Shown here piece after piece: positions 1-36,264 of a DNA stretch of 36,264 nt. The position numbers and the translations under genes are program-made. Under the pieces are notes generated by a model, which had not been told where the DNA came from, did no database searches, and worked only from the letters and a program-made list of their open reading frames with translations. How positions within the stretch are numbered: position 1 is the stretch's first letter; every line of letters begins with the position of its first letter. Where the stretch lies: positions 1 to 36,264 of the forward strand of contig JAMFSL010000221.1 in assembly GCA_026225275.1 (NCBI GenBank), written 5' to 3'. This DNA is from Puia dinghuensis. GTDB lineage: Bacteria > Bacteroidota > Bacteroidia > Chitinophagales > Chitinophagaceae.

Positions 1-594
1 ACCAAAGAGCTCATCGTCGTGAACGATTGCTCCACGGATACGACCGGGCAGGTTATCCGGGATTATATTGCAGCGATGCCTGACATGGATATTAAATTCT
101 GCGAGCACGCGGTCAATCAAGGTAAAGATTATTGTGCCATGGAGATGGATATCAATGTCCGGCGCTATGTAGGGGGTCACCCACGCACTCGCGAAAATGC
201 TGAACAGCGATTTCCCGTGAATCAACTTGAAAAGATGTCGACAGATCGGCTAGCCCTTTGGGCAACAGTTTTGAGAACTGAAAATGTTTACATCGGCCGC
301 TGCGGATTGTATCCGCATCTCGGTGCTGATGGGAAAACAATATCCGATGAAGCTGTATTGGCATTTTACATCGCATTTCCCTATTGGCATCAAGGGTTTG
401 CAACGGAAGCCGGAAAGGCATTTATTCAGTTTGGTTTTGGCGAATTGACGCTCAGGCGTATTGTGACTACTGTCGAGAAAGGTAATGACGCATCCGTACA
501 CGTTCTTCAAAAATTAGGCTTCTCATTAGCAAATACAGAAGAAGGGCCAAGAACATTTTATCATTTTACTTTGCAAAAAAACATCGTAGGTTAA
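1..594 (+). pseudogene. Glycosyltransferase family 2 fragment fused in frame to a truncated GNAT acetyltransferase
   Basis: The reading frame is open from base 1. Its first 42 codons read like the N-terminus of a family 2 glycosyltransferase: KELIVVNDCSTDTT is the usual nucleotide-binding strand with the D-x-S-T-D motif, and the stretch ends at NQGK (about 112-126), where the family normally continues with a G-x-x-x-A-R-N segment. Instead the frame changes family. From about 139 it reads MDINVRRYVGG, then IGRCGLYP, YWHQGFATEAGKAF and VLQKLGF, which is the core and acetyl-CoA-binding part of a RimJ/RimL-type GNAT. The first beta strand of the GNAT (usually R-L-x-L-R) is missing, so both partners are incomplete. 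The acetyl-CoA-binding region looks intact, but the chimera is unlikely to have either original activity. The 5' end may extend left of the window. Either a deletion between two genes or an assembly join would produce this. Confidence 0.6.
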
Positions 595-716
595 CGCCGC
601 AAAATCACTATATCAAAAACCCGAACCTTCTCATCAAAAATAGACACGAACGCCTCGAGATCCTTTTGGAAAACGGCCTGCTTATAGCTGTCAAATAAAG
701 ATTCTAAATCCGCCAT
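591..716 (-). pseudogene. N-terminal fragment of an NTF2-like (SnoaL/DUF4440-type) protein
   Basis: From ATG at 716 the minus strand encodes 41 residues. MADLESLFDSYKQAVFQKDL, then EAFVSIFDEKVRVFD, matches the opening helices of NTF2-like proteins, which are normally about 120-140 residues long. After VRVFD the sequence turns into IVILRR and stops. The stop overlaps the stop of the convergent acetyltransferase by four bases. The truncation therefore falls exactly where two unrelated genes meet, which suggests that the rest was deleted. No function is expected from the fragment. It lies 40 bp downstream of the GH5-like gene on the same strand. Confidence 0.5.
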
Positions 717-756
717 AGTCGATAAATTTTCTAAAGTGAAAATAATAACAAGCTCC

Positions 757-1947
757 CTAATCAGGAAATACAATCTTTTGGGTACCCGGCGAAGCCGTAT
801 TAATCCCGTACCCCGTTCCATTCAACATGTTATAGCCCCAAGAATTTTGCGAAGGCGATGTGGGAACCGTCACCCCGTCCCCCTGAGGCTTATTATTGAT
901 AGTCATATTCATATCGTAGGGTGCCGTACCGGTCTCATCCGTGGTGCCGTCGTTATACCACTCCCAGGCCAGATAGCCAATGCCCAGGCCGTTGGCCTTG
1001 GTCAGGAGATCCGCATAGCCTGTGGGTGCGCTGCCATCCGGGAGGATATTGCCCATTTCGCCGATCACGAAAGGCAATCCGCTATTGATCACTGCCTGTA
1101 ATCGAGAGGTCGGGTCGACTGTCGGTGTACTCTGCCCATCGTTCTCCCAATAATAAGTATGAATACCAAAAAGAAGGTTATGCAAAGGGTCCTGGCTGAG
1201 CAGGTACTGCCCGTTACTGGTCCCTTGTCCATAAGAATTGGAAGTAAATACATCTTCCCTGTCCCCGAATCCATAAGCGTCGATCATCAGCGGCACCTTT
1301 ACGCCTGCGTTCCGGATGGCAGCAATAGCAGACGTATAGGTATTGATAAAGGTATTGACGTCGTTCTGACTATAATTATTGCCATTCGTACTGTAATTGG
1401 CGCCCCATTCATTGGCCAGATTGACCACCAGGTGAGTTTGGTGTTTGTTGATAACAGCCACGACGGCGGGCTCAGTCCAAAAGGCTGTGATGATTTGCTG
1501 AAACTGCGCGACATCGTCGTCGCCGGTCAGGTCGTGCAACATGACGATGGACAAGATCCCCTGATTGGCAAAGGCGGTGATGGCCCGGTCCAGGTCATCC
1601 GCTGTATAAAAGGTTGTCCCGGTCTGAGGTTCCGGGCTTCCGGAGATATGGGAATACCAGCCGAGCCGTACGACATTGGCCTTTGTCGATGCCACGGCCG
1701 CCGCTACAGCGCTCACATCATCTGCCCAACCGTCCTTGTAGGTGTCCACATTGACCCCGCGCAGCAGGACAGGATTGCCATTCGCGTCAGTCAGGTTGCG
1801 GCCCTTAACCTGTAAATACACATTATCCGCATTCACGCTGTCCGGCTGGCTGCCTGACTGTCCACCCGGCTGGGAATCGCTTGTTTTGCTACAGGCAGAA
1901 AAAATCACGAAAAGGATAGCGAGGATCAGAGATAAAGACCGTTTCAT
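757..1947 (-). CDS. GH5-family (cellulase/mannanase-like) surface lipoprotein
   Basis: The protein has 396 residues and begins with a lipoprotein signal peptide (MKRSLSLILAILFVIFSAC, lipid-anchored Cys19), followed by a Ser/Gly/Gln-rich linker to about residue 40. The rest is a glycoside hydrolase clan A barrel. LLRGVNVDTY (61-70) is the usual GH5 opening strand. NLANEW (177-181) carries the Asn-Glu acid/base pair with Glu180. GIHTYY (261-266) supplies the active-site His and Tyr. FVIGEMG (293-299) carries the nucleophile Glu297. The likely activity is endo-cleavage of a beta-1,4-glucan or mannan at the cell surface; the subfamily cannot be fixed by eye. A direct-repeat operator candidate lies 53-86 bp upstream of the start. 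No polysaccharide-utilisation (SusC/SusD) genes are adjacent. Confidence 0.8.
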   Translation of the reverse strand: MKRSLSLILAILFVIFSACSKTSDSQPGGQSGSQPDSVNADNVYLQVKGRNLTDANGNPVLLRGVNVDTYKDGWADDVSAVAAAVASTKANVVRLGWYSHISGSPEPQTGTTFYTADDLDRAITAFANQGILSIVMLHDLTGDDDVAQFQQIITAFWTEPAVVAVINKHQTHLVVNLANEWGANYSTNGNNYSQNDVNTFINTYTSAIAAIRNAGVKVPLMIDAYGFGDREDVFTSNSYGQGTSNGQYLLSQDPLHNLLFGIHTYYWENDGQSTPTVDPTSRLQAVINSGLPFVIGEMGNILPDGSAPTGYADLLTKANGLGIGYLAWEWYNDGTTDETGTAPYDMNMTINNKPQGDGVTVPTSPSQNSWGYNMLNGTGYGINTASPGTQKIVFPD

Positions 1948-1999
1948 CCGCAGAATTTTAGGGTCAAGATAATGTCTTCAGACGGCTCGCGGCAGCGCG

Positions 2000-2033
2000 T
2001 ATCGACGAATGACGTCAGATATCGACCAATGAC
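2000..2033 (-). promoter_or_regulatory. 14-bp direct repeat upstream of the GH5-like gene
   Basis: TATCGACGAATGAC (2000-2013) is repeated as TATCGACCAATGAC (2020-2033), with 13 of 14 bases identical and a period of 20 bp, about two helical turns. The pair ends 28 bp upstream of a TATCTTGA element on the minus strand (1964-1971) that resembles a weak Bacteroidota -7 box ahead of the GH5-like start at 1947. This arrangement suits a dimeric activator binding in tandem, for example a LytTR-type response regulator; the regulator is inferred. The site could equally act on the divergent rmuC gene. Confidence 0.4.
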
Positions 2034-2117
2034 AAATACCGAACACCATTTGTTTGGGATCTTATCTATCCGGCTAAAAATAATCCTAATTTCACACCTG
2101 TAGCAATTCCCCCATGT

Positions 2118-3383
2118 ATGACTACCATTGAGATTGCAGTTGCGCTCATAGCCGCCTTCGCCGCCGGTATCCTGTTATCCTGGCTGCTCGTGAAGTCGCA
2201 GTGGTCGGCTAGGCTAAGCATCCTGCAAGCCGCCTATGACGAGCAGAAAAAAAAGATCGCCGAACAAAGTCTTTTTCTTGCCAACTCCGAAAAAGCGATG
2301 AGAGACGCCTTCGGATCGCTGGCCGCTGACGCCCTGCACAAAAACAACCAGGCATTCGTCACCCTGGCCGAATCCAAACTCAATGAGAAAGTGACCGAAG
2401 CCAAAGGAATACTGGAAGGCAAAGAAAAGGCTATTGACAGGCTTGTCGAGCCATTGAAGACGAGCCTCGATAAGATGGAAACGAAGATCAATGACCTCGA
2501 GATAAAAAGAGAAGGTGCATACAGTAATATCCAAACGATATTGGATGGCATGCAAAAAAGCGCACAGGCCCTGGATAAGGGAACTCAAAACCTGATCAGC
2601 GCGCTGAAAAGCAGCAGCATGCGCGGCAGATACGGAGAAATAGGGTTACGCCGCGTGGTTGAATTCGCCGGCATGACCGAGCATTGTGATTTCGTAGAGC
2701 AAGTCAGCACAGCTTCCGAAGGAGGAGCGCTCCGGCCGGACATGATCATTAAACTGCCCGAAAAAAAGACCATTATCGTCGATTCAAAAACACCGCTGGA
2801 TGCGTATATGAAAGCTTTTGAAACGGATAATGAACCACAACAACTCGCCTTCCTGAGCCAACATGCCACAGCAGTAAAAGATCATCTCAGAAAGCTAAGC
2901 AGCAAAGGTTACTGGAGCCAGTTCGCCGAATCTCCCGATTATGTGGTATTATATATGCAGATCGAATCCTCTTTTGCCGCGGCGCTGCAGTCGGATCCGA
3001 CGCTGATCGAAGAAGCTATCCGGCACAAGATCATCTTCGCCACCCCGACGACACTGATCACCCTGCTGCGCACAGTCGGATTCATCTGGCAACAGCGTAA
3101 TGTAGCCGATAATATCGAGCAGATCCGGGATGCGGGAATTGAACTGTATAACCGGACTACGGTGCTGCTGAAGCATTTCAGCAATATCGGCGGCGGCCTG
3201 AAATCTGCAGTCGATAACTATAATAGCGCTGTCGCCTCATTGGAAAGCCGGTTCACCCCACAAGCCAGAAAACTGCATGCCCTCGGTTCGGCATATACCA
3301 AAAACGTCATCCCGGATATTCAGCCCGTTGAATTGGCCATCAGGGATGTGGTGGCTCCGGAAGACGGGGCTGGGGAAGACTAA
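2118..3383 (+). CDS. rmuC: DNA recombination protein RmuC
   Basis: This 421-residue protein has one N-terminal membrane segment (about residues 4-24), a long Lys/Glu/Gln/Ala-rich coiled coil to about residue 150, and the RmuC domain. Family landmarks are SSSMRGRYGEIGLRRVVEFA, LRPDMIIKLPEKKTIIVDSK, TPLDAYMKAFE, and the C-terminal ATPTTLITLLRTVGFIWQQ. RmuC limits inversions at short inverted repeats in E. coli and its core resembles nuclease folds. The IVDSKTP segment is the conserved Asp-x-Lys-like part of that core. The ATG at 2118 puts the membrane segment at the N-terminus, as expected. The last 44 bases overlap the convergent HxlR gene. Confidence 0.9.
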   Translation: MTTIEIAVALIAAFAAGILLSWLLVKSQWSARLSILQAAYDEQKKKIAEQSLFLANSEKAMRDAFGSLAADALHKNNQAFVTLAESKLNEKVTEAKGILEGKEKAIDRLVEPLKTSLDKMETKINDLEIKREGAYSNIQTILDGMQKSAQALDKGTQNLISALKSSSMRGRYGEIGLRRVVEFAGMTEHCDFVEQVSTASEGGALRPDMIIKLPEKKTIIVDSKTPLDAYMKAFETDNEPQQLAFLSQHATAVKDHLRKLSSKGYWSQFAESPDYVVLYMQIESSFAAALQSDPTLIEEAIRHKIIFATPTTLITLLRTVGFIWQQRNVADNIEQIRDAGIELYNRTTVLLKHFSNIGGGLKSAVDNYNSAVASLESRFTPQARKLHALGSAYTKNVIPDIQPVELAIRDVVAPEDGAGED

Positions 3384-3747
3384 GGTGAATTAATGTTACT
3401 TGCCGGCTTCTATGCACGAGCCCCCATTTCTTGATCTCCTCCATCATCGGAAGGATCGTTTGACCAAACTCCGTCAGCTTATATTCCACCGTGGGGGGTA
3501 CCGTAGCGAAAACCTCTCTGCCGATCAATCCATCTGCCTCTAACTCCCGCAGCTGTGACGTCAACATGGTGGGCGAAATCCCTTTGATCTCCCTTTCCAA
3601 AACCTTAAAGCGTTTGGGGTTTCCGTTTCCCTGAATCAACGCATGCAGAATGCGCAATTTGTACTTTCCGCTTAGTAAACTCACAGCATATTCAACCGGA
3701 CAGGAAATTTTTTCCTGTTTCTTCTTTTTTATCTCTCTCGCTTTCAA
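3340..3747 (-). CDS. HxlR-family winged-helix transcriptional regulator
   Basis: The 135-residue protein carries the HxlR signature throughout: ISCPVEYAVSLLSGKYKLRI, then FKVLEREIKGISPTMLTSQL, RELEADGLI, and PPTVEYKLTEFGQTILPMM before the terminal helix EEIKKWG. These regulators usually bind as dimers and often control a divergent oxidoreductase gene. Here the divergent neighbour is only a C-terminal oxidoreductase remnant (3771-4004), so the original target may have been lost. The tail after KKWG (about 22 residues, Pro/Leu-rich) does not look like the family. It is encoded antisense to the last 44 bases of rmuC and may be read-through into foreign sequence after a lost stop. Confidence 0.85.
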   Translation of the reverse strand: MKAREIKKKKQEKISCPVEYAVSLLSGKYKLRILHALIQGNGNPKRFKVLEREIKGISPTMLTSQLRELEADGLIGREVFATVPPTVEYKLTEFGQTILPMMEEIKKWGLVHRSRQVTLIHLSLPQPRLPEPPHP

Positions 3748-3770
3748 ATTACTATAGTTTTCTTTACTAA

Positions 3771-4004
3771 TACAGTACCCGAACGCTGACGGCCAAAGGA
3801 ATCACGATAAAACCTTTCGCCAATTTCAGAACCGAAACGGTGATGAACCCGCAACGGCTGGAAAATGCCCTTTCAGCGCTCGGAGCTATCATCGACAGGC
3901 CCCATTTCAAAACGAAGGCCGGCATGAAATTTACATTAGCGGAAATAAACGATGCGCTGGGATTTATTGCAGCCCATGGAGAAAAAGCGATTTTGTGCCC
4001 ATAG
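3771..4004 (+). pseudogene. C-terminal remnant of a zinc-type alcohol dehydrogenase/quinone oxidoreductase
   Basis: After a TAA at 3768-3770 this frame stays open for about 77 codons without a sensible early start. It reads LTAKGITIKPFANFRT, then TVMNPQRLENALSAL, KFTLAEINDALGFIAAHGEK and AILCP before the stop. That is the end of the NADPH:quinone reductase/zinc alcohol dehydrogenase family: the last Rossmann elements, the substrate-domain return, and the terminal A-x-L-x-P. About three quarters of the gene is missing. The break lies just upstream of the HxlR gene, where the start and promoter of a divergent target would have been, so a deletion is the simplest explanation. This remnant accounts for most of the apparent gap between 3748 and 4063. 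Confidence 0.65.
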
Positions 4005-4063
4005 CGGCTAAGATCTATTTTATCTCCGGCAAAAATTCTATCTTCCCCACGAAATAGCTCAGT

Positions 4064-4522
4064 ATGATTACCTCGACATTAGACCAGCTTCATTGGTACA
4101 GGATCATCAGCCCAAACTTCGAAAAAGCTATCCAATACGTTCTTTCGACGGATTTCGCCCGCCTGGAAACGGGCAAATACCCGGTCGACGGCGATAACGT
4201 GTTCGCGATTGTCAACGAATACACGACCAAACCTCTCGCCGAATGCGATCCGGAAAGCCACCGGGATTATGCAGACATCCAGATCGTTATCGCCGGCGCT
4301 GAAAAATTCGGCTATACCCCGCTCACCAACCAGGCCGCCACGACCCCTTACAACCCCGAGAAAGACGTAGCGTTCTATTCCCTGGCAACGGAAGAGCTCA
4401 ATTATTTGACGCTGCCCGCCGGTCAGTTCATTCTTTTTTTCCCTTCCGATATCCATCAGCCGGAAGTCTTCGTCGCCCAGCCGGCCCTGGTGAAAAAGGT
4501 CGTCATGAAAGTCGCCCTGTAG
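4064..4522 (+). CDS. YhcH/YjgK/YiaL-family (DUF386) sugar-metabolism protein
   Basis: This 152-residue single-domain protein matches the YhcH/NanQ cupin-like family. Diagnostic parts are SHRDYADIQIVIAGAEKFGY (the conserved E/S-H-x-x-Y-x-D-x-Q metal-site region), then DVAFYS, LPAGQFILFFPSDIHQPEV, and KKVVMKV at the end. E. coli NanQ is proposed to help anomerise sialic acid; other members sit with sugar-acid or beta-galactoside genes. No sialic acid genes are present here. The downstream GreA/B-like gene starts 19 bp later and seems to have its own -7 element. Confidence 0.85.
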   Translation: MITSTLDQLHWYRIISPNFEKAIQYVLSTDFARLETGKYPVDGDNVFAIVNEYTTKPLAECDPESHRDYADIQIVIAGAEKFGYTPLTNQAATTPYNPEKDVAFYSLATEELNYLTLPAGQFILFFPSDIHQPEVFVAQPALVKKVVMKVAL

Positions 4523-4528
4523 CAATGC

Positions 4529-4536
4529 TATCTTTA
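4529..4536 (+). promoter_or_regulatory. Candidate Bacteroidota -7 element for the GreA/B-like gene
   Basis: TATCTTTA matches the Bacteroidota TAnnTTTG -7 consensus at seven of eight positions and lies five bases upstream of the ATG at 4542. Transcription would begin essentially at the start codon, giving a nearly leaderless message. A clear TTTG -33 box is not visible. Confidence 0.3.
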
Positions 4537-4541
4537 TACTT

Positions 4542-5009
4542 ATGGACAAAGCGGAGAAAATAGCCTTTAAGCAACAGCTGAAGCGTTGGGCGCTGGACGG
4601 GATCGGTCACCGCATTGCCGCCAGCCGCGAAGCTATCGATCAGGCCCAGCAGGCAGCCAATCAGGAAGAAAAAAGCTCCGCCGGCGATAAATATGAGACC
4701 GGGCGTGCCATGGGACATCTGCAAAAAGATATGCATGCCCGCCAGCTGGCAGAATCGCTGAAAGAACTGGCTGCTCTTCATTCGGTCCAGACAGATGTAC
4801 TTTATCCCGCCGCAGGCCCTGGCGCATTTGTCCAGGCGGAAGGCATCGCCTTCTTCATTGCTGCCGGACTGGGCCGCCAACAGCACGAAGGAGAGACCAT
4901 CCTCTTTCTTTCGCCCCACGCTCCGCTTGCTAAACTTTTGCAAAATAAAAAACCCGGTGACAGCATTTTCTTTCAGAGCAAAAATGTCACTATACTGGAA
5001 ATTTTTTAG
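4542..5009 (+). CDS. Small GreA/GreB-like C-terminal-domain protein
   Basis: The 155-residue protein has a charged helical N-terminal half with EEKSSAGDKYETGRAMGHLQ (about residues 41-60), followed by a beta-rich C-terminal half (AEGIAFFIAAGLG, FLSPHAPLAKLLQNKKPGDS, then IFFQSK). This matches a Bacteroidota family often mislabelled 3-oxoacyl-ACP synthase. Its layout, a helical hairpin then an FKBP-like domain with a PLGKALLGKKVGD-type motif, is that of transcript-cleavage factors GreA/GreB. The real role is unproven; an RNA polymerase secondary-channel ligand is a reasonable guess. It lacks every ketosynthase feature. Confidence 0.7.
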   Translation: MDKAEKIAFKQQLKRWALDGIGHRIAASREAIDQAQQAANQEEKSSAGDKYETGRAMGHLQKDMHARQLAESLKELAALHSVQTDVLYPAAGPGAFVQAEGIAFFIAAGLGRQQHEGETILFLSPHAPLAKLLQNKKPGDSIFFQSKNVTILEIF

Positions 5010-5092
5010 GAAAAGAACATTACAATATTCAAGGAAAAACTACCTTCCCTAAGAGATCATTATCATCTACTTAAATACTTCTGTTAAACACC

Positions 5093-7030
5093 ATGAGAAA
5101 GCTCACCCTCTTGCTGCTGTCCGTCCTTTCTGCTCTTTTTGCCTATTCTCAGGATACATCACTTGCGATCATCCCGCAACCCGTCAGTGAACAGCTGACC
5201 GGCGGCCATTTCGTGCTGCCTCCCTCCATTGTGGTAGAAACCCTCAATCAAAAACCGTTGGCTCATACCTTACAGGACCTGAAGACACATCTCTCTGTGC
5301 CGACTGGTTATTCCGTCACGGTTACCAGCCAGCCCAGCCCGGCCGCTACGATTCGCCTGGTCCTCAATAAAACTGTTGACAATACGCTTGGCGCCGAAGG
5401 CTATAACCTGTCAGTCACCTCCCGGGCGGTGGTGATCCGGGCCAACCAGCCCGCCGGTCTTTTCTATGGCGTCCAGACCTTATACCAATTGCTGCCCAAA
5501 GAAATAGGAAGTCCTGTTCCCGTGAAAAATGTCGTTTGGAAAGCGCCCTGTGTGACCATCACCGATTATCCCCGGTTCGGCTGGAGAGGTTTCATGTTGG
5601 ATGTCGCCCGCCATTTCTCCACCAAACAGGAAGTGAAGGGTTTTATCGATGAAATGGTTCAATATAAATTCAATCTGCTGCATCTTCACCTCACCGATGA
5701 TGAAGGATGGAGGATCCAGATCAAGAGCCTCCCTAAACTCACTACCGTAGGCGCCTGGAATGTCCGCAGGCAAGGAACATTCGGCACCTTTGCCGCACCT
5801 GCCGCAGACGAACCCAAAGATTACGGCGGTTATTATACCCAGGACGATATCCGGGAAATCGTGTAATATGCGAAAGACCGCTTCGTCGACATCCTGCCGG
5901 AAGTAGATGTTCCCGGTCATAGCCTGGCGGCGGTCGCCTCCTATCCCGAACTCTCCTGCACGGAAGGATCGGAGAATTATCGCGTGCGCTCGGGAGAGAA
6001 AATTATGGATTGGCATAAAGGGGGCTTCACTGCGTTGATCGACAATACCCTCTGCCCTGCCAATGAACGCGTCTATCCCTTCCTGGATTCCGTCTTTACA
6101 GAGCTGGCCACCCTCTTTCCCTTTCCCTATATCCATGTAGGCGGCGACGAATGCGCCAAGAATTTCTGGGAGAAAAGCGATGCCGTCAAGCAGCTGATGC
6201 AGCAGCAAGGACTCAAGACGATGGAAGAAGTGCAGAGCTATTTTGAAAAAAGGGTAGAGAAGATCGTGGAATCCAAAGGAAAGAAGGTCATCGGCTGGGA
6301 TGAGATCCTGGAAGGCGGACTCGCCCCCAATGCTGCCGTCATGAGCTGGCGTGGCGTGGCTGGAGGCATTGCCGCCGCCAAACTGGGCCACCAGGTCGTC
6401 ATGAGCCCTACCACTTTCGTCTACCTGGACTATATGCAGGGCGATGCCGCCATAGAGCCCCCGGTATATGCTACTCTCCGGCTGTCGACGGTATATTCCT
6501 ACGAACCGGTACCCGATAGCGTCGACCCCAAACTGATCATCGGTGGCCAGGCCAACCTTTGGACGGAACAGATTTATAATGTCCGCCACCGGCAATACAT
6601 GATCTGGCCCCGCAGCATGGCCGTTGCCGAAGACTTCTGGTCACAGAAAAACAGGAAGGACTGGAATAGTTTTACCCGTCGGGTAGAAGCCAGCTTCGGC
6701 CGTATGGATGCCGAACAGGTCAAGTACGCACGTTCGATGTTCGACGCCATCATTACACCTAAGAAAGATGCCAAGGCCTTCGATTCTATCACCGTGGATC
6801 TATCGACGGAGGTAGCGGGTCTGGATATTTATTATAGCTTCGACAACTCCAACCCGGATAATTTCTATCCCAAATACAGCTCGACCCTGGCCATACCGAA
6901 AGAGGCGTCCTGGCTCAAAGTCATTACTTACCGGGACGGTCACCCCATCGGCCGCCAGATCGATGTCCCTGTTGGAGATCTGCAACGTCGCGTCGGCGTG
7001 ACCGCCATCAGCATCAAACCGGCAGACTAG
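5093..7030 (+). pseudogene. GH20 beta-N-acetylhexosaminidase interrupted by one in-frame TAA
   Basis: One frame runs 646 codons from ATG 5093 to TAG 7028-7030, broken only by TAA at 5864-5866 (codon 258). The parts are a signal peptide (residues 1-20, ending AYSQ), the GH20b domain to about 150, and the (beta/alpha)8 barrel with HLHLTDDEGWRIQIK before the stop. After the stop come DILPEVDVPGHS, the catalytic Asp352-Glu353 pair in HVGGDE, and a C-terminal chitobiase-like domain (from about 560) ending IKPAD. The enzyme would remove terminal GlcNAc/GalNAc from chitin or glycans in the periplasm. The stop separates the signal peptide from the catalytic pair, so neither half should work alone. 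The interrupted residue lies in EIV-x-YAKDRF; a single change from CAA, GAA or AAA gives TAA. No other decay is visible, so the mutation is recent, read through, or a sequencing error. Confidence 0.85.
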
Positions 7031-7031
7031 T

Positions 7032-7832
7032 ATGAAAGACGTCCTGGGACAGGCTATCTCGGATTATTATCAAAAGGCCGGCGGCGATAAACCCCCTGGC
7101 GGGAAGTCGACCGGCGCCGAAAACGGGGCCGCCGCCGAAAAATCCACGCGCGCTGCGACCTCACGCCGCGATAAGCTTTGGGTCCACACCTCGTCAACCC
7201 TCGGCTGGCCCGGTGACAAGCGCATCCATCCCCGTGAAGAAATGCCGGTAAAGATCTATTTCCGTTCGATGGAAGAGATGCCGGAGCTGGAATGGATCGC
7301 CCTGCAGCAATGCCGCGGTCGGATCCTGGATATCGGCGCCGGAGCAGGCAGTCATGCCCTCGCCTTGCAGCAGCTGGACCAGGACGTGACAGCACTGGAG
7401 ATCTCTCCGCTGGCCTCCGAAGTGATAAATGCCCGGGGTGTAAAAAAAGTTCTTTGCCAGGATGTCTTCCAGCTCGCCGGCCGTAAAAAATACGATACGC
7501 TCCTGCTAATGATGAATGGGATTGGTCTCGCCGGCACCGTTGAGGGGTTGCACACCTTCCTGCGGAAAGCCCGGGTCTTGTTGCGCCCGGGTGGCCACCT
7601 CGTCTTTGACTCCTCAGACATCTCCTACCTCTACGGCGGAACCCCACCACCGCCTCCGGGCTATTATGGGGAGCTCCTCTACCGATACGAATACCGGCGA
7701 CAGCTTTCCGATCCCTTCAACTGGTTGTTCATCGACCGCAAAACCCTGGCCGATATCACCGCGGCTGAAGGCTGGCAAATGGAACTCCTGTATGAAGATG
7801 CGAACGATCAATTCCTGGTGAAATGCACCTGA
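7032..7832 (+). CDS. Class I SAM-dependent methyltransferase
   Basis: The 266-residue protein starts one base after the GH20 stop, so the two are probably co-transcribed. The Rossmann methyltransferase core begins at about residue 97: ILDIGAGAGSHALAL is motif I (SAM binding), VTALEIS is motif II with the acidic ribose-binding residue, and LLRPGGHLVFDSSD is the post-motif III segment. The substrate is not evident. Residues 17-48 form an odd low-complexity linker rich in Gly, Ala, Lys and Pro between a short N-terminal helix and the core. A proline run (GGTPPPPPGYYGE) occurs near residue 205. The 3' end overlaps the convergent membrane-protein gene by 25 bases. Confidence 0.85.
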   Translation: MKDVLGQAISDYYQKAGGDKPPGGKSTGAENGAAAEKSTRAATSRRDKLWVHTSSTLGWPGDKRIHPREEMPVKIYFRSMEEMPELEWIALQQCRGRILDIGAGAGSHALALQQLDQDVTALEISPLASEVINARGVKKVLCQDVFQLAGRKKYDTLLLMMNGIGLAGTVEGLHTFLRKARVLLRPGGHLVFDSSDISYLYGGTPPPPPGYYGELLYRYEYRRQLSDPFNWLFIDRKTLADITAAEGWQMELLYEDANDQFLVKCT

Positions 7833-8986
7833 TACCACGGAATACCCCACTTCCCCGCATTGAGATAGACACTGACAGAATCTCCCTGGTTGACGGAGCG
7901 ATAAAAAGAAGGCGATACTGTGACACTTTCCCCCTCAGTAAATCGTCCCCAGGGAGATAGGCCGAGATAATAGGAGGTCGACTTACTACCATGATTGATC
8001 TGTTTCGAGGATACTTCTACCCGGGAGATCTGCGGCGTGGAATGATCCTGATCACAATTCGAAAAGATCAGCAGGCAATAGCTATACGCCACCGCAGTCA
8101 AAAAGAGGAAAAATAATATCGCCGGCCGGTTCTGCTCCCCGGCCATTGCCGCCCTGCAGCCTACGGCCCAGATCAGCAATACCAGTACCGACAAGATCAA
8201 CAGGGAAATCCAGAATGCCCTGCCGTAGTCGTAAATGTCATATTGGCGAATGATCGCGACCAAAGATATCATCTCTGCGGAAATCACCATGATGAACAAG
8301 GACGGATAGGGCTTTGTCTTCGAGATATACAACCGGAGAATCCCTTTAAAATACCACGTCAGTCCCACCGCTATCCAGGGAACAGCCAGCAGTAAAAGAG
8401 TGCCGGTTTTAAAAAACCCAGGAAGGGCAAATATCAAAATAACGGCGAATAGAACAATAGAAGTTCCATATACCATGAGCTTCCGGGCGATATTCAGCCT
8501 GGTTTCCCGGATCTCCCGGGTAAGTCCGAGGCTTTCGTTTTCCAACACGCTGTCCGTGACTTCTTTCAGCCGTTCGGCATCTATATCCGTATATCGCTCC
8601 TGCAGCCATTCAAGCAACTCCATCCGGCGTTCCAGCGTACCGGGCACCAGCAAAGGCTTATCCCCGCTCTTGAGATCCACCAGGATCCCATCCTTATTCC
8701 CACGCCGGAAGCCTGCAATTTCGTCCAGTAAGATACTGCGGCTGTTGAAGGCATGTTTTACCGTCATCGACTGATCATCGATCGTCAGACATAGCCGGGT
8801 GGTTTCGAGATAAAAAAAGACGCCGATGAAGATGGGGAACGCCGCAAGGACGATCATCCCCAACGCTGAAGCCAAAGTGGGCTCATGAAATGCGACAACA
8901 ATAATTGCGATTCCGCCGATTGAAAAAATCGCGGCCACGAGTAGCTGCCCTATTCTGTTGGAAGTGGATATCCGATATTCTATCAT
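7808..8986 (-). CDS. Multi-pass membrane protein with a PH-like loop and a C-terminal extracytoplasmic domain
   Basis: I do not recognise this as a named gene. From ATG 8986 it has 392 residues. Two hydrophobic segments (about 14-33 and 38-58) are followed by a soluble stretch (about 60-130: RLCLTIDDQSMTVKHAFN, ILLDEIAGFRR, GILVDLKSG) that resembles a bacterial PH-like domain. About five more membrane segments follow, between roughly 170 and 305. The last 80 residues look extracytoplasmic and end in GDSVSVYLNAGKWGIPWYQV, a GD-x-V-x-V/G-x-x-G-x-PWY pattern seen at the end of small Bacteroidota membrane proteins. A role in envelope sensing is only a guess. A TTG at 9013 could add nine residues, but the ATG is preferred. 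Confidence 0.65.
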   Translation of the reverse strand: MIEYRISTSNRIGQLLVAAIFSIGGIAIIVVAFHEPTLASALGMIVLAAFPIFIGVFFYLETTRLCLTIDDQSMTVKHAFNSRSILLDEIAGFRRGNKDGILVDLKSGDKPLLVPGTLERRMELLEWLQERYTDIDAERLKEVTDSVLENESLGLTREIRETRLNIARKLMVYGTSIVLFAVILIFALPGFFKTGTLLLLAVPWIAVGLTWYFKGILRLYISKTKPYPSLFIMVISAEMISLVAIIRQYDIYDYGRAFWISLLILSVLVLLIWAVGCRAAMAGEQNRPAILFFLFLTAVAYSYCLLIFSNCDQDHSTPQISRVEVSSKQINHGSKSTSYYLGLSPWGRFTEGESVTVSPSFYRSVNQGDSVSVYLNAGKWGIPWYQVHFTRN

Positions 8987-9041
8987 TCCCCTAAAAAACA
9001 AAAAAACTCCCAAAAAAAGAAGCGGATGTCACTTTTTCCGA

Positions 9042-9374
9042 TCACGAATGACCTCCATGCCCATGCCCGGTACCGCCGACCCTCCCGAATCCATGGCGGA
9101 TGATCACGTGGTGCTCGCGATAATAGTAATACCCTTCCAGATAAAACGGATCATCGTAATACATCCCATATGGCTGAAAGCCATAGAACCAGGTGTAATA
9201 GTCGGGAGGAAGATAGTCCGGCGCCAAAGGGCAGGCATTGGTGCTGTCGGAGGGGGCCTCGGCTTGCGGAACATCCTGCTGATATTCAGGCGGATCCTGT
9301 GGGTACAGGGGCCTATTGCAGGCCGCAAGCGCGGCGGTGATCAGCACAAGCTGAATAGTGGTGGTCTTTTTCAT
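9042..9374 (-). CDS. Small Tyr- and Gly/His-rich lipoprotein
   Basis: The 110-residue protein has a clear lipoprotein signal (MKKTTTIQLVLITAALAAC, lipidation at Cys19). The mature part is Pro/Asp-rich, then unusually rich in Tyr and Phe (WFYGFQPYGMYYDDPFYLEG, then YYYYREHH), and ends in a Gly/His tail (GTGHGHGGHS) that might bind a metal. No catalytic domain is visible. It is divergent from the HTH gene, and the 187-bp space between them holds a 22-bp-period direct repeat and a -7-like box. Confidence 0.6.
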   Translation of the reverse strand: MKKTTTIQLVLITAALAACNRPLYPQDPPEYQQDVPQAEAPSDSTNACPLAPDYLPPDYYTWFYGFQPYGMYYDDPFYLEGYYYYREHHVIIRHGFGRVGGTGHGHGGHS

Positions 9375-9401
9375 AACGGTGTAGCGGGTTAACGGCCACT
9401 A

Positions 9402-9409
9402 TAAAAATA
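9402..9409 (-). promoter_or_regulatory. Candidate -7 element for the small lipoprotein
   Basis: On the minus strand this reads TATTTTTA, seven of eight matches to TAnnTTTG, 28 bases upstream of the lipoprotein ATG at 9374. No TTTG -33 box is seen. The direct repeats at 9431-9469 end 21 bp upstream, where an activator would replace a -33 box. Confidence 0.3.
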
Positions 9410-9430
9410 CTTTAACATCCTTATTCTTTC

Positions 9431-9469
9431 GGTTATCCGATCGTTATACCCTGGTTATTCAATCGTTAT
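9431..9469 (-). promoter_or_regulatory. 17-bp direct repeat between the lipoprotein and HTH genes
   Basis: GGTTATCCGATCGTTAT (9431-9447) and GGTTATTCAATCGTTAT (9453-9469) agree at 15 of 17 bases with a period of 22 bp. Tandem spacing near two helical turns suggests an operator for a regulator that binds one face of the DNA. Candidates are the HTH protein encoded 93 bp away or a LytTR-type response regulator; neither can be assigned by sequence alone. Confidence 0.4.
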
Positions 9470-9561
9470 CGGCAAGTCTTAAAATAGCGTTAAAATGTAT
9501 TCTGCAACTGGCATGCAAATTGTCTTATTCACAAATTATTCTTAACCTCAAATCGCATATC

Positions 9562-9840
9562 ATGGAAAGGATTAAAAGAATGCGGATGGTCTTTTGTAAA
9601 TACCTGTATGCTATTGCCCGGGAAAAAAACCTATCCATCGACGATATCGTAAAAAAGACCAACCGCTCCTACACGGAAATTAAAAAGATCCTGGAAGGGT
9701 TCGTCTCTCCTTCCCTGGACGATCTTCTGCTGATTGCGGAAATACTCGATATCAATGTGACGCTCAATGTTGAGATCCCGCTCGGCCATAAGAAAGTGGA
9801 CCGGCTGATGCCCCTATTCGGCACCAGAAAATCTCAATAA
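9562..9840 (+). CDS. Small XRE-type helix-turn-helix protein
   Basis: From ATG 9562 the protein has 92 residues; an upstream TTG at 9520 would add 14 and is less likely. Residues 11-66 fit a Cro/CI-type fold: FCKYLYAIAREKNLSIDDIV, then the recognition segment NRSYTEIKKILEGFVSPSLD, and DLLLIAEILDINVTLNVE. It ends in a basic tail. It probably binds DNA as a dimer. It precedes the condensin cassette by 72 bp in the same direction and may regulate it, but the spacer contains its own promoter-like A/T sequence, so co-transcription is not certain. The stop codon lies in a tandem 11-bp duplication (9832-9853). Confidence 0.65.
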   Translation: MERIKRMRMVFCKYLYAIAREKNLSIDDIVKKTNRSYTEIKKILEGFVSPSLDDLLLIAEILDINVTLNVEIPLGHKKVDRLMPLFGTRKSQ

Positions 9841-9853
9841 CTTCTCAATAACT
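9832..9853 (+). repeat. Tandem 11-bp duplication across the HTH stop codon
   Basis: TCTCAATAACT occurs twice head to tail (9832-9842 and 9843-9853). The first copy contains the TAA stop of the HTH gene, so the second is a non-coding copy. It looks like replication slippage and may have no function. Confidence 0.6.
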
Positions 9854-9912
9854 TTTTACCCTCACAATCCGATTATTTTTTCTAATTTCAGCCCCCTAAT
9901 GAACAAGTGCTG

Positions 9913-11385
9913 ATGCCGCAATCGGATATATCCTATTTAGTTGAAACCAGCCCGTCCGTACAAGCCATTCGCATGCGAAATGCGCCTTGGGTGATCCCTT
10001 TTCTTTTCTCAGCCTTCAAGACAGAAAATGTTATCTCTTTACCGGAACCGGTCCTCATCGGTCTGCTGGCCGAAGAATTGCGCCACCATACAGACGGTAT
10101 GGAAGACCTCGAAGAGGCCCGGATCGAATTCGGCGAAGATGAAGAGAGCCGCGCGCGTAAATATCTTCTTAACTGGGTGCAAAAACGCCTGCTGCAGGAT
10201 TTTCCCGACAGCGACGCCGTCACCCGCTACCAGCTGAGCGCCCACTCGGAGAAATTATTCCAATGGTTGCAAAGCCTGGAAAAACGGCAGTTCGTCGGCA
10301 CGGAAAGCCGCTTTCGTTTCCTCTTCCAGACCCTCCGTGAAATGGTGGAATATACCGAAGACGATGCGGCCAAACGTGTGGAAGAATTGAAGAACCGCAA
10401 GGCTGAAATAGACAAGGAGATCAAAAAGATCGAAATGGGCATCCAGCCCGAAATCTATACCAACGCCCAGCTGCGGGAAAGATTGGAATGGTTCACGCGG
10501 CTTAGCCATGAACTATTGAGTGACTTCCGGGAAGTGGAAGATAATTTCAAACATATTCATCGCCATATCGTCGAACAGCACACCAGGGCAGAAATCAATA
10601 AGGGCGCCATCGTAGGCTATGCTTTCGAGGCCTATGATGCACTTCGAAAGAGCGACCAGGGAAAAAGCTTCTATGCCTTCTGGGACTTCCTTATCTCACG
10701 TGCCGGGCAGGAAGAATGGCGCGAGCTGACAGACCAGCTGCTGCTGTTGCTGCAGGACAGAAATATCGGTGGCGACGGAGAATTTGTCCAGCATATCAAA
10801 TCCCTGTTGCTGCAACAGGGTCGGAGTGTCTACGAAGCCAACGATAAGATGGCGGAAAAACTGAGCCGTATCATCACCGAAAAGGAGATCGCCCGGCACC
10901 GTCGCCTTCGCCAGCAGATCGGGCAAATCAAAGAACTGGTCTTTCGGTTCATGGAAGACGAGACACCGCCCTGCGGACTGGTATTGCAGACCTCCGCCCC
11001 CATCCGGATGAATATGGAGCGTAAGCTGACGCTGACGGAAAGACAAGGCAGCGCGCCGGTCAAACAACCGGTCAATGCCCGGGAAAAAATCGAAGACATG
11101 GAGCGGTTCAGCCGCATGCTCAATACCTCTCACATAGATAAGAAAAAGCTCTGGCATAAAGTAGAACAGGTACTCGAACACAAAAAGACGGCCACTCTCC
11201 TCGAAATCATTACGGAGAAGGGCCTCGACAACGGTGTCGCTGAGGTCATCAGTTATTTCAGCTTCCTGCGGGAAAAAGCCAATCAGGTGCAGTATATGCA
11301 GGAAATTACCGAACTGATCCCGCTCGATGCCGAAAAGACCAATTATCTGGAAATACCTTATCTGCTCTTCGCCAGAAAAAACTAA
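9913..11385 (+). CDS. JetA/MksF-like kleisin subunit (DUF3375)
   Basis: This 490-residue protein (ATG 9913; a GTG two codons earlier is possible) resembles DUF3375, the JetA/MksF/MukF-like kleisin of bacterial condensins. It has an N-terminal winged-helix-like region (SPSVQAIRMRNAPWVIPFLF), then FVGTESRFRFLFQTLREMVE, a helical hairpin rich in Lys/Glu (AKRVEELKNRKAEIDKEIKK), LSHELLSDFREVEDNFKHIH, and a C-terminal segment ending YLEIPYLLFARKN. Kleisins bridge the two ATPase heads and recruit the small JetB/MksE subunit. The next gene starts three bases after the stop, so the three genes form a tight operon. The length is in the range expected for JetA. Confidence 0.85.
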   Translation: MPQSDISYLVETSPSVQAIRMRNAPWVIPFLFSAFKTENVISLPEPVLIGLLAEELRHHTDGMEDLEEARIEFGEDEESRARKYLLNWVQKRLLQDFPDSDAVTRYQLSAHSEKLFQWLQSLEKRQFVGTESRFRFLFQTLREMVEYTEDDAAKRVEELKNRKAEIDKEIKKIEMGIQPEIYTNAQLRERLEWFTRLSHELLSDFREVEDNFKHIHRHIVEQHTRAEINKGAIVGYAFEAYDALRKSDQGKSFYAFWDFLISRAGQEEWRELTDQLLLLLQDRNIGGDGEFVQHIKSLLLQQGRSVYEANDKMAEKLSRIITEKEIARHRRLRQQIGQIKELVFRFMEDETPPCGLVLQTSAPIRMNMERKLTLTERQGSAPVKQPVNAREKIEDMERFSRMLNTSHIDKKKLWHKVEQVLEHKKTATLLEIITEKGLDNGVAEVISYFSFLREKANQVQYMQEITELIPLDAEKTNYLEIPYLLFARKN

Positions 11386-11388
11386 TGC

Positions 11389-11979
11389 ATGGCCAACGAT
11401 AAAACACCTGTTTACCCGTTTACACCCGTCCTTATCCGACTACTCAAAGGGCCGGTGGAATATATCGACAAATCGGTCTGGGACCAGCTGCTGCAGTACC
11501 AGGCCGAATTGACCCGTCTGCTCCAAAACCTCGGACTGATCCTGGTGCTGGAAAAAGACGACGGTTACGCTTATCTCGAACAGGTACGGCTAGACGAAGA
11601 AGAAACCGTCATCGGTTGGGTACGGCGCTCACCTCTCGGTTACGAAGAAAGTATCCTGCTGGTCCTGCTGCGGGATATGATGGCCGAATTCGAAGTAGGA
11701 GAGGCCGGAACCCGCGAACTGATCAAACGGCGAAGAGAGATCAAGGAGTATGCAGAGCTGTTCTTTAAGGAAAACCCCAGCCGGGTAAAGTTCATCCGTG
11801 AGCTGGATCGCCTCATTGACCGGGCAGCCGAGCTGGACTTCCTGGAAAAAGTCGAATCGCACGACCTGGCGGATGAAGAAAAGTTCCGCGTTAAGAAGAT
11901 CATCAAGGCTCGCGTCAATAACGAAGCGTTGGAAAATTTTAAACAACAACTGGCAGAACATGCAGCTGGGCGTATTTAG
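11389..11979 (+). CDS. JetB/MksE-like subunit (DUF4194)
   Basis: The 196-residue protein sits between the kleisin and ATPase genes, the standard place for the JetB/MksE (MukE-like) KITE subunit. Family features are VLIRLLKGPVEYIDKSVWDQ near the N-terminus, LQNLGLILVLEKDDGYAYL, then RRSPLGYEESILLVLLRDMM, and a C-terminal winged-helix half with ELDFLEK. The protein would bind the kleisin as a dimer and help gate DNA. The ATG at 11389 is three bases after the previous stop. The last 20 bases overlap the start of the ATPase gene, implying translational coupling. Confidence 0.8.
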   Translation: MANDKTPVYPFTPVLIRLLKGPVEYIDKSVWDQLLQYQAELTRLLQNLGLILVLEKDDGYAYLEQVRLDEEETVIGWVRRSPLGYEESILLVLLRDMMAEFEVGEAGTRELIKRRREIKEYAELFFKENPSRVKFIRELDRLIDRAAELDFLEKVESHDLADEEKFRVKKIIKARVNNEALENFKQQLAEHAAGRI

Positions 11980-14900
11980 CACCGACGAGAACAAATCCGG
12001 TTTTCGATTACAGTACATGGAGGTCTTTAACTGGGGCACCTTCGACGAACACGTCTGGAAAATTATTCCGGGCGGAGAAACCTCTCTCCTCACCGGAGCC
12101 AACGGCAGTGGTAAGACGACCTTTGTCGACGCCCTCCTCACCCTGATGGTTCCCGAGAAGAAACACCGGTTCTATAACCAATCTTCCGGCAGCGAAAAGA
12201 AGGGCGACCGTACCGAAGAGACCTATGTCATGGGTGGCTATGGCGATGTCCACAGTGACAACGGACAATCCAACAAGACGCTCTATCTCAGGGAAAGCAA
12301 GGACCAGGCCTATAGCATCCTGCTGGCGAACTTCTCCAATGAAACGGATCAGTCCGTGACGCTCTTCCAGGTCCGGTGGTTCAGCGGGAACGACATGCGT
12401 CGCGTCTTCGCCATCGCACATAAGCCGCTGCACATCGAGGATGATTTCAAGCCCTTCGATCTTAGCGGGAACTGGCGCAAACGAATCGATCAGCAATACA
12501 ACAAAGGCAGCCGCAAACAAGTCGAATGGTTCGATGCCGCCAGCCGCTATGCGCAACGGCTGGTGGAGGTATTAGGCATGCAGAGCATGCAGGCGCTCAG
12601 CCTCTTTAATCAGACAATGGGCATCAAAGTGCTGGGCGATCTCAATGAGTTCATTCGCACCAATATGCTGGAACCCCGGAACATGGAGCAGGAGTTCCAG
12701 GAGCTGAAGCGGCATTTGTCCACACTGACGGATGCTCAGAGGAATATCGAAAAGACCGAAGCTCAGATCCGGCTGCTCACGCCGCTCCAACAAAATGTTC
12801 TGGCATTTAAAGCGCTCTCGGATAAAGGCCGTGAGGCCCGCAGCGAATTGACCACCGCCAGGATCTGGAAGAATTATACCAAATACCATCTTCTCGATGA
12901 AGACGTTCGTCAAAAAGAAAAAGAACTGGCATCGCTCCGCCGGGGAACAGAAGAAGCCCGGCAAAAGATAAGCGGTCTTCGGGAAGAACAACGGCAAATT
13001 CTGAACCAGCAAGAGCAAAACAAAGCCGGTCAGCGGCTGCAGCAGCTGCAAAAAGAAATCGATCAATTGGGCATTCAGGCGAAGGCGGCTGACCAGGCCC
13101 TGAAAAAGTTCGCCGAATGGTGCACCCTCCTACAGCTGGAAGAGACCCGTCCCGCAGATGAAGCGACTTACCAGAGAATCAAAAAAGAAGCCGGCCGGGC
13201 AGACAAAAAGCTGGCTACAGAAATCCGCAATAACGACGAAGATCGCTATGCGGCGCAGGACAGACAAAAAAAGACCGTACAACAAAAAGAGCTCCTCGAA
13301 GCCGAGCTCAATGTCCTGTTACAAAGCAAAAACAATATTCCTGCCCCTTTGATCCGGTTGCGCCGGGATCTCTGTCTCGAGCTGAAGCTGGAAGAGCAGG
13401 AGCTGCCCTTCGCCGGCGAGCTGATGCAGGTTCGTGCCGAAGAGCTGGACTGGCAACCTGCTCTTGAGAAACTGCTGAGACCCTTTGCCATGAGACTGCT
13501 GGTGCCGGACAAACATTATAAAAAAGTCACCCGGTACGTCAACCAGACCAACCTGAAAGCCCGATTGGTCTATAATCTGGTCAAAGACACCGCCCTCCAG
13601 CAATATGCCGATGCGGGCACCGTCTGGCACAAGATGGAGTTCCTCGAAGAACATTCCCTCTGCGGCTGGGTCAGCCAGCAACTCATCCAGCAGTTTAATT
13701 TCAGCTGTGTGGAGAATGAACGGCTGATGGAACGCTATGATAAAGCCATTACCCTGCAAGGGCTTGTCAAGAGCAGGGATCGGCACGAAAAAGACGACCG
13801 GCCGGACATCAACGACCCCGGCCGGTATGTGATGGGTTGGAACAATGAAAAAAAGAAAGCCGCCCTGCAGCTTCGCCGGTCGCTACTGCTAAATGAACAG
13901 GAACAGGCGACGGAAGCTTTGGAAAGGGCCGAACGACGAAATACCAGGCTGCAGGAGCAGGTCTTTGCCATCAGGAATATCGTCGCACACCCCGATTTCA
14001 GCAGCATCGATGTCCCGGGTATCCGCCAGGCCATTCACCATTTGGAACAACAGGCCGCCAAGCTAAGTCAGAGCAATGACCAGCTCAAAGCCTTGACGCA
14101 GCAGTTGGACGAGCTCCGGAAAAACCTGGATCTCAGTGAAAATGAAAAAGCGGAACAGGAAAGACAGGCTCACCATATCGAATTCGACCTCCGGCATAAG
14201 GAAAGTGAGCGAGAAGAGCTCAACGTCTTTGTCAAAGACCTCGAAGAGGCGGATAAAGACCAGCTGTTGCAATTTCAACAAAAGAGACAGGAAGAGCTCT
14301 CCGCCAGGACGCTTTCGCTCGAAAATATCGAGCCCCTCTTTTCCCGGCTGATGGAGACCGCGGAGGACGCGGCAAAACAATTCGAAGAGGATGCGCAAAA
14401 AGAAGGGCGCGAACTCGACCGCGCCATTACCAGGATCAAGAGTCCCTCGATGGACATCCTGCAACGCTTCACCGATTGGGCGGCGGATATCCAACAGTTG
14501 CCTGCCGAACGCGAGTTCGCCGGCGAATATCTGGAATGGCTGGAAAAGCTGCAGACGGAAAATCTGCCGAAATATAAAAAGGACTTCGAGCGGCTGCTCC
14601 ATGACACCGCCGTCATTAAAATGGGCGTGCTGAATGAAGAGCTGGAAAGCTGGGAGCGAAAGATAAAAAACAGCATTGCCAGCCTCAACCAGGCCCTGAG
14701 CGGGATCAACTTCAACAGGCTGCCCGACACCTATATCCAGCTGAGCTGCCGCCCGGTCGCAGATACTGCTATCCGGGAATTCAGGCACCACTTGCTGAAT
14801 GCCCTGCCTCAGGCGGCGGACTGGCAGCAAAGCAGCTTCGAAGACAAAGCCCGGCATTTCAACCAGCATGTACAATCGTTTATCGATACCCTTGATGAGA

Positions 14901-15355
14901 GCGAATCCTATCGCTCCCGCGTCCTCGATGTTCGCAATTGGTTCGAGTTCTGGGCCGACGAAAAATTCAGGCAGACCCACGAGCTCAAGAAGACCTATCG
15001 GCAGATGGGCCAGCTTTCCGGCGGTGAAAAAGCACAGCTGACCTATACCATCCTTTGCAGCGCCATCGCCTACCAGTTCGGCATCACCCGGGAAGGTCTC
15101 CATTCGAAAAGCTTCCGTTTCATTGCTGTGGATGAGAGTTTCAGTAACCAGGACGAGGAGAAAGCGACTTATCTCATGGAGCTGTGCAAACAACTGCATC
15201 TCCAGCTACTGGTTGTCACACCCAGCGATAAGATTCAGATCGTCGAGAATTTCATTGCCCATGTCCATCTCGTACAGCGGGTGGGTAACCGGCACAGCAT
15301 TCTCTTCAATATGACCAAAAAGGAGCTGAAGGAAAAAAGAGGCCTGCCGGTTTAA
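11960..15355 (+). CDS. JetC/MksB-like SMC ATPase
   Basis: ATG 11960 gives 1131 residues. The frame is open further upstream inside jetB, but this start puts FRLQYMEVFNWGTFDE at the N-terminus, as in MukB/JetC-type ATPases. Walker A is GANGSGKTT (46-54). Long Glu/Gln/Arg-rich coiled-coil stretches occupy about 320-450 and 700-900, around a hinge-like middle (about 530-690). The ABC signature LSGGEKAQL starts at 1019, and Walker B with the catalytic Glu is AVDESF (Asp1058-Glu1059). The protein would dimerise into a ring that extrudes or clamps DNA with the two preceding subunits. Its stop lies two bases from the convergent GH63 gene, so there is no room for a following jetD. Confidence 0.88.
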   Translation: MQLGVFSTDENKSGFRLQYMEVFNWGTFDEHVWKIIPGGETSLLTGANGSGKTTFVDALLTLMVPEKKHRFYNQSSGSEKKGDRTEETYVMGGYGDVHSDNGQSNKTLYLRESKDQAYSILLANFSNETDQSVTLFQVRWFSGNDMRRVFAIAHKPLHIEDDFKPFDLSGNWRKRIDQQYNKGSRKQVEWFDAASRYAQRLVEVLGMQSMQALSLFNQTMGIKVLGDLNEFIRTNMLEPRNMEQEFQELKRHLSTLTDAQRNIEKTEAQIRLLTPLQQNVLAFKALSDKGREARSELTTARIWKNYTKYHLLDEDVRQKEKELASLRRGTEEARQKISGLREEQRQILNQQEQNKAGQRLQQLQKEIDQLGIQAKAADQALKKFAEWCTLLQLEETRPADEATYQRIKKEAGRADKKLATEIRNNDEDRYAAQDRQKKTVQQKELLEAELNVLLQSKNNIPAPLIRLRRDLCLELKLEEQELPFAGELMQVRAEELDWQPALEKLLRPFAMRLLVPDKHYKKVTRYVNQTNLKARLVYNLVKDTALQQYADAGTVWHKMEFLEEHSLCGWVSQQLIQQFNFSCVENERLMERYDKAITLQGLVKSRDRHEKDDRPDINDPGRYVMGWNNEKKKAALQLRRSLLLNEQEQATEALERAERRNTRLQEQVFAIRNIVAHPDFSSIDVPGIRQAIHHLEQQAAKLSQSNDQLKALTQQLDELRKNLDLSENEKAEQERQAHHIEFDLRHKESEREELNVFVKDLEEADKDQLLQFQQKRQEELSARTLSLENIEPLFSRLMETAEDAAKQFEEDAQKEGRELDRAITRIKSPSMDILQRFTDWAADIQQLPAEREFAGEYLEWLEKLQTENLPKYKKDFERLLHDTAVIKMGVLNEELESWERKIKNSIASLNQALSGINFNRLPDTYIQLSCRPVADTAIREFRHHLLNALPQAADWQQSSFEDKARHFNQHVQSFIDTLDESESYRSRVLDVRNWFEFWADEKFRQTHELKKTYRQMGQLSGGEKAQLTYTILCSAIAYQFGITREGLHSKSFRFIAVDESFSNQDEEKATYLMELCKQLHLQLLVVTPSDKIQIVENFIAHVHLVQRVGNRHSILFNMTKKELKEKRGLPV

Positions 15356-15357
15356 GC

Positions 15358-17991
15358 TTAACTAATCCCCCGGGCCGAAAGCTCGCTGATCAGTTCCGCC
15401 ACCAGAGAGGTCCAGCCGGTTTGATGACTGGCGCCCAGCCCATGACTGGTGTCCCCATGGAAATATTCATAAAACAGCAGCAGATCCTGGTTGCCCGGCC
15501 GCTGATAGAACCAATTGTATTTTCCATGCAAGGGCCGCGCTCCGGTATCGTCTTTTTTGAATAGGCTGATCACACGTTCTGTCAATCGGTCTGCAATCTG
15601 CTGGAGGGTCAGTTTTTCCCCCGATCCGGCCGGATATTCGACGAGCAGTCCTTCACCATAAAACTTTCCGAACTGGCGGATCGACTGGATGATGAGATAG
15701 TTGATCGGTATCCAGACCGGCCCCCGCCAGTTGGAGTTGCCGCCGAAAAAATCAGAGGTCGAGTCGCCCGGATCATATTTAATGTGATAATCGATTCCGC
15801 CGATATTGATCATATAGGGATGTTGCTCATGATGCTTCGACAACGCCCTGATCCCACCGGGAGCAAGGAATTCCGCCTCATTAAGCAGCCGTGTCAGCAA
15901 GAAGATCAGTCTTTTCTGCGGCACCAGCGACAGCAATACCTGTTCGCCGTCACTGTGTTCTTCGTTTGGCCAGTACCGGTTGTTCTTCAGCCGGTAGTTT
16001 TCAAACCAGGTCATTCGCTTTTTGAAATCTGCCAGTTTATGAAGCGTATTTTTTTCAATGATAGACACAGCAAAGAGCGTCGTCAACCCTACAATGGACT
16101 GGATGCGCAGCTGGACAGGCGATCCTGCGATGGATAATGTATCATAAAAGAAATGATCTTCTTCATTCCACATTCCCTGTTCATTCAGCGCTTCCGCGAT
16201 CAGCACAAAATGCTCGAAAAATTTTGTCGCGGTGTCCTCGAATGTCTCATCCTTCATCGCAATCTCGAGGGCCATATCCATCATGTTCAGCGCATACATC
16301 CCCATCCAGCTGGTGCCATCAGCCTGTTCAAGCTGCATGTCTCCGCCCAGTTGGTGGCTGCGATTGAAGACCCCGATATTGTCCAATCCGAGAAATCCGC
16401 CTTCGAACATGTTATTCCCATTGGCGTCCTTCCGGTTGATCCACCAGGTGAAATTGATCAGCAGCTTCTGGAAGATCCGCTTCAAAAAGGAAATATCGCC
16501 TTTCCCCGTCCGCTCTTTTTCTATCCGGTAGACCATCAGCGCAGCCCAGGCCTGTACCGGCGGATTCACATCGCTAAAGTTCCATTCGTAGGCCGGTATC
16601 TGCCCGTCCGGCTTCATATACCATTCGCGCATGATCAGCAATAGCTGGTGCTTGGCAAACACCGGATCCACCAGGGCCATGGAAATGCTTTGAAAGGCCA
16701 GGTCCCAGGCTGCATACCAGGGATATTCCCATTTGTCCGGCATGGCGATGATGTCCTGGTTCTTGAGGTGCTTCCAGTCGTGATTTCTTCCGTTGAGCTT
16801 GCCTGCATTGACCGGCGTGATCCCGTCGCTGGTCGTCAGCCAGCGTTCCACGTCGTAATGATAATATTGTTTGCTCCACAACAGCCCGGCCAGCGCCTGG
16901 CGTTGAACGGTCGCCATTTCAGGGCTGATTCCTGCCGGCAGGACAGAATGGTAAAAGGCATCGGCCTCTTCTTTCCGGCTGGCGAACAGTCCCGCCGGAT
17001 CACCCCCGAAGGGATTCTCTATGTTCTTGTTGCTCAGCCGCAGATAAACGGATTTTGTCTCCCCGGGACCGATCGTATATTGGTAGACGGGCGAGAACTT
17101 CGTACCGGTCTTTTTCTGCCTGAGCAGATCGAGATTCTTCTTGTGAATGATGGCGTCATGAAAAGCGTCCTTGACAAACGGCGTCTTATTCGGCGCGCCG
17201 GTGACTTTTTCCAGGTTAGTCTCATTCTCCGTAAAAAGGCAGTACTGCGGCTGTTGAAAATATAAATAATAAGAGCCCAGCCGGCTATGCGTGGCTCTCA
17301 CAGAGCCCTTATCCCGGCTGGTGATTACCGGTTTTTTCTCCAATCCGTCATAGCTCCATCGATTGAAAAACCACAACGTCGGGAGAACTGTGATGTCTGC
17401 TTTCTTGTTATGACGGTTATGGATATCGACGCGGATAAACATATCCCGGGCATTCTGCTTGGCATAACGAATCGTCACATCGAAGTACTCGTCGTTGTCG
17501 AAGACCCCGGTATCGAGGATCTCATATTCGGGCTCTTCCCGCGATCGCGTGCGGTTCTCTTCCAGTAATTTCTTGTACGGGAATTCCTGTTGCGGATACT
17601 TGTACAGGTACTCCATGTAGTAATGGGTGGGCAGGTTGTCCATGTAGTAGTACAGCTCTTTCACATCCTCCCCGTGATTGCCTTCCTTATTTCCTAATCC
17701 GAACAACCGCTCTTTCAGAATAGGGTCCTTGCCATTCCACAAGGCGACCGAGAAGCAGAGGTTCTGAAAGAAGTCGGAGACTCCTCCGAGTCCGTCTTCG
17801 CCCCAGCGATAGGTCCTGCAATGGGCCTGGTCATAAGGGAAATAATGCCAGGCATCGCCATAGGCGCTATAATCCTCTCTTACTGTGCCCCATTGCCTTT
17901 CACTCAGATACGGTCCCCACTGTTCTAAAGGTATTTTTTTTGCAGCGTTAACTGCGAGTCTTTGATGTTCTGCCGTCATGATAGTTGTCAT
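15358..17991 (-). CDS. GH63-family glucosidase-like protein
   Basis: The 877-residue protein has no signal peptide, so it is probably cytoplasmic. It matches large bacterial GH63/MGH1-type enzymes related to mannosyl-oligosaccharide glucosidase. The N-terminus (PLEQWGPYLSERQWGTVRED, YSAYGDAWHYFPYDQA, YRWGEDGLGGVSD) precedes a beta-sandwich. An (alpha/alpha)6 barrel follows, with DKWEYPWYAAWDLAFQSIS, DGQIPAYEWNFSDVNPPVQA, and NSNWRGPVWIPINYLII; the Asp in WDLAFQ and a Glu of the barrel are expected catalytic residues. The C-terminus (HQTGWTSLVAELI) looks complete. The likely substrate is an alpha-linked glucoside such as glucosylglycerate or trehalose-like compounds, but this is not shown by the sequence. 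ATG 17991 or 17979 could be the start. Confidence 0.8.
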   Translation of the reverse strand: MTTIMTAEHQRLAVNAAKKIPLEQWGPYLSERQWGTVREDYSAYGDAWHYFPYDQAHCRTYRWGEDGLGGVSDFFQNLCFSVALWNGKDPILKERLFGLGNKEGNHGEDVKELYYYMDNLPTHYYMEYLYKYPQQEFPYKKLLEENRTRSREEPEYEILDTGVFDNDEYFDVTIRYAKQNARDMFIRVDIHNRHNKKADITVLPTLWFFNRWSYDGLEKKPVITSRDKGSVRATHSRLGSYYLYFQQPQYCLFTENETNLEKVTGAPNKTPFVKDAFHDAIIHKKNLDLLRQKKTGTKFSPVYQYTIGPGETKSVYLRLSNKNIENPFGGDPAGLFASRKEEADAFYHSVLPAGISPEMATVQRQALAGLLWSKQYYHYDVERWLTTSDGITPVNAGKLNGRNHDWKHLKNQDIIAMPDKWEYPWYAAWDLAFQSISMALVDPVFAKHQLLLIMREWYMKPDGQIPAYEWNFSDVNPPVQAWAALMVYRIEKERTGKGDISFLKRIFQKLLINFTWWINRKDANGNNMFEGGFLGLDNIGVFNRSHQLGGDMQLEQADGTSWMGMYALNMMDMALEIAMKDETFEDTATKFFEHFVLIAEALNEQGMWNEEDHFFYDTLSIAGSPVQLRIQSIVGLTTLFAVSIIEKNTLHKLADFKKRMTWFENYRLKNNRYWPNEEHSDGEQVLLSLVPQKRLIFLLTRLLNEAEFLAPGGIRALSKHHEQHPYMINIGGIDYHIKYDPGDSTSDFFGGNSNWRGPVWIPINYLIIQSIRQFGKFYGEGLLVEYPAGSGEKLTLQQIADRLTERVISLFKKDDTGARPLHGKYNWFYQRPGNQDLLLFYEYFHGDTSHGLGASHQTGWTSLVAELISELSARGIS

Positions 17992-18137
17992 TCGCCAAAT
18001 GGTTACAAATCAATAAGGCAAGCAAGCATTATTCCAATTCCTACGCCAATGATCACTTCGTGGCTCGCGCCGCTCGTCTTCCCCTCGGCTTTTGGGCCCA
18101 ATCCCGAGCCTTTCCGGGCGGAAGTTACTAAAGTTCC
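17992..18137. other. Divergent intergenic region between the GH63-like and helicase genes
   Basis: No gene is visible in this 146-bp stretch. It must hold the promoter of the GH63-like gene (minus strand) and the promoter and leader of the helicase (plus strand). A GC-rich stretch (about 18060-18120) separates the two. No convincing TAnnTTTG element was found. Confidence 0.5.
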
Positions 18138-18196
18138 GTGGGGTTTATTTTACCAAAAACCCACTCTTCTGAATTAATTCGGTCGAAAAGACCGAA
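18138..18196 (+). promoter_or_regulatory. Two consecutive hairpins at the 5' end of the helicase message
   Basis: Hairpin one pairs GTGGG+TTT (18138-18146, one bulged G) with AAACCCAC (18157-18164). Hairpin two pairs TTCGGTC (18178-18184) with GACCGAA (18190-18196) around a GAAAA loop, seven perfect base pairs. They overlap the first codons if translation starts at GTG 18138, and lie entirely in the leader if it starts at TTG 18222. DEAD-box helicase genes often have structured leaders for cold control or autoregulation, so the second reading is attractive. Confidence 0.4.
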
Positions 18197-19532
18197 CTTT
18201 AAGCCGAAAAAAAGTAGAAATTTGACTTTTAAAGAATTCGGTTTGGACGAAAGCCTTCTCGAAGGCATCGCGGCATCAGGATATGAAAACGCCACACCCG
18301 TACAAGAGCAGGTCATCCCACTCATTTTAAACGGACAAGATATTATTGCCTCAGCACAGACTGGTACTGGTAAAACGGCCGCTTTTCTGTTGCCTATTAT
18401 CAATAAGCTGATTCAGTCGCGGGCCGACAATACCGTGAGTGCGCTGGTGATCGTTCCTACCCGGGAGCTGGCCGTGCAGATCGCGCAGAACATGGAAGGG
18501 CTTTCCTATTTTACCAATATCAGTTCGATAGCCGTTTATGGCGGGGGCGACGGCAGCAACTTTTCTACCGAAAAACAAGCCCTGTCACGGGGGGCCGATG
18601 TGGTTATCTGCACGCCCGGCCGAATGATCGCCCACCTCAACATGGGTTATGTCAAGCTTCAGGGGCTTCAATATCTCATCCTGGATGAGGCCGACCGGAT
18701 GCTGGATATGGGATTCTATGATGATATCATGAAGATCATTTCCTTTATGCCGCTCAAACGGCAGAACCTGTTGTTCTCCGCCACCATGCCGCCCAAGATC
18801 CGGGACCTGGCCCGTAAGATCCTCCATGAGCCGGCAGAGATCAATATCGCCCTTTCCAAACCGCCTGCCCGTATCGAACAAAACGCATTTGTCGTCTACG
18901 ACACCCAGAAGATCCCGCTCGTCAAATGGCTGCTCAAATCACGCGACCTGAAGAGTACCCTCATCTTCTGCTCGAAGAAACACAATGTCAAACAGCTGAC
19001 GATGGAGCTAAAGCGGGCGAAGTTCAACGCCAACGAGATCCATTCTGACCTGGACCAGGCTGCACGCGAGCAGGTATTACTGGAATTCAAGAGCAGGCGC
19101 CTTCCCATCCTCGTGGCTACAGACATCCTTTCCCGCGGCATCGATATCGACAATATAGAAATGGTGATCAATTATGACGTCCCCAACGATGGCGAAGACT
19201 ATATCCATCGGATTGGCCGTACGGCAAGGGCCGAAACGGACGGGATCGCTTTCACCTTCATCAGCGAAAAAGAGCAGAATAAATTCCGGATCATCGAAGA
19301 ACTGTTGGGCAAGCCAGTCCACAAGGCGCCTGTACCTGAGCAGTTCGGTCCCGCTCCCGAATATCATCCCGGCAGCAGAGGCGGAAAGAGCCACCGGGGA
19401 AGAGGTCCTGGTGGCCCGGGTCGTGGTGGTCCCGGCGGACATAGTGGGGGCGGTCACGGTAATCACGGCGGCCGTAACAGTGGTGGTCAGAAAACCCACT
19501 CTTCTCCCAAAGGCAATCCCGGCAACTCTTAG
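18138..19532 (+). CDS. DEAD-box ATP-dependent RNA helicase with an RGG-type tail
   Basis: The 464-residue protein contains the RhlE/DeaD-type helicase core: Q motif region [10 protein letters not shown], motif [11 protein letters not shown] (71-80), Ia PTRELAVQI, Ib TPGRM, II DEAD in [33 protein letters not shown] and [10 protein letters not shown]. The last 60 residues form a Gly/Arg/His-rich tail ([15 protein letters not shown]) typical of RNA-binding helicases. It would unwind RNA in ribosome assembly or RNA decay. No ATG lies near the 5' end. The frame opens after a TAA at 18129-18131, and only GTG 18138 or TTG 18222 (giving [10 protein letters not shown] as the N-terminus) are plausible. 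The longer form is given, but the TTG may be the true start. The 3' end overlaps the convergent chromate transporter gene by four bases. Confidence 0.9.
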
Positions 19533-20767
19533 ACAACCAGCATCAGCCAGCCTGCTAACAGCCAGCCGAGGACAATGAGAGGCGAGGGCAGCCGCGTCAG
19601 ACTCAGCACGGCCCACGTTGCCCCAATCACCGCCAGATTGATCGTAATATCTGTCCAGCTGACCAGGTAGAAATCCTTCATCATGTACAATGCAGAGGCA
19701 ATGATAATCCCAACCACCACCGCATTAATCCCTTCCAGGGCCCGGTAGACGATCGCATATTTTTTCAGGTTATGCCAGATGGGATAAAAGAAGAGGACGA
19801 GCAAAGCGCTGGGCAGAAAAATGCCTGTCGCCCCGATAAAACAACCCAGGATCTGCATCGCCGGCCCCTTGTCCTTCATCGCGATGCCGCCCATGTATGC
19901 CGCTACAGAAAAGACAGGACCGGGGATCGCTCTTACCATTCCGGCGCCGGAATAAAAATCTCCCTTGTTCATCCGGATGATATTCGGGTTCCGCTGAATC
20001 AGTTTCTGAGATTCGGGCCGTGCTACGAATTGTTCGTACATCATGGGGATCAGTACATTCCCCCCGCCAAAAACAAGGCTTCCAAAACGGTAGGTGTTTT
20101 CGAACAGGTTGAGCGGCCGCCGGTTGGGCCAGTTATTTTTTCGCGCCAGTTCGCTGCCTGCGCCGGCCAGCAGAAAAATGATCGCAAACAGCCAGATGTT
20201 TCCCCATTTTATTTTCTTCGGTAATATCCCCTTCTGTGGAATACGCCGGTCGCTCAGGTTAGTCACGAATCCACCCAGCACCAGCAGGATAGGAAAGATC
20301 CATGGCCACTGGAACAGGAGGAACGTCGCGATAGTACTCACGATCAGGATGACCCGCGTAATTGTATTGTGAATGGAGATCTTGAAGGCCTGTTGTGCGG
20401 CAAAAGCAAGAAAGCCGATCGTCATGGGAGCGATAAAGCGGAATAAATCAATATTCGTCTTTGGAAAAAAAGAGAAGAGTCCCATCAGAATGCAGGCCGG
20501 CAGTGTCCAGATCAACATGGTAATGACGGCCAGTAAAACCCCGCCGCGCTTGTATCCGATCAGCGTAAGGGTTTGCGTGGAGGATGCCCCGGGCAGCAGC
20601 TGGCAAAAAGCACTGTATTCCAACAATTCTTCTTCTGTCACATCCTTTCGTTTGTGGACAAACGTCTTCAGCATCATAGCATAATGCCCTTGTGGACCGC
20701 CAAAAGCGGTAAGACTATACAACAGCACAGTCTTAAGGAACGCAATATGGCGGAATAAAACTGTCAA
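19529..20767 (-). CDS. chrA: Chromate transporter (CHR family), full-length two-domain type
   Basis: The 412-residue integral membrane protein has the two homologous halves of long-chain CHR proteins. The first half shows [15 protein letters not shown] and [20 protein letters not shown]; the second shows [16 protein letters not shown] and [20 protein letters not shown]. The FGGP and PGP-type motifs are the family hallmark. Characterised members export chromate; for uncharacterised homologues the substrate is unproven. There is no ATG at the 5' end. The frame opens after a TAA 12 bases upstream, so TTG 20767 is the only likely start. No chrB-type regulator is adjacent. Confidence 0.85.
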
Positions 20768-20861
20768 CCCGGCCGCAAATTATTGATTGTTGAAAACATG
20801 AGCAAAAGGAATCGGCCGGCACCCGATTTTAACGTAAATTCAAAATAACAAAAACTACGAC

Positions 20862-22205
20862 ATGAGAAAAAGCATCTTGTTCAGCCTTTTACTGCTCTTC
20901 GCCGTCAGCATCGGTCTCGCCTCGCTCTGCCCCTTTTCCGCCGCTGCACAAAACGACATCCGCGCCGCTATCGACGCTGCAGCGGACAAGATCGAACCCA
21001 AAACTATCGCCTGGCGACGGGATTTTCATGAACACCCGGAGTTGGGCAACCGGGAGTTCCGGACGTCGAAGATCATCGCCGACCACTTGCGGTCGTTGGG
21101 ATTGGAAGTACATGAAGGGGTAGGGAAGACCGGAGTAGTGGGCATCCTCCGGGGCGCATATTCCGGACCGGTGATCGGCCTGCGCGCGGATATAGATGCA
21201 CTGCCATTGGTCGAACGGACTCCTGTCCCTTTCGCTTCGAAAGTGAAGACCACCTATAATGGCCAGGAAGTGGGCGTCATGCACGCCTGCGGCCATGACT
21301 CCCATATCGCCATTATGATGAGCGTTGCCGAAGTCCTGGCGGGAATGAAACAGCAGTTGCATGGTACGGTGAAATTCATCTTTCAGCCGGCAGAAGAAGG
21401 CCCGCCCAACGGCGAGGAAGGCGGGGCCGCCCTCATGATCAAAGAGGGTGTACTGGACAATCCTAAAGTCGACGTCGTCTTCGGCCTGCACATCTGGTCA
21501 TCCGTGGAAGTAGGAAAGATAAAATACCGCAGCGAGGGGGCCATGGCCGCTTCGGACTGGTTCACGATAAAAGTGCACGGAAAGGGGTCCCACGGTTCAC
21601 AACCCTGGGCCGGCATCGATCCTGTCGTCGTCTCCGCCCAGATCATCGAAGGGTTGCAGACGATCGTCAGCCGCCAGACGGAACTGACGAAGGATGCGGC
21701 AGTCATCTCCGTTTGCGTTATACAGGGTGGTGTCCGGCCGAACATCATTCCGGAGGAGGTGGAAATGACCGGGACGATCCGCACCCTGGATACCGCCATG
21801 CAATCCGAGATCCACCAGCGCATGCGGCGCACCGTTACAAAAATAGCGGAGAGCGCCGGCGCGACAGCCGATATCACTATAGAGAATAAAACCCTGATCA
21901 CCTATAACGATCCGGCCCTGGTGAAGAAAATGCTACCTTCTCTCCAACATACTGCCGGCGATGAAAATGTTCAGTGGATGGATGCTATGACGGGATCGGA
22001 GGATTTTTCCTTCTTCGGCGCTAAGGTTCCTTCTTTCTTCTTTTTTCTCGGGGGAATGAAAAAGGGACAGGACCCCAAAACAGCCTTTCCACACCATACG
22101 CCTGATTTCTATATTGACGAAGGCGGATTTAAGCTAGGGGTGAAGGCCTTCTGCAACCTGGTCTTTGATTACTCGACCACCGCCATCGCGTCTACACCTA
22201 AATGA
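20862..22205 (+). CDS. Secreted M20-family metallo-amidohydrolase
   Basis: The 447-residue protein starts with a signal peptide (residues 1-29, ending FSAAAQ) and continues with the M20D (hippurate hydrolase/IAA-amino-acid hydrolase-like) fold. Metal ligands are visible in MHACGHDSH (140-148, Cys143 and His145) and PAEEG (176-180, Glu178/Glu179), then GLHIWSS and the late HHTPDF. The lid domain insert (DWFTIKVHGKGSHGSQPWAG, DPVVVSAQIIEGLQTIVSR) is complete. It probably cleaves N-acyl amino acids or amide conjugates in the periplasm. It stands alone, with short non-coding DNA on both sides. Confidence 0.88.
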   Translation: MRKSILFSLLLLFAVSIGLASLCPFSAAAQNDIRAAIDAAADKIEPKTIAWRRDFHEHPELGNREFRTSKIIADHLRSLGLEVHEGVGKTGVVGILRGAYSGPVIGLRADIDALPLVERTPVPFASKVKTTYNGQEVGVMHACGHDSHIAIMMSVAEVLAGMKQQLHGTVKFIFQPAEEGPPNGEEGGAALMIKEGVLDNPKVDVVFGLHIWSSVEVGKIKYRSEGAMAASDWFTIKVHGKGSHGSQPWAGIDPVVVSAQIIEGLQTIVSRQTELTKDAAVISVCVIQGGVRPNIIPEEVEMTGTIRTLDTAMQSEIHQRMRRTVTKIAESAGATADITIENKTLITYNDPALVKKMLPSLQHTAGDENVQWMDAMTGSEDFSFFGAKVPSFFFFLGGMKKGQDPKTAFPHHTPDFYIDEGGFKLGVKAFCNLVFDYSTTAIASTPK

Positions 22206-22241
22206 TAGTGTTCATTATTTTATATATAAGTTGTTTTTTCT

Positions 22242-22592
22242 ATGGATATAGAAACGATTCGGGAATACTGCCTGGCAAAGAAAGAAGCAGAAGAGAGTTT
22301 TCCTTTTGGTGAGACCACCCTGGTCTTTAAAGTGCGGGGGAAAATGTTCCTCCTGACCAGTCTTGATAATCCTATACTGGAGTTCAACGTCAAATGCGAT
22401 CCGGAAAAGGCTATTGAATGGCGGGAGCAATTTGCTGCAGTGCAGCCGGGTTATCACATGAATAAAAAAATGTGGAATACGGTAACCGTTGACGGTAGTA
22501 TTTCCGGTCGCATTCTCCGGCAGATGATTGATGATTCTTACCAATTGGTCGTGTTGTCACTCCCTAAAAAATCACGCGAGGGATTAGTGTAG
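22242..22592 (+). CDS. MmcQ/YjbR-family protein
   Basis: The 116-residue protein matches the YjbR fold: MDIETIREYCLAKKEAEESF at the N-terminus, FPFGETTLVFKVRGKMFLL, LEFNVKCDPEKAIEWRE, and the family signature PGYHMNKKMWNTV, followed by the terminal helix with LRQMIDDSYQLVV. The family has a double-wing fold resembling DNA-binding domains, but no function is established. It is convergent with nadD and overlaps it by nine bases. Confidence 0.88.
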   Translation: MDIETIREYCLAKKEAEESFPFGETTLVFKVRGKMFLLTSLDNPILEFNVKCDPEKAIEWREQFAAVQPGYHMNKKMWNTVTVDGSISGRILRQMIDDSYQLVVLSLPKKSREGLV

Positions 22593-23162
22593 ATAATATC
22601 CGCTTTTTTCTATTTCTTCCCTGACAGCATCGGGTACGAGGTATCGGATAGATTTTCCTTCCCGGATGTTTTGGCGAATATCCGTCGAGGAAATGGGGAG
22701 TAATGGCGCAGCTATTGCCCGGATGTCCATAGCCTCAGGAAAGCTGGGCAGCGTTTCATGCTCCGGCCGCTTGTAGACGTAGATAGGGTAGTGCTGTAAC
22801 AACCACTGATAATTCTTCCATTTCGGCAGATTTTGCAGGCTATCGCTGCCCATGATGATGGCGAACTGATTCATGGGATATTTCTCCTGCAAATAAGCCA
22901 GGGTATCTACCGTATAGGAGGGTTTGGGCAATTTGAATTCTATATCGGATGCCTTAAGGCTCTTTTCTCCTTCGATGGCGAGTTGTACGAGGAAGAGTCG
23001 ATGGTATTCGTTCAACAAGGAGGCAGACGGCTTCAGCGGGTTTTGAGGGGAAACAACAAACCACACTTGGTCGAGATCGCTGTGATCGAGAATATAATTG
23101 GCAATGATCAGATGTCCGTGGTGAATGGGATTAAAGGAACCAAAGTACAATCCTACTCTCAT
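22584..23162 (-). CDS. nadD: Nicotinate-nucleotide adenylyltransferase
   Basis: The 192-residue enzyme adenylylates nicotinate mononucleotide to form nicotinate adenine dinucleotide, the penultimate step of NAD synthesis. The nucleotidyltransferase motif GSFNPIHHGH is at residues 8-17, the SQNPLKPS-type segment at about 38-46, IIMGSDSLQNLPKWKNY in the middle, and ISSTDIR near residue 157. The ATG shares four bases (ATGA) with the feoA stop, so it is translationally coupled to feoA. The NAD pathway gene nadA lies 2.8 kb to the right on the same strand but in a separate unit. Confidence 0.95.
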   Translation of the reverse strand: MRVGLYFGSFNPIHHGHLIIANYILDHSDLDQVWFVVSPQNPLKPSASLLNEYHRLFLVQLAIEGEKSLKASDIEFKLPKPSYTVDTLAYLQEKYPMNQFAIIMGSDSLQNLPKWKNYQWLLQHYPIYVYKRPEHETLPSFPEAMDIRAIAAPLLPISSTDIRQNIREGKSIRYLVPDAVREEIEKSGYYLH

Positions 23163-23389
23163 TTTTCTCTCTCCTCCATGAAAATGTTGTCCGCTTCATC
23201 CAGCCGTAGGCTGAGATTGTATCCGGCAACAGTGATAGAGATAGGATCTCCCAAGGGAGCCACCTGTTCCACCCTGACTAACTCTCCGGGCACACACCCC
23301 ATCTCCATTAACTTCAGGAATAGGTCATTTTTTTCGAAAGAATGAATCCTGGCTACAGTTCCGGGTTCTAATTCAGATAATCTCTTCAT
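23159..23389 (-). CDS. feoA: FeoA-like SH3-fold protein
   Basis: The 76-residue protein fits FeoA: LSELEPGTVARIHSF, then KLMEMGCVPGELVRVEQVAP (about 27-46), LGDPISITVAGYNLSLR, and DEADNIF. FeoA assists the ferrous iron transporter FeoB from the cytoplasm. No feoB is in the window; the next gene in the operon is nadD, joined by an ATGA overlap. It is probably a stand-alone FeoA, whose role may not be iron transport. The 75-bp space to divergent ybeY holds the promoters of both. Confidence 0.88.
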   Translation of the reverse strand: MKRLSELEPGTVARIHSFEKNDLFLKLMEMGCVPGELVRVEQVAPLGDPISITVAGYNLSLRLDEADNIFMEEREK

Positions 23390-23464
23390 TTTCTATTTGG
23401 TTAATCCTAACTTGGACCAGCGAATTTATCAATTGTTACACGATTAAGCTTACGATTTTCGGAA

Positions 23465-23905
23465 ATGCGTGCTATTAACCCCAGAATACAATTCCATTTT
23501 CTCCACCCCGTCTCCCTGCAGGAAAGGGCCAGGTTGAAACAGTTCATTATCTCTCTATTCCAAAAAGAAAAGAAAAGGCTTACGGAACTGCAATACATCT
23601 TCTGTTCCGACCAACGCTTGCTGGAAATTAACCAGCAATTTCTTCAGCACGACTTTTATACGGACATTATCACCTTCCCGCTCTCCGATCCTGGTCAACC
23701 CATTAGTGGTGAAATCTACATTAGTGTCGACCGGGTTAGGGACAATGCCGCGGTTTTTGGAAGTTCCATCAAAAGGGAATTACACCGGGTCATCTTCCAC
23801 GGGGCTCTTCATTTATGCGGGTATAAGGACAAAAAACCCCGGGAAGAGAAGTTAATGAGGGAGATGGAGGATAAATACCTCGCCTTGTATGGCCGTTCCA
23901 CGTGA
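23465..23905 (+). CDS. ybeY: Endoribonuclease YbeY (rRNA maturation factor)
   Basis: The 146-residue protein has the YbeY zinc site in FHGALHLCGYKDKKPREEK (about 117-135). It also has the upstream conserved segments NQQFLQHDFYTDIITFPLSD (the T-D-V-L-S-F-P-like strand) and GEIYISVDRVRDNA. YbeY acts in 16S rRNA 3' processing and ribosome quality control. The H-x-x-x-H-x-x-G-Y-x-D arrangement is the usual Bacteroidota form, in which the third His of the proteobacterial motif is replaced. The last three codons and the stop are part of a parS-like palindrome (23894-23909). Confidence 0.93.
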   Translation: MRAINPRIQFHFLHPVSLQERARLKQFIISLFQKEKKRLTELQYIFCSDQRLLEINQQFLQHDFYTDIITFPLSDPGQPISGEIYISVDRVRDNAAVFGSSIKRELHRVIFHGALHLCGYKDKKPREEKLMREMEDKYLALYGRST

Positions 23906-23909
23906 AACA
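23894..23909. promoter_or_regulatory. parS-like palindrome 1, overlapping the ybeY stop
   Basis: CGTTCCACGTGAAACA differs from the widely conserved ParB site TGTTTCACGTGAAACA at two positions. Its core GTTCCACGTGAAAC is one base away from a perfect GTTCCACGTGGAAC palindrome. The TGA stop of ybeY (23903-23905) is inside it. ParB/Spo0J sites are usually clustered near the replication origin. Confidence 0.6.
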
Positions 23910-23941
23910 CCCTATTAGCAAAATATTTCTTTCTGCGTAAC

Positions 23942-23955
23942 GTTCCCCGTGGAAC
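23942..23955. promoter_or_regulatory. parS-like palindrome 2, in the mnmG promoter region
   Basis: GTTCCCCGTGGAAC has perfect GTTCC/GGAAC arms around CCGT, one base from GTTCCACGTGGAAC. Its centre is 47 bp from that of palindrome 1. It ends three bases before the TAATTTTG box of mnmG, so a bound ParB could affect mnmG transcription. Confidence 0.5.
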
Positions 23956-23958
23956 GTG

Positions 23959-23966
23959 TAATTTTG
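23959..23966 (+). promoter_or_regulatory. Candidate -7 element for mnmG
   Basis: TAATTTTG is a perfect match to the TAnnTTTG consensus, 90 bases upstream of the mnmG ATG at 24056. The -33 region is occupied by parS-like palindrome 2 and shows no clear TTTG. Confidence 0.4.
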
Positions 23967-24055
23967 CCAAATCTGCTTCGCAGATGCCCGCCAGGGCAGA
24001 CTTAAGAAGTTTGCTCAAATCGGGTTATTTTATTACAGAACCTGATTTGAGCTTT

Positions 24056-25918
24056 ATGTTTCCTTTATATGATGTTATCGTAGTAGGCGCCGGCCATGCC
24101 GGTTGTGAGGCGGCAGCTGCCGCAGCGAACCTTGGGTCGAAAGTCCTCCTCATCACCATGAATATGCAGACCATTGCACAAATGAGCTGTAATCCTGCCA
24201 TGGGTGGTATCGCCAAAGGCCAGATCGTTCGGGAGATCGACGCCATGGGTGGCTACTCTGGTATCGTCAGCGACAAAAGCATGATCCAATTCCGCATGCT
24301 TAACCGGTCTAAAGGACCAGCTATGTGGAGCCCGAGGTCTCAAAATGATAGAATGTTGTTCGCCTCTACCTGGCGGGAAATGCTTGAACAAACCCCTAAC
24401 GTTGACTTTTACCAGGATATGGTCAATTCCCTATTGATCAAAGACGGGGTAGTCGTCGGTGTAGTCACCGGGCTAGGCAACGAAATCTCGGCCCGGGCCG
24501 TGGTTATTACCAGCGGAACCTTTCTCAATGGCGTCATCCATATTGGAGAAAAGCGCTTTGGCGGCGGTAGGGTAGCCGAAAAGGCTGCCACCGGAATCAC
24601 CGAGCAGTTAGTCTCTGTTGGTTTTGAAAGCGACCGCCTCAAGACCGGAACTCCACCACGCATTGACGGAAGAAGCCTGGACTACACTAAAATGGAGGAA
24701 CAAAAGGGAGATGAGCATATCGTTGGATTCTCCTACCTCGATATCCCCAAGCCGAAACAACAAAGAAGCTGCTGGATCACCTATACTAATTCCACTGTCC
24801 ATGATATCCTAAAAACAGGTTTTGATCGAAGCCCTATGTATACCGGGCGGATCGAAGGAGTGGGTCCAAGATACTGTCCGAGTATTGAAGACAAGATCAA
24901 CCGCTTCGCCGAAAGAGAAAGACACCAGCTCTTTGTTGAACCCGAAGGTTGGAATACCGTAGAAATCTATGTCAATGGTTTCTCTACCTCTCTGCCGGAA
25001 GAAGTTCAAAACGCTGCGCTGCGACAGGTTCCGGGTTTTGAAAATGTTCGCGTCTTCCGACCTGGCTATGCTATAGAGTATGACTATTTCCCCCCTACTC
25101 AGCTGACCCATTCCCTGGAGACTAAAATGCTCAGCAACCTCTTTTTCGCCGGCCAGATCAATGGTACCACCGGCTATGAAGAAGCCGCCTGCCAAGGGTT
25201 AATGGCAGGTATCAATGCCCACCAAAAGATCAACCATCTTGAGCCTGTCATCCTGAAAAGGAGTGAAGCGTATATTGGCGTTCTCATCGACGACCTCATC
25301 AACAAAGGCACCGAAGAACCCTATCGCATGTTTACTTCCCGGGCCGAATTCCGTACCCTCCTCCGCCAGGATAATGCAGATCTTCGCCTGACCGAACTCA
25401 GTTACAGAATAGGCCTCGCCTCTCAGGAAAGAATGCAAAAGACACTCGATAAAAAAGAAGCGGTAGAAAAAACTAAAGAAGTACTAGCCGCCTTCTCCCT
25501 CGAACCAGAGGAATCGGCCAACTATCTGCTGGAAAAAAAATCAGCTCCCTTAATGCAAAAACAAAAAGCAGCTCAGGTACTTCTCCGCCCTAATATCGAT
25601 CTCCTCTCGATGCGAAACGCCATACCAAGGCTCGCACACTCCCTCGACAACATCGACACTGACGCTCTCGAACAAACAGAAATTCAAATCAAGTACGATG
25701 TCTATATCGGCAAGGAAAAAGAACTGGTAGAAAGAATGGCCCAACTGGAAGGTCTTCTTATCCCGGAGAATTTCAATTATGACCGGCTGTCTTCCCTCTC
25801 CACTGAAGCCTTACAGAAATTTAAAAAGATAAAACCCAGGACGCTTGGTCAGGCAAGCCGCATCAGCGGCGTCAACCCCAGCGACGTCCAAATATTGATG
25901 GTCTACATGGGAAGGTAA
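24056..25918 (+). CDS. mnmG: tRNA uridine-5-carboxymethylaminomethyl modification enzyme MnmG (GidA)
   Basis: With ATG 24056 (MFPLYDVIVVGAGHAGCEAA) the protein has 620 residues, the usual size. A start at 23984 would add 24 residues without family support. The FAD-binding GAGHAGCEA motif is at residues 11-19. Family signatures follow: CNPAMGGIAKGQIVREIDAM, TGTPPRIDGRS, GPRYCPSIEDKI, NGFSTSLPEEVQ, and GTTGYEEAACQGLMAGINA. The C-terminal helical domain that binds MnmE and tRNA is complete. With MnmE it installs the cmnm5 group at U34 of certain tRNAs. In many bacteria this gene flanks the replication origin. It is convergent with nadA with a 21-bp gap. Confidence 0.96.
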   Translation: MFPLYDVIVVGAGHAGCEAAAAAANLGSKVLLITMNMQTIAQMSCNPAMGGIAKGQIVREIDAMGGYSGIVSDKSMIQFRMLNRSKGPAMWSPRSQNDRMLFASTWREMLEQTPNVDFYQDMVNSLLIKDGVVVGVVTGLGNEISARAVVITSGTFLNGVIHIGEKRFGGGRVAEKAATGITEQLVSVGFESDRLKTGTPPRIDGRSLDYTKMEEQKGDEHIVGFSYLDIPKPKQQRSCWITYTNSTVHDILKTGFDRSPMYTGRIEGVGPRYCPSIEDKINRFAERERHQLFVEPEGWNTVEIYVNGFSTSLPEEVQNAALRQVPGFENVRVFRPGYAIEYDYFPPTQLTHSLETKMLSNLFFAGQINGTTGYEEAACQGLMAGINAHQKINHLEPVILKRSEAYIGVLIDDLINKGTEEPYRMFTSRAEFRTLLRQDNADLRLTELSYRIGLASQERMQKTLDKKEAVEKTKEVLAAFSLEPEESANYLLEKKSAPLMQKQKAAQVLLRPNIDLLSMRNAIPRLAHSLDNIDTDALEQTEIQIKYDVYIGKEKELVERMAQLEGLLIPENFNYDRLSSLSTEALQKFKKIKPRTLGQASRISGVNPSDVQILMVYMGR

Positions 25919-25939
25919 AGGTTTTTAAACATTACGAAA

Positions 25940-26950
25940 TTATAAACCATATTTGGCGCTGATTTCCAACATTCTATCCATTGGTTTGCGCGCAGCAAGC
26001 ATTAAAGCCGGATCCATCAGCAGCTCCGGCTGTTCGTATTCCATACACAGGTATAATTTCTCTAATGTATTCAGCTTCATATGTGGGCAATCATTGCAAG
26101 CACAGTTATTTGTCGGCGGTGCCGGAATGAAACTCTTCTCCGGCGACGACAATTGCATCTGATGCAGTATTCCGGCCTCTGTTGCCACGATGTATTCTTT
26201 CCCGACATCCCGCTTCGTATAATTCAAGAGGGCCGTGGTGGACCCTATATAGTCTGCCAGACGTAGTACCGGTTCTTCACACTCCGGGTGCGCGATTAAT
26301 TTCGCCTGAGGGTACCGGACCTTTAAACGCGTGATTTTCTCCAGGCTAAAAATTTCATGTACCATACACGCTCCGTCCCATAATAACATATCCCGGCCGG
26401 TCTTCTTGACCAAATACGCTCCCAGATTCCTGTCAGGGGCGAAAATGATCGGTTGATCCTTTGGAATACTTTCAACGATCTTCTCGGCATTCGACGACGT
26501 GCAGATAATATCGCTCAGCGCCTTTACTTCCGCGGAACAATTGATATAAGAGATAACAAGATGATCCGGATGTTTTTCCCTGAAGGCCTTGAACAGATAG
26601 CCAGGTGCGGAATCTGCCAGCGAGCAGCCTGCCTTCAGATCAGGCAATACAACCTTCTTATCCGGATTGAGGATCTTCGCCGTCTCTGCCATGAAATGAA
26701 CACCCGCAAACACGATCAGGTCAGCTGTCGTCTTTTCCGCCTGTTGTGCCAGTCCCAGGCTATCTCCGATATAGTCCGCCACATCCTGGATATCCGCCTC
26801 CTGATAATAATGTGCCAGCACAATCGCATTTTTTTCCTTCTTCAAGCGTTCTATCTCCAGAAAGAGATCCAGCTCCGGCGAAACAGCTATATCCAAAAAC
26901 CCTCGGGAGGATAAATTTTTCGTCGCGGATGTCATGTTAATATCTGCCAT
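25940..26950 (-). CDS. nadA: Quinolinate synthase
   Basis: From ATG 26950 the protein has 336 residues; the frame runs back to a TTG at 26968, which is less likely. NadA condenses iminoaspartate with dihydroxyacetone phosphate using a [4Fe-4S] cluster. The three expected cluster cysteines appear in [19 protein letters not shown] and CACNDCPHM. Other signatures are [20 protein letters not shown] and [10 protein letters not shown] near the N-terminus and [11 protein letters not shown]. No nadB or nadC is adjacent. Its promoter must overlap the AT-rich edge of the proposed origin. Confidence 0.95.
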
Positions 26951-27423
26951 AGTATTTAATAATATCAATTATTTATAAATAAAGCTACTACTACTATCAT
27001 GGTGGATTAGTGGATAAGAATTTTCGTTCCCCTGTGGAATCATCGAAAACACCTATTTATTCACCGTATTGCACATTTAGTTAACAAGCGAGATGCCCCT
27101 TTGGATCACAGTCTTCCCTACTTTTCCACAAGTGTGGATGAAAACCGGGTCCGGAAAACTATTTTGCCGTCCTCTTGTCAATGGCTGTGGAATAACTGCG
27201 GCTTTGTACACCGACCCGATTCTCCTGTCCATCCCGCCGGGAGTTGTCTCCCAACTATACCCAGCCTGCAGGGTATCTGCAACCGGGTTTATCCACCGCC
27301 AAACAGGGTTATTCATAAGTCCTTGTTAATTATCGTTTCACGAAGATTGTTTCACAAAAAAGCCATTTGCCGGAAATCAGACCAGAAGGCACTTTAACAC
27401 CCTTTTCCACAATTTGTTCATAA
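26951..27423. other. oriC: Candidate replication origin (AT-rich segment plus DnaA-box cluster)
   Basis: No gene is visible here. The segment 26951-27000 has only 8 G/C in 50 bases, far below the rest of the window, and could be the unwinding element. It is followed by DnaA-box-like 9-mers. Perfect matches to TTWTNCACA are TTTTCCACA at 27122-27130 and 27403-27411. One-mismatch sites are TTATCCACT (27009-27017, minus), TCATCCACA (27133-27141, minus), TATTCCACA (27186-27194, minus) and TTATCCACC (27289-27297, plus). Weaker sites lie at 27067-27075, 27309-27317, 27348-27356 and 27415-27423. The pair at 27122-27141 is an inverted repeat with a 2-bp spacer. By rough estimate fewer than one such site is expected by chance. 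dnaA itself is not in the window. Confidence 0.55.
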
Positions 27424-27428
27424 CCCAA

Positions 27429-27457
27429 GGACCCCTCCAGGGGTCCGGCCGAAGGCC
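27429..27457. repeat. Two adjacent short palindromes
   Basis: GGACCCCT (27429-27436) pairs with AGGGGTCC (27439-27446) around a two-base spacer. GGCCGAAGGCC (27447-27457) follows at once as a second hairpin. Neither is followed by a T tract on the plus strand, so they are not obvious terminators. They lie just right of the last DnaA-like box. Confidence 0.55.
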
Positions 27458-27471
27458 CATCATAAGATCTT

Positions 27472-27515
27472 TTGTGCTGAAGGGTTATTTTTCCCCTAAA
27501 GACCCTTCAGCACAA
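27472..27515. repeat. Perfect 14-bp inverted repeat upstream of ppiD
   Basis: TTGTGCTGAAGGGT (27472-27485) is the exact reverse complement of ACCCTTCAGCACAA (27502-27515), separated by 16 bases. No T tract follows on either strand. It could be an operator, an RNA structure, or a boundary or terminator element of the origin region. It ends 14 bp before the candidate -7 box of ppiD. Confidence 0.7.
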
Positions 27516-27528
27516 CCATAAATTCCCC

Positions 27529-27536
27529 TATTTTTG
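27529..27536 (+). promoter_or_regulatory. Candidate -7 element for ppiD
   Basis: TATTTTTG matches TAnnTTTG perfectly and lies 54 bases upstream of the ppiD ATG at 27591. No TTTG lies at the -33 distance; that position is taken by the right arm of the 14-bp inverted repeat. Confidence 0.4.
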
Positions 27537-27590
27537 CCATCCGTTTATTAAAAATACAACCCCGAATCAACTTTATAGAGAATCAAAATT

Positions 27591-29753
27591 ATGTCAATAC
27601 TTCAAACAATAAGGGATAGAGCAGCCTGGTTAGTCTTTGGTCTTATCGCTCTGAGTCTGATCGGTTTTCTTTTGATGGATGCCTTTGTAGGCAGAAGCCG
27701 GCTTTTCGGCAACCGCTCGACGGTAGTCGGAACGATCGATGGGCAAAAGATAGAATATGATGACTTTGAACGAGAAGTCTCCAGCCAGGAAGACCGGTAC
27801 AAAGCTCAGGGCTATCCCGTTAACGATGCCATGCAGCAGAATATCAGAGATGAGGTGTGGCGCCAGATGATCGAAGACGCTATACTTAGCAAGGACTTTG
27901 CAAAGCTGGGACTCGACGTCAGCGACAAAGAGATTAATGACATGCTGGTCGGAAACGACCCGATCCCGGATGTAAAGCGAGCCTTTACAGATCCCAAAAC
28001 CGGGCTTTTCGATGCACAGGCTGCTGCTGCCCAGATCAATCAGTTAAGGTCTCTTTATAAAGCGGGACCGAAAAAGACTGCTAATGCAGACAACCGGCAG
28101 TATGAAGCGGCAAAGTCATTTTTTGAAGAATCCGTTCCGCAGATCATCAAAATGAGGTTACGGGAAAAATACACTTCCCTACTGGCTAACAGTGCCTACG
28201 TTCCCAAATGGATGATCGAGAAGATGAATGCGGACAACAGCCAGCTGGCTGCCATCTCCTACGTCAACACTCCATATTATACTGTTCCGGATAGTGCGGC
28301 GAAAATAACAGATGGAGAGATAGAAGATTATATCAATCAGCACAAGGACCAGTTCAAACAGGAAGAGAGCCGGAGCATTGCCTACATCACATTCAATGCT
28401 GCTCCCAGTTCAAGCGATAGCGACAAGCTAAAACAACAGTTGGTTGAGCTGTCTACAGAATTTGCCAAGACGAATGACCCGCAAGCCTTCCTGGCCAGGG
28501 TAGGAACAGAAGCTGCATATGGGGATACCTATTTTGGTAAATCCAGGATACAGGTGCCGAACAAAGATTCCATTTTTGCCCTCGCCAAGGGAGCGGTCTA
28601 TGGTCCATACCTCGACGGAGGAAATTTTACCATCGCCAAGCTGGTTGACGAAAAGACGATGCCCGACTCTGCTCGCGCCCGCCATATTCTTGTCGCCACA
28701 ATCGACCCTCAGACTCAGCAGCCGACCATGGATGATAGCACGGCCAAGAAAAAGATAGATAGTATCCGCAACATGATCGAAAAAGGCGGCCAGAAGTTTG
28801 ACAGCGTTGCCGCCAGGTTCTCCGATGATCCCGGCAGCAAGACAAAGGGGGGTGATCTGGGCTATTTCACAGCCGACCGCATGGTCAAGGAATTCTCCGA
28901 TTTTGCCTTCAACCATAAGGTCGGCGATAAAGGAATCGTAAAAAGCCAGTTTGGATACCATTATATAGAGGTGACCGACCAGAAAAGTTTCGAACCGGCA
29001 TATAAAGTGGCTTATCTCAGCCGTAAGATAGAGACCAGTCCGGAAACGGATCAGGCAGCCTCCGGAATGGCCAGCCAGTTCGCCGGGGAGAGCCGCGACG
29101 CGAAGGCTTTCGACGATAACGTGCAGAAGGGCAAATTGCAACGGCTCAATGCGCCGGATATTCAACCTTCCGAATTTTCCATTCCCGGTCTCGGCCCGAA
29201 TCGTCAGCTCGTCCGCTGGATCTATGATGCAGAAGTCGGCAATGTTTCGGAACCTTTTGCCATAGGAGATAAATATGTCGTAGCGCTCCTGACGGAAATC
29301 AATAAGGCGGGAACGATGTCAGCGGCGAAGGCCCGGAGTGTTGTCGAACCGATCCTTCGTAACAAGAAAAAGGCGGAACAAATCATCAAGAAGCTGGGCA
29401 GTCCGGCCTCACTCGACGCTGCAGCAACCGCCGGTGGCCAACAGATCATGCACGCGGACAGCGTACTGTTCTCTTCGCCGTATATTGCCAATGTCGGTCA
29501 GGAACCTAAGGTCATTGGCTCTGCCTTTAATAAAGACCTCGCAGGGAAACCCGCTTCTCCGCCCATCCCGGGCAATGGCGGCGTGTATGTTATCCAGGTA
29601 GAAAAGGTCAGCGCTCTGTCCAATCCGAACGCCGACCTGCAGCAACAACGCTTTGTGCAGGAACAGCAACAGCGTCAGCGCATTTCTTACGGTCTCGTGG
29701 ACGCCTTACGCAAACTGGCGACCATTGAAGATGATCGGGGTAAATTCTTCTAG
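27591..29753 (+). CDS. ppiD: PpiD-like periplasmic peptidyl-prolyl isomerase/chaperone
   Basis: The 720-residue protein is anchored by one N-terminal membrane segment (about residues 13-31, WLVFGLIALSLIGFLLMDAF) preceded by MSILQTIRDRAA, the usual PpiD opening. A SurA-N-like helical chaperone region follows (about 45-250). A parvulin domain lies near 361-460: ARARHILVA, then FDSVAARFSDDPGSKTKGGD, LGYFTADRMVKEF and FGYHYIEV. A further chaperone-like half reaches a Gln-rich C-terminus. It would fold outer-membrane and periplasmic proteins at the inner-membrane surface. It is a single-gene unit between the hairpin-bearing leader and a terminator at 29782-29818. Confidence 0.92.
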   Translation: MSILQTIRDRAAWLVFGLIALSLIGFLLMDAFVGRSRLFGNRSTVVGTIDGQKIEYDDFEREVSSQEDRYKAQGYPVNDAMQQNIRDEVWRQMIEDAILSKDFAKLGLDVSDKEINDMLVGNDPIPDVKRAFTDPKTGLFDAQAAAAQINQLRSLYKAGPKKTANADNRQYEAAKSFFEESVPQIIKMRLREKYTSLLANSAYVPKWMIEKMNADNSQLAAISYVNTPYYTVPDSAAKITDGEIEDYINQHKDQFKQEESRSIAYITFNAAPSSSDSDKLKQQLVELSTEFAKTNDPQAFLARVGTEAAYGDTYFGKSRIQVPNKDSIFALAKGAVYGPYLDGGNFTIAKLVDEKTMPDSARARHILVATIDPQTQQPTMDDSTAKKKIDSIRNMIEKGGQKFDSVAARFSDDPGSKTKGGDLGYFTADRMVKEFSDFAFNHKVGDKGIVKSQFGYHYIEVTDQKSFEPAYKVAYLSRKIETSPETDQAASGMASQFAGESRDAKAFDDNVQKGKLQRLNAPDIQPSEFSIPGLGPNRQLVRWIYDAEVGNVSEPFAIGDKYVVALLTEINKAGTMSAAKARSVVEPILRNKKKAEQIIKKLGSPASLDAAATAGGQQIMHADSVLFSSPYIANVGQEPKVIGSAFNKDLAGKPASPPIPGNGGVYVIQVEKVSALSNPNADLQQQRFVQEQQQRQRISYGLVDALRKLATIEDDRGKFF

Positions 29754-29781
29754 TCTCTTTTTCTATATCAACTGAATTTTC

Positions 29782-29818
29782 AAATGGCCTCTCCCCTCAG
29801 GAGGGGTCATTTGTTTTT
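29782..29818 (+). terminator. Rho-independent terminator after ppiD
   Basis: AAATG (29782-29786) pairs with CATTT (29808-29812), and CCCCTC (29793-29798) pairs with GAGGGG (29801-29806). A TTTTT run (29814-29818) follows. The hairpin lies 28 bases after the ppiD stop and just before the next promoter. Confidence 0.7.
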
Positions 29819-29821
29819 GCG

Positions 29822-29829
29822 TATCTTTG
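29822..29829 (+). promoter_or_regulatory. -7 element of the DUF2480 gene
   Basis: TATCTTTG followed by CAC is the classic Bacteroidota -7 box and start-site context (TAnnTTTG). It ends eight bases before the ATG at 29838, so the message would be leaderless or nearly so. It starts only four bases after the terminator T tract of ppiD. Confidence 0.6.
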
Positions 29830-29837
29830 CACAAGAT

Positions 29838-30344
29838 ATGAGTGAAGAGATCATTAACAAAGTGGCGCTCAGTGGATTGCTGACACTCGACCTGGAGGAT
29901 TACTATCCCCGGGAAGAGATCGTTGTTTTCGATCTGAAGCCGCTGTTGTTCAGAGAAATGATCCTGAAAGAAAAAGAATTTCGTGCGGCGCTCCAGGGGA
30001 TCGACTGGACCGCTTATGCCGGAAAGACGCTGGCCGTGACCTGCTCGGTGGACGCGATCATTCCTGCCTGGGCCTACATGCTGGTGGCCGTTCAGGCGCA
30101 GCCATACGCCAGGTCTATTATCCTTGGCGACAGGCAGGGGGCCTTACAACAATCCTTCCTGACTAACCTGCAGGCCATCGACGTCACAACGTTTGCCGAC
30201 AAGAGAGTGATCGTGAAAGGATGCGGCGACTTGTCTGTAGGAGCGTTTGCCTACCTCGAAATAACCCGCCTGTTGCAGCCGGTGGTAAAGAGTATCATGT
30301 ACGGAGAGGCTTGCAGCAATGTCCCGGTGTACAAGAAAAAATGA
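29838..30344 (+). CDS. DUF2480-family protein
   Basis: The start is set at ATG 29838 (MSEEIINKVALSGLLTLDLE), not at an upstream in-frame ATG (29784) that lies inside the terminator. The 168-residue protein matches DUF2480, a family almost confined to Bacteroidota: EDYYPREEIVVFDLKPLL, FREMILKEKEFR, IPAWAYMLVAVQAQPYA, VIVKGCGDLSVGAFAYLEIT, and YGEACSNVPVYKKK. The two conserved Cys (GCGD and EACSNVP) resemble a redox or metal site. No function is known. It precedes cydA by 50 bp, but a -7-like box in between suggests separate transcription. Confidence 0.88.
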   Translation: MSEEIINKVALSGLLTLDLEDYYPREEIVVFDLKPLLFREMILKEKEFRAALQGIDWTAYAGKTLAVTCSVDAIIPAWAYMLVAVQAQPYARSIILGDRQGALQQSFLTNLQAIDVTTFADKRVIVKGCGDLSVGAFAYLEITRLLQPVVKSIMYGEACSNVPVYKKK

Positions 30345-30353
30345 CCGGCTTTC

Positions 30354-30361
30354 TATTTTTC
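30354..30361 (+). promoter_or_regulatory. Candidate -7 element for cydAB
   Basis: TATTTTTC matches seven of eight positions of TAnnTTTG, 33 bases upstream of the cydA ATG. No clear -33 box is visible. Confidence 0.3.
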
Positions 30362-30394
30362 GCGGTTGCTCCTGCCGGATAAAAACCAACAACT

Positions 30395-31801
30395 ATGGAC
30401 GTCGAATTCCTGGCAAGGCTTCAGTTTGGCTTCACGATAGGCTTTCATTACATTTATCCGCCGCTCAGCATCGGGCTCGGCCTTATACTTGTCATCCTCG
30501 AAGGCCTCTATCTGAAGACAGGCGATAAAGTCTACGAGATGGCCGTCCGCTTCTGGATACGCATCTTCGCCCTCATCTTTGGAATCGGTGTGGCGACGGG
30601 TATCATCATGGAATTCGAATTCGGGACTAACTGGGCGACCTACTCGAAATATGTCGGGGATATTTTCGGGAGCGCCCTGGCCGCCGAAGGGATCTTTGCC
30701 TTCGCCCTGGAGTCGGGCTTTCTGGGTGTCCTGATCTTCGGCTGGAACCGCGTCAGCCGCCCCGTCCATTTCATCTCCACTATTATGGTCTTTTTCGGTT
30801 CGCTGTTCTCCGCCGTTTGGATCGTCGTGGCTAACTCCTGGCAGCAGACTCCTGCCGGCTACCATATCGTTGGCCAGGGAATGAATGCCAGGGCGGAAAT
30901 CACTGATTTTTGGGCCATGGTCTTCAACCCGTCCAGCGTAGATCGCCTCCTGCATGTCTGGGTAGGGTCCATCCTCGCCGGCGCCTTCCTCGTTCTCAGC
31001 GTTAACGCCTGGTACCTTCTTCACGGCAAACACAAAAAAATTGCAGCGCCCACTTTTAAGATAGCCCTCACCGTCGCTGCCCTGTTCTCGGTGTTTCAAC
31101 TATATCTCGGCGATCGCAGTGCCGACGTCGTCACCCGCTACCAGCCTGCTAAATTAGCCGCGATGGAAGGGCACTACGACAGCTCAGCTGTAGCCGATAT
31201 GTACCTCTTCGGCTACGTAGATAAAAAGAAAGAGAAAGTGTGGGGCGTAAAAATTCCCGGGGGTCTGTCCTTCCTCGCACACGGTAGTTTCAAAGCTCCG
31301 GTGACAGGACTGCGGGCTTTTAAACCGGAAGACCGCCCTTCGCAGGTCAATTCGGTCTTTCAATTCTATCATCTCATGATTGCCTCGGGCATTGCCATGA
31401 TCGCGCTGTCCCTTTTTGGCTGCTGGCTCTGGTGGCGGAAAAAGCTCTTCGATTACCGCTGGCTGCTCTGGATCTATGCATTCAGCGTTCTACTGCCGCA
31501 ACTGGCCAATGAGGCCGGGTGGTTCACCGCGGAGATGGGCCGCCAACCCTGGGTAGTGTACGGCCTGTTGCGAACCTCCGACGCGCTGTCGCGGGCAGTC
31601 AGTGCCGGCCAGATCATATTTTCCCTGATCCTCTTCACCATCGTCTATATCGTGTTGTTTGCCCTTTTCCTGTTTCAGCTGAACCGGAAGATCCAGCATG
31701 GCCCAGTGGATTACGACACGAAAGAGCCGATTGAAGACGGAGCCCGCAGGGACAACCCCCTGCTGGAACACGAGCATCCCGGCGGCGCGAAAAAAATATA
31801 A
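30395..31801 (+). CDS. cydA: Cytochrome bd ubiquinol oxidase subunit I
   Basis: The 468-residue multi-pass protein carries the CydA landmarks: [20 protein letters not shown] with the axial heme His18, [43 protein letters not shown] (quinol-site region), [14 protein letters not shown] with a second His, and [20 protein letters not shown] near the C-terminus. With CydB it oxidises quinol and reduces O2 to water with high affinity. The Q-loop is the short type. cydB begins six bases after the stop. Confidence 0.95.
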
Positions 31802-31807
31802 ATTTGT

Positions 31808-32842
31808 ATGCACACCTTTCTCGGACTCGATTATAACGTCTGGTGGTTCCTGGTCTTCGGGGCCGTTATCAGCGGTTACGCCATCCTCGACGGTTTTGAT
31901 CTGGGCGCCGGGTCCCTGCATCTCTTCCTTCGCAAAGAACAGAGCCGGCGAATCGCCATGAACGCTATCGGCCCGATCTGGGACGGCAACGAAGTTTGGC
32001 TAGTAATAGGCGGGGGAGCCCTGTTTGCCGGTTTCCCGGCGGCCTATGCCGCTATCTTTTCCGCCTTTTATGTGCCGTTCATGGTCTTTCTCATGGGGTT
32101 GATCTGGCGCGCGGTCTCTATTGAGTTTCGCAGCAAGGAACCCTGGCTTTGGTGGCGGAAAGCCTGGGATATTATTTACTGCTTCGCTTCGATTGTCATC
32201 TCGCTGTCCCTGGGCCTCATGCTGGGTAATGTAGTCGAGGGCATTCCTCTCGACAGCCATCACGAGTTTACGGGCAGCTGGCTGTACTTTTTTAATCCCT
32301 TCGCCATCATGGTCGCCATTACCACGCTGGCCCTTTTCATGATGCACGGCGCCATCTTCCTGACGATGAAGACGGAGGCCCGGCTTTTCGTCAAACTGCA
32401 CGTCCTTGCGAATAATTTTATCGTCTTCTTCGTCGTCAGCTTTGGGATCACCACTTTATATACGCTGTTGTATATCCCTCACCTCAGCGATTTTTTCAAA
32501 AGTCGGCCGGCTTATTTTAGTATTCCATTGCTGATGATCCTGGCGATCGCCAATATCCCGCGACAGGTAAAAGTGGGAAAGTACCGCTATGCTTTTATTT
32601 TCTCGACGATCACGATCGCCCTGCTCCTGATCATGGTCGCAATCGAAGTCTTTCCTTATCTGCTCTACTCGCCGCAACAACCTGCCAACAGCATTACCGT
32701 CGACAATGCGGCCTCGTCCACCCGGACCATGAAGATCCTGCTGGTGATGGCGCTGATCGGCACACCCCTGGTAGGCATTTACACCTCTTTTGTTTTCTGG
32801 ACCTTTAAAGGAAAAGTCAGACTCGATGAAATGAGTTATTAG
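31808..32842 (+). CDS. cydB: Cytochrome bd ubiquinol oxidase subunit II
   Basis: The 344-residue membrane protein has the CydB opening YNVWWFLVFGAVISGYAILD, the hallmark GFDLGAGSLH, and GPIWDGNEVWLVIGGGALFA, then eight or so membrane segments. It pairs with CydA in the oxidase, and the six-base spacing indicates one operon. No cydX-like small ORF or cydDC genes follow. The 3' end overlaps the convergent mgtE gene by four bases. Confidence 0.95.
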   Translation: MHTFLGLDYNVWWFLVFGAVISGYAILDGFDLGAGSLHLFLRKEQSRRIAMNAIGPIWDGNEVWLVIGGGALFAGFPAAYAAIFSAFYVPFMVFLMGLIWRAVSIEFRSKEPWLWWRKAWDIIYCFASIVISLSLGLMLGNVVEGIPLDSHHEFTGSWLYFFNPFAIMVAITTLALFMMHGAIFLTMKTEARLFVKLHVLANNFIVFFVVSFGITTLYTLLYIPHLSDFFKSRPAYFSIPLLMILAIANIPRQVKVGKYRYAFIFSTITIALLLIMVAIEVFPYLLYSPQQPANSITVDNAASSTRTMKILLVMALIGTPLVGIYTSFVFWTFKGKVRLDEMSY

Positions 32843-34200
32843 ATCATATGCCCGGACATGACGACATAGGCGACCGAAAAATAGATGATCAGCCCGGTCA
32901 CATCCACCAGGGTGGCGACGAAAGGAGCCGAAGACGCAGCCGGGTCGGCCCCCAGCTTTTTAAGGATCAGCGGCAGCATGGCGCCGGACAATGTTCCCCA
33001 CAAGACCACGCCGATCAACGCAAAAAAGACTACGGCGCCGACTTTCATCCACTGATCGCCATATCCCCCCTGAATATTAAACTGCTGCCATACCGTGATC
33101 CGCAGGAAACCAACAATTCCGAGAATGATGCCCAGAACAAGACCCGAAAAAATCTCCTTTCGCATCACCCGCCACCAGTCCCGAAAGCCGATCTCGCCGA
33201 CCGCCATCGCCCGGATGATTATAGAGGAAGCCTGGCTGCCGGAATTACCACCACTGGAGATGATCAGCGGAATAAACAGCGAAAGCACCAGCCATTTGTC
33301 AAGCTCACCTTCGAACCCCTTCATAGCCGTAGCCGTTAACATCTCCCCCAGGAACAGGACGATCAGCCACCCCGCCCGCTTCTTGATCAACCGGGCGAAA
33401 GGTATCGTCGTATAAGGTTCATCCAATGCTTCGGAACCCCCGATCTTCTGGATCTCGCGGGTACCTTCCTTTTCCGCCAGCCGCAACACATCATCGAGGG
33501 TGACGATACCCAGCAGCACGCCCGCATCATCCGTCACGGGCAAGGCATACCGGCTGTTATTGCGGAAAATGTTGATCACGTCTTTCTGCGTGTCGTTGAC
33601 GTTTATGGCGAGGAACTGGTGGTCCATGATCTGCGCGACGGTCGTGGAAGGGTCCACGACCAAAAAGTCCTTGATATTGATGTCGTCTATTAAAACACCT
33701 TTTTCGTCGATGACGAACAGCCAGTTTAGCGTTTCCGTCGCCTGCCCCCGGTGGCGGATATAAGTCAAAACATCCTGGCAGGTCTCCGACATTTTGATTG
33801 ATACATAGTCGGGGGTCATGAGCCGGCCGACAGTTCCTTCTTCATACCCCAGCAATTCGAGCGTCTCCGCGCGGCGCTCGGGCGTCAGGGTCTTCAGCAA
33901 CTCCTTGACGTAATTACCCGGCAGCTCTTCGAGAAAGGCCGTGCGATCATCGGGCTGCAGTGCATTGAGTAGCTCAGCTGCCTTTTCTTCCGGCAGCGAC
34001 TTGATGATGATTTCCTGCTTATCATTTTGAAGGAACTTAAAAGCCTTCGCCGCATGTTTGGGGTCGAGGTGCTGGAACAGCTTTACCGCCCATTTCGTGT
34101 TGCGATTCGTGAAGTCCGCAATGTCGCGCGGGGTCAGCTTGACAAAATCCGTGATCTTGTTATGCTGAAGCAGGTTTTTAATATCTTTCAGGTTGAGCAT
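32839..34200 (-). CDS. mgtE: Magnesium transporter MgtE
   Basis: The 453-residue protein has the complete MgtE order. An N domain of short helical repeats (about 1-125, with FLQNDKQEIIIKSLPEEKAA and LLEELPG-type units) is followed by a CBS pair (about 130-255: MTPDYVSI, IKDFLVVDP, LPVTDDAGVLLGIVTLDDVL) and a plug helix. Five membrane segments follow, with LIISSGGNSGSQASSIIIRA and the pore-region VATLVDVTGLIIYF. The CBS and N domains close the channel when cytosolic Mg is high. The gene is convergent with cydB. Confidence 0.95.
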   Translation of the reverse strand: MLNLKDIKNLLQHNKITDFVKLTPRDIADFTNRNTKWAVKLFQHLDPKHAAKAFKFLQNDKQEIIIKSLPEEKAAELLNALQPDDRTAFLEELPGNYVKELLKTLTPERRAETLELLGYEEGTVGRLMTPDYVSIKMSETCQDVLTYIRHRGQATETLNWLFVIDEKGVLIDDINIKDFLVVDPSTTVAQIMDHQFLAINVNDTQKDVINIFRNNSRYALPVTDDAGVLLGIVTLDDVLRLAEKEGTREIQKIGGSEALDEPYTTIPFARLIKKRAGWLIVLFLGEMLTATAMKGFEGELDKWLVLSLFIPLIISSGGNSGSQASSIIIRAMAVGEIGFRDWWRVMRKEIFSGLVLGIILGIVGFLRITVWQQFNIQGGYGDQWMKVGAVVFFALIGVVLWGTLSGAMLPLILKKLGADPAASSAPFVATLVDVTGLIIYFSVAYVVMSGHMI

Positions 34201-34247
34201 ACTCCAAAAATAGGCAACGGCGGCGTCTTCGGGAAAAAGGAGCTACA

Positions 34248-35243
34248 TTAATTTAATGTTGCCCCGCCGGAACCAAGTTTTGGCTTTTGAGCCTGTGGGC
34301 GGCCCGGATGGGCCGGGAGGGTGTAGGGAAGGATGGCGTCTATCTTATGGAGCACCATATTCGCTCCGGAAACCACGTTGCCGCTTAGCCAGTTCGCGGG
34401 CACCGGACTACCGTTGCCATAGAATTGCCAGCCTCCGTTCGCATTTCCGATGGTGATGGGATTACCCACGTAATCAAAGACAGGCCCGGGGATGGGAAAG
34501 GTATTGGTGAAATAAACCCCGTTCACCACCTGGCCCTGCACCAGCGCGATCACTGAGTCGATACTGGTCGAGTCAATAGCGGTAACGCTGTCAAAGCCCG
34601 CGGCATAAAAGGCGGAATTGACCGGGGCGAAAATAGTATAACTGCCGTTCAGGAGCAGGGAATCATATACGTTACTGTAGGAAAACGCTGCGGCGAACAT
34701 GGTAAGACTGGTATCCTCCTGCAGGATGATGGGCAGGGAATCCACGGCCTGCGGCAACAGGGAACTCAGGTAGTAGACCGTGGCGTTGCCGACGGCTGTC
34801 CCTACATTCGGCGCCGTCGCGCCACCGTTCATCAACAGGCCGGAAGCGATTTTTTCGACATAGAGCGGAGCCCCCAGATAGGTCGGGTAGGCTGTAAATG
34901 TTCCGCTGTCGGGGGACAGGGCTCCGAGAATGTACTGGTACCGGATCATCTGGTCCAGCAGGAAGGAGCTCGTAGAGTCGATAGTGACATTGGTATACCC
35001 GGCCGCCTCGAGGACGGCATTTGTGGGGATCAGGATGGTCACCGTGGTGTCCTGCAGCAGCCCGGCGTCATTCGCTACCAGGATCATCTGGTGGAAAAGC
35101 GTCAGGGTAGTATCCGAATTGACCAGGGTCTGCAGCGGAGTGATCTGAACCGGCTTGGGCGGCGGGGTCTTTTTACAGGCGATCATGGCGATGAAAAAAA
35201 GGCCTAAAAGGCCGCCGATCGTTGTCCATACACGTTTTTCCAT
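34248..35243 (-). CDS. Fasciclin (FAS1) domain lipoprotein
   Basis: From ATG 35243 (MEKRVWTTIGGLLGLFFIAM, lipobox IAC with Cys23) the protein has 331 residues. Upstream in-frame codons to 35309 overlap the dehydrogenase and are unlikely. Two FAS1-like units are visible. The first has SDTTLTLFHQMILVANDAGL and TILIPTNAVLEAAGY; the second has LTMFAAAFSYSNVYDSLL and YTIFAPVNSAFYAAGFDSV. The C-terminus has MVLHKIDAILPY, the usual closing H2 motif. FAS1 domains mediate adhesion or matrix binding at the cell surface. The gene begins 11 bp after the KdnB-like gene, so the two are probably co-transcribed. The tail after LPAH is Pro/Gln/Gly-rich. Confidence 0.85.
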   Translation of the reverse strand: MEKRVWTTIGGLLGLFFIAMIACKKTPPPKPVQITPLQTLVNSDTTLTLFHQMILVANDAGLLQDTTVTILIPTNAVLEAAGYTNVTIDSTSSFLLDQMIRYQYILGALSPDSGTFTAYPTYLGAPLYVEKIASGLLMNGGATAPNVGTAVGNATVYYLSSLLPQAVDSLPIILQEDTSLTMFAAAFSYSNVYDSLLLNGSYTIFAPVNSAFYAAGFDSVTAIDSTSIDSVIALVQGQVVNGVYFTNTFPIPGPVFDYVGNPITIGNANGGWQFYGNGSPVPANWLSGNVVSGANMVLHKIDAILPYTLPAHPGRPQAQKPKLGSGGATLN

Positions 35244-35254
35244 CGGTAAAATGT

Positions 35255-36264
35255 TTACAACTTCTCGTACAACGCCCTCAGCCGGTCGCGGGTCATGATC
35301 TTTTCCCAATCAAGGCCCAGCGCATTCTCCCAGAGAGGCTTCATCACCAGAGAAACGTCAATCATCGCATTGAATTGTTCGTCGGTCAGCCCTTTTGTGA
35401 TATGTTGTGGAATATCGATCTTATTTTTTTCCACCATTTTTTTGAATTCCCGGACGCCCTCCGGATAAAACTCCTCCAAATGATCGAAGACGATGCAATT
35501 ACCAATCCCGTGTTTGGTACCCAACAGGTAGGAAAGACCATAGCTGACGGCATGCGCCACCCCGACCTGGGAATAAGCAATGCTCATCCCTCCGGCATAA
35601 GAGGCCATCATCAGTTTGTCGTCGCTCTCCTCATTCCACCCCTGCTTTTTTACATAAACCTCCTGGCAGAGCAGTAAGGCTTTTTCGCCATAGGATTTGC
35701 TGAACTCGTTGAGGTAAGTCCCCTGTAAACTTTCGATACAATGGATATAGCAGTCCATGCCGGTATAGAATCGCTGATTGGCAGGCGCCCCGGCAGTCAG
35801 TTCGGGGTCCAGCACGATCTGGTCGAAAGGAGTATAGTCTGAGTTCATCCCCAGCTTCTTGCTGGGACCCGTCAATACGGTCGTCCGGGAAACTTCCGCC
35901 CCCGTTCCGCTGAGCGTCGGGATGCCCACCTTGTAAACGCCGGGCTGCTTAACCAGGTCCCAGCCCTGATAGTCCGCAGAAGAGCCGGGGTTGGTCATCA
36001 TCAGCGAGACGGCCTTGGCGAGGTCCATCGCAGAGCCGCCGCCAATACCCACAATCCCACTAACGCTGCCGAATTCCTGCCGCAGCTGACCCGCCAGCTT
36101 GTCGACATAGGAGGTCTTCGGCTCATAAGTGACATCGACAAATATGATCTTATCCTTGCCCCGGAGCGGTATCCGCCCGGCAAGAGGTTTTTTCTCGAAA
36201 AAATGATCTACCAGGAAAATGAAAGGAGCATCCCCTTTTCTTTGGGGGGCAAGGATCTCGTCCA
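35255..36264 (-). CDS. Iron-containing alcohol dehydrogenase, KdnB-like (5' end beyond the window)
   Basis: The frame stays open to the window edge, giving at least 335 residues; the N-terminus is missing. The fold is group III (iron) alcohol dehydrogenase: GIVGIGGGSAMDLAKAVS is the nucleotide-binding loop, GIPTLSGTGAEVSRT follows, and metal ligands are Asp and His in GMDCYIH and two His fourteen residues apart in GVAHAVSYG and GTKHGIG. The stretches FYTGMDCYIHCIESLQGTYL and NCIVFDHLEEFYPEGVREF resemble KdnB, the 3-deoxy-manno-octulosonate 8-oxidase that starts 8-amino-Kdo synthesis for lipopolysaccharide. The partner aminotransferase KdnA is not in the window, so the assignment is by resemblance only. 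Confidence 0.75.
   Translation of the reverse strand, partial: DEILAPQRKGDAPFIFLVDHFFEKKPLAGRIPLRGKDKIIFVDVTYEPKTSYVDKLAGQLRQEFGSVSGIVGIGGGSAMDLAKAVSLMMTNPGSSADYQGWDLVKQPGVYKVGIPTLSGTGAEVSRTTVLTGPSKKLGMNSDYTPFDQIVLDPELTAGAPANQRFYTGMDCYIHCIESLQGTYLNEFSKSYGEKALLLCQEVYVKKQGWNEESDDKLMMASYAGGMSIAYSQVGVAHAVSYGLSYLLGTKHGIGNCIVFDHLEEFYPEGVREFKKMVEKNKIDIPQHITKGLTDEQFNAMIDVSLVMKPLWENALGLDWEKIMTRDRLRALYEKL

Follow-up and report, generated by a model that had tools for sequence, protein, structure and literature searches.

The gap between nadA and ppiD is very probably the chromosomal replication origin (oriC) of this bacterium. The window, that is, the whole stretch of 36,264 nucleotides analysed here, is contig C336 of a draft genome of 365 contigs and 6.59 Mb, and a preliminary description of it had proposed an origin at this place. 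That proposal is supported by the density of DnaA boxes, by AT-richness, by the nearby mnmG and by parS, whereas its argument from local GC skew fails. Stronger evidence than that given there comes from a feature absent from it, a compact unwinding module in which tandem DnaA boxes, a 12-bp spacer, four trinucleotide repeats and AT-rich DNA follow each other. This module is conserved among relatives and persists beside ppiD in genomes without detectable nadA, and it is joined by a clear switch in GC skew at the corresponding site of two relatives and by a lone exact parS.

The nadA/ppiD gap and its DnaA boxes

The gap extends from 26951 to 27590. Its left neighbour is nadA, encoding quinolinate synthase (25940-26950, minus strand; PF02445, E 3e-120), whose likely ATG is located at 26948-26950, so that the first bases of the region 26951-27423, previously singled out as the candidate origin, are the nadA leader. 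Its right neighbour encodes a ppiD-like SurA_N/rotamase protein (27591-29753, plus strand; PF13623 and PF13616). Among named records, the closest homologues of this NadA are those of Niastella, Chitinophaga, Terrimonas, Ferruginibacter, and other Chitinophagaceae, so that the host probably belongs to this family. The gene list agrees with the earlier remark that mnmG is transcribed toward the proposed origin. Further away, an operon for JetA-JetB-JetC, a condensin of the MksF/E/B type, occupies 9907-15355 on the plus strand, about 12 kb from the origin, and no match to JetD_C (PF09983) at E<=0.001 was found anywhere in the draft genome; the operon may encode a housekeeping condensin rather than a Wadjet defence system. 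The two Bacteroidetes treated in PMC10197239 are described there as being without any known condensin. At the edge of the contig, the first ORF (1-594) looks by eye like the beginning of a glycosyltransferase that runs on into an acetyltransferase-like protein, which may reflect either a fusion of genes or a join made during assembly.

The gap contains 2, 6 and 16 DnaA boxes with no, at most one and at most two mismatches, respectively, where a first-order model built on 26951-27590 predicts 0.04, 0.63 and 5.7; the observed counts were reached by 0, 0 and 1 of 2000 random sequences. The cluster is therefore denser than chance, and it is also the window's densest 450 bp for boxes at all three stringencies (2 vs 0, 6 vs 3 and 15 vs 9 elsewhere). 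The preliminary estimate that fewer than one box would be expected holds for boxes with at most one mismatch (0.63), but not for looser box-like 9-mers, of which about six are expected. The two perfect TTTTCCACA boxes reported earlier are indeed present, at 27122 and 27403, as is the inverted pair (27122-27141), formed by the first of them (27122-27130, plus strand) and by TCATCCACA, with one mismatch, at 27133-27141 on the minus strand. To these are added a weak tandem at 27057-27075 on the plus strand (TTATTCACC at 27057 and TATTGCACA at 27067, two mismatches each), and two boxes with one mismatch, TATTCCACA (27186-27194, minus strand) and TTATCCACC (27289-27297, plus strand); the second perfect box, at 27403-27411 on the plus strand, marks the outer edge of the cluster. 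Across the genome, 81 sites are listed for TTTTCCACA and 55 for a reversed control pattern, and the two copies in the gap, 281 bp apart, are by eye the closest pair among those 81 listed sites.

The extreme AT-rich 50-mer of the preliminary description was recovered as well: over 50 bases, the A+T content of the window reaches its maximum, 86%, in the segment beginning at 26934. Within the gap, the stretch 26951-26984, with 91% A+T, lies between the trinucleotide repeats and the nadA start codon, and is the proposed DNA unwinding element adjacent to the boxes; folding of this stretch as single-stranded DNA gave no signal above shuffles.

Other elements of the gap are recorded here in their own right. 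Inside the box cluster, at 27332-27358, a 13-mer with GTTTCAC, resembling a parS half-site, occurs in two tandem copies 14 bp apart. Between the boxes and ppiD, strong hairpins occupy 27425-27515: one has 14-bp arms that pair perfectly (27472-27485/27502-27515), and another is an 8-bp inverted repeat at 27429-27446. Part of this segment has five incomplete copies at other places in the genome, and it is possibly a REP-like dispersed element. No Rfam family reaches its gathering threshold on the window, the two sub-threshold matches over the hairpin at 27472-27515 being to eukaryotic families.

The unwinding module and its conservation

Read on the minus strand toward nadA, the module consists of TTATCCACT, AATCCACC, ATGA and TAGTAGTAGTAG, followed by 34 bp at 91% A+T. 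Its box 1, TTATCCACT (27009-27017, minus strand), has one mismatch and lies 12 bp from the repeats, and its box 2, TAATCCACC (27001-27009, minus strand), has two. The four repeats at 26985-26996, whose minus-strand sequence is 5'-TAGTAGTAGTAG, read TAT-CAT-CAT-CAT on the plus strand and resemble DnaA-trios of the form 3'-NAT-5'. The strict module has no other copy in the window and was found in 0 of 20,000 random 640-mers, and the module pattern occurs at a single place in the whole draft genome.

The search rule for the basal unwinding system (BUS) in PMC8287927 asks for three or more 3'-NAN-5' repeats and, no further than 16 bp from them, a DnaA box with at most two mismatches, and the present site agrees with it through box 1, the 12-bp spacer and the repeats of the loading strand. 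By the account given there, predicted BUS spacers peak at 10-13 bp and BUS sequences are found in 1755 of 2070 predicted origins. PMC6669920 describes DnaA as loading the repeats 3' to 5', away from the boxes. On the strand loaded in this direction, the stringent 3'-GAT-5' consensus is not matched, with no GAT among the repeats of the window. Reading the repeats on the loading strand thus weakens the match to the GAT consensus and leaves the conservation of the module intact.

This conservation was followed through the family, where NadA is present in 134 of 147 genomes. The module was found upstream of NadA in all of the 30 best-scoring loci of these 134, the window's own included (27 by script and three, L043, L045 and L050, by eye), starting 157-187 bp upstream of nadA in five of the 30 and 60-95 bp upstream in the others. 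Among further loci (20 fetched, 19 scripted, one contig ending at nadA), all 18 readable ones carry it, two of which repeat genomes already counted and two more, from G047 and G087, had been chosen for a motif already shown there. A set of 80 named loci, which overlaps the unnamed one, includes 76 with sufficient upstream DNA, and 62 of these pass the strict test, against a background of five matches per 1.28 million strand-bases of other sequence; the 14 that fail show looser forms by eye, poor ones in L175, L232 and L236. A looser test was positive in 72 of 77 sequences, the window included, and in 69 of 4181 background blocks of 300 bp; the repeats were scored as TAG on the box strand in the strict test and on the opposite strand in this looser count.

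The spacer measures 12 bp in 70 of the 72 sequences positive in the looser test, which permitted spacers of 11-13 bp only and did not impose 12 as such. From the first repeat to the fourth, the commonest forms in these 72 are GAT (34) or CAT (21), TAT (64), CAT (47) and TAT (44), where the middle A and the final T of the first three were required by the search and the identity of the first base was left free; GAT is confined to the box-proximal repeat, in 34 of the 72. A ppiD homologue pointing away from nadA is found in the upstream stretch at 65 of the 71 named loci with at least 3 kb of it, although in some of the 65 it is cut by the far edge of the stretch, and immediate adjacency to nadA is not implied. 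This near-constant spacing of the module, seen on the nadA side in most of the relatives read, is part of the evidence for oriC that is stronger than what had been offered before.

The position of the module beside nadA also raises the question of whether DnaA acts here as a transcription factor, at a promoter or leader of nadA (or of ppiD). Only some 35 bp separate the repeats from the nadA start codon, and the heptamer TAACTTT, which resembles a -7 promoter element of Bacteroidota and looks like one for nadA, is found upstream of box 1 in 18 members of an alignment of 71 sequences (the window plus 70 loci of L173-L252; shuffle mean 1.25), in 16 of them at a distance of 27-29 bp. However, TAACTTT is not found in the window, the module lies well beyond its usual distance from nadA in the five loci mentioned above, and regulation of nadA would not create the skew switch seen in relatives. 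Among 14 genomes of the family without a NadA match (13 of the 147 and one more), eight retain the module beside ppiD (G017, G134, G073, G057, G130, G256, G115 and G088), of which G017 and G115 belong to the same genus and G073, G256 and G088 have three mismatches in the first module box. Two others, G075 and G046, show no module within the 333 and 611 bp upstream of ppiD that make up all the sequence there, and in G063, G042, G095 and G092 the start of ppiD is unmatched, so their upstream DNA falls outside this count. The module does not serve nadA, since it persists in those eight genomes where nadA is not detectable, and we consider regulation of nadA or ppiD a highly improbable explanation of the site. 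A combined reading, in which the module of an origin doubles as the nadA leader, transcription of this NAD-synthesis gene passing through the DNA that DnaA has to open and coupling initiation to the supply of NAD, and in which a lineage-specific DnaA-trio (3'-NAT-5', pyrimidine-first) is read by a family-specific DnaA, is doubtful.

The limits of this distribution are found within and outside the family. In genus g32, the genome G031 has the module beside neither nadA nor ppiD, and G125, where the ppiD side only was covered, has none upstream of ppiD. Outside the family, the module was seen upstream of NadA in 0 of 25 loci, the same survey recovering it in four of five loci of the family (G031 being the negative one). 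In family f3, which belongs to another order, clusters of DnaA boxes lie upstream of nadA at L257, L258 and L261, with repeats that by eye are looser; the cluster is clear in L261 and modest in the other two (by genome, it is clear in G148 and modest in G222 and G240), and by eye the gene on the far side in L261 resembles nadB. This suggests that the address may be older than the family.

parS, GC skew and the position of dnaA

The parS-like sites that had been noted 3 kb to the left of the candidate origin are confirmed. The first, GTTCCACGTGAAAC (23895-23908), is exact to GTTNCACGTGNAAC, which we take to be the parS consensus, and the second (23942-23955) has one mismatch. The exact GTTNCACGTGNAAC occurs at a single place in the draft genome, the one at 23895, 3.1 kb from the module, as would be expected of a ParABS system with its parS near the origin. 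Compared with the consensus of PMC10197239, this site has two mismatches, the number allowed there. Among 80 loci of relatives, 0.66 Mb in total, 25 carry parS with at most one mismatch, at 51 sites altogether, vs 19 in 1.98 Mb of sampled stretches.

The preliminary description had also invoked a local skew switch. Its hand counts are exact (21 G and 35 C; 32 G and 25 C), but counts over 120 bases carry no weight, and the skew of the window is -0.040 to the left and -0.024 to the right of the site, without a change of sign. Because there is no switch inside the window, this argument was dropped. The skew of relatives was instead sampled in 20-kb stretches, and in four genomes of the family the orthologous site lies at a skew switch clearly in two, weakly in one and not in the other. 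In G114 (19 usable stretches), the best-fit origin is at 7.075 Mb, as is the site, and the terminus fits at 3.01 Mb, close to the antipode (3.17). For G106, 40 stretches place the best-fit origin at 5.568 Mb vs 5.567 for the site, with the next-best break, at 5.590, fitting nearly equally, and the terminus at 2.485 Mb (antipode 2.41). These coincidences are to be read with the sampling in mind, since breaks can fall only between sampled stretches and samples were set flanking the site. The weak agreement is that of G141, with an origin at 2.92 Mb from raw skew and at 2.995 Mb from four-fold sites, for a site at 2.995 Mb, and a terminus at 0.76 Mb vs an antipode at 0.23 Mb. G085 has an irregular skew, with best fits at 5.07 Mb (raw) and 0.67 Mb (four-fold) for a site at 6.04 Mb, and G148, outside the family, has no clean switch as judged from its skew values.

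Clusters of DnaA boxes can have titration or regulatory roles, and the lack of a skew switch in the window would agree with a cluster of this kind (datA/DARS-like), binding DnaA without being an origin. However, a titration site can work without an unwinding module whose spacing is fixed and which adjoins AT-rich DNA, and such a site would be unexpected at the skew switch of relatives or near the sole exact parS of the genome, all of which makes this a very unlikely account of the gap.

The gene dnaA itself is found at 4.78 Mb in G106, at base 25 in G114 and at 1.39 Mb in G141, that is, 0.7-1.6 Mb off the site in these three genomes, and on another contig in the present one. A location of oriC commonly far from dnaA is reported for Bacteroidetes in PMC4755523, and PMC10197239 places origins by parS clusters and skew, dnaA not always being their marker. 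Three small ORFs of about 150 aa (G114:C1:6662612-6662968, G114:C1:6743262-6743570 and G116:C1:2786795-2787127) resemble DnaA as well, but their match to its model is confined to the C-terminal part. That the true origin could lie at dnaA or elsewhere, the nadA/ppiD site being a relic of an ancestral origin, would agree with genus g32, which suggests that the module can vanish from beside nadA and ppiD. However, dnaA is not at the skew switch in G106 and G114, and the present genome has the module, the box cluster and parS together, with no second copy of the module pattern in the draft; we attach almost no probability to a relic. The nadA/ppiD gap is thus retained as the very probable oriC, against which stand the window without a skew switch, the skew of G085 and G148, the absence of the module from the places covered in g32 and repeats that are not 3'-GAT-5'.

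Proposed mechanism and comparison with known origins

The analysis shows the boxes, the module with its conservation and its single occurrence in the draft genome, and the skew switch in relatives; from there on, how DnaA binds and opens the strand, how helicases are loaded and what each box does are inferred as follows. DnaA would bind to the boxes between 27001 and 27411 and, from the tandem pair at 27001-27017, would extend leftward along the plus strand, in the 3' to 5' direction, and cover the repeats (26985-26996). The stretching of this strand would then open the AT-rich DNA (26951-26984) for loading of the replicative helicases. The outer boxes (27122-27411) may raise the local supply of DnaA and time initiation, and the parS about 3 kb to the left would allow ParB to segregate the copied origins.

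The mechanism would be that of known origins; the apparent novelty lies in where the origin sits, in the conservation of this address and in the pyrimidine-first repeats. Searches of PubMed Central papers found no report of an origin address at nadA/ppiD. Origins in this family cannot be located via dnaA, and the combination of a ppiD-nadA address with a recognisable module makes oriC callable in draft and metagenome assemblies. Such calls aid growth-rate estimates from read depth, the orientation of chromosomes and the building of oriC plasmids, and the pyrimidine-first trios offer a direct test of how much degeneracy is permissible in the DnaA-trio.

Like oriC of Escherichia coli, the present site combines a cluster of boxes with an AT-rich unwinding element at its flank and lies apart from dnaA; it differs in having trinucleotide repeats instead of 13-mers. 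With the unwinding region (incC) of oriC in Bacillus subtilis and its BUS, as described in PMC8287927 and PMC6669920, it shares the tandem boxes, the short spacer, the trinucleotide repeats and the AT-rich DNA, its 12-bp spacer falling inside the peak reported in PMC8287927. However, its loading-strand repeats are TAT and CAT rather than GAT and, contrary to the bipartite origin of B. subtilis, it forms one intergenic cluster that is not beside dnaA. In general layout it also resembles the Bacteroidetes origins predicted by Ori-Finder in PMC4755523, such as that of Prevotella intermedia, with a box cluster at a skew transition and a distant dnaA, from which, as they are described there, the present site is set apart by its unwinding module and its nadA/ppiD context.
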